Shown here: piece by piece, positions 1-64,000 of the stretch
Numbering within the stretch: the first letter of the stretch is position 1
Layout: each line of letters opens with the position of its first letter
Origin: Halobellus inordinatus
Lineage (GTDB): Archaea; Halobacteriota; Halobacteria; Halobacteriales; Haloferacaceae
DNA length: 64,000 nt
Direction of reading: 5' to 3'
Assembly (NCBI RefSeq): GCF_024464655.1
Contig: NZ_JANHAV010000001.1
Span: forward strand, 558,001 to 622,000
Position numbers and translations under genes: made by a program
The notes under the pieces: model-generated
Database searches by the model: none
What the model was told of the DNA's origin: nothing
What the model saw: the letters and a program-made list of their open reading frames with translations, nothing else

Positions 1-1
1 C

Positions 2-259
2 GCGTCATCGCTTCAGTTCGGACTAGTAGCCGTTCCGTTCGTACTGCTAGCGATTCTGACGTACTTTGCCGGGCGTGCCGTCGCCGGAAGCGAAATGACA
101 GGCGAACTCTACCTGCCCGGCCAGGCAGGCGTCGAGGGTGCCAAACCGCTCGGCGAAGACGGCGAACTGATGAATCAATTCGACGAAGACGAAGAGCCCG
201 AAGCGGCCGTCGAAGGCGAGGCCGACACCGACGACGCTGCGAGCGAAGACGAAGCCTAA
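2..259 (+). CDS. C-terminal part of a membrane protein upstream of coxA (truncated by window edge)
   Basis: An open frame enters from the left edge and ends at TAA 257-259, giving the last 85 residues. The visible part starts with a hydrophobic segment (about residues 5-20, rich in Leu, Val and Phe), then a short polar stretch, and ends in a very acidic Glu/Asp/Ala tail. That is typical of a haloarchaeal membrane protein with a cytoplasmic halophilic tail. It lies 126 bases before coxA on the same strand, so a role in the terminal oxidase locus is likely but not shown. I do not recognise the family from this fragment. Confidence 0.6.
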   Translation, partial: ASSLQFGLVAVPFVLLAILTYFAGRAVAGSEMTGELYLPGQAGVEGAKPLGEDGELMNQFDEDEEPEAAVEGEADTDDAASEDEA

Positions 260-352
260 CACGCTTCGAATCGACTTCTTCCTCTTTGCTGGACCGCTCG
301 ATCAGCGCCTGCGGTGTGAGTCGATTCGGAGGGGCCGTCACGGCGTCCCGAA

Positions 353-364
353 CCTTTCATTACC
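353..364 (+). promoter_or_regulatory. Likely TATA-box region of coxA
   Basis: The AT-rich stretch TTTCATTACC lies about 22-31 bases before the coxA ATG, inside an otherwise GC-rich spacer. This fits a leaderless or short-leader haloarchaeal promoter. No other candidate is visible between the upstream stop codon and coxA. Confidence 0.4.
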
Positions 365-385
365 TTCCGTTACTCAGACACCCCT

Positions 386-2173
386 ATGGAGGTTAACGGA
401 CAGTTAGCACTGACGGTTCTAATGGGGATCCTCCTCGTTGCCGTCGCCGCGTGGATCGCGCGGGTCGAAAACTGGCGCTCGTACAGCCCGATCGCTGGGG
501 GCGGCGGGTACGGGCAGCAGGATAGCTACGTTTCCGAAGAGAAACCGTCTGGTATCATTCGCTGGTTAACGACAGTCGATCACAAGGACATCGGAATCCT
601 GTACGGTGCGTACGGGCTCACGGCGTTCACCGTGGGCGGCCTGATGGTCGTTCTGATGCGGGTCGAACTCTTCGACCCCGGGATGTCGCTCATCTCGAAC
701 ACGTTCTACAACTCGCTGCTGACGAGTCACGGCATCACGATGCTGTTCCTGTTCGGGACGCCCATTCTGGCGGCGTTCTCGAACTATCTGGTGCCGCTTC
801 TGATCGGCGCAGACGATATGGCGTTCCCGCGGATCAACGCCATCGCGTTCTGGCTGCTGCCGCCGGCGGCACTGCTCATCTGGGCGGGCTTCTTCCCGCT
901 TCCGGACGTGCTCCCGGCACAGACTGCCTGGACGATGTACACGCCGCTGTCGGCGGGTGTCGGAGCCGGTAATCAAGCGAACGCCGGCGTCGATCTGATG
1001 CTGCTCGGCCTGCACCTCTCGGGCGTCTCGGCGACGATGGGTGCGATCAACTTCATCGCGACCATCTTCACCGAGCGCGGCGACGAGGTCTCGTGGGCGA
1101 ACCTCGACATCTTCTCGTGGACGATCCTCACGCAGTCGGGGCTCATCCTGTTCGCGTTCCCGCTTCTCGGCAGCGCGCTCGTGATGCTGCTTTTCGACCG
1201 GAACTTCGGCACGACGTTCTTCTCCGGTGAGGGCGGCGCGATCCTCTGGCAGCACCTGTTCTGGTTCTTCGGACACCCGGAGGTCTACATCCTGGTGCTC
1301 CCGCCGATGGGGATCGTGAGCTACGTGATCCCGCGGTTCTCGGGACGACGCCTCTTCGGGTTCAAGTTCGTCGTGTACTCCACGCTCGCGATCGGGGTGC
1401 TCTCCTTCGGTGTCTGGGCGCACCACATGTTCGCGACGGGCATCGACCCGCGACTTCGGGCCTCGTTCATGGCCGTCTCGTTGGCCATCGCGATTCCGAG
1501 CGCGGTGAAGACGTTCAACTGGATCACGACGATGTGGAACGGCCGGATCCGCCTGACGACGCCGATGCTGTTCTCGGTCGGCTTCGTCGCTAACTTCATC
1601 ATCGGCGGCGTCACGGGCGTCTTCCTGGCGTCCATCCCGGTCGACTTAGTCCTCCACGACACCTACTACGTCGTGGGGCACTTCCACTACGTCATTATGG
1701 GTGCGATCGGCTTTGCGGTGTTCTCGGGACTGTACTACTGGTTCCCGCTGTACACCGATCGGATGTACCAGAAGACGCTCGCTAAGGCGCACTTCTGGCT
1801 CACGATGGTCGGGACGAACCTGACGTTCTTCGCGATGATCCTGCTCGGTTACGGCGGGATGCCGCGCCGCTATGCGACGTACCTCCCGCAGTTCGCGACG
1901 ATGCACCAGCTCGCGACTGTCGGTGCGCTGCTGCTGCTGGCCGGACAGGTCATCTTCGTCTGGAACTTCGTCCAGTCGTGGCTCGAAGGGCCGAAAGTCG
2001 AGGACGGAGACCCGTGGAACCTTCGGGAATCCGGCCTCTACACGGCCGAGTGGGACTGGTACGACAAGAAACAGCAGACGGCGATCGCTGACGGTGGAGA
2101 AGAGAGTGACGAGACGGCGCTGACCGACGGCGGTCAGCCCGAAGGCGACGCGGACGACCGCGACGACGCCTGA
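386..2173 (+). CDS. coxA: Heme-copper (cytochrome c type) terminal oxidase subunit I
   Basis: Catalytic subunit of the aerobic terminal oxidase, which reduces O2 to water and pumps protons across the cytoplasmic membrane. The 595-residue protein carries the expected ligands: low-spin heme His115, CuB ligands His297, His346 and His347, and heme ligands His432 and His434 in the HFHY motif. The HPEVY motif (297-301) holds the A1-type Glu299 and the Tyr301 that cross-links to His297. Lys375 matches the K-channel lysine, and ADDMAFPR (142-149) matches the D-channel region. About twelve or more membrane helices follow a short extra N-terminal helix, and the tail is acidic. Subunit II and III genes are not in the window and probably lie to the left. 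The family assignment is secure; the electron donor is unknown. Confidence 0.97.
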   Translation: MEVNGQLALTVLMGILLVAVAAWIARVENWRSYSPIAGGGGYGQQDSYVSEEKPSGIIRWLTTVDHKDIGILYGAYGLTAFTVGGLMVVLMRVELFDPGMSLISNTFYNSLLTSHGITMLFLFGTPILAAFSNYLVPLLIGADDMAFPRINAIAFWLLPPAALLIWAGFFPLPDVLPAQTAWTMYTPLSAGVGAGNQANAGVDLMLLGLHLSGVSATMGAINFIATIFTERGDEVSWANLDIFSWTILTQSGLILFAFPLLGSALVMLLFDRNFGTTFFSGEGGAILWQHLFWFFGHPEVYILVLPPMGIVSYVIPRFSGRRLFGFKFVVYSTLAIGVLSFGVWAHHMFATGIDPRLRASFMAVSLAIAIPSAVKTFNWITTMWNGRIRLTTPMLFSVGFVANFIIGGVTGVFLASIPVDLVLHDTYYVVGHFHYVIMGAIGFAVFSGLYYWFPLYTDRMYQKTLAKAHFWLTMVGTNLTFFAMILLGYGGMPRRYATYLPQFATMHQLATVGALLLLAGQVIFVWNFVQSWLEGPKVEDGDPWNLRESGLYTAEWDWYDKKQQTAIADGGEESDETALTDGGQPEGDADDRDDA

Positions 2174-2315
2174 ATCGCTCGATCACTTCTTCACGTTTTT
2201 ACCTTCGACTAGCGGCCGCGCTGTCGGTCGGTCTTCAGGTGTCGCGGCCAGCGCGCTACGTACGACTCTGCCCGTGGACTCGCAGTCCAAGAAAGGAGAC
2301 TCGACCGGCGGTCTG

Positions 2316-2399
2316 TTAGACGGCGAGGAAGAGTCCGGTCGCGAACATCAGTACGGCGATTGCACCGAGGACGACTCCGAGGAGGTCCCTATCGCTCAT
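2316..2399 (-). CDS. 27-residue single-helix membrane peptide in the cox locus
   Basis: A very short frame starts with ATG at 2399 and ends with TAA at 2316. It has a polar start (MSDRDLL) followed by one hydrophobic helix rich in Gly, Val, Ala and Leu. Immediately upstream of the ATG on the minus strand is GAGGTGAT, a close match to the archaeal Shine-Dalgarno complement, which supports translation. It lies between coxA and another small cox-region membrane protein and points the opposite way. Tiny single-helix subunits are common in terminal oxidases, so an accessory subunit is plausible, but this is inference. The alternative is a chance frame; the ribosome site and clean helix argue against that. 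Confidence 0.5.
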   Translation of the reverse strand: MSDRDLLGVVLGAIAVLMFATGLFLAV

Positions 2400-2494
2400 A
2401 TCACCTCTTCGGTGCGCGCGGTCAAAGGTGCGTCGGTTGGCTGGCAACGATCGTGAACGGGTGGCTTAACCGCCCGCGTCGCCGAGGGCAACGC

Positions 2495-2800
2495 GTGAGC
2501 GAGACCGACATCTCGAACCAGCCTGGCGACGACGGCCGCGAAGGCGACGCCGGTGGGCGCAGCGGGAGTCGATTCGTCCTCGGACTGTACGCCGCGCTCG
2601 TCGCCGTGGGGGCCGCGGTCGGATTTCTGACCGCGACGTTCGTCGAGGGGCTTCAACAGCCGATGTTTCTCTTCGTCGTCCCGTTTCCGGCGACGCCGCT
2701 CGGCTTCGCGGCCTTCGGCGGACTGACCCTCGCGCTCGTCCTCGGTGTCCCCCTCGCGCTCGTCATCTACGTCTCCCGCGAGATCGACAGCGAGGGCTAA
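2495..2800 (+). CDS. Small two-helix membrane protein of the cox cluster
   Basis: I chose GTG 2495 because upstream codons in the same frame read as basic, non-halophilic sequence and a CTTAAC promoter-like box lies about 30 bases before it. The 101-residue product has a polar acidic/glycine-rich start (about 25 residues), a first membrane helix (about 28-48), a Pro/Phe-rich loop and a second helix (about 68-93) ending in a short charged tail. It resembles the small haloarchaeal 'cox cluster' family (DUF7520, from memory). A role in oxidase assembly or stability is inferred only from position. Confidence 0.7.
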   Translation: MSETDISNQPGDDGREGDAGGRSGSRFVLGLYAALVAVGAAVGFLTATFVEGLQQPMFLFVVPFPATPLGFAAFGGLTLALVLGVPLALVIYVSREIDSEG

Positions 2801-2893
2801 TCAGGGCGCTGTCCGCGCTCGTTGCCAGCGACGCGCTGGGAGCTTCCGGCCCCGCGACCCTTTTTATCCCAGGCGGCTGTAGTCCCACCGACG

Positions 2894-4165
2894 ATGGACG
2901 TAGACGAACACGCCGAGGAGCTCGCCTCCGCCCTCGGGGTTGACAAAGCGGAGGTCAAATCCGACCTGGAGAATCTCGTATCGTACAGCGTCCCGATTGA
3001 GGAAGCCAAACAGAGCATCCGCCGGAAACACGGCGGCGACGACGGCGGCGGTGCGGCCCCGACGACGAAAGACGTCGCCGAAGTCACGACCGAGGACGGC
3101 AACGTCACCGTGACAGTCCGCGTGCTCTCGGTTGGTCGGCGCTCGATCCAGTATCAGGGCGAAGAGCAAGTCATCCGCGAGGGAGAGCTTGCGGATGCGA
3201 CGGGGAAACTCTCCTATACGGCCTGGGAGGACTTCGGCTTCGAGCCCGGCGATTCGATCACCGTCGGCAACGCGGGAGTCCGCGAGTGGGACGGCGAACC
3301 GGAACTGAACATCGGCCAATCGTCGACCGTCGCAGTCGAGACGACACCGGTCGAAGTGCCCTACGAGATCGGCGGCGACACCGCTCTCGTCGACCTCCGA
3401 TCGGGCGACCGCGGCCGCAACGTCGAGGTTCGCGTGCTCGAATCCGAGGAGCGCGCCATCGACGGACGGAGCGGGGAGACGACCATCCGTTCGGGCGTCG
3501 TCGCCGACGAGACCGGGCGACTGCCCTTCACCGACTGGCAGGCCCGCTCGGAACTCCGCGAGGGTCACGCATTCCGCTTCGAGGACGTGTACGTTCGGGA
3601 GTTCCGCGGCGTCCCGCAGGTGAACCTCTCTGAGTTCACGACTATCACCCCGCTCGCGCGCGAGGTCGAAGTCGACGACGACGCGCCGCGGATGCACGTC
3701 GCCGAGGCGGTCGCCTCCGGCGGCCTGTTCGACGTCGAACTCGTCGGCAACGTCCTCGAAGTCCGCGACGGCTCGGGACTCATCGAGCGCTGTCCGGACT
3801 GCGGCCGCGTGCTCCAGAACGGCCAGTGCCGGGTCCACGGCGACGTCGACGGGGAAGACGATATGCGCGTGAAAGCGATCGTCGACGACGGCACCGGGAC
3901 GGTGACGGTGATCCTTGATCGCGAACTCACCGAGGACCTCTACGGCGGCACGATGGAAGACGCGATGGCGGCCGCCCGCGACGCGATGGACAAGGAAGTC
4001 GTCGCCGACGAGATCAGAGAGACCGTCGTCGGCCACGAGTTCCGCGTCCGGGGGAACCTCTCGGTCGACGATTACGGCGCGAGCGTCGAGGCGAGCGAGT
4101 TCGAGCGCTCGACGGAGGATCCTGCCGCGCGTGCGACTGCGCTGTTGACGGAGGTGCGGCCGTGA
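2894..4165 (+). CDS. rpa1: Replication protein A, large three-OB-fold form (RPA1)
   Basis: Single-stranded DNA-binding protein for replication, repair and recombination. ATG 2894 gives 423 residues. An earlier in-frame ATG would add a basic stretch unlike the rest. A short helical N-terminus is followed by three OB-fold segments (about residues 60-150, 165-260 and 285-400). The third contains a Cys4/His-type zinc site (CPDC, then C and H) near residues 303-316. The gene overlaps the next one by GTGA and heads a three-gene run with rpap1 and a phosphoesterase. That is the known rpa1-rpap1-rpe arrangement of Haloferax, which supports the rpa1 name over rpa3. Confidence 0.92.
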   Translation: MDVDEHAEELASALGVDKAEVKSDLENLVSYSVPIEEAKQSIRRKHGGDDGGGAAPTTKDVAEVTTEDGNVTVTVRVLSVGRRSIQYQGEEQVIREGELADATGKLSYTAWEDFGFEPGDSITVGNAGVREWDGEPELNIGQSSTVAVETTPVEVPYEIGGDTALVDLRSGDRGRNVEVRVLESEERAIDGRSGETTIRSGVVADETGRLPFTDWQARSELREGHAFRFEDVYVREFRGVPQVNLSEFTTITPLAREVEVDDDAPRMHVAEAVASGGLFDVELVGNVLEVRDGSGLIERCPDCGRVLQNGQCRVHGDVDGEDDMRVKAIVDDGTGTVTVILDRELTEDLYGGTMEDAMAAARDAMDKEVVADEIRETVVGHEFRVRGNLSVDDYGASVEASEFERSTEDPAARATALLTEVRP

Positions 4166-6027
4166 GCGACGCCGAGAACCGCCGTGAGGTGGCTCGACGC
4201 CTCTTCGCCGCGGAGTTCGACGACGCGACGCTCTCGTACTCTGAGGGCGAGGAGGAGCGCGCGCCCAACTACGTCGTGACGCCCACCGGCGCGCGGATCA
4301 ACCGCCTGTTCGCCGTCGGCGCGCTCACCGAGGTCGAACAGGTCAACGACGACATCGTCCGCGGTCGGATCGCCGATCCGACGGGCGTGTTCGTCACTTA
4401 CGCGGGCCAGTATCAGCCGGACGCAATGGGCTTTCTCGACCGCGCCGCACCGCCGTGCTTCGTCTCACTCACCGGGAAGGCGCGGACGTATCAGCCCGAC
4501 GACTCCGATCGAATCTTCACGTCGGTCCGCCCCGAGAGCCTCAACGAGGTCGACGCGGACACGCGCGACCGCTGGGTCGTCGCCGCCGCGGAGGCGACGC
4601 TCGAACGCGTCGCGACGACCGCGGCCGCGCTGACGATGGACGTCCGCGGCGAGGACCTGCGCGCGGCGCTCGAATCGCGTGGCGTCGACGCCGCGCTCGC
4701 CCAAGGCGTCGCGCTCGCGGTCGATCACTACGAACCGACCGAACACTATCTCGAAGCCGTGCGGACGATGGCCGTGCAGGCGCTCGAACTGGTCGCCGAC
4801 GAACGCGACTCCGTCGAGACGCCGTCGGTCGCCCCCGACGAAGCCGGACCGGACGAGCTCGGCCCGCTGCCGACCGTCGCGGCCGCGTCGGCCGCACCGG
4901 GAGACACTGCTGCGTCGGTCACGGCGGAGTCGGCTGCATCGACCGATACTGAGGCCGCAGCCGACTCCGTTGCTGCCGATGCGACCGAGTCGTCCGCGCC
5001 AGAATCCGCGGACGCGACGCCGGCGGACACGGCGCCGACGGACACGGCATCGGAGGAAGGCGCCGAAGCCACCGACACGGGCGCCGCCGCTCCCAGCGCG
5101 GAGACCTCTACGGCCGATACAGAGACCACCGGAACCGCGACCGACGCCTCGGAGACAACGACCTCGACGGATGCGGCGGACGCTGACATAGCGACCGACG
5201 CAGCCGACGCGGTCGACAGGGACGCCGGAACCGCAGACGCTGACGTCGGCGGCACGGCTGCCGACACGCAGGCGGCGCCAGACACAGGGTCGACCGAAAC
5301 GGACGACTTGGGCGGAACGGACGATCTCGGCGACTTCGGCGCCGACGCCGGAGATGCTGATCCCGCTGACGAAGCGACGAGCGAGAGCGGGTCCGCCTCC
5401 GACTTCGAGACCGATTCGGAGTTCGGATCGGATACTGAGGCGGACGCCAGCGCCGCCGCCGGCACCGACGCTGGCCTCGACGAGGGCGAGATGTATGAAC
5501 TCGACGAGGACGAGCGCGCAGAGATCGAAGCCGAGTTCGGCACCGAGTTCTCGACCGGCAACGAGGTCGACGAGCCCGGCGAAGCGGACATCGACGTGCC
5601 GGACGTCGACGAGCTGGAATCGGAAGGCAGTCCGGCCGAGGAGACGGCAGCCACGGCCGACGACACCGCATCGGACGCAGGCGATTCGCTCACGGCAGAT
5701 GCGGACGACACAGCCCCTGCAGAGCCCGCTGCGGAGTCCGCCCCTGACTCCGCGCCGGAGCAGCCGTCCGCCGAACCGGACGCGGCTCCCGCGGCTGATG
5801 CCGACGACACCGCACAGGAATCGGCCGCTGACGTCGACCTCGAAGACGCCGCGGTGTCCGTGATGGCCGATCTCGACGACGGCGACGGGGCCGACCGCGA
5901 GGCCGTCGTCGCGACGGTCGTCGAGGAGTACGGCGTCGACCCAGACGACGTCGAGGACGCCATCCAGGAGGCGCTGATGAGCGGCCAGTGCTACGAGCCC
6001 GCCGAAGGGAGCCTGAAGGCGATCTGA
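4162..6027 (+). CDS. rpap1: RPA-associated protein (RPAP1) with a very long acidic linker
   Basis: Partner of RPA1 in haloarchaeal single-strand DNA-binding complexes. GTG 4162 overlaps the rpa1 stop codon (GTGA), so translation is probably coupled. The 621 residues divide into an ordered N-terminal OB-like domain (about 1-210), a low-complexity segment of about 330 residues built from Ala, Asp, Thr, Ser and Glu, and an ordered helical C-terminus (about 555-621). The linker has biased but intact codons and no stops, so it is real coding sequence. Its acidity could mimic DNA or keep the protein soluble in high salt; neither is shown here. Confidence in the family is high because of the operon context. 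Confidence 0.88.
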   Translation: MSDAENRREVARRLFAAEFDDATLSYSEGEEERAPNYVVTPTGARINRLFAVGALTEVEQVNDDIVRGRIADPTGVFVTYAGQYQPDAMGFLDRAAPPCFVSLTGKARTYQPDDSDRIFTSVRPESLNEVDADTRDRWVVAAAEATLERVATTAAALTMDVRGEDLRAALESRGVDAALAQGVALAVDHYEPTEHYLEAVRTMAVQALELVADERDSVETPSVAPDEAGPDELGPLPTVAAASAAPGDTAASVTAESAASTDTEAAADSVAADATESSAPESADATPADTAPTDTASEEGAEATDTGAAAPSAETSTADTETTGTATDASETTTSTDAADADIATDAADAVDRDAGTADADVGGTAADTQAAPDTGSTETDDLGGTDDLGDFGADAGDADPADEATSESGSASDFETDSEFGSDTEADASAAAGTDAGLDEGEMYELDEDERAEIEAEFGTEFSTGNEVDEPGEADIDVPDVDELESEGSPAEETAATADDTASDAGDSLTADADDTAPAEPAAESAPDSAPEQPSAEPDAAPAADADDTAQESAADVDLEDAAVSVMADLDDGDGADREAVVATVVEEYGVDPDDVEDAIQEALMSGQCYEPAEGSLKAI

Positions 6028-6030
6028 GCC

Positions 6031-6945
6031 GTGCCGCGTGATTCCGGGGCGCCCGACGACGCCGACGCGGCCGCCGGCTCACTCGCCCCGACAGGGACTT
6101 CTGCGGACGGCTCCGCCGGCGGCGGCACAGCGCAGCGGCCGCTCGTCGAGCCCGTCCCGGGAGCCCCGGCCGCTGTCGCCCGCCTGGGTGACGAAACGGC
6201 GCTCGTCGTCGCCGACTACCACGCAGGCATCGAGGCCGGCCTCCGCTACGAGCGCGGCGTCGAACTCGACAGCAACGCGGCCGTCCGGCGCGTGCGCCTG
6301 CTCGGCCTCCTCGACCGGGTCGATCCGGATCGGCTCGTCGTCCTCGGGGACCTGGGCCACCGGATCGGGAACCCCGAGGGCGAGGAGGCCGACGAACTTG
6401 ACGACCTGCTGGCGGCGGTTCTCGACCGCGTGCCCGTGACGCTCGTCCGCGGGAATCACGACGGCGGCGTCGCAGAGCGGTTCGGCTCGGACGACGGCGC
6501 GGGCGACGCGGCCGACGACCACCGCAACCGACTCACCGTCAGCGAAAGCGGCGGCGTCCGTCTCGGTCGCGTCGGCTTCGCCCACGGCCACACTTGGCCG
6601 TCCCGCGAGGTCGTCGAGAGCGACGTGGTCTGTATGGGCCACGAACACCCTGCAGTCCGGCTCGAAGACACTGTCGGCGGCGGGCGCAAAGAGCGCGCGT
6701 GGCTTCGTGGACCGCTCCGACCCGAGCCGTTCGCCGAGCAGTTGCATCTCGCTGTCGAAGACCTCGACTGGCACGACCCCGAACTCGTGATCGTGCCCGC
6801 GTTCAACGAGCGCTCGGGCGGGACGTGGGTGAACGTCGACGGCCAGGGATTTCTCGCACCGTTCCTCCCCGAGGCGCTCGTCGACGCCGACACCGACGCG
6901 TATCTCCTCGATGGCACACGGTTGGGGCCGTACCGATCGGTGTAG
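6031..6945 (+). CDS. rpe: Calcineurin-type metallophosphoesterase of the rpa1 operon (Rpe)
   Basis: Predicted binuclear metal phosphoesterase. GTG 6031 is three bases after the rpap1 stop. The 304-residue product has the ordered metal-binding motifs of the family: ADYHAG (D and H), LGDLGHR (GD), RGNHDGG (GNHD), HGHTW and GHEHP. A Pro/Ala-rich N-terminal extension of about 50 residues precedes the core. It is of the YkuE/COG1407 type, which in haloarchaea is the third gene of the rpa1 operon. Its substrate is unknown; nucleic-acid end processing next to RPA is an attractive but untested idea. Confidence 0.88.
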   Translation: MPRDSGAPDDADAAAGSLAPTGTSADGSAGGGTAQRPLVEPVPGAPAAVARLGDETALVVADYHAGIEAGLRYERGVELDSNAAVRRVRLLGLLDRVDPDRLVVLGDLGHRIGNPEGEEADELDDLLAAVLDRVPVTLVRGNHDGGVAERFGSDDGAGDAADDHRNRLTVSESGGVRLGRVGFAHGHTWPSREVVESDVVCMGHEHPAVRLEDTVGGGRKERAWLRGPLRPEPFAEQLHLAVEDLDWHDPELVIVPAFNERSGGTWVNVDGQGFLAPFLPEALVDADTDAYLLDGTRLGPYRSV

Positions 6946-6977
6946 GTGTCGGCAGGCTGGGCCGGACGCGCCGCGCC

Positions 6978-7238
6978 CTACACTGCGCCCACGAGCACTC
7001 CCAGTGCGAAAAGAACCGCTCCCGTGACGGCCGCCACGACGACGAGAGTCCACTCCTCGGGGCCGCCAGCTCGCTCGGGCTCGACGAGCGCGTAGCCGGC
7101 GCCAGCAACGAGGACCGCGCTGCCGACGGTTCCGGCGACCGATCCCGGTTGTGACGCGCTGGCCGTCGGTGCGAACGTCGCTATCGAGAGCAGGCCGTAC
7201 GTGAGGAGGGCGAGCCAGAACGTTCGTCGGGGACCCAT
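6978..7238 (-). CDS. Small three-helix membrane protein, unknown function
   Basis: An 86-residue product begins at ATG 7238 with a short basic start (MGPRRT) and shows three hydrophobic segments at about 8-26, 36-53 and 63-85, separated by short polar loops. The start is preceded on the minus strand by a T-rich box (7256-7262), consistent with a haloarchaeal promoter. It converges with the rpe gene and diverges from another small membrane gene. I do not recognise a family and see no catalytic motif. Confidence 0.6.
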   Translation of the reverse strand: MGPRRTFWLALLTYGLLSIATFAPTASASQPGSVAGTVGSAVLVAGAGYALVEPERAGGPEEWTLVVVAAVTGAVLFALGVLVGAV

Positions 7239-7364
7239 ACGACAACTGTCCGCTTCGCGGACAAAAACCGTCGTGGGTCGAACGCTGACTCCGGCTGCTG
7301 GTGTGGCACTTCGGTCCAGACTGGTCGGCGCCTCGTTTTTCCGTCTTCGGCGGCAATAATATGT

Positions 7365-7490
7365 ATGCGAATGTCAAGCAAGGTGCTGCTCGCCGGCGTA
7401 TTGGTGTTCGTGATTCCGCTTCCCGGAACGTTCCTCCTCGGCGGCCTCGTCGTCGCGCTCGGTGGAGGCCTTCGGTTGCTCGGCGAGTAA
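7365..7490 (+). CDS. 41-residue hydrophobic membrane protein
   Basis: ATG 7365 (or ATG 7371, two codons later) opens a frame ending at TAA 7488-7490. After a short MRMSSK start the product is almost entirely hydrophobic, with two short helices around an IPLPGTF turn, and ends in RLLGE. Small proteins with this proline-turn pattern are common in haloarchaea, but their function is unknown. An AATAAT box lies just upstream. The stop codon is followed directly by palindromic element A. The composition and clean reading frame make it more likely real than not. Confidence 0.55.
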   Translation: MRMSSKVLLAGVLVFVIPLPGTFLLGGLVVALGGGLRLLGE

Positions 7491-7569
7491 TACTGTCGGA
7501 CAGAAGTTCGTGAATCATGTTGGCACCCACGAGGTGCCGATACTTTTCACATCGTTCTGTCCGACAGTA
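7491..7569. repeat. Palindromic element A, copy 1 (MITE-like)
   Basis: About 79 bases with perfect terminal inverted repeats CTGTCGGACAGAA / TTCTGTCCGACAG, flanked by TA on both sides. A second inner palindrome, GGCACC-N5-GGTGCC, sits at the centre, so the whole unit can fold on itself. It starts on the base after the TAA of the mini-gene at 7365-7490. Two further copies occur at 30281 and 38573. No coding capacity. It could be a non-autonomous transposon, a 3'-end stem-loop, or both. Confidence 0.8.
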
Positions 7570-7571
7570 TA

Positions 7572-7651
7572 ATAGGGATTATCGTAACTGTTCGGAGATT
7601 CTCGCCGTACTGTCCGGCGAGAGATCTATGAGGACGTACGATAATCCCTAT
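7572..7651. repeat. Palindromic element C abutting element A
   Basis: An 80-base unit bounded by perfect 15-base inverted repeats, ATAGGGATTATCGTA and TACGATAATCCCTAT. An inner hairpin CTCGCCG-N7-CGGCGAG lies near its middle. It begins two bases after element A and ends about 70 bases before the lhr start. I found no second copy in this window. Its structure is that of a non-autonomous inverted-repeat element, unrelated in terminal sequence to families A and B. Confidence 0.65.
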
Positions 7652-7722
7652 AAGCAGTTCTCACCTGGGCGGCTCGGCGTCCGAACGCTGCCCTTAATCC
7701 GGTCGCGCCGGTAGTGAACGCG

Positions 7723-10581
7723 ATGGCTGACGGCACGTCAGCGCAGGGGATGGACGCGTTCACGGCGCTCGGCGAGTCGGTTCGAAGGGCGCTCTCCGAG
7801 CGCGGATTCACGACGCCGACAGAGCCACAGCGCCGCGCGATCCCGCCGCTGGCCTCGGGGGAGAACGCGCTCGTGATCGCCCCAACCGGGACTGGAAAGA
7901 CCGAGACGGCGATGCTGCCCGTCTTCGACGCGATCGTTCGCTCCGATTCCGAAGACCGTGAGGGGCTCTCCGCGCTGTATATCACTCCGTTGCGGGCGCT
8001 CAACCGGGATATGCGCCAACGGTTGGAGTGGTGGGGCGAGACCCTGGATGTAGAGATCGACGTCCGACACGGCGATACGACGCAGTATCAGCGGCAGAAG
8101 CAGGCCGACGACCCGCCGGACGTCCTCGTCACGACGCCCGAGACGCTCCAGGCGATGCTGACGGGCAAGAAGCTCCGCCGGGCGCTCTCGGACGTTCGCC
8201 ACGTCGTCGTCGACGAGGTCCACGAACTCGCCTCCGCGAAGCGGGGCGCGCAGTTGACCGTCGGTCTCGAACGCCTACGAGAGCTTGCGGGGCCGTTCCA
8301 GCGGATCGGCCTCTCGGCGACCGTCGGGTCGCCCGCGGAGGTGGGGAAGTTCCTCACCGGCGACCGGGGCTTCGAGATCGTCGAGGTCGACGTCGGCAGC
8401 GATGTCTCCTTTACCGTCACACACCCCGAGGTGACACCCGAGGACGAGCAGTTGGCGGGCCAGCTCGCGACCGACGCCGAGATCGCGAGCCACGTCCGCG
8501 TGATTCGCGACATCGTCCGCGACAACGAATCGGCGCTGGTGTTCGTCAACACGCGTCAGACGGCGGAGGCGCTCGGCTCGCGGTTCAAGAAGCTCGACGA
8601 ACCGATCGAGGTCCACCACGGCTCCCTCTCGAAAGACGTCCGAATCGACGTTGAAGACCGCTTCAAGGCCGGCGACCTCGACGCGCTCGTCTGCACGTCG
8701 TCGATGGAACTCGGCATCGACGTCGGGCGCGTTGATCACGTCGTCCAGTACGGGAGTCCGAGAGAAGTCTCGCGGCTCCTCCAGCGCGTCGGGCGCGCCG
8801 GTCACCGCCGCGACGAGGTCTCCCGCGGCACGCTCGTCACCTCTGAACCGGACGATACGCTCGAGGCACTCGCGATCGCCCGGCGCGCGGAGGCCGGCGA
8901 GGTCGAACCCGCGCGGATCCATCACGCCAGCCTCGACACCGTCGCGAACCAGATCGTCGGCGTCGTGATGGACGAGGGCGAGGTTTCGGCCCGTCGCGCC
9001 TACGAGCTCGTGACCGCCGCGTATCCGTTCTCGGACCTCGACGAGGAGACCTTCCGAGAGGTCGTGCGCGAACTCTCGAAGAACCGACTGCTCTGGCTCG
9101 AGGAGGACGCCGACCGCCTGGAGAAATCCGGCGGAACCTGGCAGTACTTCTACGCCAACCTCTCGATGATCCCCGACGAGGAGACCTACGAGGTCCACGA
9201 CATCTCCTCGCGCGGGCAGATCGGTACGCTCGACGAGCGCTTCGTCGTCAACTTCGCCGAGCCGGGGGCCGCGTTCGTCCAGCGCGGCGAGATGTGGCGC
9301 ATCAACGACATCGACGACGACGAGGCGCGAGTGAACGTCACGCCGATCGAAGATCCCAGCGGCGAGGTGCCCTCCTGGACCGGCTCCGAGATTCCGGTTC
9401 CGGCCCGCGTCGCGAACGAGGTGGGCGAGATCCGCGACGTTGCAGCCGGGCAGTTCGAGCGCGGCGCGTCGCGAGAGGCGGTCGCCCGCGATCTGAGCGC
9501 TCGGTACCCGACCGACGTCGACACGCTCGCGGCCGCGCTCGACCCGATCGAGCGGCAGGTCGAGACGGGCCATCCGATCCCGACCGCCGACCGGCTCGTC
9601 GTCGAAGGGCAAGCCCGGACCGTCGTCGTGAACAGTTGCTACGGGCACCGGGTGAACGAGACGCTCGGGCGGCTGCTCGCGGCGCTCGTCGGCCAGCGAA
9701 CCGGCTCGTCCGTCGGGATGGAGGTCAGCCCGTATCGGATCGAACTCGAAGTGCCGACGCGTGCGTCCCTCCGCGACGTCACCGAGGTGTTAGAGACGAC
9801 CGATCCGAACCACGTCGAAGCCGCCCTCGAACTCGCGCTGAAGAACTCCGACGCGCTGAAGTTCACGCTGGCGCAGGTCGCCGCGAAGTTCGGCGCGCTC
9901 AAGCGCTATCAGGGCCGCGAGCGCTTCGGCGCGGATCGGCTGCTGGCCGCGTTGGAAGACACGCCGGTCTACGACGAGGCCGTCCGGGAGGTCTTCCACG
10001 TCGACCTCGCTGTCGACGAAACTGCGGAGCTGCTCGATCGGCTCCGCGGTGACGAGACGGACGCTCGATTGGAGACGGCCCGCGAGCGTACCCCGATCGG
10101 GATCGGTGGCCGGTCCAGCGGGCGCGAACTCCTCGTTCCGGAGAACGCCGACGCGAGCGTGATCGAGGCCGTGAAAGAACGCATCCGGAACGACCGCGTG
10201 CGCCTGCTCTGTCTGCACTGTGCGGACTGGGAGCGGAAGACGAAGGTGCGTCGCGTCCGCGACCAGCCAGAGTGCCCCGAGTGCGGGGCGACCCGCATCG
10301 CGTGTCTGAACCCCTGGGACGAGGAGACCGTCACCGCGGTCCGCGCGGACGCCGACGACCGCGACGACGAGTCCGAGCGTCTCGTTCAGCGCGCGTATCG
10401 CTCGGCGAGCCTCGTTCAGAGCCACGGCAAACAGGCCGTCATCGCGCTCGCGGCCCGCGGCGTGGGGCCACAGACCGCCGCCAGAATCATCGGGAAGCTA
10501 CGGGAAGACGAGGCCGACTTCTACCGCGACATCCTCGAACAGGAGCGCCAGTACGCCCGGACGCAGTCCTTCTGGGACTGA
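7723..10581 (+). CDS. lhr: ATP-dependent DNA/RNA helicase of the Lhr family
   Basis: Large superfamily 2 helicase expected to act in DNA repair or nucleic-acid remodelling. ATG 7723 gives 952 residues and lies about 27 bases after a CTTAATCC box, a leaderless arrangement; GTG 7714 is an alternative. RecA-like domain 1 has Walker A APTGTGKT (53-60), motif II DEVH and motif III SATVGS. Domain 2 has FVNTRQT and the QRVGRAGHR motif VI. These are followed by the winged-helix and Lhr-core regions. A zinc-ribbon-like Cys cluster (CLHC, then CPEC) lies near residues 830-860. Length and order fit archaeal Lhr; which archaeal subtype (aLhr1 or aLhr2) I cannot say. Confidence 0.93.
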   Translation: MADGTSAQGMDAFTALGESVRRALSERGFTTPTEPQRRAIPPLASGENALVIAPTGTGKTETAMLPVFDAIVRSDSEDREGLSALYITPLRALNRDMRQRLEWWGETLDVEIDVRHGDTTQYQRQKQADDPPDVLVTTPETLQAMLTGKKLRRALSDVRHVVVDEVHELASAKRGAQLTVGLERLRELAGPFQRIGLSATVGSPAEVGKFLTGDRGFEIVEVDVGSDVSFTVTHPEVTPEDEQLAGQLATDAEIASHVRVIRDIVRDNESALVFVNTRQTAEALGSRFKKLDEPIEVHHGSLSKDVRIDVEDRFKAGDLDALVCTSSMELGIDVGRVDHVVQYGSPREVSRLLQRVGRAGHRRDEVSRGTLVTSEPDDTLEALAIARRAEAGEVEPARIHHASLDTVANQIVGVVMDEGEVSARRAYELVTAAYPFSDLDEETFREVVRELSKNRLLWLEEDADRLEKSGGTWQYFYANLSMIPDEETYEVHDISSRGQIGTLDERFVVNFAEPGAAFVQRGEMWRINDIDDDEARVNVTPIEDPSGEVPSWTGSEIPVPARVANEVGEIRDVAAGQFERGASREAVARDLSARYPTDVDTLAAALDPIERQVETGHPIPTADRLVVEGQARTVVVNSCYGHRVNETLGRLLAALVGQRTGSSVGMEVSPYRIELEVPTRASLRDVTEVLETTDPNHVEAALELALKNSDALKFTLAQVAAKFGALKRYQGRERFGADRLLAALEDTPVYDEAVREVFHVDLAVDETAELLDRLRGDETDARLETARERTPIGIGGRSSGRELLVPENADASVIEAVKERIRNDRVRLLCLHCADWERKTKVRRVRDQPECPECGATRIACLNPWDEETVTAVRADADDRDDESERLVQRAYRSASLVQSHGKQAVIALAARGVGPQTAARIIGKLREDEADFYRDILEQERQYARTQSFWD

Positions 10582-10635
10582 TCTCGGTGGAAAGCGGTCG
10601 AACGCGAAATGTCGAACGCGGTCGCCCGCGACATC

Positions 10636-12834
10636 TCACGCCGACGGCTCGACGGCGTCGAGCGCTCCCTCGAAGTCCTCGCGCGTCAGGCGCACCTCGT
10701 CGGCGTGTTCGTTCGCGAGCTCGCCCTCGTAGGCGTCGGCGACGCGCTCGATCGCCCGCATCGACGCCTCGCGGACGACGGCGGCAACGTCAGCGCCGGA
10801 GTAGCCGTCCGTCATCGCCGCCAGCTCGTCGCGATCGATGTCGTCCGCGAGCGGTTTTCCGTCGAGGTGGACGTCGAGGATCTCACGGCGGGCCGCCTCG
10901 TCCGGGGCGGGGACGTGCACGTGCGATTCCAAGCGACCGGGTCGGAGCAGTGCGGGATCGAGCGCGCCCTTCCGGTTCGTCGCCGCGAGCACGACGAGGT
11001 TCGGCTGATCGGCGAGTCGGTCGAGTTCGGTGAGCAGTTGGGAGACGACGCGCTCGCCGACGCCGGAGTCGCCGCCCGCCGCGTCGCGGTTCGTCGCGAC
11101 GGCGTCGATCTCGTCGAAGAAGACGATCGAGGGCGCGGCCTGTCTGGCGCGCTCGAACACCTCGCGAACCGCTTTCTCGGACTCGCCGACGTAGCGATCC
11201 AGGAGTTCCGGGCCGGCCACTTGGACGAAGTTCACACCGCTCTCGCCTGCGATTGCCCGCGCGAGGAGAGTCTTTCCAGTTCCAGGGGGGCCGTGTAGTA
11301 GTACGCCCGTCGGCGGGTCCGCCTTCGCGGCGTCGAACAGCGGGCCGTACGTCAGCGGCCACGTCACGGCGCGTTCGAGCGTCCGCTTCGCATCGTCGAG
11401 CCCACCGACGTCCGCGAACGTCGTCGTCGGCGACTCCGCGACGTACTCTCGCATCGCCGAGGGTTCGACAGCCGCCATCGCGGCCTCGACGTCGGCGCGA
11501 GTCACCTGGAGATCCGCGATGGGTGCGTTCACGTCCTCGCGGCGACCGCGACGCAGCGCGATCATCGCGGCCTCCGTCGTCAACGATTCGAGGTCGGCGC
11601 CGACGAAGCCGTGCGTCCGGGCGGCGAGGCGGTCGACGTCGACGTCGTCGGCCAGCGGCATCCGTCGGGTGTGGACTTCGAGGATCTCGCGGCGCCCCTG
11701 TTCGTTAGGGACGCCGATCTCGATCTCGCGGTCGAAGCGCCCGCCGCGCCGCAGCGCGGGATCGAGCGTGTCCACGCGGTTCGTCGCGCCGATCACGACG
11801 ACGTCGCCGCGGGCGTCGAGGCCGTCCATCAGCGAGAGCAGTTGTCCGACGACGCGGTTCTCGACGTCGCCGCCGTCGTCGCGCTTGCCCGCGATCGAGT
11901 CGATCTCGTCGAAGAAGACGATCGCCGGCGCGTTCTCGCGGGCCTGCGCGAACTTCTCGCGGAGTTTCTCCTCGGATTCGCCCTTGTACTTCGACATAAT
12001 CTCCGGGCCGGAGACGTCGATGAACGTCGCGTCGACCTCGCTTGCGACCGCCTTCGCGATGAGCGTCTTGCCGGTCCCGGGCGGGCCGTGCAACAGCACG
12101 CCTTTCGGCGGGTCGATCCCCAGATGTGCGAACACCTCCGGTTCCGAGAGGGGGAGTTCGATCATCTCTCTGACGAGGTCGAGTTCCTCGTCGAGGCCGC
12201 CGATGTCCTCGTAGGTGACTGTCGGCGTCGACCCCGACCCGCTCGTGCGACCGCGCTGGTCGTCGCCGGCGGCACTCGATGTGCCGCTGGTGGAGTCGCT
12301 CCCCGAGATCGAGGAGACGACGCGACTCAGCCTGCCTTCGCGCGTCAATCGGAGTTTCGTCGCGTCCGTGACGCGGACCATCCCGTCGGGGGTCGTCTCG
12401 CTCACGACGAACGGGTCGTCGCTCAGCGACTCGAAGTGGATCTGGCCCCCGGGTTTGATCGGCCGGTCGCGGATCGCCCGCTTTATCAGTTCGACCGCGC
12501 GCTCGTCGTCCTCGAAGGCGACGTCGCCCGGCATCGACAGCGTCACCGAGACGGCACCCTCGACGTCGACTTTCCGGACGCGAACAGTCTCGTCGATCTT
12601 CGCCCCGGCGTTCGCTCGGGTGTCGGCGTCGACGAGGACGACGTGGTCGGGCACGTCCCCGCCGGCCGGCCACACTTTCGCCACCGTTTCTCGCTCGCCT
12701 GCGACCACGACAGTGTCGCCGCTGAGGACGCCCAGTCGCCGCCGCGCCGGTTCCGGCAGCCGGGCGATGCCTCGGCCGGCGTCTCGCTTTTCGGCCCCGC
12801 GAACGGTCAGTTCGAGGCCCTCGTCCGCGCTCAT
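10636..12834 (-). CDS. CDC48/VAT family AAA+ ATPase with two ATPase domains
   Basis: Hexameric unfoldase that feeds proteins to the proteasome and remodels complexes. I chose ATG 12834, directly preceded by AGAGGT, over an upstream frame that adds a basic stretch. The 732-residue product has an N-terminal double-psi/beta-clam substrate domain (about 1-180), a Ser/Gly-rich hinge, then two AAA modules. Each has Walker A GPPGTGKT and Walker B FFDEID, with arginine-finger regions. Haloarchaea carry several cdc48 paralogs; this one is on its own, convergent with lhr and divergent from a small zinc-finger gene. No proteasome gene is adjacent (one alpha subunit is at 53.3 kb). Confidence 0.94.
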   Translation of the reverse strand: MSADEGLELTVRGAEKRDAGRGIARLPEPARRRLGVLSGDTVVVAGERETVAKVWPAGGDVPDHVVLVDADTRANAGAKIDETVRVRKVDVEGAVSVTLSMPGDVAFEDDERAVELIKRAIRDRPIKPGGQIHFESLSDDPFVVSETTPDGMVRVTDATKLRLTREGRLSRVVSSISGSDSTSGTSSAAGDDQRGRTSGSGSTPTVTYEDIGGLDEELDLVREMIELPLSEPEVFAHLGIDPPKGVLLHGPPGTGKTLIAKAVASEVDATFIDVSGPEIMSKYKGESEEKLREKFAQARENAPAIVFFDEIDSIAGKRDDGGDVENRVVGQLLSLMDGLDARGDVVVIGATNRVDTLDPALRRGGRFDREIEIGVPNEQGRREILEVHTRRMPLADDVDVDRLAARTHGFVGADLESLTTEAAMIALRRGRREDVNAPIADLQVTRADVEAAMAAVEPSAMREYVAESPTTTFADVGGLDDAKRTLERAVTWPLTYGPLFDAAKADPPTGVLLHGPPGTGKTLLARAIAGESGVNFVQVAGPELLDRYVGESEKAVREVFERARQAAPSIVFFDEIDAVATNRDAAGGDSGVGERVVSQLLTELDRLADQPNLVVLAATNRKGALDPALLRPGRLESHVHVPAPDEAARREILDVHLDGKPLADDIDRDELAAMTDGYSGADVAAVVREASMRAIERVADAYEGELANEHADEVRLTREDFEGALDAVEPSA

Positions 12835-12928
12835 ACCTCTGCTTCGGCGCGCCCGGTCTTTTGTCTTGCCCGGGGTCGCCGGACGCCGCGGGGGAAGGGT
12901 TTTGAATCGTGGCATCCTCTCGCACGAT

Positions 12929-13063
12929 ATGGTGTCGACCGTCGAGCGGGACGGGCAGACGTGGTACCAGTGCGACGAGTGCGGACTGTTGCTCGACGAC
13001 GAGACAGACGCGAAGGCTCACGAGGAGAACTGCGACGCGGAGGAACCGTCGTATCTGCAGTAA
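12929..13063 (+). CDS. 44-residue C2HC zinc-finger protein
   Basis: ATG 12929 begins a short product with CDEC (residues 15-18) and a later H and C (about residues 31 and 35), a classical small treble-type zinc site. The end is acidic (EEPSYLQ). It closely resembles a haloarchaeal micro-protein family recalled as DUF7128. A GGTTTTGAA stretch about 25-30 bases upstream fits a leaderless promoter, divergent from the CDC48 gene. Nucleic-acid or protein binding is possible, but no function is established by the sequence. Confidence 0.75.
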   Translation: MVSTVERDGQTWYQCDECGLLLDDETDAKAHEENCDAEEPSYLQ

Positions 13064-13139
13064 GCGGGGAGTGCTGGAGACGGTGAGCGACTCCGCCGAG
13101 CGGTGCGCCCCGAGCGCACGCGCCGCGTCGTAACCTCGA

Positions 13140-14045
13140 TCACTGAAACAACAGCCAGCCGGCGGTCGCCACGACGACCGCGAGGATGACGAGGATGACG
13201 AGCGTCAGGAGGGCCTCGCCGACCGTCGTGATCACACCGAGGCCGACGACGAGCGCGACGACCGTGAGCGCGCCGAACGCCAGGCTCTCCCGGGGTGCGA
13301 CGTCGGCTTCCGATACGAGACGCTGGGCCTCGTCGGCCGCCGAGCGCGCTCGTTGTTCCCACTCCGAGCGGTTAGATTGACGACGCCCGCCGGTGGTGGC
13401 AGACCCAGTCGCGTCCCGGCTCCCACCGCTGCGTGACACGCTGTTTCCGATGTCGGCCGTCGTATTCGTCGTCGACTGCGACGCCCTCGCATCGGTCGTC
13501 GACCCTCCAGACACCCCGTCTGTGCGCCTTTCGGCCGTGCCTGTGTCGGCCGTCGACGCTGCGCCGGTCGTCGATGCTGCATCATCCGCCCCGCTCGAAG
13601 CCGCCGACGCTTCCGGGTCCTGCGGCGTCCGCTCCTCCGCGCTCTCGACGCTCCGACGTGCGCTGTCGTCACCGCTCGGAGCACGCTGGCTGCTCGGAGA
13701 ACGCCGGCCGCTCGAACCCCCAGACGAGTTGGCTTCGACGACGACGTTCACGTACTCCATCTCGGCGCCGTAGCCCGAGACGATCTTGAGTCGCCCGCTG
13801 ACCTGCTCTCGGTCCGCGGCGACGCCGACCGGGATCCGGATAGTCTCTTCACCCTCGACGTAGTGGTTCACGGCGTCGATCCGCGCGACCTCCGAGAGGG
13901 CGTCGTCGAGGTGGATGTGGACGTGAACGGGGCCACCGGCGTTCCGGAGATAGATGTGAAACGGTCCGCTGACGGTGTGTGCGTCCGGTGCGTCGATCGC
14001 GTGGACTGTCTCCCCGTTCAGTTCCACCTGGAGCGACTCTGACAC
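13140..14045 (-). CDS. Tail-anchored protein with N-terminal beta domain and Ser/Thr/Ala linker
   Basis: The 301-residue product has three parts. An N-terminal folded domain of about 105 residues has alternating hydrophobic strands and the phrase FHIYLRN. A disordered linker of about 115 residues is rich in Ser, Thr, Ala, Gly and Arg. The end (about 255-301) has two adjacent hydrophobic helices that should anchor it in the membrane. No signal peptide is seen, so the N-terminal domain is probably cytoplasmic. It diverges from an ABC exporter ATPase gene. The architecture matches a conserved haloarchaeal family of unknown function; I see no catalytic motif. Confidence 0.75.
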   Translation of the reverse strand: MSESLQVELNGETVHAIDAPDAHTVSGPFHIYLRNAGGPVHVHIHLDDALSEVARIDAVNHYVEGEETIRIPVGVAADREQVSGRLKIVSGYGAEMEYVNVVVEANSSGGSSGRRSPSSQRAPSGDDSARRSVESAEERTPQDPEASAASSGADDAASTTGAASTADTGTAERRTDGVSGGSTTDARASQSTTNTTADIGNSVSRSGGSRDATGSATTGGRRQSNRSEWEQRARSAADEAQRLVSEADVAPRESLAFGALTVVALVVGLGVITTVGEALLTLVILVILAVVVATAGWLLFQ

Positions 14046-14148
14046 GTCGACAACGTCGACGCGAGCGTGTAAAAGCGTTCAGGTGACTTGGAGTCGGAGG
14101 GAACGGTCCCGATCATCGTCCGGTGTGAGGGGGCCGCCGCTCTGACAG

Positions 14149-14157
14149 AGTTTTATT
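14149..14157 (+). promoter_or_regulatory. TATA-like box of the ABC exporter operon
   Basis: AGTTTTATT lies 26-34 bases before ATG 14183, the expected distance for a leaderless haloarchaeal transcript. It is the main reason for preferring that ATG over the upstream in-frame TTG 14156. Confidence 0.5.
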
Positions 14158-14182
14158 GCCCAGTGACAGGAATGTGAAGACG

Positions 14183-15091
14183 ATGGCGACGATCGAGGTC
14201 CAGGGATTGACGAAGGCCTACGGCGACACCCTGGCGAACGACGACCTCGAATTTTCGATCGAGCGCGGGGAGATATTCGGCTATCTCGGTCCCAACGGTT
14301 CCGGGAAGTCGACGACGATCCGGCAACTGATGGGATTCCAATCGCCGACCGCTGGCACCGCGACCCTGTTCGGCGCCGACATTCGGGATCAGGACGCGCT
14401 GCGCGAGGTGAAGTCACGAATCGGCTTTCTCCCCGGTGAGCCGGCGTTCAACGGCTCAGTCACGGGCGAAGTGTTCCTCGACTACCAGGCGCGACTGAAG
14501 GGCGACTCACGGCGCGCGGAACTGCTCGAACTGTTCACGCCGCCGCTGGAGCGGAAGATCCGCGAGTACTCGACGGGGAACAAACAGATGCTAGGGCTCG
14601 TCCAGGCGTTTATGCACGATCCCGATCTGGTGATAATGGACGAGCCCACGTCGGGGCTGGACCCGCTCAAACAGGAGGCGTTCAACCGATTTCTTCGTCG
14701 GGAGCGCGACGACGGACTGACGGTCTTCTTCTCCTCGCACGTCCTCGGTGAGGTCCGTCGCGTCTGCGATCGGGTCGGAATCATTCGAGAGGGTCGCCTC
14801 GTCACTGTCGAGACCGTCGACGACCTCCTCCAGCGCGGGGGCAAACGGGTCCGCGTGCACACCGATCCGCCGCTGACGAAAGCCGACCTCGGCCTGGGCG
14901 GCGTCGTCGACTTCGAGGCCGAGGGTCGACAGGCGCAGTTCACTTTCACCGGCGACTACGACGAACTGTTCGAGGCGCTCTCGCAGCATCGGATCGTCGA
15001 CGTCGAGATCGACGAACCGCCGATCGAAGAGGTGTTTATGCACTACTACGGCGGGCCGCAGCGAACGGAGGAGCGCAACGATGCGGCTTGA
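14183..15091 (+). CDS. ABC transporter ATP-binding protein (ABC-2 exporter type)
   Basis: ATPase of a two-gene exporter. The 302-residue product has Walker A GPNGSGKS near residue 38, a Q-loop, a modified signature STGNKQ in place of LSGGQ, Walker B VIMDEPTSGLD and a switch histidine in SSHVLGE. A C-terminal region of about 80 residues is typical of ABC-2 (DrrA/CcmA-like) ATPases. It overlaps the permease gene by 11 bases, so the two are co-translated. The substrate cannot be read from sequence; related pairs export lipids, peptides, drugs or cell-surface components. The large extracellular-type protein that follows may be functionally linked. Confidence 0.93.
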   Translation: MATIEVQGLTKAYGDTLANDDLEFSIERGEIFGYLGPNGSGKSTTIRQLMGFQSPTAGTATLFGADIRDQDALREVKSRIGFLPGEPAFNGSVTGEVFLDYQARLKGDSRRAELLELFTPPLERKIREYSTGNKQMLGLVQAFMHDPDLVIMDEPTSGLDPLKQEAFNRFLRRERDDGLTVFFSSHVLGEVRRVCDRVGIIREGRLVTVETVDDLLQRGGKRVRVHTDPPLTKADLGLGGVVDFEAEGRQAQFTFTGDYDELFEALSQHRIVDVEIDEPPIEEVFMHYYGGPQRTEERNDAA

Positions 15092-15872
15092 CACGGCCCG
15101 CTACGAGGCCAGACAACGCGTCCGGGGGTCGCTCGCGCTGGCAGCGCTGCTCGGCGCGTTCTCGATCCTTATCGTCTATCTCTACCCCTCGATCGCCGAG
15201 GCGGGCGCCGACATCGACGCGCTGATCGAGGCTTTCCCCGAGTCGTTTCAGGAGGGACTCGGCGTCGAAGCCTACTCGACCATCGAGGGCTTCATCGCCG
15301 CGGAACTGTATCAGTTCATCTGGATTCTCCTGCTCGGCCTCTATATGGCGTACGCCGCGGGCGGCACGTTCGCCGGTGACATCGAGTCGAAACGGCTCTA
15401 TCTCGTCCTCGCGACGCCGGTGTCGCGAACGCGGGTCGTCGTAGAGAAGACGATCGCGCTCTTGACGCCGCTTTTGGTCCTCAATCTCGTGATTCCCCTC
15501 GTCGTTTTCGCCAGCACTGTCGCGATCGACTACCCGCTGGACCCGGTCTACCTGCTCGCGGTGCACGTGCTCTCGATTCCGTACCACCTCGTCTGTCTCG
15601 GCATCGGCCAACTGCTCTCGGTCACGTTCAGTCGCGGCAACACCGCGCAGTTGGGCGGCATCGCGACGGTCTTTCTGCTCTTTCTCCTCGATTCGGTCAC
15701 TGTCGGCACCGACCTCGAGTGGCTCGGCGACGTCAGCCCGACGCGGTACATCGACCCGACGGAGATCCTGCTCCACGAGAACATCTACGTCGGTGACTCG
15801 CTCCTGCTTTTCGCTGTCACGCTCCTCCTGCTGTTTCTCAGCGTCGTTCGCTTCCACGACCGCGATATCTGA
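15081..15872 (+). CDS. ABC-2 type transporter permease
   Basis: Membrane partner of the preceding ATPase; it starts at ATG 15081 inside that gene. The 263 residues contain six hydrophobic segments: one near the N-terminus (about 17-35), a long extracellular loop, then helices at about 85-102, 125-155, 158-180, 185-215 and 240-258. The conserved stretch SKRLYLVLATPVSR after the second helix is typical of NosY/ABC-2 permeases, where it contacts the ATPase. The product ends in the short charged tail FHDRDI. Confidence 0.9.
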   Translation: MRLDTARYEARQRVRGSLALAALLGAFSILIVYLYPSIAEAGADIDALIEAFPESFQEGLGVEAYSTIEGFIAAELYQFIWILLLGLYMAYAAGGTFAGDIESKRLYLVLATPVSRTRVVVEKTIALLTPLLVLNLVIPLVVFASTVAIDYPLDPVYLLAVHVLSIPYHLVCLGIGQLLSVTFSRGNTAQLGGIATVFLLFLLDSVTVGTDLEWLGDVSPTRYIDPTEILLHENIYVGDSLLLFAVTLLLLFLSVVRFHDRDI

Positions 15873-15907
15873 CTGTCGTCGTCTGATCTGTGCGCCCTGA
15901 CGACACA

Positions 15908-15915
15908 TTTTAAAT
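15908..15915 (+). promoter_or_regulatory. Strong TATA box (TTTTAAAT) before the surface-protein gene
   Basis: TTTTAAAT lies 25-32 bases before TTG 15940. This spacing matches a leaderless transcript beginning at or next to the TTG and supports that rare start codon. Confidence 0.55.
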
Positions 15916-15939
15916 GGAATCGCGTGGTCTGTCTGTACG

Positions 15940-17553
15940 TTGACAACGTTTCGAGCCCCCCTCGGATTGGTCCTCCTGCTCGTCGTGGTGGCGGCGGTTC
16001 CGGTTCCGATCACCGCCATCGAGAACGTCACGGGTTCGCCGGACGTGTCCGTCCAGAGCCCGGACAACGCGTTCGTTCCGGGTCAGGAGGCGTCGCTTCC
16101 GGTCTACGTCTCGAACGAAGGGAGCCTGCAGTCGTCCGGCCCGGCCGAGTACGTCGCGCGCGTGACGACTGCCAGAGCGCTGACGCTGCAGGTGCGGAGC
16201 GGAGACACCCCGATCGAAGTGAACACGGCCCGATATCCGGTCGGCAACGTCCCCGAGGGGACGACCGGGCCGATTCCGGTCTCGATTACGGTCCCGGAGG
16301 ACACGCCGCCGGGTACGTATCGGCTCCCGGTACGCGTCCGTTACAGCTACGCGCCGAAGGTCGAGTACGGGTCCGGGACTGACGGCCCCGAGTACCGATA
16401 CGTCGACCTCGCGCGGACGCTCTCGCTCTCCGTCGTCGTCGAGGACCGTCCGCAGTTCCAGGTCGTCAACGTGTCCTCGACGGCCCGGGTCGGCAGTTAC
16501 GGCCCGCTCTCGATGACGGTCCGGAACACGGGTACTGAAGCCGCCCGCGACGCCACCCTTCAGCTCAGTTCGCCGGACGACGAGGTCACGTTCGGCACCG
16601 GCGCTGCGAAGTCCGAAGCGTACTCCGGGGTGTGGGGGCCCGGCGAGAACCGGACGTTCCAGTTCCGGACGCGGTTCGCCCCCGACGCCCAGCAGCGCGA
16701 GTACCCGCTCAGGGCCTCCGTCTCCTACACCGATCCCGATGGCATCCAGCGCACGTCGCCGCCGTTGACGGCGGGCGTCACGCCGCGCGAGGAAGTCACC
16801 TTCGCCGTGGAGAACCTCACGAGCACGCTGTACGTCGGTGAGCCCGGGACGATCAGCGGGTCAGTCAGGAACACCGGTCCGGCCCCCGTCGACAACGCCG
16901 TGCTCGTCTATCGCTCGTCGAACCCGAACGTCGTACCGGTCGATACGGAATCCGCGCTCGGCCGCCTCGGACCGGGCGAACGGAGCGACTTCACGTTCGA
17001 AGTCGACGTCGCGGCGGACGCGACCGCGACCGACCGGCAGTTGAATCTCTCCGTGCGGTATCGCGACGCGCAGAACAACCGCCAGGTGAGCGACGAACTC
17101 GAACCGACGGTGCCGGTGCTGCCCGAGCGCGACTGGCTGGCGGTCACGCCACGAAACGCCACGTTCGGCATCGACACGGACAATCGGCTGACGGTCCGCG
17201 TCCGCAACAGGGAAAATATGACCCTCTCCGACGTTCGTGCCCGACTCGAAACCGAACCGCCGTTCTCCTCGGAGGCGCGGACGGCGTACGTCCAGCGGCT
17301 CGACCCCGGCGACACAGAGACGCTCGCGTTCGCGGTCACGGTCTCCGAAGACGCGGTGCCGACGCGCTCGTCGGTCTCGGTGAACGTCACGGCCGAGCGG
17401 CCCGACGGAAAAGAGATCGTCCTCGACTCCTACGTGGTTCCGGTGACCGTCGTCGAGGAGACCAGCGCGAGCGATACGACGCTTCTCGCGGCCGGCGTGC
17501 TCGTCGTCGTGCTCGTGCTCGGCGTCGGCTGGTGGTGGCTCAACAGGCGCTAG
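15940..17553 (+). CDS. Secreted, C-terminally membrane-anchored protein with repeated Ig-like (NEW3/CARDB-type) domains
   Basis: I chose TTG 15940 because it sits 25 bases after a strong TATA box and gives a proper signal peptide: MTTFRAPLG, then about 16 hydrophobic residues ending at ITA. The mature part consists of four or five beta-sandwich repeats of about 100 residues with recurring phrases such as VRNTG and a xPGE pattern before an aromatic strand. These are the marks of COG1361/CARDB-like surface domains. A C-terminal membrane helix (about 515-532) with a final NRR anchors it. It follows the ABC-2 exporter genes, so it may work with the exporter at the cell surface. A possible S-layer-associated role is inference. 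Confidence 0.78.
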   Translation: MTTFRAPLGLVLLLVVVAAVPVPITAIENVTGSPDVSVQSPDNAFVPGQEASLPVYVSNEGSLQSSGPAEYVARVTTARALTLQVRSGDTPIEVNTARYPVGNVPEGTTGPIPVSITVPEDTPPGTYRLPVRVRYSYAPKVEYGSGTDGPEYRYVDLARTLSLSVVVEDRPQFQVVNVSSTARVGSYGPLSMTVRNTGTEAARDATLQLSSPDDEVTFGTGAAKSEAYSGVWGPGENRTFQFRTRFAPDAQQREYPLRASVSYTDPDGIQRTSPPLTAGVTPREEVTFAVENLTSTLYVGEPGTISGSVRNTGPAPVDNAVLVYRSSNPNVVPVDTESALGRLGPGERSDFTFEVDVAADATATDRQLNLSVRYRDAQNNRQVSDELEPTVPVLPERDWLAVTPRNATFGIDTDNRLTVRVRNRENMTLSDVRARLETEPPFSSEARTAYVQRLDPGDTETLAFAVTVSEDAVPTRSSVSVNVTAERPDGKEIVLDSYVVPVTVVEETSASDTTLLAAGVLVVVLVLGVGWWWLNRR

Positions 17554-17592
17554 GCGGCGGCAGAAACGGGTGTCGACGAGAGCGGAACTCGG

Positions 17593-17781
17593 TTACTCTT
17601 CGTCGCGCATATCCGGCGGCAGCAGATTCGGGATGCCGTCCTCGATGGGGTAGACCTCGCCCGTGACAGTGCCGACGAGTCGACCCTCGATGATCTCCTC
17701 GCCGTCGCGTTCGTCGACTTCGAGTTCGAGGTCGCTCTTGTCGAGGGGGTCACAGAGGATGTCCATCAGTGACTCTTTCAT
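17593..17781 (-). CDS. Trm112-like small zinc-type protein
   Basis: ATG 17781 gives 62 residues (an in-frame GTG lies one codon earlier). The sequence MKESLMDILCDPL opens the family's usual N-terminal helix and first Cys. It continues into short strands with GEVYPIEDGIPNLLPPDMR, the conserved C-terminal motif of Trm112/YcaR-type proteins. Archaeal Trm112 activates several SAM-dependent methyltransferases acting on tRNA, ribosomal RNA and release factor. Only one cysteine is visible, so zinc is probably not bound by a full Cys4 set. It lies downstream of purA on the same strand. Confidence 0.85.
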   Translation of the reverse strand: MKESLMDILCDPLDKSDLELEVDERDGEEIIEGRLVGTVTGEVYPIEDGIPNLLPPDMRDEE

Positions 17782-17859
17782 CACGCTACGAGAGGAAAGC
17801 GGCGGTGAAAAGGCTACGGGTTCGCCGACAGTACTCGGCGTGCGCCGAGCACTATCGGG

Positions 17860-19185
17860 CTACTGCTGGAAGGGGTTCTCCAGTTCGATCGTCTGTGCGC
17901 GGTCGGGACCGACGCCGACGGCGTAGATCGGTGCGCCGACCTCCTCGGAGAGATAGTCGAGGTACGCCTGTGCGTTCTCCGGGATCGCATCGTAGCCCTC
18001 GTCGGCGACGGCCGACCAGTCGACCTCCGGCCACGGCTCGAACTCGCGGAGGTTCGGTTCACACTCGCCCCAGCGCTCGGTCGTCGCGGGCATCGTGAGC
18101 AACTCCTCGCCGTCGAGGTCGTAGGAGTGGCCCACCTTCACCTCCTCGAGGCCCGCGAGGACGTCGATGTGGTTCACGGCGAGGCCGGTGAAGCCGTTCG
18201 TGCGAGCGGCGTGGCGTAGCATCGGCACGTCGAGCCAACCGATCCGGCGCGGCCGGCCGGTGACGGTGCCGAACTCGCCGCCCTTCTCGCGGATGTAATC
18301 GGCGAGGTCCTCGTCGTCGCCGGTCAGTTCGGTCGGGAGCGGTCCGGTGCCGACGCGCGAGAGGTACGCCTTGACGATGCCGACGACTTCCCCGCGGCCG
18401 ACGACCGTGGGGCCGACGCCCGTGCCGGTCGCCGCGCCGCCCGCGGTCGGGTTCGAGGAGGTGACGTACGGGTAGATCCCGTGGTCGATGTCGATCGAGG
18501 TACCCTGTGCGCCCTCGAATAAGACGTTCTCGCCGTTATCGACGTGCGAGCCGAGGAACTCCCCGGCGTTGACGGTCATCGACTCCTCTTGCAGGCGCTC
18601 GCCGATCGCCTTGTACTCCTCGAAGACGGCGTCGACGTCGAACGCCTCGCCGGCCTCGACGCCGAAGACGTCCTCGGCGAGAGCGCGCTTCTGGGGGACG
18701 ACGTATTCGAGACGCTCGCGGAGGACCTCCGCATCGAGCAGGTCGCCGACGCGAATCCCGCGTCGGCCCGCCTTGTCCTCGTAGGTGGGGCCGATGCCGC
18801 GGCCGGTCGTGCCGGCGTCGAGGTCGGAGTCGGATTTGGCCTCCTCCTCGATGCCGTCGAGCACGCGGTGATACGGCATAATGACGTGTGCGCGTCGCGC
18901 CACGCGGACGTCGGGGTCGAGTCCGCGCTCGCGGAGTTCGTCGATCTCGTCGAACAGCGTGTTCGGGTTGACGACGCATCCGTTGCCGAGCACGCCGACC
19001 TTGTCGCGGACGGCGCCGCTCGGAACCAGCGAAAGCTTGTATTCGTCGCCGTCTTCGACGACGGTGTGGCCGGCGTTGTCGCCGCCCTGATACCGGGCGA
19101 CCACGTCGGCGTCGCCTCCCCACAGGTCGACGAGAGCGCCCTTGCCCTCGTCGCCCAGTTGGGAGCCGACGATCGTGACGGTCAT
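17860..19185 (-). CDS. purA: Adenylosuccinate synthetase
   Basis: Joins IMP and aspartate with GTP to make adenylosuccinate, the first committed step to AMP. ATG 19185 gives 441 residues, the usual length. The first strand and P-loop VGSQLGDEGKG (residues 5-15) carry the catalytic Asp11 and the GDEGKG motif. The NAGHT motif holds the catalytic His. Later motifs include GIGPTYEDKAGRRGIR, FEGAQGTSIDIDHG and the GPT(V)VGRGE region. No other purine gene is adjacent. Confidence 0.97.
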   Translation of the reverse strand: MTVTIVGSQLGDEGKGALVDLWGGDADVVARYQGGDNAGHTVVEDGDEYKLSLVPSGAVRDKVGVLGNGCVVNPNTLFDEIDELRERGLDPDVRVARRAHVIMPYHRVLDGIEEEAKSDSDLDAGTTGRGIGPTYEDKAGRRGIRVGDLLDAEVLRERLEYVVPQKRALAEDVFGVEAGEAFDVDAVFEEYKAIGERLQEESMTVNAGEFLGSHVDNGENVLFEGAQGTSIDIDHGIYPYVTSSNPTAGGAATGTGVGPTVVGRGEVVGIVKAYLSRVGTGPLPTELTGDDEDLADYIREKGGEFGTVTGRPRRIGWLDVPMLRHAARTNGFTGLAVNHIDVLAGLEEVKVGHSYDLDGEELLTMPATTERWGECEPNLREFEPWPEVDWSAVADEGYDAIPENAQAYLDYLSEEVGAPIYAVGVGPDRAQTIELENPFQQ

Positions 19186-19448
19186 ACACGGCGGTTCTGC
19201 GCGCCCCGTGAAACCCATTACGGTCCGCCGCCGCGAGATGGTCACGAAAGTGGATACCACTGCGGGAGTATCGACGCACCTGCCCACCTCCGTGTAGAAC
19301 AGGGCGACCCACGAGTCGTGAGAGACGCACCGTCCGTTTTCTGAGTCTGTGCCGCCGCCAGCGACTCCCGACCCGAATCGTTAATTACGCTCCCATTCGT
19401 ACGGTGTGATACCCACTGTGCCGCGTTTTGTCGGGGGAGAGGGTAACA

Positions 19449-19455
19449 TTTAAAT
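19449..19455 (+). promoter_or_regulatory. TATA box (TTTAAAT) of the wHTH gene
   Basis: TTTAAAT is 27-33 bases before ATG 19482, ideal for a leaderless transcript. It decides the start codon against longer in-frame alternatives such as TTG 19428. Confidence 0.55.
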
Positions 19456-19481
19456 CCTGCCCAGACAAGTTAACAGATGAC

Positions 19482-19787
19482 ATGATAGACCGACTCGAAA
19501 AGGAAGTGGATATGCTTGAACGGCATTTGCAGGTCCTGAAAATGGTCATCGAGAGCGAACCGATCGGGATCGTGAAGATGTCGAACGAGACTGGCTACCC
19601 ACACCACAAAGTCCGCTACTCGCTGCGCGTCCTCGAAGAGGAGAACCTCATCGAACCGTCCAGCCAGGGTGCGATCACGACCGAGCGGACCGCCGAATTC
19701 GTCGACGAACTCGACGAGAAACTCGATCAGATCGTCGACAAGCTCGACGAGATGAAGATCGAAGAGGCCGTCGAAGTCGAAAGCTGA
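19482..19787 (+). CDS. Winged-helix DNA-binding protein with C-terminal helix
   Basis: The 101-residue product begins with a helix (MIDRLEKEVDMLERHL), followed by a compact winged helix (about 20-65). The recognition helix region is around GYPHHKVRYSLRVLEE and the wing around PSSQGAI. A final amphipathic, highly charged helix (about 70-97) is probably a dimerisation coiled coil. This pattern is common in haloarchaeal predicted transcriptional regulators; target genes are unknown. It stands alone between purA and a large coiled-coil protein. Confidence 0.75.
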   Translation: MIDRLEKEVDMLERHLQVLKMVIESEPIGIVKMSNETGYPHHKVRYSLRVLEEENLIEPSSQGAITTERTAEFVDELDEKLDQIVDKLDEMKIEEAVEVES

Positions 19788-19831
19788 AACCGTAACCGTC
19801 CCGCCCACGTCTCGTCTCTGTCTCGTTTTGC

Positions 19832-22159
19832 TTACAGATCCGGGACGTTCAGGTGGAACTCCCCGTTTCGCGCCTCGACCAGACAGAGGTGGTAGCCGCG
19901 CTTTCGCGAGAGTTTCACGTGCGAGAGCTTCTTCGACCGCGAGAGCAGGCCGCCGCCCGTCTCCTCGGAAACCGTCTCTAACGCACCGGGCTCGTAGAAC
20001 GACTCGGTGACGTAGAAGCCCGCCGCCAGCGACTCGTCGTTCGAGGCGATCGTGCCCGTGTTCTCGACCAGCGAGCCGACCATCGCTTCGGTGGTCGCGT
20101 TCCGCGAGGCGTTGATGTCCGCGACGAACAGCGGATCGCCCATCTTGTCCCGGAAGATGACGTCGAAGTCACGCTGCTCGACGCCGTCGGGGGTGTCGAC
20201 GCCGACGGTCCCCGACAACTCGACGCGGTCGATCTCCGGGATCGCGTCGAAGACGCCCGCGAGCCCAGACTGATTGCCGGTCTCGCCGATCTCATAGAGG
20301 AGATCCGTCACGACCCACTGTGCGAAGGCGTACTCGGTGCTGTCGTGGAGGAACGCCTCGTATGGCTGCCCGTCGACGGCGAGCCCCCCGGTCTCGAAGG
20401 TGGTGTGGTGTTCGAGCCGGAGGTTGTCGCTGACGTCGGCCCGCGACGCCGCGCCGTCGTGGGCGTGCTCCAGCGTCGCCTCGCCTTTCCGGTCGTAGCG
20501 GACGAAGAGGTTCGTCCCCGAGAGCGCCTGGTCGACAGACATCGATTGTGAGGGAGCGCCGCCGGTGTCGCCGCCCAGCCGTTCGAGTTCGCTCTCCAGG
20601 CGCTCGACTTCTGCTTCGAGCGTCTCACGTTCGGCTTCGAGCTCCTCGACGCGCTCGCGGTACTCCTCGCGTTCGGCTTCCAGTTCGTCGATCCGCTCGC
20701 GCTGTTTCGTTCGCGCCTCGGCGAGTTCGTCGCGCTCGGATTCAAGGGACTGAACGCGCTCTTTCGCTTTCGACAGGCGCTTTTCGAGCCGTTCGACGTT
20801 CGGCTGTTCGCCCCCCGCTGCTGAGCGCGCGCTCGCCTGTGTGGTCGATCCCGAGTCCGCCGTTTTGGAGGCGCTCGATCGGTCCTGGGCGGCTTTCTGT
20901 GCGGTCCGCTTTCGCTGCATCTGCGCGGCGCGTTCGCCCGCCGATCGGCGATCCTGCTCGGCGCTCGCGGCCTGCGCTGTCGTCCCGTTCGAACTCGACT
21001 CGCTGGGGTCGAGCGACGGGATCGTCTTCGCCTCCCGCCAGCGTTCCTCGTCGGAGAAGACCCCGTCTGCGGCGGCACCTTTCTGCGTCGGTCCCGCGAC
21101 GGTGGCATCGCCCGTGTCGCCCGCACCCGACGCCGTCTCAGAGGATGGCTCCGACGGCTGGCGGTCGTCCGGCCGTGTGGCTCTAGAGCCGGTGTCAGTC
21201 GCGTGTCCGTCTGCGGCACCCGTCTCTCCTTCCGCCTCGGTGCTGTCCGCAGTCCGGCCCTCGGGAGCGGTAGCGCCGGGTGAGTCAGTGCTCGCAGGGT
21301 CGCCACCCCGGGGAGCGTCCGATGGCTCGCTGGCTTCCGCGTCCGCCGTCGCCGGTCCCCCGTCGGAACCGTCGTCCGTCGGGGCGTCGTCCGCTGTCGG
21401 GGTATCTGCTGTCGATGCCTCGCCCTCTGCTGTCGGGTCGTCTGCTGTCGCGTCGGCTGCAGAGCCGGGAGCTGCCGCCGCATCAGGATCCGCTGTCGCG
21501 GTCGGCTCCTCGTCGTCGGCCGCTGCCGTCGCGTCGTCGGCGGTCTCTGTCGCGTCCTCGCTGGCTCCGCTCTCCGTACCCGACGCGTCGTCTTCATCCG
21601 TCTCCGCCTCGTCGGTCGCCAGTTCCGGGATGTCGACGATCTCGACGTCGACGTCGACGACCTCGTAGATCCCGACCTCGTCGGCGGCCGTCTCGAAGGC
21701 CTCATCGCCCGTGACGAGCCGTTCGGAGCTCCCGACGAAGGCGGCGCTCATCGACTTGCCCCCGTGGTAGACGACGTAGTAATCCCCCGAGAGAACGTTT
21801 TCCGAGAGCTCGATGTAGCCGGTGAATCCGCCGTTCGAGAGCGTCTGGTCGGCGTCCGAAAGCGGTGTCTTGTTCGTGTAGTACCTCGCCTGTGTCTCTC
21901 CCCCGCGTTCCTGCATCGAAAAGAGCAGCGGGAGGCTCGGGTCTGCCGCGCGGTACGCGGTCAGCTCAGCGTCCTCGAAGTCCCCGATTTCCCCCTCGAA
22001 AACGCCGACGACGCGGCCGTTCAGGAAGAACGCCCACGCCATCCCGGCAGAGACGGCTCCGCTGAACTCCGCGTCCGCGAGCTCGTGGAGCCCCTCGTAT
22101 CCGTCGGGTGTGGCGACCGTCTCCCAGTCGGTCACCACATCAATAGTTCGACTGTTCAT
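19832..22159 (-). CDS. Large modular protein: N-terminal domain, acidic linker, coiled coil, C-terminal domain
   Basis: I chose ATG 22159 because upstream codons in frame read as non-halophilic basic sequence. The 775 residues fall into four parts. An ordered N-terminal domain is about 1-190. A long low-complexity Ala/Thr/Asp/Glu/Ser linker runs to about 440. A canonical Glu/Arg/Leu heptad coiled coil is about 455-530. An ordered C-terminal domain is about 535-775, containing FDVIFRDKMGDPLFVADIN. It resembles the haloarchaeal family recalled as DUF7527. The C-terminal stretch has the outline of a nuclease-like core (Asp, then a Gly-turn strand with Asp) but lacks the Lys, so I do not call it a nuclease. 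Tethering or cytoskeletal-type roles are guesses. Confidence 0.75.
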   Translation of the reverse strand: MNSRTIDVVTDWETVATPDGYEGLHELADAEFSGAVSAGMAWAFFLNGRVVGVFEGEIGDFEDAELTAYRAADPSLPLLFSMQERGGETQARYYTNKTPLSDADQTLSNGGFTGYIELSENVLSGDYYVVYHGGKSMSAAFVGSSERLVTGDEAFETAADEVGIYEVVDVDVEIVDIPELATDEAETDEDDASGTESGASEDATETADDATAAADDEEPTATADPDAAAAPGSAADATADDPTAEGEASTADTPTADDAPTDDGSDGGPATADAEASEPSDAPRGGDPASTDSPGATAPEGRTADSTEAEGETGAADGHATDTGSRATRPDDRQPSEPSSETASGAGDTGDATVAGPTQKGAAADGVFSDEERWREAKTIPSLDPSESSSNGTTAQAASAEQDRRSAGERAAQMQRKRTAQKAAQDRSSASKTADSGSTTQASARSAAGGEQPNVERLEKRLSKAKERVQSLESERDELAEARTKQRERIDELEAEREEYRERVEELEAERETLEAEVERLESELERLGGDTGGAPSQSMSVDQALSGTNLFVRYDRKGEATLEHAHDGAASRADVSDNLRLEHHTTFETGGLAVDGQPYEAFLHDSTEYAFAQWVVTDLLYEIGETGNQSGLAGVFDAIPEIDRVELSGTVGVDTPDGVEQRDFDVIFRDKMGDPLFVADINASRNATTEAMVGSLVENTGTIASNDESLAAGFYVTESFYEPGALETVSEETGGGLLSRSKKLSHVKLSRKRGYHLCLVEARNGEFHLNVPDL

Positions 22160-22364
22160 CCCTGTGTGTATCACAGAATCCAGATCAAATACTTTCCGGA
22201 GAGCTAGGCCCTCGACCGGCAGGTGCCAGGTACACGGGCGCAGGCTCCCGATCTCGCGAACCGGCGTCAGACGATCGTCGGACGCCCCGGGCACTCTCCG
22301 GCTTCGGACGGATCTGCGACGGCTGCTTCGGCGAACTTTTCCTCTCGGGCCGTAAGCCACTGGT

Positions 22365-24011
22365 ATGGCAGACGGTTCGACCTGGTCGCCCTCGGAGGCC
22401 CAGCGACGGCTCGGTCTCTACGTCGGCATCGCGGTCGGTGCCATCGTGTTCTACACCGTGCTCTACCGATGGACGATGGCGGCCTTCGAGGGCGTCACCG
22501 TGGGCTGGGTCGAATCGGCGCACATCGTCGTGGAGACGTTCACGACGACGGGCTACGGGGAGGACGCGAGCCTCTGGAGTGCGACCCCGACGTACCTGCT
22601 CTCGATGGCGATGCAGTTCACCGGCGTCGCGCTCATCTTCACGACGCTGCCGCTTTTCGTCGTCCCGCTCGTGGAACGGGCGCTCGAACGCAACCCGCCG
22701 CGGGAGACGTCGCTGACCGAGCACGTGATCGTCACGCCGCTCACCGCCCACGGCGAGATCCTCATCAGCGAACTCGAGTCGAAGGGAATCGCTTATCTCG
22801 TGCTCGAACCGGACCGTGAGCGCGCTCGCGAACTCCACGGCGAGTACGAAGTCGTCCACGGCGACCCCGAGTCGGTGTCGGATCTCCGCGCGGCGAACGC
22901 CGACGCTGCGGTCGCCCTCGTCGCCGACAGCGACGACCAGACGAACGCCAGCGTGGTGCTGACGGCCGAGCAACTGGATTCAGACGTACGGATCGTCAGC
23001 CTCGTCGAGGACCCGGACGTCGCGGACTACCACCGATACGCCGGGGCCGACGACGTCGTCCTCCCGCGGCAGTTACTCGGCGAAAGCCTCGCGCGCAAGG
23101 CCGCCTCGCCAATCGTTCCAAGCGACGACGCGATCCCGCTCGGCGACGGCTTCGAGATCGCGGAGGTATTGATCCACCCCGACAGCAAGCTCGAAGGCCG
23201 GACAATCGCCGAATGCGAGGTCGGTCGGCGGACCGGCGCGAACATCATCGGGCTGTGGTCGCGCGGCGAGTTCGTCACGCCGCCCTCCCCGCACACGGTC
23301 CTCGACGGTCGCACCACGCTTCTCGTCACCGGCCGGGAGGAACAGCTCTCGCGACTCAGAGAGCTGGCTCGCTCGGAGGCGCGACGGCACCGGCAGGGGC
23401 GAGTCGTCGTCGCCGGTCACGGCGAAGTCGGCGCGACGGCCGCCGAGGCACTGACCGACGCGAACGTCCCGCACGTCGTCATCGATCAGCGAGACGAGTC
23501 CGGCGTCGACGTCGTCGGCGACGTTACCGACCCCGAGACGCTTCGTCGAGCGGGGATCACCGACGCCGAGAGCGTCCTCATCGCGCTCGACGACGACACG
23601 ACCGCCATCTTCGCGACGCTCGTCGTCGAACGCCTGGCTCCCGACGCGGAGATCATCGTCCGGGCCAACGACGCCGCCAGCGTCCCGAAGATCTACCGGG
23701 CGGGCGCGGAGTACGTCCTCGCGCTCTCGACGGTCAGCGGGCGGATGCTGGCGTCGAACCTCACCGACGAGGAGGTCATCGCGCCGCAGTCACAAGTCGA
23801 GATCGTTCGGGTCGACGCGCCCGGTCTGGCCGGTATGTCGCTCGCCGACGCGGACGTCCGCGCCCAGACCGGGAGTACCGTGCTGGCGGTCGAACGCGGC
23901 GACGACCTCCGGACCGACGTCGGCCCGGAATTCACCCTACAGTCGGGCGACACGGTCGTCGTCGCCGGGACCGACGACGCCGTCAATCGCTTCAACGAGA
24001 CGTTCGGCTAA
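22365..24011 (+). CDS. Two-helix potassium channel with tandem RCK (TrkA-N/TrkA-C) domains
   Basis: Ligand-gated K+ channel subunit, probably important for the high cytoplasmic K+ of haloarchaea. Two membrane helices (about 16-38 and 78-102) bracket a pore loop with the filter TTTGYG (60-65), a variant of TVGYG. The cytoplasmic part contains RCK domain 1 with a TrkA-C module (about 115-340) and RCK domain 2 (about 345-548). RCK2 has a Rossmann start VVVAGHGEVGATAAEAL and RCK1 a weaker VIVTPLTAHG. This duplicated gating-ring layout matches MthK-like channels with a fused second RCK. It is divergent from the coiled-coil gene. Confidence 0.9.
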   Translation: MADGSTWSPSEAQRRLGLYVGIAVGAIVFYTVLYRWTMAAFEGVTVGWVESAHIVVETFTTTGYGEDASLWSATPTYLLSMAMQFTGVALIFTTLPLFVVPLVERALERNPPRETSLTEHVIVTPLTAHGEILISELESKGIAYLVLEPDRERARELHGEYEVVHGDPESVSDLRAANADAAVALVADSDDQTNASVVLTAEQLDSDVRIVSLVEDPDVADYHRYAGADDVVLPRQLLGESLARKAASPIVPSDDAIPLGDGFEIAEVLIHPDSKLEGRTIAECEVGRRTGANIIGLWSRGEFVTPPSPHTVLDGRTTLLVTGREEQLSRLRELARSEARRHRQGRVVVAGHGEVGATAAEALTDANVPHVVIDQRDESGVDVVGDVTDPETLRRAGITDAESVLIALDDDTTAIFATLVVERLAPDAEIIVRANDAASVPKIYRAGAEYVLALSTVSGRMLASNLTDEEVIAPQSQVEIVRVDAPGLAGMSLADADVRAQTGSTVLAVERGDDLRTDVGPEFTLQSGDTVVVAGTDDAVNRFNETFG

Positions 24012-24047
24012 TTCGGCCAGCGGCGTCACCGGGCACCCAGCGCCCGC

Positions 24048-25316
24048 TCAGGGCCGCCGCTTGCCGATCTCGACGATCGCGTTCGCGAGGACGTCGATCC
24101 CGACGCCGATGCTCGCCTCGTCGACGTCGAAGGTATCGGTGTGGTGACCGCTCGGATGGTCCGTGCCGACCCCGACGTACGCCGCCTTTCCGCCGCGCTC
24201 CTGGACGTACTGCATCAGATACGTCGCGTCCTCACTGCCGCCCAGGTGGTCCGAGTCGAGAACAGACGTCACTCCGTCGGTGGTTCGGGCGACGTCGCCG
24301 ACGACGGCGGCGAGTCCCCGGTCGCTCGCCGTCGACGGAGCACGCCCCGCAGTGGTCACGTCGACCTCGCAGTCGTGCATCTCTGCGGCCGAGCGGAGCA
24401 CGCGCCGAGCGTTCTCGTCCATATACTCCATCAGTTCGGTGGTGTCGCCGCGCACCTCGCCCTCGATGGCGACGCGCTCGGCGACGATGTTCGTCGCCGT
24501 CCCGCCCTCGATGACGCCGACGTTGACGCGGGTCGCGCCGTCGGCGTGCCGTGGAACCCCGTAGAGATTCTGGATCGCCGTCGCGGCCGCTTGCATCGCG
24601 TTCCGACCCGTCTCGGGCGCGATGCCAGCGTGGGCCGGCGCGCCCTCGAACTCCGCTTCGAACTGTGAGACCGCGAGGAAACCGTCGATGCCCGCGACGA
24701 TCTCGCCGGAGGGGTGACCGAGGCCGATGTGCACGGCGAGCAGGTAGTCGACGTCGTCGAGGTGCCCCGAGTTCGCCATCGGCTCGCCGCCGGCGATCCG
24801 CTCTTCGCCGGGCTGGAAGAACACCTTCAGCGTGCCCTGGAAGTCACTGTCGAGGACGGCATCGAGGACACCGATGCCGATCGTCGCGTGGGCGTCGTGG
24901 CCGCAAGCGTGCATGTACCCCTCGTTCGTCGAGCGGAATCCGCTCGCCGCGGGCGCGTGCTCGTCGCCCCGAGATTCGGTGATCGGCAGCGCGTCGATAT
25001 CGACGCGGAGCGCGACCGTCGGTCCGTCACCCCGCTCTGCGACTGCTAGCGCACCCGTGTTGCCGCCGGCGAGTCGGTCGAGGATGTCGTCGCGAGCGCC
25101 CGCCTCGCGGGCGCGTTCGAGCCACGCGTCGAGTTCGTCGTCGTCGGGGACGCCGACGCGGTCCGCAGTGAGGACTTCCGGTCCGACGTAGATCGCGTCG
25201 AGATCGCGCGTCTCGAGTTCGTCGACGATCCGCGCGGTCGTGTAGAACTCTCGCCAGGCGGGCTCTGGATGCCGATGCAGGTCGCGCCGGAGTTCCACGA
25301 GGTCGGCAGCAGTCAT
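24048..25316 (-). CDS. M20-family amidohydrolase (metal-dependent aminoacylase/carboxypeptidase type)
   Basis: Likely hydrolyses N-acyl amino acids or aminobenzoyl-glutamate-type amides. ATG 25316 gives 422 residues and begins with LRRDLHRHPEPAWREF, the family's N-terminal signature. Metal and catalytic motifs visible are ACGHDAHATIG (His and Asp), a later FQPGEE (catalytic Glu), VGTDHPSGHHTDTFDVDE and the lid domain in between. It diverges from an NhaC antiporter with only 113 bases between them. Similar divergent pairs occur in haloarchaea, but a functional link is not established. Confidence 0.9.
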   Translation of the reverse strand: MTAADLVELRRDLHRHPEPAWREFYTTARIVDELETRDLDAIYVGPEVLTADRVGVPDDDELDAWLERAREAGARDDILDRLAGGNTGALAVAERGDGPTVALRVDIDALPITESRGDEHAPAASGFRSTNEGYMHACGHDAHATIGIGVLDAVLDSDFQGTLKVFFQPGEERIAGGEPMANSGHLDDVDYLLAVHIGLGHPSGEIVAGIDGFLAVSQFEAEFEGAPAHAGIAPETGRNAMQAAATAIQNLYGVPRHADGATRVNVGVIEGGTATNIVAERVAIEGEVRGDTTELMEYMDENARRVLRSAAEMHDCEVDVTTAGRAPSTASDRGLAAVVGDVARTTDGVTSVLDSDHLGGSEDATYLMQYVQERGGKAAYVGVGTDHPSGHHTDTFDVDEASIGVGIDVLANAIVEIGKRRP

Positions 25317-25429
25317 ACTCGTCTCTGCGTCGGCGGGTGGTAAAGTCGCGTCGGAGACGGGCACCTGCTGTCTCTCTGGTACCGTCCGGATCGGTTCGTT
25401 TATCGGGGACGGCTGCAACCGGTCTGTCG

Positions 25430-26950
25430 ATGAGTGATAGTAGCGACGCATCCAGAACGTTGAGTTTCTACGGCGGCCGGGCCGCAAGCGCGATCCCGAT
25501 CGCGTTCTTCATCGTCTGGGCCGTCTTCCAGAGCGGACTGCTCGGAATCGGCGACACGACCGGCCTCATCGTCGGAATACTCGTAGGGCTCATCGTCGGA
25601 ATGTTCTTCGTCAAGGGTCCGTGGAAGACCTACGCTGACGTCCTCTTCGACGGAATGACACAGCGGGTCGCCGCCACAGCGATCGTAGCGTGGCTGTGGG
25701 CCGGAATGTTCGCCGAGACCATCCAGGTCGGCGGGTTCGTCGACGGCCTCGTCTGGGCGGCCGACGCCGTCCAGGTCGGTTCGGGCCTGTTCCCGGCGCT
25801 GACGTTCCTCCTCGCCGCGCTGTTGGCGACGGGGATCGGCACCGGCTACGGGACGGCGATCGCGTTCACGGCGCTGGTGTTCCCGGCGGGCGTCGCGGTC
25901 GGCGCCGACCCGGTGCTGCTGTTCGGCGCGATCCTCTCGGGCGCCGTCTTCGGCGACAATCTCGCGCCCGTGAGCGACACCACGATCGTCTCGGCCGTGA
26001 CGCAGAACGCCGACATCGGCGGTGTCGTCGCCTCGCGGCTGAAGTACGCCATCGTCGCTGCGGTGTTCGCGTTCGCGGCGTACCTCGCGGCGGGCCAGAC
26101 GATGCAAGGGACGCCCGTCGACGTCGCTGGCGCGGGTGGCGCCGGGACCGCGCTCGGCCTCGTCCACCTCGCGTCGATCGGCGTCGTGATCGTGACGGCG
26201 ATCCGCGGCCGTCACATCGTCGAGGCCATCTCGTGGGGTATCGTCCTCTCGGTGTTTCTCAACCTCGCGTTCGGCCTCGCTGAGGTGTCTGCGATGCTCG
26301 CCTTCGAGGCCTCTCAAGAATCTGCGCTGGTGCAGTCGATCGACGCGCTCCCCCTCATCGGGGCGTTCGTCGTCCCCGTGGCTCCCGGCGACGCGGCCGT
26401 CGCGGGCAGCCTCTACACGGGCGCAGCGGGCTTTTTCCCGCTCATCGTGCTCGTCCTCTTGATCGTCGCGGCCGCGCAGGTGATGCAGCGCGGCGGCGGC
26501 TTCGAGGCGATCCAGGAGTTCCTCCTCGAACGGGTCGCGACGACGGTCCGCCGCGCGGAGACGACGATGGTGCTCGGCACGGCGCTTGTCAACGCGATGA
26601 TTACGATCAACACCGCGGCCGAGATCGCGATCGCCCCGTACATCAAGACGCTCGGGCGTCGCTTCAACATCAACGGCTACCGCCGCGCGAACATCCTCGA
26701 CGCCAACACGTCGGCGCTCGGCTACATCTTCCCGTGGGGTGGCGGTCTGCTCGCAGGCTACTCGGCGATGCAGCGACTCCCCGAGCAGTACGAGTGGTTC
26801 ACGCAGGCGATGGTTGTCAATCCCGCGTCGGTCTGGCCGTTCGTCTTCCACGGCTGGTTCCTCGTCGCCGTCTTCCTGCTCGCGGCGTGGACCGGCTACG
26901 GCCGTGAGTACGTTTCCGACCGCGCCAGCGAGGAGGTGAGTCGCGTATGA
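25430..26950 (+). CDS. NhaC-family Na+/H+ antiporter (or related organic-ion antiporter)
   Basis: Integral membrane antiporter. ATG 25430 follows a GTTTAT box by about 30 bases. The 506 residues contain about eleven or twelve helices. Motifs typical of the NhaC group are GTGYGTAIAFTALVFP, GAVFGDNLAPVSDTTIVSA (the conserved Asp/Asn signature) and a late NTAAEIAIAPYIKTLG. Members of this group exchange Na+ for H+, or malate or amino acids for Na+, so the exact substrate is open. It overlaps the next small gene by ATGA. Confidence 0.88.
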   Translation: MSDSSDASRTLSFYGGRAASAIPIAFFIVWAVFQSGLLGIGDTTGLIVGILVGLIVGMFFVKGPWKTYADVLFDGMTQRVAATAIVAWLWAGMFAETIQVGGFVDGLVWAADAVQVGSGLFPALTFLLAALLATGIGTGYGTAIAFTALVFPAGVAVGADPVLLFGAILSGAVFGDNLAPVSDTTIVSAVTQNADIGGVVASRLKYAIVAAVFAFAAYLAAGQTMQGTPVDVAGAGGAGTALGLVHLASIGVVIVTAIRGRHIVEAISWGIVLSVFLNLAFGLAEVSAMLAFEASQESALVQSIDALPLIGAFVVPVAPGDAAVAGSLYTGAAGFFPLIVLVLLIVAAAQVMQRGGGFEAIQEFLLERVATTVRRAETTMVLGTALVNAMITINTAAEIAIAPYIKTLGRRFNINGYRRANILDANTSALGYIFPWGGGLLAGYSAMQRLPEQYEWFTQAMVVNPASVWPFVFHGWFLVAVFLLAAWTGYGREYVSDRASEEVSRV

Positions 26951-27210
26951 GCCGCTTCGAGAAAGTGCTCGCTGGCCTCACCTTCCGTACTGCCACGCCG
27001 TCCTTCGAGGTCGGCGACGAAGTCCCGGCGTTCGTCACCGGCCAAAGCGAGTCGGGACTGCTCGTCCGCGTCGGCGACACCGTCTTGGTACTGCCCGACG
27101 CGGACCCCGCGCTCTTGGACGCGAAAGTCACTATCAAAATCGAATCGTTCGACGAGGGGCAACACCGCGGGACCGCCCGCGTCGTCGACGTGCTCCAGGA
27201 CGGCGAGTAA
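26947..27210 (+). CDS. Small TRAM/OB-like beta-barrel protein
   Basis: The start ATG 26947 overlaps the antiporter stop codon (ATGA), so the two are translationally coupled. The 87 residues begin with a short helix and then show a beta-barrel pattern: FEVGDEVPAFVTGQ, GLLVRVGDTVLVLPDA, AKVTIKIESFD and TARVVDVL. This is similar to TRAM or S1-like OB folds that bind RNA. The fusion-like coupling to an ion transporter is unusual for an RNA-binding protein, but it may simply reflect gene packing. I recall a haloarchaeal family of this type (DUF7513), but have not checked. Confidence 0.7.
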   Translation: MSRFEKVLAGLTFRTATPSFEVGDEVPAFVTGQSESGLLVRVGDTVLVLPDADPALLDAKVTIKIESFDEGQHRGTARVVDVLQDGE

Positions 27211-27229
27211 CGCCGCGAAAGAAAGGGAG

Positions 27230-27562
27230 TCAGTCCCGCAGGTGTCCGAGCGGCTTCTTCTGTTCGACTTCGATCTCGACGTGGAGGCTCTCGGGAAAGT
27301 CCATATGGCCGACCTCGCGGGCGATGTGATCGTTCCCGTGGATCTCGAGTTTTCGGGAGTAGACGGTGTAGCTCCACGAGGAGAACTCGTCGCCCGGTTG
27401 GAGCGATCGATACTGCGGGACGGCGACGGTTTCCGGCGGATCCGCGTGTGGGCCTTTACACTCCGCGCCTTTGCGTTCGAGCATCGATTTGAGTTCTGAA
27501 ACTTCCGATTCCAGTTCGTATCGGTTCCCCGACTGGAAGTGTAGTTTTGTGACGAAGGTCAT
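27230..27562 (-). CDS. uS10/mL48-like protein
   Basis: A 110-residue product with an S10-like alternation of strand, helix and strand. MTFVTKLHFQSGNR opens the first strand, the helix is LESEVSELKSMLERKGAECKG, and a central loop with PPETVAVPQYRSL is followed by strands ending in HMDFPESLHVEIEVEQKK. Haloarchaea carry such S10-related proteins in addition to the ribosomal uS10; their job is unknown. A box reading GTTTTTAGGG on the minus strand lies about 45-55 bases upstream. It is convergent with the TRAM-like gene. Confidence 0.75.
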   Translation of the reverse strand: MTFVTKLHFQSGNRYELESEVSELKSMLERKGAECKGPHADPPETVAVPQYRSLQPGDEFSSWSYTVYSRKLEIHGNDHIAREVGHMDFPESLHVEIEVEQKKPLGHLRD

Positions 27563-27748
27563 AGCTGGGGTCTCGCTGGGATAGAAGATACGTCGTCACC
27601 GAGCCCTAAAAACACATCCATAGGACGGCAGTAACGCCAACGAGCCTTCGCTGCGGCTCGAAGACCCCGACAGAGTCGACCCTCTGAGAGCGCGGACCCG
27701 TCCAAACGTCCGATAGCCTCTTAACTCCCTACCCGGTTTATCCATCTA

Positions 27749-28210
27749 ATGACTGTGGAAGCGGTTAGCGCTGGAGCGATCCTCTTCCGCGACACCCGCG
27801 GCGAACGGGAGTATTTGCTCCTGAAGAGCCGTCCGGGGGACTGGGAGTTCCCCAAAGGCGGGGTCGAAGGGGAAGAGGAGCTCCAGCAGACAGCCATCAG
27901 AGAAGTGAAAGAGGAGGCCGGAATCGAAGATTTCCGTCTTATCGACGGATTCCGCAAGGAGTACGACTACGTCTTCGAGGCGAACGGGAAGACGATCCAC
28001 AAGACCGTCCACCTGTTCATCGCCCGCTCGTTCGAGGCGAGCGCGGAGCTCTCGAACGAACACCGCGACCTGCAGTGGCGCGACTACGAGCAGGCGACCA
28101 ACACGATCACACAGGACGGCCCCCGCGAGATCTTCGAGCAGGCACACGAGTACCTCGACCAACTCGCCGCCGAAAACGGCGAGACCGGCGAAGGCAAGTA
28201 CCTCGCGTAG
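27749..28210 (+). CDS. Nudix hydrolase, bis(5'-nucleosyl)-tetraphosphatase type
   Basis: Predicted to cleave diadenosine polyphosphates or related nucleotides. The 153 residues contain a full Nudix box, GGVEGEEELQQTAIREVKEEAG (split here as G-x5-E-x7-REVKEEAG), near residues 37-59. It is preceded by WEFPKG, which is typical of the Ap4A hydrolase group. A CTTAAC box about 28 bases before the ATG suggests a leaderless transcript. An 18-base gap separates it from the next gene on the same strand. Confidence 0.9.
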   Translation: MTVEAVSAGAILFRDTRGEREYLLLKSRPGDWEFPKGGVEGEEELQQTAIREVKEEAGIEDFRLIDGFRKEYDYVFEANGKTIHKTVHLFIARSFEASAELSNEHRDLQWRDYEQATNTITQDGPREIFEQAHEYLDQLAAENGETGEGKYLA

Positions 28211-28228
28211 GCGATCGGAGCCTGACGC

Positions 28229-29263
28229 GTGTACCCCGGCACCGCCGAGTTCGGCTTCGAGTTGCTCGTCTGCCGCTGGGCAGAGGCCGCCTGGCCGCCC
28301 GAGGAGCGACGCGAGGACGCCGTCGTCGTCGCCCGACAGCTCGGCACGCGGGATCGCCGCTGGGACACCGTCGTCTTAGAGTGCGATCCGGACGGATTGG
28401 CCGCCCGCGCGCAGTTCGGCGAGCGCGAACTCGACTCGGATCTCCTGCACGTCGTCCGCAACGCCCCGGCCGAGTGGACGTGGTACCGCGACGCCTTGCC
28501 GGACCCGGGCTACCCCTGGCGCTACGTCCGCGCAGCGGTGCACCGCGCGGCCGACCGCGGCGTCGTCGAGACGCGCCGCCGGAGCAACCGCATCGAGGTC
28601 CGACGGATCGCGCCGTACCCCGATTGGCTCCGCCGGATCGTCGCCGTCGAGAACAAACCCGACCTCGACGCCTCGGCGGCCCGCGCGCTCTCTGCGCAAC
28701 TCGAACACGACGTCGAGACAGCGCTCGCCGACGAGGTCTGGGTCGCGACCGAGGCGACAGACAGCCGCATCGAACCGGCGCTGCTCGAAGACCTGCCGGT
28801 CGACGTGGGGATTTTGGCGGTCTCGTTCGACGGCGACGACGACAGCGAAGCCGCGAGACAGTCCGCAGACGCCAGTCGGCGCACCGCTGCGAACGTCGAG
28901 TGGTATCCGAGCGAGGTGACACCTGAGCTCACCGACGGCGACGACGAGCGGCAGCGACGGCGGCTCGAACTCGCCGAGCGCGCGTACGGCCGCGGCTGGC
29001 GGTCGTATCACGAGACGATGCGGCCCGACTGCCGCCACTTCGAACTCCGCCGGTTCGGCCGCGCGCTCGTGCCGCACTGCGCTGCGAAGGAGCGCTCACA
29101 GACCGCCGCGGAGTGTGCGGAGTCGTGCCCGGAGTTCGAGCCCGAACCGCCGACGTGGCGCACTCGCGGGTGGCCCATCGAGGGCGGTCCCGGAAAGGGG
29201 ATCAAACGGCTCCTCGACGACCGGCGCGCGTGGATCCGCGCGCGAGAACACGACCGCGGATGA
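28229..29263 (+). CDS. DUF5787-type protein with possible PD-(D/E)XK core and cysteine cluster
   Basis: Starts at GTG 28229; 344 residues. It resembles the haloarchaeal family recalled as DUF5787, of unknown function. A possible nuclease core is visible: strand VVLECDPDG (about 48-56), strand IVAVENKPD (137-145) with the E141-x-K143 pair, and a following helix with Gln157. Cysteines occur once near the N-terminus (Cys15) and in a C-terminal set (Cys268, 284, 296 and 300), with Cys52 in the core. This layout is reminiscent of Cas4/AddB-type nucleases, in which one early and three late cysteines hold an iron-sulfur cluster. The similarity is mine and untested; a zinc site is the simpler alternative. 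Confidence 0.75.
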   Translation: MYPGTAEFGFELLVCRWAEAAWPPEERREDAVVVARQLGTRDRRWDTVVLECDPDGLAARAQFGERELDSDLLHVVRNAPAEWTWYRDALPDPGYPWRYVRAAVHRAADRGVVETRRRSNRIEVRRIAPYPDWLRRIVAVENKPDLDASAARALSAQLEHDVETALADEVWVATEATDSRIEPALLEDLPVDVGILAVSFDGDDDSEAARQSADASRRTAANVEWYPSEVTPELTDGDDERQRRRLELAERAYGRGWRSYHETMRPDCRHFELRRFGRALVPHCAAKERSQTAAECAESCPEFEPEPPTWRTRGWPIEGGPGKGIKRLLDDRRAWIRAREHDRG

Positions 29264-29332
29264 GAAAACCGCCGGAGTGCGCCTCCGTCAGAAACGAGAA
29301 CCCCGGCGGAGTGAGCACGCCCGATACTCGGA

Positions 29333-29854
29333 CTACGAATCGGCTACTTCGACGTCGATGTCGTCGCGGGGCGCGGCCAGCCTGAACGTCGGCACCGTCC
29401 GATAGATCACTTCGACGACGCCCTTCCGACGGAGGCTCTGGAGCGCCCGGCGGACGTCCTCGACCGGCGGGTCGACGTCGAAGTCGTCGCGGACTTTGTT
29501 CAACACGCTCACGACGCTCTCGGAGCGCTCGTCGGGGCCGGCGACGACCTGGAATACCTGCGACTCGAGCGCCGGGACGCGAATCACGGAGGGGACGCCG
29601 CCCTCGTCGTCGCCGTCGCCCTCGACGCCGGGTTCGACGTCGACTAACTCCGCGGCCTCGGCCGTCGCGCGAATGAGGCTGTTGTCGTCGCGGTAGTAGT
29701 AGTCCTTCAGTTCGCTTTCGAGGTACTGGTGGACCTCGCTGCCGGATTCCATCCCCCACTGGTCTTGGAGTTCTTTGTTTTTCGTCGGCTGCAGGCGGAC
29801 GACGTCGGCGAGCCGTTCTTTCGCCTGCTCGGAGAGGGCTCGATTATCTGTCAC
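29333..29854 (-). CDS. DUF5797-type winged-helix protein
   Basis: The 173-residue product matches the conserved haloarchaeal family recalled as DUF5797. It has an N-terminal winged helix (about 5-70) with RLQPTKNKELQDQWGMESGSEVHQY, split by a conserved DYYYRDDNSLIRAT wing. An acidic hinge follows, then a second helical domain (about 95-160). It may be a DNA-binding regulator or a core chromatin-associated protein; the target is not visible. It is divergent from tfs with about 100 bases between. Confidence 0.8.
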   Translation of the reverse strand: MTDNRALSEQAKERLADVVRLQPTKNKELQDQWGMESGSEVHQYLESELKDYYYRDDNSLIRATAEAAELVDVEPGVEGDGDDEGGVPSVIRVPALESQVFQVVAGPDERSESVVSVLNKVRDDFDVDPPVEDVRRALQSLRRKGVVEVIYRTVPTFRLAAPRDDIDVEVADS

Positions 29855-29956
29855 ACACGGCTTTTCGCACTGTGGTATTAAGACGTTTCAACATCCGACA
29901 CGCGGTCGCACCGATCCCGGCCGCTTAAGTCTCCGAAGCGTCTGAGTCGGGGTAAG

Positions 29957-30280
29957 ATGGAGTTCTGCGACGAATGCGGCTCGATGATGAAGACCGAGGA
30001 CGACGTCTGGGTCTGCGGAAACTGCGGGTACGAGAAACCCCGCGATACGGCCGACGAAGAGCATATGACCTCGACGGCCGCCCGCGAGGAGAGCGAGGTG
30101 GTCGATATGTCCGACGTCGACGACGCGGAGATCGGACCGACGACGACGGTCATCTGTCCGGAGTGTGGGAACGACCGCGCGCGCTATGAGATGAAGCAGA
30201 TCCGTTCGGCCGACGAATCCGAGACCCGGTTCTTCACCTGTACCGAGTGCGGCCACAAGTGGCGCGAAGACGACCACTGA
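29957..30280 (+). CDS. tfs: Transcription factor S (TFS), RNA cleavage factor of RNA polymerase
   Basis: Stimulates RNA cleavage by paused archaeal RNA polymerase, like TFIIS. The 107 residues have an N-terminal zinc ribbon (Cys4, Cys7, Cys20, Cys23) and a C-terminal TFIIS ribbon, with CPECGNDRARYEMKQIRSADE and CTECGHKW. The two catalytic acidic residues of the hairpin are in SADESET. The gene ends at TGA 30278-30280 and is followed at the next base by palindromic element A copy 2. Confidence 0.95.
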   Translation: MEFCDECGSMMKTEDDVWVCGNCGYEKPRDTADEEHMTSTAAREESEVVDMSDVDDAEIGPTTTVICPECGNDRARYEMKQIRSADESETRFFTCTECGHKWREDDH

Positions 30281-30442
30281 TACTGTCGGACAGCAGTTCG
30301 TGAATTATAGTAGCGTTTGCAAGTCTTCACTCACCGAATCGCACGCTGTCGTGCGATTAGGCTGTGTAATCAGTTGCAAACGCTACTATATATTGGCACC
30401 CACGGGGTGCCGCTGATTTTCACATCGTTCTATCCGACAGTA
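30281..30442. repeat. Palindromic element A, copy 2, interrupted by element B
   Basis: Element A ends are at 30283 (CTGTCGGACAG) and 30440 (with one change, CTATCCGACAG), flanked by TA on both sides. The inner GGCACC-N5-GGTGCC palindrome survives. Element B is inserted at 30308-30388. Removing B and one TA leaves exactly the length of copy 1. The element starts on the base after the tfs stop codon. Confidence 0.85.
30308..30388 (+). repeat. Palindromic element B, copy 1 (nested in A)
   Basis: An 81-base element with perfect 15-base terminal inverted repeats, TAGTAGCGTTTGCAA / TTGCAAACGCTACTA. It is flanked by TA on each side as a target-site duplication. An inner hairpin AATCGCAC / GTGCGATT lies at its centre. 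It is nearly identical, in opposite orientation, to the copy at 60926. It has no coding capacity. TA duplication is typical of IS630/Tc1-mariner-like transposases, but no such transposase is in this window. Confidence 0.85.
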
Positions 30443-30587
30443 TGAGCCGTCGCTGTCGCATCGTTCGCATACTACGGCGGTTTTTCCGGTGACGCGGCCC
30501 CCACCGAGTGAATATGCCGTCTTCGCTGTGACCCCTCGACCCCGCCCGTCGCTGCGAATTAAGTCGGTGGCCCCCAAACGAGTGTCC

Positions 30588-31148
30588 GTGACCGACGAGA
30601 TCGCGCCGCCGAGCATCGATGTCCCCGATGGCTGGCGGCTGGTCTCCGAAGAGGTGACGGCGCCGTTCGACGTACGCGTGGTCCGAATCGAGGCCCACAC
30701 TCAGATCTACGAGGACGTCGGGTTGCGAGAGCGGCTGGAAGCGGCGACAGGTGTCGATCGTGGGACGACGTGGCGGTTCGTCTTTGCCAGTCGGCTCCGC
30801 ATCTCGCCCGCCACCTCGCCGTCGACGGCGCTCACGCGCCTCGTCAAGGACCGTGCGACGTCGAAGTTCGTCGAGGTGCTCGAAGAACGTGGCTTCTCCG
30901 GCGTCGACCGCGCCGACACGCACCGGATCGACGTGGACCACACGGAAGTAGAGGCGACGCGGTTCCGCGCGCAGGTGCGCGTCGACGGCCGCAATCGCCC
31001 CGTGGAGGCGTACTTCGCCGCGTGGCCGGCCGGCGAGGAGTACCTCCTCGGCGGTGGCGCGTACCCGCTTACGGTTCCGGAGCCGGAGACGTTCGATCCC
31101 GAGTCCGCTCGCGAAGAACTGTTCGGAATGTTGCGTTCGATCGAGTGA
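30588..31148 (+). CDS. Conserved haloarchaeal protein of unknown function
   Basis: I chose GTG 30588 (MTDEIAPPSIDVPDGW) because a GAATTAAGT box lies about 27-35 bases upstream; GTG 30582 is the alternative. The 186-residue soluble product alternates beta strands and helices, with conserved-looking phrases RVVRIEAHTQIYED and FRAQVRVDGRNRPVEAYFAAWPAG. It has no signal peptide, membrane helix or catalytic motif that I recognise. It converges with trmI. The compact alpha/beta pattern suggests a real folded protein. Confidence 0.65.
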   Translation: MTDEIAPPSIDVPDGWRLVSEEVTAPFDVRVVRIEAHTQIYEDVGLRERLEAATGVDRGTTWRFVFASRLRISPATSPSTALTRLVKDRATSKFVEVLEERGFSGVDRADTHRIDVDHTEVEATRFRAQVRVDGRNRPVEAYFAAWPAGEEYLLGGGAYPLTVPEPETFDPESAREELFGMLRSIE

Positions 31149-31172
31149 GCGCGCTGGCCGTGCCGACCCTGC

Positions 31173-31907
31173 TCAGCGCTCGTTTCGCGCGAACGTCAGA
31201 TAGCCGGTGTGGCCGACGCCCGCCGTCGAGGGTCGCGAGCCGCGCTCGCCGAAGTCCATCTCGCGTTGGATCGTCTCGAAGGTGTCGACGTCGCGGAGCC
31301 CCACTTCGCGGGCCGCCTGGACGGTCTCGCGACTGTTCTCGACGAACGGCGAGTAGACGGCGACGTGGCCGCCGTCCGCGAGGAGGTCGGGCGCACGCTC
31401 GACGACCGCGGGCGCGTCGCCGGTATCGAGCGTGATCACGTCGAAGGGGCCGTCCGCGGCGACGGCGTCGAGGTGTTCTGTGAGGTCGCCCGTGCGGACG
31501 TCGACGCGGTCGTCGACGCCGGCGAGCCGCATATTCTCGCGCGCGACGTCGGCGAACTCGGCGTCGACCTCGTAGGTCACGACGTCCGCGTGCAGTCGGC
31601 CCAGATACGCCGACAGTACGCCCGTTCCCGTTCCGGCGTCCAGCACGCGGTCGCCGGCCGCGACGCCCGTGTGACCGACCACGAGGCCGATGTCGCGCGG
31701 GAGCATCGGCGCGCCCGTGCGCTCGAAGTGATTGAACAGGTCCGGCCCGCGCAGTCGACGGACCACGAACTCCTCGCCGAGATGCGTCTCCAGGACGTCG
31801 CCGGGTTCGACGTCTTCGGGGACGTCGAGCACGCCGAGGTCCGTCTGGAGTTCGTCGCCCGGGGCGCGGAGGTACTCGCGGTCGTCGTGTACGAGGAGGA
31901 AACTCAC
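31173..31907 (-). CDS. trmI: tRNA (adenine-N1)-methyltransferase TrmI
   Basis: Methylates adenine 57/58 in the T-loop of tRNA, using SAM. The 244 residues have an N-terminal beta domain ending in [21 protein letters not shown] Rossmann methyltransferase core follows, with motif [16 protein letters not shown], an acidic residue after the next strand (TYEVDAEF) and motif [12 protein letters not shown]. Its ATG overlaps the stop of the nac gene upstream (31904-31907). The operon nac-trmI is widely kept in haloarchaea. Confidence 0.92.
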
Positions 31908-32287
31908 TCCAGCTGGGCGATGGCGGCCGCGAGGTCGCCGTCGGTCGCTTCGAGCGTCTCACGCGCCGTGTCTGCGTCGACGCCTGCGCGCTCTGCGACG
32001 AGTGCGACGTCCTCGTCCGGAATGCCGCCGGACTCGGCGTCGCCGCTTTCGAGCTCCGCGGTCTCGCTCTCGTCGGCCCCGCGCTCGCGGGATTCGGGCT
32101 CGCCGACGATCTGGTAGGTCTGCTGGCCCTGCGCGTCCATCCGGGTGACCTGCGCGTCCGAGAAGACGAGTTCCTCGTCGGCCGTCTTGATGACGACCTC
32201 CTCGGCATCGAGTTCGGTGACGTCGATGCCCATCTGTTCCATCATCTGCTGCATCTTCCGTGGGTTCATACCGCCTCCGCCGAACAT
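31904..32287 (-). CDS. nac: Nascent polypeptide-associated complex protein (archaeal NAC)
   Basis: Ribosome-bound chaperone for emerging chains. The 127 residues start with [20 protein letters not shown], the family's N-terminus. The NAC beta-barrel dimerisation domain follows (about 20-65), then an acidic linker and a UBA domain (about 88-127, [14 protein letters not shown]...[16 protein letters not shown]). The length and layout match other archaeal NACs. It is the first gene of the nac-trmI pair. Confidence 0.95.
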
Positions 32288-32386
32288 AGTTGGTCGAAGC
32301 GTAGGCGGCCGGTAGCAAAAGCGTGGCGAACCGTGCCGTTCAGGTGGGTCTCCGTCGCCCTGTCGATTCGATCGGACGGCGAACGC

Positions 32387-32866
32387 TCACTCGCTCGCTG
32401 CGTCGGGTTCGCGCTTGAGCCCGGTCACTTCCTCGATCGGCATCTCGAAGCCGACGATGGAGAGCTGTCGGCGTCCGACGCCGGTCAAATCCGGTGACCA
32501 GGCGTTTTCGTCCATCAGTTCGCCGATCTCGGCCCACTCGTCGGTTCCGAGTTCCCGTAGCGGGCCGAACGCGAGCACGCTCCGCCAGTCCGTCTGTGCA
32601 TTGAAATCGTACACTGCCAGGCACGCGCGCTCTGTCGTCTCGGTGAACGCGAGTTTGGTGCTGTCGGGACGGAACTGCCAGTAGGCGAAGACGGCGCGTC
32701 CGGACTCGTAGCCGAAGGAGATGGGGACCGCGTAGGCTCGGTTCCCGTCGGCCAAAGAGAGGACGCCTGTCCCCTGTGTTTCGAGGTAGGCGTCGATCTC
32801 CGCGTCGGTCATCTGCCCGCCACGTACCCGTCCGGGGGTCACGTCGTCGGCAACGTCGTCGCTCAT
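32387..32866 (-). CDS. Pyridoxamine 5'-phosphate oxidase-like flavin-binding protein
   Basis: A 159-residue protein of the split-barrel FMN-binding group. It contains MTDAEIDAYLETQGTGVLSL, the usual first helix and strand, followed by the barrel strands and a conserved Trp/Phe pair (YWQFRPDSTK). It may bind F420 or FMN and reduce small substrates; a redox partner is not visible. A paralog with the same opening motif lies at 56884-57315. The start at ATG 32866 adds a short disordered N-terminus; ATG 32809 (MTDAEID) is an alternative. Confidence 0.82.
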   Translation of the reverse strand: MSDDVADDVTPGRVRGGQMTDAEIDAYLETQGTGVLSLADGNRAYAVPISFGYESGRAVFAYWQFRPDSTKLAFTETTERACLAVYDFNAQTDWRSVLAFGPLRELGTDEWAEIGELMDENAWSPDLTGVGRRQLSIVGFEMPIEEVTGLKREPDAASE

Positions 32867-32976
32867 AGCACGCCGTTTGTCGGCGTCCGTAATGGCCTTG
32901 TTCCCTTTGGAGCGACAATCCCCACGACCCCGACCGTCGGACAGTTTCAATACCGGTCGGAACCCCACACTGGAGT

Positions 32977-34653
32977 ATGTTCGACCCCGACGACCTCGCG
33001 ACGATCCGGGAGGCAAAACGCGAGTGGGAGGCCGAGACGCTCTCACCGACGCTGGAACGCTTCGGGGAGCGACGGGAGACGTTCACCACTGACACCGGCG
33101 GGCAGACGGTCGAACGGCTCTACACCCCCGAGGACGTGACTGACCTCGACCACGACGCCGACCTCGGATTCCCGGGCGAGGAGCCTTACACGCGCGGGGT
33201 CTACCCGACGATGCACCGCGGCCGGCTCTGGACGATGCGGCAGTACGCCGGGATGGGAACCGCCGCGGAGACCAACGAGCGTTTCCGTTACCTCATCGAC
33301 CAGGGTTCCTCCGGGCTGTCGATGGCGTTCGACCTCCCGACGCAGAAGGGCTACGACTCCGACGCCGGGATGGCGGCGGGCGAAGTCGGTAAGGCGGGCG
33401 TCGCGATCGACAGCCTCCGGGATATGGAAGTCGTCTTCGACGACATCCCACTGGACGAAGTCTCGACGTCGATGACGATTAACGCCCCCGCAGCGGTGTT
33501 GCTCGCGATGTACGTCGCGATCGGCGATCAACAGGGCGTCCCCCGAGATAAACTCCGTGGCACGATACAGAACGACATTCTCAAAGAATACATCGCGCGC
33601 AATCTCTACATCTACCCGCCGGAGCCGTCGATGCGGCTCATCACCGACCTTTTCGAGTTCTGCGCGAGCGAGGTGCCGAACTTCAACACTATCTCGATCT
33701 CGGGCTACCACATCCGGGAGGCGGGGTCGACGGCGGCACAAGAGATCGCGTTCACGCTCGGCGACGGCATCGAGTACGTCGAAGCGGCCATCGACGCCGG
33801 ACTCGACGTCGACGAGTTCGCCCCACAGCTTTCGTTCTTCTTCAACGCCCACAACAACGTCCTCGAAGAGGTCGCGAAGTTCCGGGCTGCCCGGCGAATG
33901 TGGGCGAAAATAATGGACGAGCGATTCGACGCGGACGACCCCAAATCGAAGCAGTTGAAGTTCCACGCCCAGACCGGCGGGTCGACCCTCACCGCCCAGC
34001 AGGTCGAGAACAACGTGGTCCGCGTCGCCTATCAGGCGATGGCGGCCGTCCTCGGCGGCGCCCAGAGCCTCCACACGAACGGGAAAGACGAGGCGCTGTC
34101 GCTGCCGACCGAGCAGTCCGTGCGGACGGCGCTGCGGACGCAGCAGATCCTCGCGCACGAGTCGGGCGTCGCGGACACGATCGATCCGCTCGGCGGGAGC
34201 TACGCGATCGAGTCGCTCACCGACGATATCGAAGCCGAGGCGTTCGAGATCCTCGAGGAGGTCGACAGCCGCGGCGGGATGCTCGAGGCGGTGAAGTCCG
34301 GGTGGGTACAGCGACAGATCCAAGACGTCGCCTTCGAACGCCAGCAGGAGATCGAATCGGGCGAGCGGATCGTCGTCGGGGTCAACGAGTACCAGGTCGA
34401 CGAAGAACCGCAGGTCGACGTCGAAGACGTCGACGAGGCGGACGAAAAGCGGCAACGAGAACGATTGGAGGCAGTGAAAGACGAGCGGGACGAGGAAGCC
34501 GTCGAAGCGGCGCTCGCGACTGTTCGGGAGGCCGCCGCGGGCGACGCAAACCTCGTGCCGCCCATCGTCGACGCCGTGAAAGCCTACGCGACGGTCGGCG
34601 AGATATCGAACGCGCTCCGCGAGGAGTTCGGCGAGTACCGTCCCGCGCGATAG
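32977..34653 (+). CDS. Methylmalonyl-CoA mutase, large (catalytic) subunit
   Basis: Rearranges methylmalonyl-CoA to succinyl-CoA with adenosylcobalamin, feeding propionyl-CoA into the TCA cycle. The 558-residue product covers the TIM-barrel part ([57 protein letters not shown]). The separate B12-binding subunit is not fused and not in the window, as in other archaeal acyl-CoA mutases. The neighbour 3' of it is the epimerase, which supports the methylmalonyl assignment. A TTTCAATACC box lies about 30 bases upstream. Confidence 0.94.
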
Positions 34654-34694
34654 CGGCAGCGGATTTTATCTCCGCGTCGCGCTACCGTCCCCCT

Positions 34695-35096
34695 ATGCCG
34701 ATGGCTTTCGACCACCTGGGCGTGGCGACGACCGACGGGGAAGAACTGGCAGCGACCTTCGAGACGCTCTTCGAGGCCTCGATCGTCCACGAGGAGACGT
34801 TCGACGGGATGATCGCTCGGTTCCTCGAACTCGACGGCGGCTACTTCGAGTTGCTCGAACCGCTCGAAGACGGCACGATCGCGCGCTACCTCGACAGCCA
34901 CGGTCCGGGCATTCACCACGTCGCACTCCGGACCGAAGACATCGGCGCGGCGCTCGCACGCGCCCGCGACGCCGGCGTCGACCTCGTCGACGAGGAGCCG
35001 CGACCGGGCGCGTGGGGCCACGAAGTAGCGTTCCTGCACCCGAAGTCGACCGGGGGCGTCCTCGTTGAGTACGTCGAACACGGCGACGGGGCGTAG
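34695..35096 (+). CDS. mce: Methylmalonyl-CoA epimerase
   Basis: Interconverts (S)- and (R)-methylmalonyl-CoA ahead of the mutase. The 133-residue protein has the vicinal-oxygen-chelate fold. Two beta-alpha-beta-beta-beta modules carry DHLGVAT, ELLEPL, GPGIHHVALRT and the metal ligands His (7th residue in MPMAFDH, and in IHHVAL) and Glu (in FELLE and near VLVEYVE). Starts at 34695 or the second ATG 34701; a TTTTAT box lies about 20 bases upstream. It is 41 bases after the mutase gene. Confidence 0.92.
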   Translation: MPMAFDHLGVATTDGEELAATFETLFEASIVHEETFDGMIARFLELDGGYFELLEPLEDGTIARYLDSHGPGIHHVALRTEDIGAALARARDAGVDLVDEEPRPGAWGHEVAFLHPKSTGGVLVEYVEHGDGA

Positions 35097-35157
35097 CGGT
35101 CGGGGCCGCCGGAGGAGCCGACAGTATTAGGCGGCCCGTCACGTCCACACGCGTAGG

Positions 35158-36855
35158 ATGCGCGATTGGCTCTCTCACCGGGTCCGGATCGAACCGGAGG
35201 GCGACGCCCTCGTGACTGCAGCGACGGGCGACGTCTACACGTTCGCGAACCTCGATGCGCTCGTCGACGACCTCGCCGGCCGACTCGCCGCGACGGGCGT
35301 CGAACGCGGCGCACACGTCGGCGTCGTGCTGGATCCTCGACTCGAATACGTCTGTCTCGTCCACGCCGCGATGCGACTCGGCGTCACGCTCGTTCCGATG
35401 GGTGACGAACTGACCGCCCGCGAACTCGCCGAGCAGATCGAAACGGCGGACGTGTCGACAATCGTCTGCGGCGACGCGACCGAAACGACGGTTGTACACG
35501 CTCTCTCGCGCGTGGCTGGCGAAGCGGCCGACACTGAGGGGGGTAATGGCGAAGCCACCAACTCTGGCGAGGAGACCGACTCCGACGACGAGACCGGTAG
35601 TGAGGACGAGTCTGGAAGCAGCGGCAAGGCCGGCTTCGACGACGTACCCGGCGGCGAGGACGGTGCCGGCTGTGACCGCACCGCCTCGGTCGTCACCGTC
35701 GACGAACCGAACACGGACGCCGTGACCTCCCTCTCGTCGGTGACGCCCGAGTCTGTGACGCCCGCGGAATGGTCGCTCGAGGACACCCAACTCATCCTGT
35801 TCACGTCGGGCACTACTGGCGATCCGAAGGCCGTCCGGCTGACGACGGGGAATCTCCTAGCCAGCGCGGTCGCATCGGTGTTCCGTCTGGGATTCGACCC
35901 GGACGACCGGTGGCTCGTGACGCTCTCGTTGCACCATATGGGTGGGATCGCGCCGATTCTCAGAATGCCGCTGTACGGGATGACGGTCGTCTTCCGAGCG
36001 GGCTTCGATGCCGGGGCGGCAGCAGACGATCTGGACCGATACGATGCGACCGCCGTCTCGCTGGTCCCGACGATGCTCCGCCGGATGCTGGACCGCCGGG
36101 GGACGCTCACGGAGTCGCTCCGCGTCGTACTCCTCGGTGGCGCACCCGCGTCGCCGGAACTGATCGAGCGTTGCCGCGACTACTCCGTCCCGGTGTTCCC
36201 GACGTACGGAATGACCGAAACCGCCTCCCAGATCGCGACGGCCCGCCCGAACGCGGCGTACGAGAATCCCGAGAGCGTCGGTCGCCCGCTCTTTATGACC
36301 GACGTCACCGTCGTCGACGAGGCGGGATCGCCGGTCCCACCCGGAGAGCCCGGCGAACTCGTCGTCGACGGCCCGACGGTGACACCTGGCTACTACGGCG
36401 ACAGCGACGCCACCGAGGCAGCGTTCGGGGAGTTCGGGTTCCACACCGGCGACGTCGGCGTCGCCGACGAGTATGGGACGCTCACCGTTCTGAACCGCGT
36501 CGACGACCGGATCGTCACCGGCGGCGAGAACGTCGACCCCGGCGAAGTCGTCGACGCTCTCCTCGCACACCCGAGCGTGCGTGAGGCGGCCGTCGTCGGC
36601 GTGCCGGACGCCGAGTGGGGCGAACGCGTCTCGGCGCTGGTCGTCCCCGAAGGCGACTCGATCGACCGGGACGAGTTGCTCGGGTTCGCTCGCGACCGAC
36701 TGGCCGGCTTCAAACTCCCGAAAGTGATCGTGGTCACCGAAGCGATTCCGCGGACCGTCTCGGGGACGGTGGACCGAGAAGCCGTCCGGGAGCGGCTCTC
36801 CGGGACGAGGCCGAAAGATGATCGCACAGACTCGGACGCCGACACCGACGACTGA
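35158..36855 (+). CDS. menE: AMP-forming CoA ligase, o-succinylbenzoate--CoA ligase (MenE) type
   Basis: Adenylate-forming ligase that joins an acid to CoA. The 565 residues have the AMP-binding motif LFTSGTTGDPKAV, the core YGMTETASQIATA, the hinge region HTGDVG ... DRIVTGGENVDP, and the C-terminal lysine in FKLPKVIVV. The pattern is closest to MenE of menaquinone synthesis. Between residues about 120 and 185 there is an insertion of Gly, Asp, Glu and Ser not found in usual MenE, which explains the length. Its neighbours are acyl-CoA genes rather than men genes, so a role as an acyl-CoA synthetase is also possible. Confidence 0.8.
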   Translation: MRDWLSHRVRIEPEGDALVTAATGDVYTFANLDALVDDLAGRLAATGVERGAHVGVVLDPRLEYVCLVHAAMRLGVTLVPMGDELTARELAEQIETADVSTIVCGDATETTVVHALSRVAGEAADTEGGNGEATNSGEETDSDDETGSEDESGSSGKAGFDDVPGGEDGAGCDRTASVVTVDEPNTDAVTSLSSVTPESVTPAEWSLEDTQLILFTSGTTGDPKAVRLTTGNLLASAVASVFRLGFDPDDRWLVTLSLHHMGGIAPILRMPLYGMTVVFRAGFDAGAAADDLDRYDATAVSLVPTMLRRMLDRRGTLTESLRVVLLGGAPASPELIERCRDYSVPVFPTYGMTETASQIATARPNAAYENPESVGRPLFMTDVTVVDEAGSPVPPGEPGELVVDGPTVTPGYYGDSDATEAAFGEFGFHTGDVGVADEYGTLTVLNRVDDRIVTGGENVDPGEVVDALLAHPSVREAAVVGVPDAEWGERVSALVVPEGDSIDRDELLGFARDRLAGFKLPKVIVVTEAIPRTVSGTVDREAVRERLSGTRPKDDRTDSDADTDD

Positions 36856-36931
36856 ATCAGAGAACTATAAACGAATGTAACGTTTTTCAAAGTTCCGAGA
36901 GTTATTTGCTCGTGGCATTCGAGTGGCCTTT

Positions 36932-38083
36932 ATGGACCTTCTCGACGAGTCGGTCGTGCCCGAGCACGCCCGCGAAGTAAAACAGGAGGCGCGCGAGTTC
37001 GCCGACGAGTACATCCGTCCGAACGCCGAGGAGTACTTCCGATCTGCGGAGTACCCCTGGGAGATCCTCGAAGCGGCAATGGACGCCGGTCTCGTCGCCC
37101 AAGACATCGGCGAGGAGTACGGTGGCCGTGGTCTCGACCTCGAACAGATTCTCGCGATCAACGAGGAGTTCTACGCGGCCGACGCCGGTATCGCGCTGAC
37201 GCTGATGCTCGCGTCGTTCGGCTGTGAGATCGTAGAGAAGTATGGGTCCGAGGAACAGAAAGACGAGTACCTCAGACCGGTCGCAGCGAACGAGCAGATC
37301 TCGGGACTCGCCGTCTCGGAGCCACAGACCGGATCGGATATGGCCGGGATGACGACCACTGCCGAGCGAACCGACGACGGCTGGGTCCTGAACGGCGAGA
37401 AGTACTGGGTGGGGAACGCCGTGGAGGCCGACTGGCTGACCGTCTACGCGAAGACGGACGACAGCGACGACCGCTACTCGGACTACTCGATGTTCATCGT
37501 CGAGACCGACACCCCCGGGTACGAGGCCGAGCACATCCCCGAGAAGATGGGGATGCGCGCCTCCAAGCAGGGCCACATCGTCTTCGACGACTGCGAGATC
37601 CCCGAGGAGAACCTCGTCGGCACCGAAGGTGGAGGCTTCTACGTCCTCGCGGACTTCTTCAATCACGGCCGCGTCGTCGTCGGCGGTCACGGCATCGGTC
37701 TCGCGGCCCGCGCCATCGAGGAGACGTGGAAGTTCGTCCACGACAGAGAGGCGTTCGGGCGAAACATCTCTGAGTTCCAGTCCACCCAGCACATCATCGC
37801 CGATATGCGGATGGAGTTCGAGGCGGCGCGGACGCTCAACTGGCGTGCAGCGCACAAGGTCGAAACCAACGAGGACGCCGGCTTCTGGGCGGCGGCGACG
37901 AAGACCAAATCGACGGAGGTGGCGATGCAGTGTGCCGAGCGCGGGATGCAACTCCACGGCGGCCGCTCGGTCCTCGAAGAGTACCCGATCTCGCGGGTGT
38001 ACCGTGACGTCCGCATCCCGGTCATCTACGAGGGTGCAAACGAGATCCAGCGCAACCTCATCTACCGACAGGGCAGCATCTGA
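36932..38083 (+). CDS. Acyl-CoA dehydrogenase
   Basis: FAD enzyme that introduces a double bond in acyl-CoA thioesters. ATG 36932 was chosen because a GTTATTTG box lies about 26-33 bases before it; an in-frame GTG 36923 is an alternative. The 383 residues show the N-terminal helical domain, the middle barrel with LAVSEPQTGSDMAGM (FAD/acyl binding), DREAFGRNI and the C-terminal helices. The catalytic Glu lies in VIYEGANEIQRN near the end. Positioned after the CoA ligase and mutase genes, it probably belongs to short-chain or branched-chain acyl-CoA breakdown. Confidence 0.93.
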   Translation: MDLLDESVVPEHAREVKQEAREFADEYIRPNAEEYFRSAEYPWEILEAAMDAGLVAQDIGEEYGGRGLDLEQILAINEEFYAADAGIALTLMLASFGCEIVEKYGSEEQKDEYLRPVAANEQISGLAVSEPQTGSDMAGMTTTAERTDDGWVLNGEKYWVGNAVEADWLTVYAKTDDSDDRYSDYSMFIVETDTPGYEAEHIPEKMGMRASKQGHIVFDDCEIPEENLVGTEGGGFYVLADFFNHGRVVVGGHGIGLAARAIEETWKFVHDREAFGRNISEFQSTQHIIADMRMEFEAARTLNWRAAHKVETNEDAGFWAAATKTKSTEVAMQCAERGMQLHGGRSVLEEYPISRVYRDVRIPVIYEGANEIQRNLIYRQGSI

Positions 38084-38268
38084 CGCGCTCGCGCAGGCGT
38101 CGGGACGTATTCGAATCTCCAACTGGGGTGCCGTCTCAATCACTGAGCGGTCCCGTCGACGCTTTTTCGCTCACAGATCCCACCGCAGTCCGCCGATCCG
38201 CCCGACCCTAAGGGTGTAGGGTCGGGAGTCAATGTGGATTCGGCCATCTACTCTGGTACCGAACGACG

Positions 38269-38469
38269 ATGTCCAAGAGCCAATCTTCCCACACCGAACT
38301 GACCGAGTACTGCGACGAATGCGGCGCGCGGACTCCCCACGAGGTTTCGATCGAACTCAAGACCGAGAGCAAGAAGCAGACGAACCGGGCGTTCTCCAGA
38401 GAGCCCTACCGAGTGACGAAGTGCCGAGCCTGCGGCGACGAACGCGCCCAGCGGATGAACGACGCCTGA
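38269..38469 (+). CDS. Small zinc beta-ribbon protein
   Basis: A 66-residue protein with two CxxC knuckles, CDECGARTPH (about residues 15-24) and CRACGDERAQR (about 52-62), separated by a charged strand-rich segment. The pair is typical of a zinc ribbon. It matches a conserved haloarchaeal family recalled as DUF7835. The function is unknown; RNA or DNA binding is plausible. Confidence 0.78.
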   Translation: MSKSQSSHTELTEYCDECGARTPHEVSIELKTESKKQTNRAFSREPYRVTKCRACGDERAQRMNDA

Positions 38470-38572
38470 TTCGGCTCACCGCCCACACGGGCACGAACTC
38501 TCCGTAGATTTCTGCGCACGCGGGCGGCCCCCGATCGCCTGCAGTTTTCGACGCCGACTCTCCCGTCGCTCA

Positions 38573-38651
38573 CACTGTCAGACAGCAGTTCGTGAATCAC
38601 GTTGGCACTCACGGAGTGCCAATGGTCTTCACACCGTTCTGTCCGACAGTA
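38573..38651. repeat. Palindromic element A, copy 3 (degenerate left end)
   Basis: The unit runs from CTGTCAGACAG (one change) to CTGTCCGACAG, with an inner palindrome GGCACTCACGGAGTGCC. Left and right flanks are CA and TA. It lies between the zinc-ribbon gene and the regulator gene, 32 bases before the latter's stop codon. It shares GTTCGTGAATCA and TTCACA-CGTTCT with copies 1 and 2, so it is a true family member rather than a chance hairpin. Confidence 0.75.
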
Positions 38652-38672
38652 TCTGACTCTCAGATTACGTAC

Positions 38673-38683
38673 GTCCGATAGTA
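38673..38683 (-). repeat. Lone end of element A at a stop codon
   Basis: Read on the minus strand, the TGA of the regulator gene is followed immediately by TACTATCGGAC, which matches the element A end TACTGTCGGAC in 10 of 11 positions. No matching second end is seen nearby except in copy 3 itself, so it may be a decayed or solo end. Confidence 0.5.
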
Positions 38684-40570
38684 TCAGTCGTCGCTCGCCG
38701 CGTCGCCGGTGTCGTCCGCCCGATTCCCCGTCCGGCGGTCAGTCGACGTCTCCGCGAAGAACGATTCGATGAGCTTTCGCTCGCCGGATCGGAGGTGCTC
38801 GTGGAACGTCGGCGCGGCGATGCCGAGCGAGGCTGCGACCTCCTCGGCGGTGCTGCCGCGCGGCCAGTCGAAGTAGCCCGAGGCCAGCGCCGTCTCCATC
38901 ACGTCGCGCTGTCTGTCGGTCAGTTTCTCTTCGAGCTGTCGACGGAACGAGGACGTCGACTGCACTGCGTCTTCGACCTCTCGTTTCGCGAGCACCGACA
39001 CGTCCGGGTACGACGATTGCACGGCGTTCGTGAGCGCTCTGAGGTCGGACCGGGCGGGCACTCTGACGACGAGTTCGCCCTCACCGCCGGTCGCGCTGAA
39101 CGACTCCACCGACGCGCCCAGTTCGACGAGCGTCACGACCACCGAGGCGTCGGCTAGCCGGAACTCGAACAGCGCTTCGTCGTCTTCGTCGGAGATGACC
39201 CGCCCGTTCACGAGCGCGTCGAGCGGTGCGACGGCCGAGAGCACCGTCGACGGATCCACGTCTTCGATCGAGGCGTAGCAGGAGACGACGCCCTCGTCCG
39301 CGAGTGAGGGGCCTTCGAGCGTCACGGTCGTGTCGAACTCCAAGGAGAGGTCGACGAGCACGTCTCGGGTGTCGGTGTGCTCGAACTCCAGTTCGACCGC
39401 GCTGTCGCCGTGAAGCAACTGCTTTGACTCGGCGGCGTTGATGCCGTGCCCGACCGTCTCGCCGACGCCGCCGAGCATCGACCGCTCCTCCTCGGAGATC
39501 GATCCGCGCACGTAGACGACGAGCGCGCCGTAGACCGTCTCCCGGTAGGTGACCGGGATGGCGACGAGGGTCAGTTCCCCAGCGACGGCGTCGGCGTTTC
39601 GCAGGGCTGCCGCGGCGTGGGCCGGCGAGACGGCGTCGGTCACGACAGATCGCGTGTCTATCGCCTCGCGGACGAGCGCCGCCGGATCCGCCGAACTGCC
39701 CTCGGCGAACGGGGACGTGACCGACTCGGCAACGGCCGCGCACTCGACGGTGTCGACTGCTTCGTTGTACCGCGCGATCCACGCTCCGTCGTAGGGCGAG
39801 GACTCGAAGGAGGCACACACCGTCTCCGCGATGCCCTCGCGGGTGCTCGCGTCGACGAGCGCCTGGTCCACGTCGCGGAGGAAGCCGTTGATCCGGCGCA
39901 CGCGGTCCAGTTGGCGTTCGCGCTCGCGGATCTCCGATTCGCGCTCCTCGCGGAGTTCACGGACTCTGGCAGTTAGGTCGTCGAGGGCGGTCGGGTCGCC
40001 GAGGTCGCGGAGATCGCGCTCTTCGAGGACTGCTTCCGTCGATTCCAGCGCGAAGTACTCGCGGACACGCTCGTCGAACTCCGAGCGGACGAGCAGTTCT
40101 TCGACGGTTCCGGTGACGCTATCCTCGTCGACCGGCTTGACGAGGTACTCGTCGAACGGCATCTCGACGATGTCGGTGTCGGGTTCGACGGCCGTCATCA
40201 TCGCGACGCGGCAGTCGTACCCCCGTTCGTCGATCTCCGCGAGCACCTCGTCGCCCGAGAGGTCCGGCATCCGGCGGTCGAGGAGGACGACGTCGACCTC
40301 GTCGTCCATCTGTTCGAGCGCGTCCTCTCCGCCGTAGGCGACGCGAACGTCGAAGTCCTCGCGGAGCCAGTACTCGCAGGTGTCGGCGAGGTCTCTGTCG
40401 TCGTCGACGACGAGGACGACCGGCTCGTCGTCTGACGCATCGGTCTCGGCTTGCGGTTCGTCTGTCGGCGTCGCAGGGTTCTCCACCGTCCCGTCGGGGG
40501 GCGAACCTGTCGCAGCCGACGTGTCGTCTGGCCCCGACTGAGAGCCGTTCGACGAACCGTCCGATGTCAT
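38684..40570 (-). CDS. HalX/Bat-type response regulator (REC, HalX, GAF, HTH-10)
   Basis: A multidomain transcription regulator of 628 residues from ATG 40570. After a disordered N-terminus of about 48 residues comes a receiver domain with acidic pocket (DDD 56-58) and phospho-acceptor Asp98 in LLDRRMP. Next are a HalX linker domain (about 170-220), a GAF-like sensor (about 235-385), a Bat-type beta domain (about 395-545) and a C-terminal HTH-10 (about 560-612, LTDRQRDVMETALASGYFDWPRG). This design matches haloarchaeal bacterio-opsin-activator relatives. A partner histidine kinase is not in the window. Its target genes are unknown. Confidence 0.9.
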   Translation of the reverse strand: MTSDGSSNGSQSGPDDTSAATGSPPDGTVENPATPTDEPQAETDASDDEPVVLVVDDDRDLADTCEYWLREDFDVRVAYGGEDALEQMDDEVDVVLLDRRMPDLSGDEVLAEIDERGYDCRVAMMTAVEPDTDIVEMPFDEYLVKPVDEDSVTGTVEELLVRSEFDERVREYFALESTEAVLEERDLRDLGDPTALDDLTARVRELREERESEIRERERQLDRVRRINGFLRDVDQALVDASTREGIAETVCASFESSPYDGAWIARYNEAVDTVECAAVAESVTSPFAEGSSADPAALVREAIDTRSVVTDAVSPAHAAAALRNADAVAGELTLVAIPVTYRETVYGALVVYVRGSISEEERSMLGGVGETVGHGINAAESKQLLHGDSAVELEFEHTDTRDVLVDLSLEFDTTVTLEGPSLADEGVVSCYASIEDVDPSTVLSAVAPLDALVNGRVISDEDDEALFEFRLADASVVVTLVELGASVESFSATGGEGELVVRVPARSDLRALTNAVQSSYPDVSVLAKREVEDAVQSTSSFRRQLEEKLTDRQRDVMETALASGYFDWPRGSTAEEVAASLGIAAPTFHEHLRSGERKLIESFFAETSTDRRTGNRADDTGDAASDD

Positions 40571-40728
40571 CCTAATACCCGGACGAAACGAGTCCACGGA
40601 TAAATAGCTGCCCCTCAGACCCCCAATTTCCGCTCGGGGCCTAAGGACGTAGGGGTCCGTGTTAGGGTACTACATCCCCTCTCCCCGAGTGGATATGTTC
40701 GACCGATCCGTCGCAGAGGTGGCGTGCA

Positions 40729-40896
40729 ATGCCTGAGTGTCAGAACTGTGGCTCATTCGTCTCGCGGGACTACGTCCGGGTCTTCGCCCCGGAAGGGTTC
40801 ACAGACGCCCGCGTCTGTCCCAACTGTGAGGACGCAATCCGGGAGGGAGCAGAAGTCCGAGACGCCCGTGCCCGGCGCGTCTCGTCGTCCCCCTGA
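40729..40896 (+). CDS. 55-residue zinc-knuckle protein
   Basis: ATG 40729 to TGA 40894-40896. The product has CQNCGSFVSRDYVRVF at the start and CPNCEDA about 25 residues later, forming a Cys4 zinc site. A short charged Arg/Ser-rich tail follows. It resembles a haloarchaeal micro-protein family recalled as DUF7563. It is divergent from the HalX/Bat regulator. Regulation by that neighbour is possible because both promoters share the 158-base gap. Confidence 0.72.
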   Translation: MPECQNCGSFVSRDYVRVFAPEGFTDARVCPNCEDAIREGAEVRDARARRVSSSP

Positions 40897-41131
40897 CGCA
40901 TTCGGTGCTCCCGACACGACGCTCCACCGCCTCCCGAGCCCGACGCCGACCCCCCGTTTCGACAGCGTCCACCACTCCCCCAACCACGCTGTCGGGCGTC
41001 CCCTCCGGACCGCCTCATACGGCGGTCCCTTCGTTCCCCCATTCCTCCAGCCGTCACCTCCGTGACGGCGCTCCCACGCCCCGACCAGTCGAACCGCAAA
41101 CCTACAAGATGCTCCCGTTGGAGGTGAGGCT

Positions 41132-42892
41132 ATGCGACTGGAGGACTACTGGGGGGTCGGTCCGAAGACGAGCGAGAAACTCCGAGAGGCGATGGGCACA
41201 GAGCGCGCCATCGCGGCCATCGAGAACGCCGACATCCGCGCGCTGGCTGACGCCGGGATCCCGCGGGGGCGTGCGGTCAGAATCCTCCGCAGAGCCAACG
41301 GTGCGGCGGGCATCGAAACGCTCGGGACGCGGGACGCCCGCGACGTCTACGACGAACTGCTGACGCTGGCGAGCGAACACGCGCTGACCGCGCACGCCGC
41401 CGACCGGATTCGCGTGTTGACGCCGCTGTCGGACGTCGACGAACGGGAGTCGCGACTCGACCGCGTGCTCGCCGCACGCGACGCCTGGGTCGAACTGAAC
41501 GACGAGGATCGCGCGGCCGTCCGTTCGGCGTTCGACGCCTACGACGAGGCCGGCGGCACCGACCGGATCGCGGTCGAGACGGCGCTCGCGCTCCGCGAGG
41601 CGGGCCTGCGCGGCGGGACCTTCGCCGCGTTGGACGACCTCGACGACGACGCGCTCGAAGCGGCCGCGGCCGCGCTCGGCACCGTCGACGAAGATGGATC
41701 GGTCGCACCCGGTACCGACGACGAACTCGATCGCCTGCGCGAGAAGCGGGACGCCGCCGCGCAACTGGAGTCGAGCGCGCTCGACGTGCTAGAGTCCGTG
41801 CGCGAGCGCGGCGTCCGAAGTTTCGAGGAGTTCCGCGCGGCGTTCGTCGAGTACGTCGCGAGCGAGACCGACGTTCGCCGCGGGCGCGTCGAGGCCGCGG
41901 TCGCCGAGGACGCCCACGACGAGGCGGACTTCGCGGGGACGTCCCTCCGGGCGCTCGTCGCCGAACTCGACGCCGACGTCGAGGAACGCGAACGCACAGT
42001 GGCAGCCGATCTGCGGGAGTCGATCGAGACCGCGCGCGAGGACGTCGAGACCGCCGTCGGCGCCGTCTCCGAGATCGCGTTCGACCTCTCGCTCGGCCGC
42101 TTCGCCGCCGCGTACGATCTGATCCGCCCGCGGCTCGTCGAGGACGGACTCGCCGTCGTCGGCGCGCGGAACCTCTCGCTGTCCGGTGAGATTCAGCCCG
42201 TCACGTACGCCGTCGGGTCACACAGCATAGGCTCGGCCGACCTCGGCGACGACGCGCCGAAGCCGCCATCCGGCGACCGCGTCGCCGTCCTCACCGGGGC
42301 GAACTCAGGCGGGAAGACGACGCTCTTGGAGACGCTCGCACAGGTCGTCCTGCTCGCCTCGATGGGGCTGCCCGTGCCCGCAGCGCGGGCCGAGGTCGGT
42401 CAGTTCGATACGGTGGTCTTCCACCGCCGACACGCCAGTTTCAACGCCGGCGTCCTGGAGTCGACGCTGAAATCGATCGTCCCGCCGCTGTCGACCGGCG
42501 ACCGCACGCTGATGCTCGTCGACGAGTTCGAGGCGATCACCGAACCCGGCCGGGCCGCCGACCTGCTGAACGGCCTGGTCGATCTGACGGTCGATCAGGA
42601 CGCGCTCGGCGTCTACGTGACCCACCTCGCCGACGACCTCAGTCCCCTCCCCCCGGAGGCGCGCATCGACGGCATCTTCGCGGAGGGGCTGACCGACGAC
42701 CTCGCGCTCCGCGTCGACTACCAGCCACGGTTCGGCACGGTCGGCAAGTCGACGCCGGAGTTCATCGTCTCCCGACTCGTCGCGAACGCCCGAGACCGCG
42801 CGGAGCGACGTGGCTTCGAGGCGCTCGCGGCCGCGGTTGGCGAGGAGGCGGTCCAGCGCACGCTCTCGGATGCGGCGTGGTCGGGTGACTGA
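41132..42892 (+). CDS. MutS-family ATPase with helix-hairpin-helix N-terminus (MutS2/MutS5-like)
   Basis: ATG 41132; 586 residues. The N-terminus has helix-hairpin-helix repeats (about 5-60: WGVGPKTSEKLREAMG, ADAGIPRGRAVRIL), then a long helical clamp region (about 95-330). The MutS ATPase domain follows, with Walker A TGANSGGKT (388-396) and Walker B LMLVDEFEAITEPG (about 465-480). There is no mismatch-recognition domain I, so this is a MutS5/MutS2-like protein probably acting on recombination intermediates or branched DNA rather than on mismatches. The haloarchaeal naming (for example mutS5a/b) I cannot assign from sequence. Confidence 0.85.
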   Translation: MRLEDYWGVGPKTSEKLREAMGTERAIAAIENADIRALADAGIPRGRAVRILRRANGAAGIETLGTRDARDVYDELLTLASEHALTAHAADRIRVLTPLSDVDERESRLDRVLAARDAWVELNDEDRAAVRSAFDAYDEAGGTDRIAVETALALREAGLRGGTFAALDDLDDDALEAAAAALGTVDEDGSVAPGTDDELDRLREKRDAAAQLESSALDVLESVRERGVRSFEEFRAAFVEYVASETDVRRGRVEAAVAEDAHDEADFAGTSLRALVAELDADVEERERTVAADLRESIETAREDVETAVGAVSEIAFDLSLGRFAAAYDLIRPRLVEDGLAVVGARNLSLSGEIQPVTYAVGSHSIGSADLGDDAPKPPSGDRVAVLTGANSGGKTTLLETLAQVVLLASMGLPVPAARAEVGQFDTVVFHRRHASFNAGVLESTLKSIVPPLSTGDRTLMLVDEFEAITEPGRAADLLNGLVDLTVDQDALGVYVTHLADDLSPLPPEARIDGIFAEGLTDDLALRVDYQPRFGTVGKSTPEFIVSRLVANARDRAERRGFEALAAAVGEEAVQRTLSDAAWSGD

Positions 42893-42942
42893 AGCCCGGC
42901 CCGGCCGAACGTTTTTGCAGTGTCCCGTGGTACCAGTCCCCG

Positions 42943-43320
42943 ATGGTCGATCTCCCGTGGGGACGGAGCGGTGACGCGGATGAGGACTCCGAGGACGACG
43001 TCGACGAGTATCCGAACGCGCTCGTCGTCTGCACGTTCCAGGACGGCACACTGGTCGTCTACGAGGACCGCGTCGAAATCTATCGCGTGGACCGCTCACG
43101 GTTCGACGACAAGACGATCCCAGCCGACGAGATAACCGGCGTCGACCTCGCGAAGGGGATCACCATCGGCTACCTCCAGATCGAACAGGTCGACGTCCCC
43201 GTCGACTCGGGGGGCCTCCTCAGCGACCCGGTCAACGCGAACACCCTTCACTTCGGCCGGGGTGGTCGGGAGTGCGCTTCGGAGGCCCGCACAGAGATTC
43301 TGGCGCACGCTAGCGGGTGA
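42943..43320 (+). CDS. Small PH-like beta-domain protein
   Basis: The 125-residue product has a disordered acidic start and then strands such as ALVVCTFQDGTLVVYEDRVEIYRVDR and ADEITGVDLAKGITIGYLQIEQVDV, ending in a helix. The order of strands resembles bacterial/archaeal pleckstrin-homology-type domains, which bind lipids or proteins. It converges with cheF, whose N-terminal half has a similar-looking strand pattern. A CGTTTTTGC box lies about 30 bases before the ATG. Function unknown. Confidence 0.65.
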   Translation: MVDLPWGRSGDADEDSEDDVDEYPNALVVCTFQDGTLVVYEDRVEIYRVDRSRFDDKTIPADEITGVDLAKGITIGYLQIEQVDVPVDSGGLLSDPVNANTLHFGRGGRECASEARTEILAHASG

Positions 43321-43365
43321 GCGCGGGACTCGGCGAGGTCTACTCCTTCGGGGTGCTCGTCGTCG

Positions 43366-44256
43366 TCACATCTCCGCGCCCTGTTCGTCGATCGCGTCGG
43401 CCGCGATCGACCGCCCGCGGGCGTTGAGTTCCACCTCGTGTCGGATCCGGACCTCGTCTAAGACGTCGTGGTCGATGAGCCGTACAAAGAGTTCTTCGAC
43501 CTCGTCGACGTCGATCCCGAGAAACGCGGGGATGTCGAACGGGGAGACGCCGGAGTACAGCGCCATCAACACCTGCTTGTCCTGCCTCGAGAGATCGAGC
43601 GCCGTCTCGGTCTGTTCCTCGCCGATCCGCAGAAGCGACTTCAGGATGCCGACGGCCCGTTCGGGTCCCGAGATGTACGTCTGGACGCTCGTCCCGTTGT
43701 CGTCGGAGTGTTCGACCTCGATGACCTCTCGTCGCTCCTCGCGGACGGTTCGGCGCCCCATCTCGATGTCACCGATGTCGTCGAGTTGGATGCCGACGAA
43801 CGTGCCGGCGACAGTCGCGATGTTGACGGCTTCCGTCTCGACTTGCATCTTGGCGCGCTCCCACTCGGTGTTCTGCACGACGCCGCCCTCGACGGCCGGG
43901 TGTCGAACGAGGAACTTCGTCGAGGACAGCAGCGCGTCGTAGAGGTCCATCTCGAACTCCTCGAATTCCGCGGGCGCGACGAGGATCACGTCCTCGCCGT
44001 CGTCGAACTGCAGCGCGATGTAGTCGGCGACGGTCGCGACGCGCTGGTTCACGTCGAACCGGCCGCCCACCTGTTCGATCTTCGAGAGCGGAAAGGTGCG
44101 CTTGCCGCTCGTCCCCGCGAGCACGATCCGTTTGTTCGAGAGCAGGATGCGGCCGTTCGTCCAGCCGGCGTCGCTCCGTTCGCGACCGTTACGGAGCGCT
44201 TGCAGGAACCGTCCGCGCGTGTCCGCGAGTTTCGTTTCACCTGGTTTCACACGCAC
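43366..44256 (-). CDS. cheF: Archaeal taxis protein CheF
   Basis: Adaptor that links the bacterial-type chemotaxis system to the archaellum motor by binding CheY and the archaellum switch proteins. The 296-residue product starts at GTG 44256, immediately next to the cheR stop. The N-terminal half has a PH-like strand pattern (GWTNGRILLSNKRIVLAG, FDDGEDVILVAP). The C-terminal half holds a winged-helix-like segment (SRQDKQVLMALYSGVSPFDIPAFLGIDVDEV). It closes the operon cheB-cheA-cheR-cheF. GTG 44250 is an alternative start. Confidence 0.9.
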   Translation of the reverse strand: MRVKPGETKLADTRGRFLQALRNGRERSDAGWTNGRILLSNKRIVLAGTSGKRTFPLSKIEQVGGRFDVNQRVATVADYIALQFDDGEDVILVAPAEFEEFEMDLYDALLSSTKFLVRHPAVEGGVVQNTEWERAKMQVETEAVNIATVAGTFVGIQLDDIGDIEMGRRTVREERREVIEVEHSDDNGTSVQTYISGPERAVGILKSLLRIGEEQTETALDLSRQDKQVLMALYSGVSPFDIPAFLGIDVDEVEELFVRLIDHDVLDEVRIRHEVELNARGRSIAADAIDEQGAEM

Positions 44257-45126
44257 CTACCTCCGTGTTCGAGACGTCTCCTCACCCGCCGTGTCGCGGT
44301 AGATCCTGAGTCGCTTTTCGACCGGATCGAACCGGTCGCGACAGGACGCCGGGACGGTTTCGGTCATCCCGATCGTCAGGTATCCTCCGGGTTCGACGGC
44401 GGATCCGAGCGTCTCGAAGATGGCTTCTTTTGCTTCTCTGTTGATGTAAATGAACAGATTTCGGCAGATGACGAGGTCGAACGTCTTCGGGGGATCCTCC
44501 TGTACCAGGTCGTGCCGGCGGAAGGAGACGAGTTCCTGCACCTCGTCGCTGACGCGGTAGGTGTCTCCCTCACGCTCTATGTACCGGTCGCTGTTCTCCA
44601 GCGGTTCGAGTTGCTCTTTGAGATCGTTCGTCTCCGAGGCGTGATACTCGCCACGGCGTGCGGCCCGAAGAATCTCGGGCTTGATGTCGGTACCGAGGAT
44701 CTCGACGCGATCGGCGTCGATTCGGTCGTCGTCGAGCGCGAGCATCGCCGCCGAGTACGCTTCGCGGCCGTCCGAGCAAGCGGCGCTCCAGATCCGGGTC
44801 CGGCCGTCGTCGCTCAACTCCGCGATGATCTCGCGTAACGCCTCCCAGACGTCGGGGTTGCGGAAGAAACTAGTGACGTTGACGCTGAGTGCGTTCAGGA
44901 GCGCTTCCTGTTCGTCCTCGTCGTCTTCGAGCAGCTCTTGATACTCGTCGTAGTCGTCGACGTGCCGGCGTCGCATCCGGGCGGAGACCCGTCGGTCGAG
45001 GTACGAGCGGTTGTACGAACTCGTCGCGAACGACAGCGACGACTCGACGTACTCGAGTAAGTCGTCGAACGCCCGCTCCTCTGCGTCCTCGGCGTCGTCG
45101 GATCCGGTGTCGATGTCGAGGCCCAT
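44257..45126 (-). CDS. cheR: Chemotaxis protein methyltransferase CheR
   Basis: Methylates glutamates of taxis transducers with SAM. ATG 45126 shares one base with the cheA stop (TGATG). The 289 residues contain an N-terminal helical domain (about 20-85) with RSYLDRRVSARMRRR. The methyltransferase core has WSAACSDGREAYSAAM (a variant of CStGeEpYS), GTDIKPEILRAARRGEY, and a DLVICRNLFIYI motif. An acidic N-terminal tail is typical of the organism. Transducers are not in the window. Confidence 0.95.
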   Translation of the reverse strand: MGLDIDTGSDDAEDAEERAFDDLLEYVESSLSFATSSYNRSYLDRRVSARMRRRHVDDYDEYQELLEDDEDEQEALLNALSVNVTSFFRNPDVWEALREIIAELSDDGRTRIWSAACSDGREAYSAAMLALDDDRIDADRVEILGTDIKPEILRAARRGEYHASETNDLKEQLEPLENSDRYIEREGDTYRVSDEVQELVSFRRHDLVQEDPPKTFDLVICRNLFIYINREAKEAIFETLGSAVEPGGYLTIGMTETVPASCRDRFDPVEKRLRIYRDTAGEETSRTRR

Positions 45127-47747
45127 CAGTCGGCCGCCCCCTCGGCTTCCGCGCTGTCGTCTTCCGGTGGGACCCACTGACGGCGCGCCTGCTTGCCCTC
45201 GTCGGGAACCGACAGTGAGTTCACGTCGAGGATCGGCACGACCTTCCCGTCGCCGACGACGGCCGTTCCGGAGAGTCCCTCCGTGCCTTTGAGGGGTCCC
45301 TGCAGCGGCGTCACGACGACTTCCTCCTGGCGCGCGACGTCGTCACAGCGGAGCGCGACCTGCCGGTCGGCGGGTCGGATGCGAACGATCATCCCGCTAT
45401 CGCGCCGTTCGTCGCTGAGAGCGAGTGCACCGCGGAGTCGAATCAGCGGGAAGATACGATCCTCGTGGACGATCACCTCAGCCCCGTCGACGCTCTGGAC
45501 GCGCGTCTGCCGCGAGATCTCGTCGATATACTTGATCGGGACGCCGAACTCCCGGTCGCCGACCTGTACGAAGAGCACCTTGATGATCGCGACCGACACC
45601 GGCAGCCGGATCGAGATGGTGGTCCCCTCGCCGAGCGTGCTGTCGACGTTGACCGATCCGTCGAGCGACTCGACGGTGGTCTTGACGACGTCCATTCCGA
45701 CCCCGCGGCCGCTGACGTCGGTGATCTCCTCGTTCGTCGAGAAGCCCGGGTGGAAGATGAGGTCGTAGACCTCCTCGTCGGGCATTTCGACCAACTCCTC
45801 GCGCGGTCGGATGCCCTTCTCGGCCGCCTTATCGCGGAGCACGTCGGCGTCGATGCCCGCCCCGTCATCTTCGACCGTGATGACGACGGTGTCGTGTTCG
45901 CGCTCGGCTCGCAACTCGACTGCGCCGGTCGCAGACTTCCCGGCGGCTTCCCGCTCTTCCGGTGGTTCGATGCCGTGATCCACCGCGTTCCGGAGCACGT
46001 GCATCAGCGGATCTGAAATCTCGTCGAGAATCGTCCGGTCGAGTTCGATGCCCTCGCCCTCGATGTTGAAGCTCACCCGCTTGTCCTCCTCGCGCGCGAG
46101 GTCACGCACGAGTCGGGGGAACTTGTCGAACACCTTCTTCAGCGGGATGAGCCGCATATCCATCACGGTGTCCTGGAGATTCGAGGAGATCTTGTCCAGT
46201 TCATCGAGGTTGTCGCGGCCGGTCGAGTCGTCTTCGCCGAGCGCCTGGCGGAGCTTGATCCGGCTCGTGACTAATTGCTCGACGAGGCTGTGCAGCTCGT
46301 CGAGCTGATCGACGTCGACCCGGACGGACTTCACCGCCGAAATCGAGCGTGACTCCTCGTCGTCTTCGTCTTTATCCTCCTCGTCGCCGCTCCGGCCGCT
46401 GTCTCCACGCTTTCGCGCCGTCCCGCCACTGTCGTCGCTGTCCGCGTCGTTCTCGTCGGGCTCCTCGGCACCGTCGCCGGAGTCAGCAGCGCCATCGGCC
46501 TCCGCGACGCCTGGGGAGTTGCTGCCGGGGTCTGCGTCTGCCTCGGTCTCGTCGGTGTCTGCGGGCGCTGTATCCTCGGCCGCTGCGTCCGCGGCGTCGT
46601 CGTGTTCGTCTGCTGCGTCGTCGCTTGCAGCAGCGTCACCAGTCTCGTCCGCCGCGTCGCCGTCGGCCGCTCCGTCCGAGGTGTACGCGTCGACGACAGC
46701 GTCGACCGCGGCGGCCGCAGACTCCGCGTCGACGTCCTCGTTCGGGGTCGACGTCGGCGCGCTCCCGGTGTCGCCCGCGGACCCGTTCGCCGCCGGCGTT
46801 CCGGGGGTCGCCTCGGAGCCGTCTGCTGTGGTGTCCGCGTCGGATCCGTCTGCGTCCGCGCTGGCTGTTGCACCGTCCGAATCGGGGTCCGCTGTCTCTC
46901 CGGCTTCTCCGTCGAGCACCGCACTCACGTCGGTGAGCGTGACTGACTCGACCTTCCAGAGGTCCCAGAGGGTCGCTTCGAGTTCGTCGCGGTCCTCGTC
47001 GGCGACGAAGACGGCGAAGTCGTCTCCGAAGTCGCCGTCCTCGATGCGATCGAGGTCCGGGTCCGCACCGACAACCGCGAGGTCCTCCGGGAGGCCGCCG
47101 ACGAACAAGCCGCCGTCGACGCTTTTCATATCTCCGACGTCGAGCGAAATCTCGGCGTGATACAGGCTGTCGGCGTCGGCGACGTCGGGCTCGTCCAGGT
47201 CGAGCGCGTCCGAAGCTGCCGCGAGGGCTTCTCCCGACTCCGCTGAGCTGTCAGCGTCCGGGGATTCCGGCTCCACCCCGTCTTCCGTGCCGTCTGTGTC
47301 GCCTGACTCGGTGTCTGCGGAGGCGGGTTCGGCGTCCGCGGCGGCTTCCTCCCCGGCGTCCGCGTCGGACTCGGGCTCTGCAGCGGCGCGGATCTCCTCG
47401 ACGAGATCGCTCGGATCGCGCTGGGACTCGCCGTGCTTTTCGATCTCGTGGAGGATGTCGAGGATCTCGTCCATCCCGTCGAAGACCAGGTCCATCCGCT
47501 CGTGGGTGACCTCGATGCGGCCGTTTCGGACCTCGTCGAGTAAGTCTTCGACGGCGTGCGCCACGGTCGCGGCGTTGTCGAAGCCCATCGCCCCGAAGTT
47601 CCCCTTCAAGGTATGGGCCTGTCGGAAGATGTCGTCGATCGCTTCCTCGTCGTCGGGGTTCGATTCGAGGTCCAAAAGCGAGTTGTTCAACTGCGTGATG
47701 CTCTCTTCGGACTCGGTGATGAATTCCTGGTAGAGTTCGTCGTCCAT
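45126..47747 (-). CDS. cheA: Chemotaxis histidine kinase CheA
   Basis: Central kinase of taxis signalling; autophosphorylates a His and passes the phosphate to CheY and CheB. The 873 residues have the P1 Hpt domain with His45 in FRQAHTLKGNFGAMGF. A P2-like domain follows (about 190-275), then a low-complexity acidic Ala/Asp/Ser linker of about 200 residues. P3 dimerisation helices start near SVRVDVDQLDELH. The P4 ATPase has HVLRNAVDHGIEPPEE, DDGAGID and GRGVGMDVV, and a C-terminal CheW-like P5 ends the protein. The length is above the usual 650-700 because of the linker. It lies three bases after cheB and is coupled to cheR. Confidence 0.96.
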   Translation of the reverse strand: MDDELYQEFITESEESITQLNNSLLDLESNPDDEEAIDDIFRQAHTLKGNFGAMGFDNAATVAHAVEDLLDEVRNGRIEVTHERMDLVFDGMDEILDILHEIEKHGESQRDPSDLVEEIRAAAEPESDADAGEEAAADAEPASADTESGDTDGTEDGVEPESPDADSSAESGEALAAASDALDLDEPDVADADSLYHAEISLDVGDMKSVDGGLFVGGLPEDLAVVGADPDLDRIEDGDFGDDFAVFVADEDRDELEATLWDLWKVESVTLTDVSAVLDGEAGETADPDSDGATASADADGSDADTTADGSEATPGTPAANGSAGDTGSAPTSTPNEDVDAESAAAAVDAVVDAYTSDGAADGDAADETGDAAASDDAADEHDDAADAAAEDTAPADTDETEADADPGSNSPGVAEADGAADSGDGAEEPDENDADSDDSGGTARKRGDSGRSGDEEDKDEDDEESRSISAVKSVRVDVDQLDELHSLVEQLVTSRIKLRQALGEDDSTGRDNLDELDKISSNLQDTVMDMRLIPLKKVFDKFPRLVRDLAREEDKRVSFNIEGEGIELDRTILDEISDPLMHVLRNAVDHGIEPPEEREAAGKSATGAVELRAEREHDTVVITVEDDGAGIDADVLRDKAAEKGIRPREELVEMPDEEVYDLIFHPGFSTNEEITDVSGRGVGMDVVKTTVESLDGSVNVDSTLGEGTTISIRLPVSVAIIKVLFVQVGDREFGVPIKYIDEISRQTRVQSVDGAEVIVHEDRIFPLIRLRGALALSDERRDSGMIVRIRPADRQVALRCDDVARQEEVVVTPLQGPLKGTEGLSGTAVVGDGKVVPILDVNSLSVPDEGKQARRQWVPPEDDSAEAEGAAD

Positions 47748-47750
47748 CGG

Positions 47751-49037
47751 TCACTCCTCCGCGAAGTACTGCAGTACGTTCTCGGCGATCTGTTCGGCCG
47801 GCGCGACCACGTCGACGCTCCCCGTCTCGATGGCGCGCCGCGGCATCCCGAAGATCGCGGACGTCTCCTCGTCCTGTGCGATCGTGTGTCCGCCGCTTTG
47901 GTGGATCCGCTGCATCCCGTCGACGCCGTCGCGGCCCATCCCGGTGAGGAGGGTCGCACACAGCGGTCCCTCCACACTCTCGACGGCCGAGGCCATCGTG
48001 ATGTCGATGGCGGGTCGGACGCCGTGAATCGGTTCTGTCTCCGTCAGTTCGAGTTTGAGACGCCCGTTCCGATCGCTGGTGACGAGCAGGTGGTGGCCGC
48101 CGGGTGCGACACGCGCCTCGCCCGCCTGAATCCGCTCGCCCGACTCCGCCTCCGTGACGTCGTACCCCGACCGGCCGTCGAGTCGCGTCGCGAACCGCGA
48201 GGTGAAGCCTTCGGGCATATGCTGTACCACGAGGACCCTGAGGTTCGCCTCGCGCGGTAACGCTCCGAGGACGCGCTCGACGACGTTCGGTCCCCCGGTC
48301 GAGGCGCCGACGACGAGCGTTCCGGCCTCCGGGTACGTCGTGGTCGGCGTCGCTGCCGGCGAACTGCCTGCTGTCGATGCCGTCGACGACCCCGTGTCGG
48401 TGGCGTCCGTCTGCCCCGCAGCGGACCCCGTTCGGGCCGTCCGTTGCTGTCGGGACGCGTCTGCTCCCGTCGGTGTTCCGGACGCGGTCGCTCCATTGGC
48501 CGCGCTCGTGTCTGTCGACGCGGTAGAGCCGGCCGTTCGCGACGAGGACCGGCTCTCCCCAGTCGAACTGCCGCGGTCCTCCGAGGACAGGCGGGCGTTC
48601 GCCGAGAGGTCGACTCGGGCCGCGGACTCGACTTTCTCGACCAGTTCGCGCTTCACCCGCGGCATCGACGAGGTGACCTCGCCGCCGGGCTTGGTCACGA
48701 AGTCGACCGCGCCGCGGTCGAGCGCCTCGAAAGTCACGTCGGCGTCCTCCTCAGCGTGTGCGGACAGCATCAACACCGGAGTCGGGTGGTCAGCCATAAT
48801 GGCGTCGACGGCCTCGAGACCGTTCATCGAGGGCATCTCGATGTCCATCGTCACGACATCCGGGTCGTGTTCGGTCACCGCATCGAGCGCTTTCGAGCCG
48901 TCTTCGGCTTCGCCGACGACCTCGATGCCGCCCTCTTCGAGCAGGCTTCGAATGAGCGTCCGCATAAACCGTGAGTCGTCGACGATGACTGCCCGCGTCG
49001 ACTCGTCGCTGCCGCCCGGCTCGGAGGCGGTACTCAT
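47751..49037 (-). CDS. cheB: Chemotaxis protein-glutamate methylesterase CheB
   Basis: Removes methyl groups from transducers (and deamidates Gln) when phosphorylated. The start is ATG 49037; 428 residues. The receiver domain carries phospho-acceptor Asp65 (TMDIEMP) with Asp20/Asp21. A disordered Ser/Thr/Ala/Gly linker of about 90 residues follows (about 148-237). The catalytic domain shows GASTGGP with Ser246, His273 in VQHMPEGFTSRF, and the Asp in TGMGRDGVDGM. It is the first recognised gene of the cheB-cheA-cheR-cheF operon. Confidence 0.96.
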   Translation of the reverse strand: MSTASEPGGSDESTRAVIVDDSRFMRTLIRSLLEEGGIEVVGEAEDGSKALDAVTEHDPDVVTMDIEMPSMNGLEAVDAIMADHPTPVLMLSAHAEEDADVTFEALDRGAVDFVTKPGGEVTSSMPRVKRELVEKVESAARVDLSANARLSSEDRGSSTGESRSSSRTAGSTASTDTSAANGATASGTPTGADASRQQRTARTGSAAGQTDATDTGSSTASTAGSSPAATPTTTYPEAGTLVVGASTGGPNVVERVLGALPREANLRVLVVQHMPEGFTSRFATRLDGRSGYDVTEAESGERIQAGEARVAPGGHHLLVTSDRNGRLKLELTETEPIHGVRPAIDITMASAVESVEGPLCATLLTGMGRDGVDGMQRIHQSGGHTIAQDEETSAIFGMPRRAIETGSVDVVAPAEQIAENVLQYFAEE

Positions 49038-49346
49038 CGCTCGTCTCCCCCGTGTCCGTCGTCTATCTCCGCCTGCGCCGTCCTCGAACGACGACGGGTC
49101 TCGGTTCGCAGCCGCGAGACGCACTCGTGTCTCGGGCCGTGACGCCGCCTCCGTCCCGTAGGCGCGTCCGGCCGGTCCACGCCGTGCTCGTACCCGCTCA
49201 TCTCTACTGGAAAACTTCCCAACTGGGGGACTTAAGCGCTCGCCGGCGAAAATCAGCCGTGATAATAGCGTGCGTACATTTATTGCCGACGTGTGCGCCA
49301 AAATCAGGTAACAACCGGCGGCTCTACAGCCGTCGGCGACACGGCT
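49038..49346. other. Divergent control region between cheB and cheW
   Basis: This spacer of about 309 bases holds a CTTAAG box on the minus strand (about 49230) for the cheB operon and an AT-rich CATTTATTG box at about 49277-49285 for cheW. A 55-codon minus-strand frame (49034-49201, Arg-rich, stop overlapping the cheB ATG) is present, but its composition is atypical, so I leave it as possible leader sequence. No other gene is seen. Confidence 0.5.
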
Positions 49347-49832
49347 ATGTCGCAGGAACAACGTGCGGCGGCGGGCGCTTCAGACCCCACCGCCACAGAC
49401 GACACCGACGCCACCGCCCGCCAGATGCAGGTCCTCGAGTTCGAGCTGGGGGGCGAGACCTACTGTGTCGACATCGACTACGTCTCCGAGATCGTCGACC
49501 GTGGCTCGCTCACCGCGGTCCCGAACGCGCCCGACTTCGTCGAAGGCGTGATGGACCTCCGCGGACGGACCACCTCGATCGTCAACCCGAAGACGCTCCT
49601 GAACGTCGAGAACACCGGTGAGGCGAGTCGTATCGTCATCTTCGACGCGACCAGTTTCGAGGACGACGCCGCGGTCGGCTGGCTCGTCGACGAGGTCGAC
49701 CAGGTCGTCCGTGTCTCGATGGACGACGTCGAGGACCCGCCGATGGATCGCGGTGACTTCATCGAGGGGATCGTGCGACAGGAGGAGGACCTCGTCGTCT
49801 GGATCTCCCCGACGAAGACGGTCGACAAGTAG
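49347..49832 (+). CDS. cheW: Chemotaxis coupling protein CheW
   Basis: Bridges transducers and CheA. ATG 49347 gives 161 residues. An N-terminal disordered tail of about 35 residues precedes the CheW barrel (QVLEFELGGETYCVDIDYVSEIV, VPNAPDFVEGVMDLRGRTTSIVNPKTLL, GWLVDEVDQVVRV, FIEGIVRQEEDLVVWIS). Divergent from the cheBARF operon. It shares the spacer with that operon's promoter, so both are probably co-regulated. The Cys in GGETYCVDI is common in this family. Confidence 0.95.
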   Translation: MSQEQRAAAGASDPTATDDTDATARQMQVLEFELGGETYCVDIDYVSEIVDRGSLTAVPNAPDFVEGVMDLRGRTTSIVNPKTLLNVENTGEASRIVIFDATSFEDDAAVGWLVDEVDQVVRVSMDDVEDPPMDRGDFIEGIVRQEEDLVVWISPTKTVDK

Positions 49833-49853
49833 CTGTCACTTTCGCTGCCGCTC

Positions 49854-51197
49854 TCAGCCCTGGACGGGTTCGTGTGCCGCCATCTCCGCTCGACCAGCGA
49901 CGAGGATGCCGACGACGACACACCCGCCTGCGACGCCGAACGCCGGGAGATAGCCGACGGCGTCGGCGATCGCACCGCCCAGCACGCTGCCGATGCCGCC
50001 GCCGAGGCTCCCGATAGCCGTGTAGATCCCGAGCGCCTCCGCGCGGACCGTCTCCGATGCGAGTCCGGAGACGAGGCCGGTCGCGGTCACGGCGATGACC
50101 GCCCAGGAGGCCCCAAGTGCGAGAAACAGCGCGCCGACGACGAGCAGACCGGTCGGGGGCGCAATCGCCGCCCCGGTGACGGCGACGATCGGGAACGCCC
50201 CGGCGCGAAAGAGCAGTGCCCCGACCTGCAGTCGGAACGGGTCGAACGCCGCGGCCGCCGTCCCGGCCCGGGCGTACGCCGCGGCCGACGCCGCCGAACT
50301 CAGGATGAACAGGACGAACACCTCGTCGGTGGCGTAGCCCGCGTCGACCAGATACGCGGGTAACGGTCCGAAGAACGCCGAGAACCCGGCGAAAAACACG
50401 GTCGCCGCGAGGAGGTACCGGAGCAACCGCGCCGAGAACCGCCCGCGGAGGCGCGTGAGGGAGCCCCGACCGAGTCTGATCTCGCGGAGCGCCCAGTAGA
50501 TTCGGGCAGGGCCGAACGGCACGGCGCGGGTGGCCCGCTCGGCGCCCCCGTTCCCCGCGCGGAAGCGACGTGAGAGCCGTCGAAAGCGCTGTTCGGACAT
50601 CGTCGCCGCTTCCGGATAGCGGAGGAAGACGACGAAGACACCAGCTAGCGTGGCGGTCGCGCCGCCGACGAAGAAGAGTCGCTTGGCTGCGAGCGCCGGC
50701 AGGCCGACGTGGGACCCGGCGACCGCAGACCAGACGCCGCCGGCGACGAGACCGGCCAGCCAGCCGTAGCCCTGGTAGTGGTTCAGCAGGCCGAATCGCT
50801 GCGTCCACAGCGACGGCTCGTAGCCCTCCACGACGACGACGTTCAGTACGGGCGCGGCGGCCGCGACGACGAACCACAGCGCGGCGTTGGCGGCGAGGAC
50901 CGTCCACGGCGAGGCCAGAAACGGTAAGACGAGGAAGACGCCGGCACTCGCGCCCAGTGCGACGAGGATGAACGGTCGGCGGCGTCGCGTCCGCGCCACT
51001 AACCGCCCCCAGAGGATCGCGCCCGGCACGCCGGCGAAGGCAGCCGTGGCGGCGATGAGGCTGACCAGGAACGCGCCCGCGCCGAGGTCGATGGCGTAGA
51101 GGGGAACGAGCAGCGAAGCCGCGCCCACGGCAGCGTAGCCGAGCGCCCAGCCGTACAGCCACGTGTCTGTCGTCTGCGTCTGATCGGCGTCGCTCAC
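49854..51197 (-). CDS. Major facilitator superfamily transporter
   Basis: Membrane carrier of 447 residues with about twelve predicted helices in two six-helix halves. The loop between helices 2 and 3 has GRLVARTRRRRPFILV, the MFS signature A loop. A longer cytoplasmic loop (about 205-260, basic) joins the halves. No periplasmic domain is seen. The substrate cannot be inferred. It converges with cheW, and its start lies 160 bases from the divergent thyA gene. Confidence 0.88.
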   Translation of the reverse strand: MSDADQTQTTDTWLYGWALGYAAVGAASLLVPLYAIDLGAGAFLVSLIAATAAFAGVPGAILWGRLVARTRRRRPFILVALGASAGVFLVLPFLASPWTVLAANAALWFVVAAAAPVLNVVVVEGYEPSLWTQRFGLLNHYQGYGWLAGLVAGGVWSAVAGSHVGLPALAAKRLFFVGGATATLAGVFVVFLRYPEAATMSEQRFRRLSRRFRAGNGGAERATRAVPFGPARIYWALREIRLGRGSLTRLRGRFSARLLRYLLAATVFFAGFSAFFGPLPAYLVDAGYATDEVFVLFILSSAASAAAYARAGTAAAAFDPFRLQVGALLFRAGAFPIVAVTGAAIAPPTGLLVVGALFLALGASWAVIAVTATGLVSGLASETVRAEALGIYTAIGSLGGGIGSVLGGAIADAVGYLPAFGVAGGCVVVGILVAGRAEMAAHEPVQG

Positions 51198-51357
51198 GTC
51201 TGCCGCGACGGCGGACTATCGTATAGTTGTTGCCGGGCTGCCACGTCGCCCGCACCGGCACGGAGGCAGGATCAGTGGTCCCCGGCGGTGCGAGCATCGC
51301 GGCGAACACAAACAATCAAGATTGCAGGCGCAACATCGTAGGACAATCCGGTCTACT

Positions 51358-52356
51358 ATGCGTCAGTATCTCGACCTCGTCACCGACGTCCTCGAATCCG
51401 GGGGCCACAAGCCGAATCGAACGGGCGTAGACACCATCTCGGCGTTCAGCCGCCACTACGAAGTCGACCTCGCAGAGGGCTTTCCGCTACTCACGACGAA
51501 GGACCTCTCGGGTGCGCGGTGGAACTCCCTGATCCACGAGTTCGTCTGGTATCTCTCCGGCGAGGAGCACATCCGCACGCTCCGCGAGGAGACTGGCATC
51601 TGGGACGCCTGGGCCGACGACGACGGCCGTCTCGACACCGCGTATGGGCGCTTCTGGCGTCGCTTCCCGGTCCCCGACGAGGGGCTTCCGGGCGAGTCCT
51701 GGCCCGACGACGGCCACCGCTGGATGAACGACGAGGGCACGTTCGACCAGATCCAGTACGTCCTCGATCAACTCAAAGAGAATCCTAACTCACGCCGCCT
51801 CGTCGTCAACGCCTGGCACCCGGCGAACGCCGCCGTCTCGACGCTGCCGCCGTGTCACTACACCTTCGTCTGCAACGTGCAAGGCGACCGCCTCAACGTC
51901 CACCTGACGCAGCGTTCAGGCGACGTCGCACTCGGCATCCCGTTCAACATCGCCGCGTACTCGCTGCTCGCGACGGCACTTGCCCAGCGGACCGGCTTCG
52001 AGCCCGGGAAATTCGCCCATTCCGTCGTCGACGCCCACGTGTACTGTGGCACGGGCGACCGCGGCGCGTGGTACGCCGACCACCTGGGAGAGTTGCAGTC
52101 GCGTCTCGGGGACGTCGAGGACCGAACCGGGTATCGCGACGTGCGCGAGTGGCTCGAAGCGACTGCCCCCCCGGAGGCCGAGGGTGAGGAGCGGTACGAC
52201 CACGTCCCCGGACTCCTCGAACAGTGCGCCCGGGAACCGAGAGCGCGGCCGACGATCGACGTCGCCGACGTGCCGCTCGACGACCTCACGTTCGAGGACG
52301 TCGAACTCTCGGGGTACGATCCCGCGCCGGGGATCCGCTTCGCGGTGGCCGAGTGA
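51358..52356 (+). CDS. thyA: Thymidylate synthase (ThyA type)
   Basis: Makes dTMP from dUMP using methylene-tetrahydrofolate. The 332 residues include the N-terminal RTGVDTISAF, the nucleophile Cys166 in LPPCHYTF, the Arg pair NSRRLVV, QRSGDVALGIPFNIA (dUMP and folate contacts) and the later AHVYCG. An additional segment near 255-290 makes it longer than the Escherichia coli enzyme. ATG 51358 was chosen because upstream residues are basic and the ATG follows a CTACT stretch. The adjacent folA is co-translated (TGATG). This matches the haloarchaeal hts-hdrB gene pair. Confidence 0.96.
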   Translation: MRQYLDLVTDVLESGGHKPNRTGVDTISAFSRHYEVDLAEGFPLLTTKDLSGARWNSLIHEFVWYLSGEEHIRTLREETGIWDAWADDDGRLDTAYGRFWRRFPVPDEGLPGESWPDDGHRWMNDEGTFDQIQYVLDQLKENPNSRRLVVNAWHPANAAVSTLPPCHYTFVCNVQGDRLNVHLTQRSGDVALGIPFNIAAYSLLATALAQRTGFEPGKFAHSVVDAHVYCGTGDRGAWYADHLGELQSRLGDVEDRTGYRDVREWLEATAPPEAEGEERYDHVPGLLEQCAREPRARPTIDVADVPLDDLTFEDVELSGYDPAPGIRFAVAE

Positions 52357-52862
52357 TGGACGTCGATATCGTCCTCGTCGCCGCCGTCGCGGAGAACGGC
52401 ACCATCGGTCGCGACGGCGGGATGCCGTGGCACTTCAGCGAGGATCTGGCGCACTTCAAACAGACGACGACGGGCCACCCGGTGATCGTCGGTCGCAAGA
52501 CCTACGAGACGGTCGTCGACGCGCTCGGCGAACCGTTCCCTGGCCGGACGAGCGTCGTGCTCACCTCGCAGTCGCTCGACCTGCCGGCGGGTGCCGTCGT
52601 CGCCAACTCCGTCGAGGAGGCGATCGACCTGGCCTGCGTCGACGCAGCCGAGCGAGGGGTCGAGACGGCGTACGTCGCCGGCGGCGGCCGCGTCTACGAG
52701 CAGTTCCTCCCGCACGCGTCTCGGATGGTGCTCACCGAGATTCACGGCGCCTACGAGGGCGACACAGCCTTCCCGGCGTGGGACGACGACGAGTGGGTCG
52801 AAGTCGACCGCGACGACCGCGACCAGTTCGATTTCGTGACCTACGAGCGGCGACGGGAGTGA
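52356..52862 (+). CDS. folA: Dihydrofolate reductase
   Basis: Reduces dihydrofolate made by ThyA back to tetrahydrofolate. The 168 residues have the N-terminal strand IVLVAAVAENGTIG, the WHFSEDLAHFK segment with the catalytic acid near residue 30, GHPVIVGRKTYETV (NADPH adenine loop), and AGGGRVYEQFLP. ATG 52356 overlaps the thyA stop by one base. It is the hdrB-like gene of haloarchaea, paired with thymidylate synthase. Confidence 0.95.
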   Translation: MDVDIVLVAAVAENGTIGRDGGMPWHFSEDLAHFKQTTTGHPVIVGRKTYETVVDALGEPFPGRTSVVLTSQSLDLPAGAVVANSVEEAIDLACVDAAERGVETAYVAGGGRVYEQFLPHASRMVLTEIHGAYEGDTAFPAWDDDEWVEVDRDDRDQFDFVTYERRRE

Positions 52863-52965
52863 CGCCGCCGCCACGTCGCCACCACGTCGCCGTCTTGGCC
52901 CGGCGACGCGCCGAACGCAAACTGCACCGGGATTTTTGTCGCGAGCAGTTCAACACGGCGGTCGT

Positions 52966-53148
52966 ATGACTGCCACCTTCGAGGTGTACGAGGATCAGGC
53001 CGGAGAGTACCGCTGGCGGCTCGTTCACTCCAACGGGAACATCATCGCCGACAGCGGGGAGGGATACGCGACGAAGCAGAAGGCAAAGCAGGGCATCGAG
53101 AGCGTCAAACAGAACGCTCCCGACGCCGACGTCGTCGAAGCCGAGTAG
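52966..53148 (+). CDS. DUF1508 (YegP/HVO_2922-like) small protein
   Basis: The 60-residue product contains one DUF1508 unit: FEVYEDQAGEYRWRLVHSNGNIIADSGEGYATKQKAK (quoted in parts), a three-stranded sheet with a helix. ATG 52966 follows a GATTTTTG box by about 30 bases. Haloarchaeal single-repeat members form dimers; the function of the family is unknown. Confidence 0.85.
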   Translation: MTATFEVYEDQAGEYRWRLVHSNGNIIADSGEGYATKQKAKQGIESVKQNAPDADVVEAE

Positions 53149-53259
53149 CGGCGACGCGCCGCCTCGGTGCTGGTAGCACGGCCCTTCTCGGACCGTCGGT
53201 TCCGGTAATATCGTGTGCCGGTGGTGGCTTTATCCGTCCCCGGGTCGGAGTAGGGGTAT

Positions 53260-54018
53260 ATGAACCGAAACGACCAGCAGGCGTACGATCGGGGGACGTC
53301 GCTCTTCTCCCCGGACGGACGCATCTATCAGGTCGAGTACGCGCGCGAAGCGGTCAAACGCGGTGCGCCGAGTCTCGGCATCCGCACCACGGACGGGGTC
53401 GTCCTCGCTGCGCAGCGTCGGACCAGTTCGTCGCTGATGGAGGGCGAGAGCATCGAGAAATTGCACAAACTCGACGACTATCTCGGCGCGGCCTCGGCCG
53501 GGCACGTCGCCGACGCCCGCCGATTGATCGACGACGCGCGGACGGCCGCCCAGCGCAACCGACTGCGGTACGGCGAACCGCTCGGCGTGGAGACGCTCAC
53601 GAAGACGCTGTCGGACGAGATTCAGGAGACCACCCAGTACGGTGGTACGCGCCCGTTCGGTGCCGCGCTCTTGGTCGCCGGGATGGACGGAGAGCGTCCG
53701 GATGCCCGCCCGCGACTCTTCCAGACCGATCCGTCGGGTGCACCCCAAGAGTGGCGCGCCGTCGCGATCGGCTCCGGGCGCGACGACATCCAGGAGTTCC
53801 TCGAAGAGCACTGGTCGGAGGAGCTCTCTCTCGACGACGGCGTCTCGATCGCCGTTCGCGCACTCTTAGAATCCGACGGCGAACTCGCCGCCGAGAGCGT
53901 GAGCGTCGCGACGATTACGCCCGATGGATACGAAGCAGTCGCAGAGAGCGACGTCGCAGAGATCATCGCCGAACACGCTCCCGAGAGCGACGACGACGAA
54001 GCCGGCGAGAGACAGTAA
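53260..54018 (+). CDS. Proteasome alpha-type subunit
   Basis: Forms the outer rings of the 20S proteasome and gates access to the beta chamber. The 252 residues start with the alpha signature YDRGTSLFSPDGRIYQVEYAREAVKRG, then SLGIRTTDGVVLAAQRR and the GGTRPFGAALLVAG motif. There is no active-site Thr, as expected for an alpha subunit. Haloarchaea usually have two alpha genes (psmA and psmC); the divergent stretch LAAQRRTSSSLMEGESIEK makes a psmC-type copy likely, but I do not assign a name. The C-terminus is acidic. Confidence 0.9.
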   Translation: MNRNDQQAYDRGTSLFSPDGRIYQVEYAREAVKRGAPSLGIRTTDGVVLAAQRRTSSSLMEGESIEKLHKLDDYLGAASAGHVADARRLIDDARTAAQRNRLRYGEPLGVETLTKTLSDEIQETTQYGGTRPFGAALLVAGMDGERPDARPRLFQTDPSGAPQEWRAVAIGSGRDDIQEFLEEHWSEELSLDDGVSIAVRALLESDGELAAESVSVATITPDGYEAVAESDVAEIIAEHAPESDDDEAGERQ

Positions 54019-54081
54019 CTCGGCCGGAGTCCGTCTGCAGTCGCCGTATTTGGGTACGAGACACCACGGCACGGCGCGGGC

Positions 54082-54097
54082 AAAACGGAACCGTTTT
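54082..54097. promoter_or_regulatory. Palindrome between proteasome gene and tRNA-Glu
   Basis: AAAACGG-AA-CCGTTTT is a perfect 7-base palindrome about 34 bases before the tRNA gene. Followed by ACA, its right arm can serve as the TATA box of the tRNA gene. It might also end transcription of the proteasome gene as a small hairpin. It is too short to decide. Confidence 0.4.
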
Positions 54098-54130
54098 ACA
54101 CATCCCGGAGATACGGAAAAGTGCAGCAGC

Positions 54131-54205
54131 GCTCCGTTGGTGTAGTCCGGCCAATCATCTTGCCCTCTCACGGCAAGGACCAGGGTTCGAATCCCTGACG
54201 GAGCA
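54131..54205 (+). tRNA. tRNA-Glu(CTC)
   Basis: A 75-base gene that folds into a cloverleaf. The acceptor stem is GCTCCGT / ACGGAGC with discriminator A; the anticodon stem is TTGCC / GGCAA with loop CTCTCAC, so the anticodon is CTC (54167-54169), decoding GAG. The T arm CAGGG-TTCGAAT-CCCTG is intact. No intron is seen and CCA is not encoded. No repeat of the 3' end was found nearby, so there is no sign that it serves as an integration site in this window. Confidence 0.93.
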
Positions 54206-54294
54206 CTTCTCCGGATTCTCGACGTCCGTACTGAGGGGACTGTGCTGTCTGTCACTACAGATGGCTTATCTGCGACGGGTCCATCAGCTGCCGT

Positions 54295-55044
54295 ATGGCA
54301 GTAGACGACGACACGAGCGACGCCGAGGCCCCTCTCTCGGGCGAGCGCGTGCAACACGGGACGGGCGTCACCTCGAACCGAGCGTTCCCGACGAACGCGT
54401 ATCCGCAGCATCTCGATCCGTTCGTGCTCTTCGAGCGGTTCTACATCGAGCCTGACAAGGGGTTTCCGATGCACCCACACGAGGGGTTCGAGATCGTCTC
54501 GTACCTGCTCGAGGGAGGGATGGACCACGAGGACTCGCTGGGCGTCGCAAACACCGCCACCGAAGGTGACGTAATGCGCGTCACCACCGGCAGCGGGATC
54601 CGACACTCGGAGTTCCCGGCGGACGGAGCCGCCTGTAACGGTCTCCAGCTCTGGGTGAACCTCCCCCGCGCTCGGAAAGACATTGATCCAGGATACGCCG
54701 ACGCAGATGCCGAGGAACTTCCCACCGAGTCCCGACCGGGAGCGACCATCACGACGGTCGTCGGCGAGGGCTCGCCGATCGAGTTGCAGACGCCGATGGA
54801 GTACCTCGACGTGCGCGTGACGGACCGCTGGACGTGGTCGGTCGCGGACGGCTGGTCGGGCTTTCTCTACGGTGTCGACGGCACCGGGCGCGTCGACGGG
54901 TGGTCGTTCGGCGAAGGCGATGTCGTTCCACTCGTCGACGCTCGGGACGTCGAGGTCGCGACTGACTCCGGACTACGGGTCGTCGCCGTCGCCGGCCACC
55001 CTCACGACGAACCGATCCGACAGCGTGGGCCGTTCGTCTTCTGA
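54295..55044 (+). CDS. Pirin-family cupin protein
   Basis: The 249 residues contain the pirin N-terminal cupin with metal ligands in PMHPHEGFEIVSYLLEG (two His and a Glu) and MDHEDS (His). A second, degenerate cupin lies in the C-terminal half, ending in HPHDEPIRQRGPFVF. Pirins bind Fe and act as quercetinase-like dioxygenases or regulators; the archaeal function is unknown. A GGCTTATC box lies about 30 bases before the ATG. The TetR gene follows 57 bases later on the same strand. Confidence 0.92.
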   Translation: MAVDDDTSDAEAPLSGERVQHGTGVTSNRAFPTNAYPQHLDPFVLFERFYIEPDKGFPMHPHEGFEIVSYLLEGGMDHEDSLGVANTATEGDVMRVTTGSGIRHSEFPADGAACNGLQLWVNLPRARKDIDPGYADADAEELPTESRPGATITTVVGEGSPIELQTPMEYLDVRVTDRWTWSVADGWSGFLYGVDGTGRVDGWSFGEGDVVPLVDARDVEVATDSGLRVVAVAGHPHDEPIRQRGPFVF

Positions 55045-55101
55045 CAGCGGGACAGACACGATGGGAGAAAACGATTTGTGTTGCTCTCGTGAAAGCGATG
55101 T

Positions 55102-55716
55102 ATGAGCGGATCGGACGGGAGCGTCGCCGCCGACGATACCTGCGAGCAGATTATGGAGGCAACGTTCCGAGCAGTGAGCAAACACGGGTACAAGGACCTG
55201 CGCGTCCGCGACATCGGCGAGGAGATGGAGCTGTCGCGGCAGGTGATTCACTACCACTTCGACGGCAAGTACGATCTGTTATCCGCGTTTCTGCAGTACG
55301 TCATCGAGCAGTACGAGGGCAGCGTCGACGTGGATGGGGATGCGGCGCCGCGTGCCGAACTGGACGCTCGAATCGATCAGTGTCTGCTCGGCCCGCAGTT
55401 CGAGGAGTTCACGCACTGGGACCGAATGAAGGTGTATCACGAACTGTTCGCGTACGCACAGCACGACGACGAACACCAGGATATCTTCAACGATCACTAC
55501 GAGCACATTCGACAGAGCATCGTCGAGGTCATCGAAGCGGGCATCGAGCAGGACGTCTTCCGAGAGGTGGACGCAGAGCTGATGGGACAACTCATCACTG
55601 ACGTAATCCACGCGGCTCGTGAACGTCGACTCGCCCTCGATCACGAGGACGCGCCGGCAGAGGCACGACGAGCCATCGACGCGTTCGTTCTCGATTCGTT
55701 GGAGCCGACGCAGTAG
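55102..55716 (+). CDS. TetR/AcrR-family transcriptional regulator
   Basis: A 204-residue regulator. The N-terminal helix-turn-helix (about 12-60) reads CEQIMEATFRAVSKHGYKDLRVRDIGEEMELSRQVIHYHFDGKYDLL in parts, typical of TetR. The remainder is an all-helical ligand and dimer domain ending in a long final helix. It sits downstream of the pirin gene and may control it or the converging flavoprotein. The palindrome at 56402 would suit a dimeric repressor, but linking the two is inference. Confidence 0.9.
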   Translation: MSGSDGSVAADDTCEQIMEATFRAVSKHGYKDLRVRDIGEEMELSRQVIHYHFDGKYDLLSAFLQYVIEQYEGSVDVDGDAAPRAELDARIDQCLLGPQFEEFTHWDRMKVYHELFAYAQHDDEHQDIFNDHYEHIRQSIVEVIEAGIEQDVFREVDAELMGQLITDVIHAARERRLALDHEDAPAEARRAIDAFVLDSLEPTQ

Positions 55717-55809
55717 CTGCGGTAATCAGTTCGGAGTCGGATCGGGTGAGAATCCGGAGAAGCGAGAGAGGCCGCGACCACGTCGGTCGCGGTGTGGTGG
55801 GTGCGAGCG

Positions 55810-56370
55810 TTACAGTTCGGGGACGTCCGACGGCATATCGAAGTCGTGGTAGTACTCGCCTTTCTCCTTCGAGAGGATGTCGAGGACGGCGGCCGCACCG
55901 TCGCCAGCCGCGATGACAGCCTGCCACTTCTCCGCGCGACCCATCGCGCCGGTAGCGTACACATTTTCGACCGACGTCTCCATATCGAGGTTCACGTCGA
56001 CGACGTCCTCCTCGGTGAACGCACAGCCGAGGTCCTCGGCGAGGTCTCGGGCCCCACCCGTGGCGAGGACGACGTAGTCGGCGGTGTACTCGTCGTCGGC
56101 CGTGGAGACGACGAATCCGTCGTCAGTCCGTTCGACGTCCGTGACCTCGGCGTCGTGTAGTGCAGCGCCGCGGTCGCGGGCCTGACCGCGCGAAATCTTG
56201 AGGAACTCGTCGCCGCTGATGCTTCGCACTGCGGGATAGTTGAACAGATGCGCCTTGTGCATCCACGACTCGTCGGTATCGAAGACTATCGTTTCGAGAT
56301 CGTTCTTTGCAGCGTACAGGGCTGCGCTCAGTCCAGCGGGACCGCCGCCAACGATTGCTACGTCTACCAT
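55810..56370 (-). CDS. Small FAD/NAD(P)-binding oxidoreductase (thioredoxin-reductase-like, single domain)
   Basis: The 186 residues begin with VDVAIVGGGPAGLSAALYA (FAD Rossmann GGGPAG) and end with the second FAD motif VENVYATGAMGRAEKWQAVIAAGDGAAAVLDIL. It is far shorter than thioredoxin reductase (about 310-340). The NADPH domain and the CxxC redox pair are missing, so the FAD domain is essentially alone. This is a known haloarchaeal arrangement, and the electron route is unknown. The promoter is overlapped by a perfect 18-base palindrome, suggesting tight repression. The gene converges with the TetR gene. Confidence 0.82.
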   Translation of the reverse strand: MVDVAIVGGGPAGLSAALYAAKNDLETIVFDTDESWMHKAHLFNYPAVRSISGDEFLKISRGQARDRGAALHDAEVTDVERTDDGFVVSTADDEYTADYVVLATGGARDLAEDLGCAFTEEDVVDVNLDMETSVENVYATGAMGRAEKWQAVIAAGDGAAAVLDILSKEKGEYYHDFDMPSDVPEL

Positions 56371-56401
56371 CGTCGAAGACAGGGTACGCTCGAAAGAAGT
56401 A

Positions 56402-56419
56402 TTTTACCATCTGGTAAAA
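56402..56419. promoter_or_regulatory. Palindromic operator over the flavoprotein promoter
   Basis: TTTTACCA-TC-TGGTAAAA is a perfect 8+8 palindrome 32-49 bases before the flavoprotein ATG. Read towards that gene, its near half followed by TACTT forms GGTAAAATAC, which also looks like the TATA box. A dimeric regulator bound here would block promoter recognition. No second copy was found in the window. Confidence 0.65.
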
Positions 56420-56606
56420 ATCGGCAAACGGTGCGGAGACGACGAATTTTCTCCGATGGTCTGGCTCTTCAAGACGTGTCGAGCGGCTAGACGTGTCGGC
56501 TGTCTAATTCCGCGCTCCTGTGGAGGGTATCTGTCGCGTCGGAGATTCCGTTCGGCCTGTCCCCTCTCGACCAAGACTTTTCAGCCGCGAACGACAATGT
56601 TAGAGT

Positions 56607-56762
56607 ATGCCACACAATCAAGATACCGAGGGCGACACCGGCGGGGTCATCTCGGAGTACGAATGTCTCCAGTGCGGCAGCATCGTCCACTCGGAGACGC
56701 ATCCCGGCGTCTGTTCGGAGTGCGGCGGCGAGTTCCAGAACCGAGCGAAGTCGCTCGAATGA
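56607..56762 (+). CDS. 51-residue rubredoxin-like zinc-ribbon protein
   Basis: ATG 56607 to TGA 56760-56762. CLQCGSIVHSETHPGVCSECGGEFQN (given in parts as CLQCG and CSECGG) contains two CxxC knuckles about 15 residues apart, like the C-terminal metal site of rubrerythrin. Haloarchaea encode many such 'rubrerythrin-like domain' micro-proteins. It may bind zinc or iron; it has no di-iron domain of its own. The neighbouring small flavoprotein is a possible redox partner by position only. Confidence 0.75.
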   Translation: MPHNQDTEGDTGGVISEYECLQCGSIVHSETHPGVCSECGGEFQNRAKSLE

Positions 56763-56883
56763 TACGCCCGCGTCGTTCGTCGCCTCTCGTCACCGTGCCC
56801 GCCCCCAGCGACTGAGCTGGCGACCGCGACATACCGTTCGCGAGTCAACACACATATCCACGTCCCTCCGCCATACCGCAGTG

Positions 56884-57315
56884 ATGACGAGAGAGATGGG
56901 ACGCGCCGAGATCGACGACCTGCTGCAGGCGCGCGGCGCGGGCGTGTTGTCGCTGACAGACGGGACCGAAACCTACGGGATCCCCGAGTCGTTCGGTTAC
57001 GATGGCGAACTGCTCTACTTTCAGTTGGTCTATGACGGCGATAGCGAGAAGATGCAGCTAATGGAGTCGACGGAGACCGCCTCCTTTACGGTCTTTACCG
57101 AAGAGCCCGCCGAGAGCGTGCTCGTCCGTGGCGCCCTCGAACGCGTCCCGGAGACCGCACAGACGCGGGCCGCGACCGCAATCGCCGAGAACGCCAACAT
57201 TCCGACGCTGAACGTGTTTCCGAACACTGGCCCCGACGACCTCGCGATGGCGTTCTTCCAGTTGATCCCAGAAGAGCTCTCGGGCCGAAAATTCAACGAC
57301 CGCGTGCCGAAGTAA
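56884..57315 (+). CDS. Pyridoxamine 5'-phosphate oxidase-like protein (paralog)
   Basis: ATG 56884 (a GTG lies one codon earlier) gives 143 residues of the split-barrel flavin-binding group. The start MGRAEIDDLLQARGAGVLSL parallels the 32.4-32.9 kb paralog, followed by GTETYGIPESFGYDGELLYFQLVYD. The C-terminal part (FFQLIPEELSGRKF) keeps the usual final strand. It probably binds FMN or F420; the substrate is unknown. Confidence 0.82.
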   Translation: MTREMGRAEIDDLLQARGAGVLSLTDGTETYGIPESFGYDGELLYFQLVYDGDSEKMQLMESTETASFTVFTEEPAESVLVRGALERVPETAQTRAATAIAENANIPTLNVFPNTGPDDLAMAFFQLIPEELSGRKFNDRVPK

Positions 57316-57427
57316 CCGACTTCCGACCGTTCTCTCGGCCTTCTCGCTCGTCACTACGACAGTACCTCATTGGGCCAGACGGAGGCTCACGAACGCATCG
57401 TAGCGACGCCTCTTGCAGGTCCCCGCC

Positions 57428-58345
57428 TCAGGCTGCGACTCCCGGTCCTAGCGTCACCAGCGCCACCCCAACGGCCACCAGTACGGCCCCGGCGACGACA
57501 CCGCGCGTGACTCGTTCGAGATCCCGCAGGAGGAAGTACGCGAAGACGGTCGTGAAAAGCGGTGCCGTCGACGCCAGCGATTCGACGATCGCGACGCGAC
57601 CCGCTGGCAGTGCGAGCGCCCCGAACAGCGATAGCAGGGCGACAGCAGTGAGCGCGCCGCTGGCGGCGAAGTAGCCGTACGATCGGCGATCGGCGGACTG
57701 GAAGCCACGCGTCCCGCGGATCACAGCGTAGGTGAGGAAGACGACCAGCGCACCTGCCTCGTTGAGCGCGACGGCTTGGAGGACGTCCGCCCCGCCCGTC
57801 CCGAGCCCGAACCGTCGGAGGACGTTCCCGAACGCGAACAATGCCCCAGACGCCAGCGGGTAGAACAGATCACGTGACTCCCAGCCGGCGAGGTCGCCGC
57901 CTTTCGCGAGGCTGAGGACGACCAAGCCCGCGACGAGAACGACGATTCCGACCGCCGTACTGAGCGAGATCGGTTCTCCAAGTAGGCCGAAAGCGAAGAC
58001 GGTCGCGAACAGCGGGCGTGCGCTCACGACCGCACTGTTGATGCTCGCGCCGACGCGGTCGACACCGACGAAGATGGCCAGGCGGCCGAGAGCCGTCCCC
58101 GTCGCGCCGGCGAACAGGAACAGCCCCGCCGTCGACGGGTCGAGGCCGGCGAGAACGTCGCTCCCACGGAGCGCGAGTAGGGCCACGAGAAACAGCGAGA
58201 GATCGACGACGACCACGACCAGCGCCGCCTGCAGGGCGGTGCCGTCGAGCGACATCCCCCGCTTGTCTAGCACTGGTGTGAATCCCCAGATGACTGCCGG
58301 GAGGAGCGCAAGGAGGTACACCATCACGTCGGAACCGAGGACCAT
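57428..58345 (-). CDS. EamA/DMT-family transporter
   Basis: A drug/metabolite-type carrier with ten predicted helices in two EamA repeats of about 140 residues. I chose ATG 58345 because a TTCATATCC box lies about 27 bases upstream, fitting a leaderless transcript; GTG 58402 overlaps the previous stop and would add a polar tail. The product starts MVLGSDVMVYLLALLPAVIWG and includes the conserved WGFTPVLDKRG. The substrate is unknown. It lies next to a decayed nuclease gene and may be part of the accessory segment. Confidence 0.85.
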   Translation of the reverse strand: MVLGSDVMVYLLALLPAVIWGFTPVLDKRGMSLDGTALQAALVVVVVDLSLFLVALLALRGSDVLAGLDPSTAGLFLFAGATGTALGRLAIFVGVDRVGASINSAVVSARPLFATVFAFGLLGEPISLSTAVGIVVLVAGLVVLSLAKGGDLAGWESRDLFYPLASGALFAFGNVLRRFGLGTGGADVLQAVALNEAGALVVFLTYAVIRGTRGFQSADRRSYGYFAASGALTAVALLSLFGALALPAGRVAIVESLASTAPLFTTVFAYFLLRDLERVTRGVVAGAVLVAVGVALVTLGPGVAA

Positions 58346-58398
58346 AGCCGGTCTCCGAGCGGCCCGGATATGAACGTGTTCTTTCGTTGTCTCGATAG

Positions 58399-59477
58399 TC
58401 ACAGTTGTACGCCTGCACGCACCTGATCGTACTCTTCGCTGACGTCGCGGAAGTCGTCGAGAATGTCCTCGTCTAACTCCTCACGGTACTCCGCGAGCAG
58501 CTCGTTCGCCTTCTCGGGGAACGCACTGAACTCCTCGTGCAGTTCGGTCTGCTCGATCACGTCCTCATAGCGCGACCGAACGCTGTCCTCGCTGCAGCGC
58601 TCGAACGTCGCCAGCCCGTCGTCGGTCTCCTCGGGCGGCACGATCCCGTCATCGATCAGACTCCGCGCCCGCCGGTCGTCGGTGTCCTCCTGGACGCCGA
58701 AGACCACGCAGGTGTAGTCGTCGTAGAACTCGTCGGTGATCTCCTCTTGCTTCTCTTTGATGACCTCCCGCGCGTCGTCGATGATCGAGACGAAGTTCTC
58801 GTACTGGAACGTCCGAAGCAGCGTCGCGACCAGCTCGCGCTCGTCTTCCGTGACGACCTCGGTCGGCGGTCGATTCGCGCCCGTCGCGTTGTCGAAAAGC
58901 GTCAGAAAGACCGGGCGCAGATCGACGCCCTCGATGATGTTGTGCGTGTACGAGTCCGGGTCGTAGCGGACGAAGATCCACCGCAGGCCGTCGGTCGCGA
59001 AGCCGAAGTCCGACTCGAACTCCCGCTGACTCAGCCAGCTTTTCACCTGGTCGAGCCCGTGCCCCCGGTTTTCGAGCGGCTTCTTCGGCGGCTCGGCTTC
59101 GATCAGCAGCCGACTCGAATCCACGCTTTCGATGTCCCGCAGCGAGATCGCGTAGTCGGCCTGCTCACCGCGCTCCGCGGTGAGGCTCCCGGCCTCGACC
59201 TATAGTCCTCGTAGCCGAGCGAATCGAGCATCGGCTCGATAACGCGGTTTTTCGTCAGCGTCTCGGGATCCAGTTGGTCGGTGGTGTATCTCGATTTTCG
59301 AACGTACTCTCCCCATCCCCGCGAGAACGTTTTGTCGAGCGTGTCGTCGTCAAGATGCTCGCGAAGCCGGTTGATGCTTCCGGCGATCGCCTCGATAATC
59401 CGGTCTTCCGCTTCTCGCGTAACCTCCGTATCGAACGCAGAGAAGTCGAATTCCGCTTGTGACCCCTGAGTAGACAT
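58399..59477 (-). pseudogene. Frameshifted restriction-type nuclease gene (N-terminal part of a type IIG/I-like enzyme)
   Basis: ATG 59477 opens a frame (FDFSAFDTEVTREAEDRI...LDSLGYEDY) that loses phase at about 59199-59206. The correct continuation is in another frame (EAGSLTAERGEQADYAISL..., then LLIEAEPPKK...GLDQVKSWL) down to TGA 58399. One base inserted, or two lost, would join them into about 358 residues. The restored protein looks like the nuclease-containing N-terminus of Eco57I-like restriction-methylases or HsdR_N, with no methylase domain. The expected E-x-K motif reads E-A-E, so the active site also seems damaged. A sequencing error could explain the frameshift but not the E-x-E. 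Confidence 0.72.
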
Positions 59478-59505
59478 CTGTGAGATGACCCAGGGTTGTC
59501 GCGAG
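59470..59505 (-). repeat. Duplicated 36-base segment, copy at the nuclease-gene start
   Basis: On the minus strand this segment contains the ATG of the nuclease-type pseudogene. It matches 60294-60329 in 30 of 36 positions, in the same orientation. In both copies the frame through it reads SLA-TL-HLT-VY. It seems to be a remnant of a local duplication. Confidence 0.55.
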
Positions 59506-59676
59506 GCTGTACTGAAAGTGGCCGTTAGCCCTCGGCATCGTACCGCGTTCCGGAGAACACCCGGAACGAGGGAGGCATAGATCTGCTCACGAGTGTTCTT
59601 TGCACAAGCGAATCACCCGTCAGAACGAGTGTGCGTTCCTCGCGCAGTGATCCCGAAGTGGCAGCCGGGATCCGAG

Positions 59677-60216
59677 TCACGAACGCCGCCGGACAACCGT
59701 GCCGAGTTGGCTTTTCGGAAGCCACTCGTCGGAGAGGCTGAGCAGCTCATCACGGTCCTCAAACTTCCGCTCGTACTCTCGAAGCCGCTCCACTAGCCGC
59801 CCGTGACGGTCGGTACCGTCTTCTGTGTGTCTGATCCCTCTTTCGAGCGAGTGTATTCTATGTGCGCGTTCCATCAGGGGCCGAGCCGCTGCCGACGATT
59901 CGAACAGAACCGCGTCCGCAGTCTGATTAGAGATGTATCCAACGAACATCGTGGGCGGAGTTCTGTTCGTGGATTCGACCTTCTTCTCGGCCAGCCATTC
60001 CGGCAGTTGAACAAGCAGTTCCTCGGAGTCGAGAAGCCCTAACAACTGCCACAATTTCTGGGTCCGCTGCTCGTCGAGAAGTCCCCGTCTTCTGGCTTCG
60101 TCGAGCGAGACATCGTAGTCGGCGAGAGTCCCTGAATGATACTCACGGGCGAACTCGTCGTACTCGGCGTATTCGGTAATCAGGTCAGCCACTCCATCAT
60201 ACGAGGGGCCGCACAC
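59677..60216 (-). CDS. Hypothetical protein of the accessory segment
   Basis: A 179-residue frame with ATG 60216. It is rich in Glu, Leu and Arg, probably mostly helical, and has no signal peptide or membrane helix. Phrases such as LWQLLGLLDSEELLVQLPEWLAEKK and a terminal LLSLSDEWLP recur as amphipathic helices. It lies between two copies of a short duplicated segment near a decayed restriction-type gene. I recognise no family. It may be a remnant or an uncharacterised defence-region protein. Confidence 0.5.
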   Translation of the reverse strand: MCGPSYDGVADLITEYAEYDEFAREYHSGTLADYDVSLDEARRRGLLDEQRTQKLWQLLGLLDSEELLVQLPEWLAEKKVESTNRTPPTMFVGYISNQTADAVLFESSAAARPLMERAHRIHSLERGIRHTEDGTDRHGRLVERLREYERKFEDRDELLSLSDEWLPKSQLGTVVRRRS

Positions 60217-60293
60217 CCATTACTCCCCGCGTCCATCCGATCACTAACCTCGAACGTCTTGTACCGAGCGTAGAGAAGTCACTTGGTCACCTC

Positions 60294-60329
60294 GTAGACA
60301 CCTGTCAGATGGCGCAGAGTTGCCGCGAG
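60294..60329 (-). repeat. Duplicated 36-base segment, second copy
   Basis: Matches 59470-59505 in 30 of 36 positions and has the same orientation. Here no nuclease frame follows; the equivalent start (GTG TCT ACG) runs into TGA after four codons. It is likely the leftover 5' end of a lost paralog. Confidence 0.55.
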
Positions 60330-60333
60330 CGAC

Positions 60334-60573
60334 TCAGAGTTCGCTTTCGTCCATCTCGATGGGATGGCCGTAGTCTTCCCAGTTATTCGTGGACCAACCG
60401 CATTCAGAACAGGACGTCTTCCCCGAGATTTTGGCATCGCACGCCATACATCGCCACGTACCTCCAATCATAACTACGGTGCCGCCCTCTTTTGCCGAGC
60501 ATTGACTGTCGTTGTGGGTTGTTGGTGAGATCACACGTCCGCAATTTCCGCATTCTACGTGTTTGACGATCAT
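60334..60573 (-). CDS. Small zinc-ribbon protein
   Basis: I chose ATG 60573; the longer frame reads as non-halophilic sequence. The 79 residues have CGNCGRVI at the start and, later, CMACDAKI with CSECGWS, forming two treble-type Cys pairs. This suggests one or two zinc ribbons. The composition is less acidic than core genes, consistent with an accessory region. Function unknown. Confidence 0.55.
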   Translation of the reverse strand: MIVKHVECGNCGRVISPTTHNDSQCSAKEGGTVVMIGGTWRCMACDAKISGKTSCSECGWSTNNWEDYGHPIEMDESEL

Positions 60574-61082
60574 CGTCGGATATGGTATGTAGATGGAATG
60601 TAAATTTTGTTTCTTTGACGGTTCACTCGATACCGTGCGATTCCGGTTCGGGGGTGTGACTGCAGAGCCTGAACATCGGCGTATGATTTTTATTATGGTT
60701 GGTCCTCTCGCTGACTGCGGGCTTTGCCCGCTACCCAACCCACTACCGAGTCTCCGTCGCACCGCGGGCAGTCCCCATTTCCCGCGGTGTTTTCGCTCAC
60801 AAGCGCCCAACAGTAGCAAGTGCTGTCATCTGTTCAGAACCCGAAGCTCGCCACGCCAAAGACAGCGGACAACGGGGAAGCGGATCGCTCGATGTTCCAC
60901 TCTATCCTGGATCAGTTCGAGAATATAGTAGCGTTTGCAACTGATTACACAGCCAATCGCACGACTGCGTGCGATTCGGTGCGTGAAGACTTGCAAACGC
61001 TACTATAGCCATCTTCAGTCCGGACGTGTAACATGCACCATTCCCCAAAACGGGTTTCACACACCCCACGCATCCACTACGT
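60574..61082. other. Intergenic region between the zinc protein and RidA
   Basis: About 500 bases without a convincing gene. It contains an AT-rich piece (60598-60612 and 60684-60697), element B copy 2 at 60926-61005, and a TTTCACAC stretch near RidA. A frame at 60820-60923 (SMFHSILDQFENI) runs into element B and picks up its stop; it may be a gene remnant. No known RNA gene is recognised. Confidence 0.55.
60926..61005 (-). repeat. Palindromic element B, copy 2
   Basis: Bounded by TAGTAGCGTTTGCAA and TTGCAAACGCTACTA with TA on each side. Compared in reverse orientation with the copy at 30308 it differs at only about four positions in 81. It includes the inner AATCGCAC / GTGCGATT hairpin. Confidence 0.85.
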
Positions 61083-61478
61083 ATGGAACGCCGCCGAATC
61101 TCCTCCGGCACCGAGTGGGAAGCACGCGTCGGCTACTCCCGCGCGGTCAGAGTCGGTTCACAGATCCACGTCTCCGGTACGACCGCGACCGATGACGATG
61201 GCGACATCGTCGGCGAAGGCGATCCCTACGAGCAGACCAGACAGGCGCTCTCCAACGTCGAGGACGCGCTCATAGCGGCTGATGCGTCGCTGGAGGACGT
61301 CGTCCGAACCCGAATGTTCGTCACCGACATAGACGACTGGGAGGCGATCGGCGAGGCCCACGGCGAGTACTTCGGCGAGATCCGACCGGCGACGAGTATG
61401 CTCGAAGTGAGCCGGCTGATCAGCCCCGAACTCCTCGTCGAGATCGAGGCCGTCGCTGTCGTCGACGACGGATCTTGA
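61083..61478 (+). CDS. RidA/YjgF-family protein
   Basis: A 131-residue chorismate-mutase-fold protein that in other organisms deaminates reactive enamines. Visible motifs are [27 protein letters not shown] (in parts), [27 protein letters not shown] and [26 protein letters not shown]. The active-site Arg is in RPATSML. ATG 61083 is preceded by a CACTACGT context. No partner PLP enzyme is adjacent. Confidence 0.9.
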
Positions 61479-61590
61479 GATAGCCGGGCAATTACGGGTG
61501 TCACGATGCCCATACCCGGCTGGCGACCTCCCCAAAAGATAGTTTTCCCCAGCAAAACGGGTTTATGGCTAACCGCTGTATTTGGATGCA

Positions 61591-62202
61591 ATGACCGACG
61601 CCGAATCCACGGATGACCGCTGGGAGGGCGACGTCAACGAGGCCGCCGTCGAGGACTGGACGGCCGATACGACGACCTTCGAGCGTGTCCGGCAGATCAT
61701 CGACGTCACGACCGAGCCACAGAGCGCGAGCGAGACCGCCGAGCGAGCGCACGTGAGCGAACCGACTGCGCGGAAGCACCTCTCTGCGTTGGCGGAGACC
61801 GGTCGCGTGAAGACGATCACGACCAAGTCCGGAACGCGGTATATGCGCGCCCCGGAGATGCTCGCGATGCGCCGGATCGCCGACATTCACCGCGAGCACA
61901 CGAAAGACGAGATTCGCCAGGCGATTCGGGACCTCAAGGAGGAACGCCGCGACTTCCAGGACCACTACGACGTGGCCGACGTCGACGAGCTCACGCTCGA
62001 ACTAGAACCCGGCGACGAGGGCTGGGGAGATCTGACCCGCTGGCAGCAGGTCGAGCAGAACCTGGAAATCGCCCAGGCGGCGCTCACACTCTATGACTTC
62101 GATCCCGACGACAGCCGCTCGGCCGCAGCCCGCGCCTCTGATGGGCGCACCTCCGCACGGGATCGCGGGGCGCTCGGCGACGACACCGCCCAGACGGTGT
62201 AG
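61591..62202 (+). CDS. Winged-helix regulator (haloarchaeal ArsR/DUF7342-like)
   Basis: I chose ATG 61591, which is about 27 bases after a GTTTATGG box; ATG 61582 is three codons earlier. The 203 residues have an N-terminal winged helix (about 25-90) with ERVRQIIDVTTEPQSASETAERAHVSEPTARKHLSALAETG (in parts), then a conserved helical region (RRIADIHREHTKDEIRQAIRDLKEE) and a degenerate tail. It resembles the regulators recalled as DUF7342. Such genes often sit in mobile or defence regions. The target is unknown. Confidence 0.8.
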   Translation: MTDAESTDDRWEGDVNEAAVEDWTADTTTFERVRQIIDVTTEPQSASETAERAHVSEPTARKHLSALAETGRVKTITTKSGTRYMRAPEMLAMRRIADIHREHTKDEIRQAIRDLKEERRDFQDHYDVADVDELTLELEPGDEGWGDLTRWQQVEQNLEIAQAALTLYDFDPDDSRSAAARASDGRTSARDRGALGDDTAQTV

Positions 62203-62538
62203 ATGGCGCCGCAGGGACATCGAGGGGAACGTCGGTCCGATAGACGACGTCGAGCAGTCCTGTATCACCGCCACGGATCGATGATCGTGGCCCCGAACGG
62301 TCCACAGCCTCTGGCGACGGGCGTACGAAACGGATCCGCTGGAGCACCTGAACGACGCTGACAACCCTCCATAACAGAGTGTCATAGAAGACTTGTCACG
62401 GTGTTTGTTTCACGCTCTCATAACCGAATCACCCGTCAGAGCAAGTGTGTGTACTGATATCGGTTCTCGCTCGTAAAATTGTGCGCCTAAGAATTGACGT
62501 GAAGAAAACATATACCGTCAAACTGGTGAGGTAAAAGT
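62203..62538. other. Intergenic region downstream of the wHTH gene
   Basis: About 336 bases with no gene I can support. It contains a 27-base motif (62425-62451) also found at 59609-59635, and an AT-rich stretch with AACATATACC at 62507-62516 that suits a promoter for the following 29-residue peptide. Confidence 0.5.
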
Positions 62539-62628
62539 ATGGGAACGAAGAAATTTTGGATCGGTGTCGTGGGAGTTGTTTTTCTTGTGTCTACAGGCAT
62601 CGGTGCCACATTACTCTATGTCATTTAG
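62539..62628 (+). CDS. 29-residue single-helix membrane peptide
   Basis: ATG 62539 to TAG 62626-62628. MGTKKFWIGVVGVVFLVST begins with two Lys and continues as one hydrophobic helix to the end. GGTGAGGT about 8-15 bases before the ATG is a good Shine-Dalgarno match, and an AACATATACC box lies about 25-32 bases upstream. It lies next to the pentapeptide and VapBC genes. Its size excludes enzyme activity; a membrane-active or regulatory peptide (for example a toxin) is possible, but I have no direct evidence. Confidence 0.5.
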   Translation: MGTKKFWIGVVGVVFLVSTGIGATLLYVI

Positions 62629-62653
62629 ATGATACTGCTCGTGCGCTTGAAGT

Positions 62654-63040
62654 TCACTGTACTGATATTAATAATACACCGGAGAGGTCGGCCTTTTGAA
62701 GATGGGCATCAGAAAGGTCGGCACTCAAGAGGTCGGCGCCTGCGAGGTTAACACCGTGAAGCGGAGTGGGGAAGTCAACAGCAAAAAGATTAGCGTCACT
62801 GAGGTCAGCTTGGTTGAGATTGCTTCCAGAGAGGTCAGCTGCTCTGAGGTCGCCTTTGCTGAAGTTGGCCTTGACGAGCCTCGCGTTGGTGAGGTCTGCA
62901 TTGGTAAGGTCCACATTGGAAAGGTCTGCATTTGAGAGGTCTGCATTGGTAAGATCCGCATCGGTGAGATCAGCACCTGGATTAATGTCCTCAGGTGTTA
63001 CGTCAGAATCGTGAGGGATTTCATACTTCGAGTCAGCCAT
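62654..63040 (-). CDS. Pentapeptide-repeat protein
   Basis: The 128 residues contain about 18 copies of the A(D/N)LxX repeat (ADLTDADLTNADLSN and so on) from residue 24 to the end, forming a right-handed quadrilateral beta helix. The start MADSKYEIPHDSDVT precedes the repeats. Such proteins can mimic DNA (Qnr, MfpA) or act as scaffolds; the function here is unknown. DNA in the repeat zone is visibly periodic (GAGGTCnGC-like 15-base units), but this follows from the coding repeat. Lower G+C than the core genes. Confidence 0.85.
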   Translation of the reverse strand: MADSKYEIPHDSDVTPEDINPGADLTDADLTNADLSNADLSNVDLTNADLTNARLVKANFSKGDLRAADLSGSNLNQADLSDANLFAVDFPTPLHGVNLAGADLLSADLSDAHLQKADLSGVLLISVQ

Positions 63041-63244
63041 ACAGATGTGTCAGCCAGCACTGATCTAATTCTATCGTTTGACCGAACCACCTTCGATCCG
63101 ATTATAAAGAAATAGACTTGCCGCCAGTCTGTGCGAAACGGGCCGCTACTCGCCACCAACCGAGCCTCCCACACGGTACGCTATTTGGGGCAAGTTTGTG
63201 TTCTATGGCACAAATCCTATATTCCTACCACAAGAATACATTGT

Positions 63245-63520
63245 ATGTCAATTGAAACGGATTCACACGGCCGCCTCTACCTCTCGTCAGAGCTGCGGAA
63301 AAAGTATGGCGAACGGTTCCACGTCGTCGAATATCAAGATCGTCTGGAGCTGATTCCGATTGAGGAGGATCCACTCGAAGCCGTTCGGGACGAGATCGGA
63401 GACTCGCTCGAAGACAAATCAGTCGCAGAACTTCGTGAAGACGCGCTTGAAAAAGCAAAGCAGGAGGTTGAAGCCGATCTCGGCCCCAAAAATCGAGACT
63501 CTGAGGACGCGGCCGAATGA
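63245..63520 (+). CDS. vapB: VapB-type antitoxin (AbrB/SpoVT-like)
   Basis: ATG 63245 gives 91 residues. The N-terminal AbrB-like swapped-hairpin domain is SIETDSHGRLYLSSELRKKYGERFHVVEYQDRLELIPI (in parts). It binds the operon promoter and forms dimers. The acidic helical C-terminus (DEIGDSLEDKSVAELREDALEKAKQEVEADL) neutralises the toxin. The stop overlaps the vapC start (ATGA). A CTATATTCC box lies about 25-30 bases upstream. Confidence 0.85.
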   Translation: MSIETDSHGRLYLSSELRKKYGERFHVVEYQDRLELIPIEEDPLEAVRDEIGDSLEDKSVAELREDALEKAKQEVEADLGPKNRDSEDAAE

Positions 63521-63903
63521 CTGTCTTCGTCGAGACTGATTTCCTTCTCGCAGTCGCTAAAGACGACGACTGGCTGCAGGAACGTGCCGAGGCAGTCCTC
63601 GCAGAGCAGGACGTCGTTACGTCTCCATTCGCGTACTTGGCGATCCTACTCGTATTCGATCGCGAGGAGTACGATTACGTCCGGTTGTTCGCGAATCTTC
63701 TCGAAGTTGTTCCCGTCAGCGGCGACGAAGAGCGACAGATCGTGTTGAAAGCCGTCGGGTACTACGAAGACGGGATGACGCCATTCGATGCGTTTCACGC
63801 AGCGACGGCAGAGACGCGTGCCCTGCCGATTCTCAGTTCGGACAAGGCGTATCAGGAAGTCGATCCGGAACGTATCCCACTCGAACCCGATTCAGGCGAG
63901 TAA
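63517..63903 (+). CDS. vapC: VapC-type PIN-domain toxin
   Basis: Predicted metal-dependent ribonuclease. The 128 residues start VFVETDFLLAVA with Asp8, and later have TPFDAFHAATAE (Asp91) and ILSSDKAYQEV (Asp109), three of the four acidic PIN residues. The position of the usual second acid (Glu in a YLELL-like motif) reads YLAILL, with Ala42 in its place. The protein may still work, but could be weakened. The gene overlaps vapB and ends 97 bases before the window edge. Confidence 0.85.
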   Translation: MTVFVETDFLLAVAKDDDWLQERAEAVLAEQDVVTSPFAYLAILLVFDREEYDYVRLFANLLEVVPVSGDEERQIVLKAVGYYEDGMTPFDAFHAATAETRALPILSSDKAYQEVDPERIPLEPDSGE

Positions 63904-64000
63904 CCGTTCAGGAAACAGCTCTGTGCAAGTGTTTGGCGACGTCTACACCTGAACAGAATTCACTCGACTTAGAGGCTCAAGCCCACTTGAGTACGCACTG
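63904..64000. other. Downstream end of the window
   Basis: No gene is seen in the last 97 bases. A small hairpin CTCAAG-CCCA-CTTGAG near 63978-63993 might end vapBC transcription. GTTCAGG and CCTGAAC at 63906 and 63948 also pair at a distance. Confidence 0.35.

Follow-up and report, generated by a model that had tools for sequence, protein, structure and literature searches.

Downstream of the transcription factor S gene (tfs) of Halobellus inordinatus, one short palindromic element (B) lies nested inside another (A), and together with a third family (C) these elements are very probably DNA transposons of the non-autonomous, MITE-like sort, each about 80 bp long and without coding capacity, that were moved in trans, A before B at tfs. 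Their inverted ends, target duplications, copy number, empty orthologous site and reciprocal nesting were observed directly. All three families are new and belong to a known, MITE-like kind; the bias toward stop codons is unexpected. The window referred to below is the whole stretch of 64,000 nucleotides that was analysed (contig NZ_JANHAV010000001.1, positions 558,001 to 622,000), and positions are counted from its first nucleotide.

The nested insertion at tfs

The locus is composed of the following features.

29957-30280, + strand: ORF of tfs (transcription factor S), stop codon TGA at 30278-30280
30278-30280: left TGA of the A target duplication, which is the tfs stop codon
30281-30307: element A copy 2, left part, ending in the left TA duplication of B (30306-30307)
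30308-30388: element B, 81 bp, perfect 15-bp terminal inverted repeats, long hairpin (z = -7.7)
30389-30390: right TA of the B target duplication
30391-30442: element A copy 2, right part
30443-30445: right TGA of the A target duplication

As a whole, A copy 2 spans 30281-30442, reads TACTG...CAGTA at its boundaries and encloses B, whose perfect 15-bp inverted ends are TAGTAGCGTTTGCAA and which has a TA immediately to either side (30306-30307 and 30389-30390). The original prediction had described nested palindromes with an exact TA duplication, and B as an 81-base element at 30308-30388 with perfect 15-base ends; the sequence bears out both statements. When 83 nt (B plus one TA) were excised in silico, A copy 2 was restored to 81 nt by its ATACTG...CAGTAT boundaries, the same length as the copy at 7490-7570, to which it aligns ungapped with 90% identity and 8 mismatches (E 1e-27). 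Because the left TGA duplication of A is the stop codon of tfs, the tfs reading frame is intact.

Both junctions of B read TATA, and the flanks alone therefore fit either a 2-bp TA duplication around an 81-bp element or a 4-bp TATA duplication around a 77-bp element. The net gain separates the two: given that A is 81 nt long like its sister copies, the insertion added 83 nt rather than 81 nt, and the duplication is thus the 2-bp TA. An insertion of B into C at locus L013 agrees with this length. The nested structure is also not a product of chance, since the genome contains 184 matches to the A end and 112 to the B end, against 5 for the reversed control of each, and none of 100 shuffles of the window reached the observed end counts.

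Three families of small elements

The host genome is a 3.41-Mb draft in 23 contigs and holds at least 40 full or near-full copies of each family, the census being one of sampled copies (40 candidates scored per family) whose copy numbers are lower bounds. The elements are non-coding, 78-81 bp long and bounded by inverted ends of 13-15 bp; B is mostly 80 bp, A is 81 bp (79 bp when delimited by TACTG...CAGTA) and C is 78 bp. Each family folds as one long, strong hairpin (z about -7). Three of the features by which MITEs are recognised were found, namely a short non-coding inverted-repeat form, target duplication, and dispersed copies that are present or absent among relatives. Further copies in the window are these.

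7491-7569: element A copy 1, intact, flanked by TAA at 7488-7490 and TAA at 7570-7572
7573-7650: element C (the third family), between TAA at 7570-7572 and TAA at 7651-7653
38573-38651: element A copy 3, decayed, 86% identity to copy 1, duplication no longer exact
60926-61005, - strand: second copy of element B, TA on both sides

The stretch at 7488-7653 reads TAA[A]TAA[C]TAA, a tandem in which C was inserted in the target duplication of A, so that two unrelated elements share one stop codon; the leftmost TAA (7488-7490) terminates a 41-codon ORF at 7365-7490. The window also contains a 15-base tandem repeat of 5.3 copies at 62886-62965.

Beyond this genome the exact B end is patchily distributed, occurring in 23 of 148 genomes of the family and in 5 of its 28 genera, and B is present on plasmids of Haloferax, Halorubrum and Haloplanus. 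The plasmid pHME505 of Haloferax mediterranei has 24 B-like places, and a small helix-turn-helix regulator gene lies there between two B copies (locus L114, 3001-4285). For C, the plasmid records gave one weak match, and no B was found in phage records.

Nesting recurs at other loci, with exact duplications, and in more than one order. B lies in C at L013 and L004, and A lies in C at L058. At L063, L077 and L080 it is C that lies in B, each time at the TCAG/CTGA site of B but in both orientations relative to it, and L603 and L609 have a similar arrangement; C occupies this site in at least four loci, some of which could instead reflect the spread of a B::C composite. A triple nest of A, B and C, in which B lies in A and C in B, occupies L609 1460-1720 (contig C19 of genome G000, about 130.7 kb) with TGA and TA duplications, and in another genus of the family (L091) an A-like element sits in B with a TGA duplication. 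An insert of approximately 130 bp, belonging to neither A nor C, interrupts a further B copy (L075 185-397; contig C18 of G000, about 113 kb). Since the nesting is reciprocal, it gives relative ages at individual sites but no order of age among the families. Thus, the proposal that A is older than B stands for the tfs site, where B lies in A, but does not extend to the families. Such nested assemblies are documented elsewhere: 192 events of small elements inserted in other mobile elements are described in Haloquadratum walsbyi (PMC3119063), and the pneumococcal BOX, RUP and SPRITE elements also insert into one another (PMC10969869).

Target duplications and a proposed mechanism

TA duplication was found in 24 of 30 sampled B copies which, with the net gain of 83 nt at tfs, upholds the earlier claim that B duplicates TA. 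The preceding base is C in 21 of the 30 and the following base is G in 21, so that the target is CTAG-like. A duplicates 3 bp (TNA) and not TA, a difference absent from the original prediction: identical TNA duplications flank 28 of 30 copies in a first sample and 45 of 48 in an enlarged one. C has identical 3-bp duplications in 25 of 30 copies of the first sample and TNA in 33 of 40 of the enlarged sample, and the TNA duplications of A and C are all TCA, TGA or TAA. Because their duplications are of 3 bp, A and C would require an enzyme specificity other than that of B. When the sites were rejoined, the insertions proved to avoid coding DNA (B 0 of 24, A 2 of 45, C 2 of 35), compared with 74% of random positions.

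These patterns suggest a model in which a putative transposase acting in trans would recognise the 13-15-bp inverted ends and make a staggered cut in the target, 3 bp wide for A and C (TNA, with a preference for CTNAG) or 2 bp wide for B (TA, with a preference for CTAG). Repair of the gaps would then duplicate the staggered bases. At tfs, A would have inserted on the stop codon TGA, with the duplication restoring the stop, and B would later have inserted at a TA within A and duplicated that TA. The transposition would probably be cut-and-paste by DDE enzymes, with separate specificities for B and for A and C.

Search for the parent transposon

The original prediction had assigned B to the IS630/mariner type, and B may indeed be a MITE of an IS630/Tc1-mariner-type insertion sequence, a real possibility that falls somewhat short of an even chance. 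TA duplication at a CTAG target is typical of IS630, and both the 24 of 30 duplications and the preferred target of B fit this pattern; the host genome itself contains two matches to the IS630-type transposase domain DDE_3. However, TA is duplicated by the IS427 group of IS5 as well, and none of the 21 DDE_3 matches listed in 17 Halobellus genomes has B-like ends. The full-length insertion sequence with the ends of B that was sought was found neither among the fetched loci of these 17 genomes nor in an exact-end scan (18-base pattern) of 84,980 species genomes, which yielded no element of IS length. The assignment is thus possible for B but unproven, and A and C would call for another specificity.

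The other transposase domains gave a similar result. The 30 DDE_Tnp_1 loci compared from the 17 Halobellus genomes have no ends like those of A, B or C, DDE_Tnp_4 had no match in these genomes, and the transposase loci that were fetched showed other inverted ends; a parent could share fewer end bases than these searches demanded. Haloarchaeal matches in the 18-base scan were MITE-sized pairs, solo ends or elements cut by contig edges, while scattered matches outside the haloarchaea look like chance. Exact 14-15-mers of the ends gave only chance-like single matches in IMG/VR, and two 29-nt matches of A within IS110 genes (E 0.6) were likewise taken as chance.

The stop-codon bias and possible functions of the hairpins

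It is extremely improbable that the nested structure is fixed and non-mobile, serving as a structural or RNA element. The strong folding of the hairpins would suit such an element, as would partial covariation in the B alignment, where the paired positions 8/73 are GC in 36 and AT in 9 copies (with a subfamily that has A for G at position 8 and the corresponding change at the opposite end) and the paired positions 30/51 are GC in 25 and AT in 19. Such paired change could mean selection on the hairpin, but subfamily founders or arm-to-arm conversion would explain it as well. An Rfam search matched no family; a single miRNA hairpin below the threshold (E 0.14) was rejected as chance. The distribution among relatives refutes a fixed element. 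In the closest relative (G122, TFS 97% identical) an unrelated sequence directly follows the tfs stop codon, and the orthologous site is therefore empty; the sequence at this site is unrelated in other relatives too. This comparison of orthologous tfs loci, together with the target duplications and the at least 40 copies per family, supports the earlier view that both A and B have been mobile. For the second B copy of the window, five relatives showed no B next to the matched segment, the region having diverged too far for an exact empty site to be delimited. The exactness of the target duplications also argues against a fixed element. Directly after the tfs stop codon of another relative (G068, locus L528) there is a possible decayed remnant of TACTGTCA.

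The insertion of A at tfs duplicated the stop codon TGA, and the same relation holds for many other copies. The duplicated triplet serves as stop codon for a neighbouring coding ORF in 20 of 45 copies of A and in 13 of 35 of C, together 33 of 80 sampled copies (41%), against 14 of 88 non-coding CTNAG sites (16%; Fisher p = 3e-4) and 25 of 293 YTNAR sites (9%; p = 7e-11). Coding ORFs were called by codon usage, modelled on the window itself, and the control sites are a sample drawn from the window and from the sequences flanking these loci; the test set includes the first copies, from which the hypothesis was drawn, and this slightly favours it. All 10 sampled host ORFs have Pfam domains, including Thi4, dihydroorotate dehydrogenase, TatA and PadR. 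In another relative (G079, locus L531) an unrelated palindrome, D, with the sequence TACTGATTACTCTC...GAGAGTATTCAGTA (TACTG...CAGTA), lies on the tfs stop codon with a TGA duplication.

These observations, and the strong hairpins of A, B and C, lend some credit to a reading in which the elements, though mobile, are under selection as signals of the 3' end (a terminator or mRNA hairpin), the TNA-type elements being steered to or kept at stop codons. We regard this as unlikely. Target preference combined with selection against coding insertions could yield much of the excess, and the stop-codon test is inapplicable to B, with its 2-bp TA duplication. Since insertions on stop codons leave the protein unchanged, target preference plus selection is the simplest reading, rather than active steering. 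A broader conjecture appears a little less likely still. It holds that haloarchaeal TNA-duplicating palindromes (A, C and their relatives) are guided to stop codons, or kept once there, and spread as terminators or as signals at mRNA ends; if it were true, the 3-bp duplication would restore TGA or TAA and the element would be a ready-made 3'-end hairpin for the gene.

Relation to known elements and significance

TA-duplicating bacterial MITEs include RUP of pneumococcus and Correia/NEMIS of Neisseria. B resembles them in its short palindromic form, TA duplication, intergenic site and high copy number, whereas A and C differ from them in duplicating 3 bp; for none of A, B and C was a parent transposase with matching ends found here. 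A 3-bp TNA duplication is made by IS5/IS1031 and PIF/Harbinger-type elements, and A and C resemble them in this respect. Nevertheless, the ends of A and C start with TACTG or TAGGG, unlike the GG/GA of IS5, and the genus lacks a DDE_Tnp_4 match. Closer in host are the SMRs and MITEs of Haloquadratum walsbyi, which are 80-110 bp long with inverted ends and tens of copies, the SMRs being without a recognised parent transposon (PMC3119063). The SMRs share with A, B and C the haloarchaeal host, small size, inverted ends, tens of copies and insertion into other mobile elements (PMC3119063). SMR-A, compared here by its description, is reported without a target duplication (PMC3119063), whereas A, B and C make duplications of 3 or 2 bp.

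The nested pair at tfs cleanly records two natural transposition events and settles the otherwise ambiguous duplication length of B. Three unrelated families of near-equal size, each with at least 40 copies, share one genome without a recognisable engine, and they offer a concrete case of the question how haloarchaeal small mobile repeats that lack a parent are moved. The missing engine and the stop-codon bias are the parts worth following, and the latter suggests a simple route by which a transposon can insert at the ends of genes without damage.
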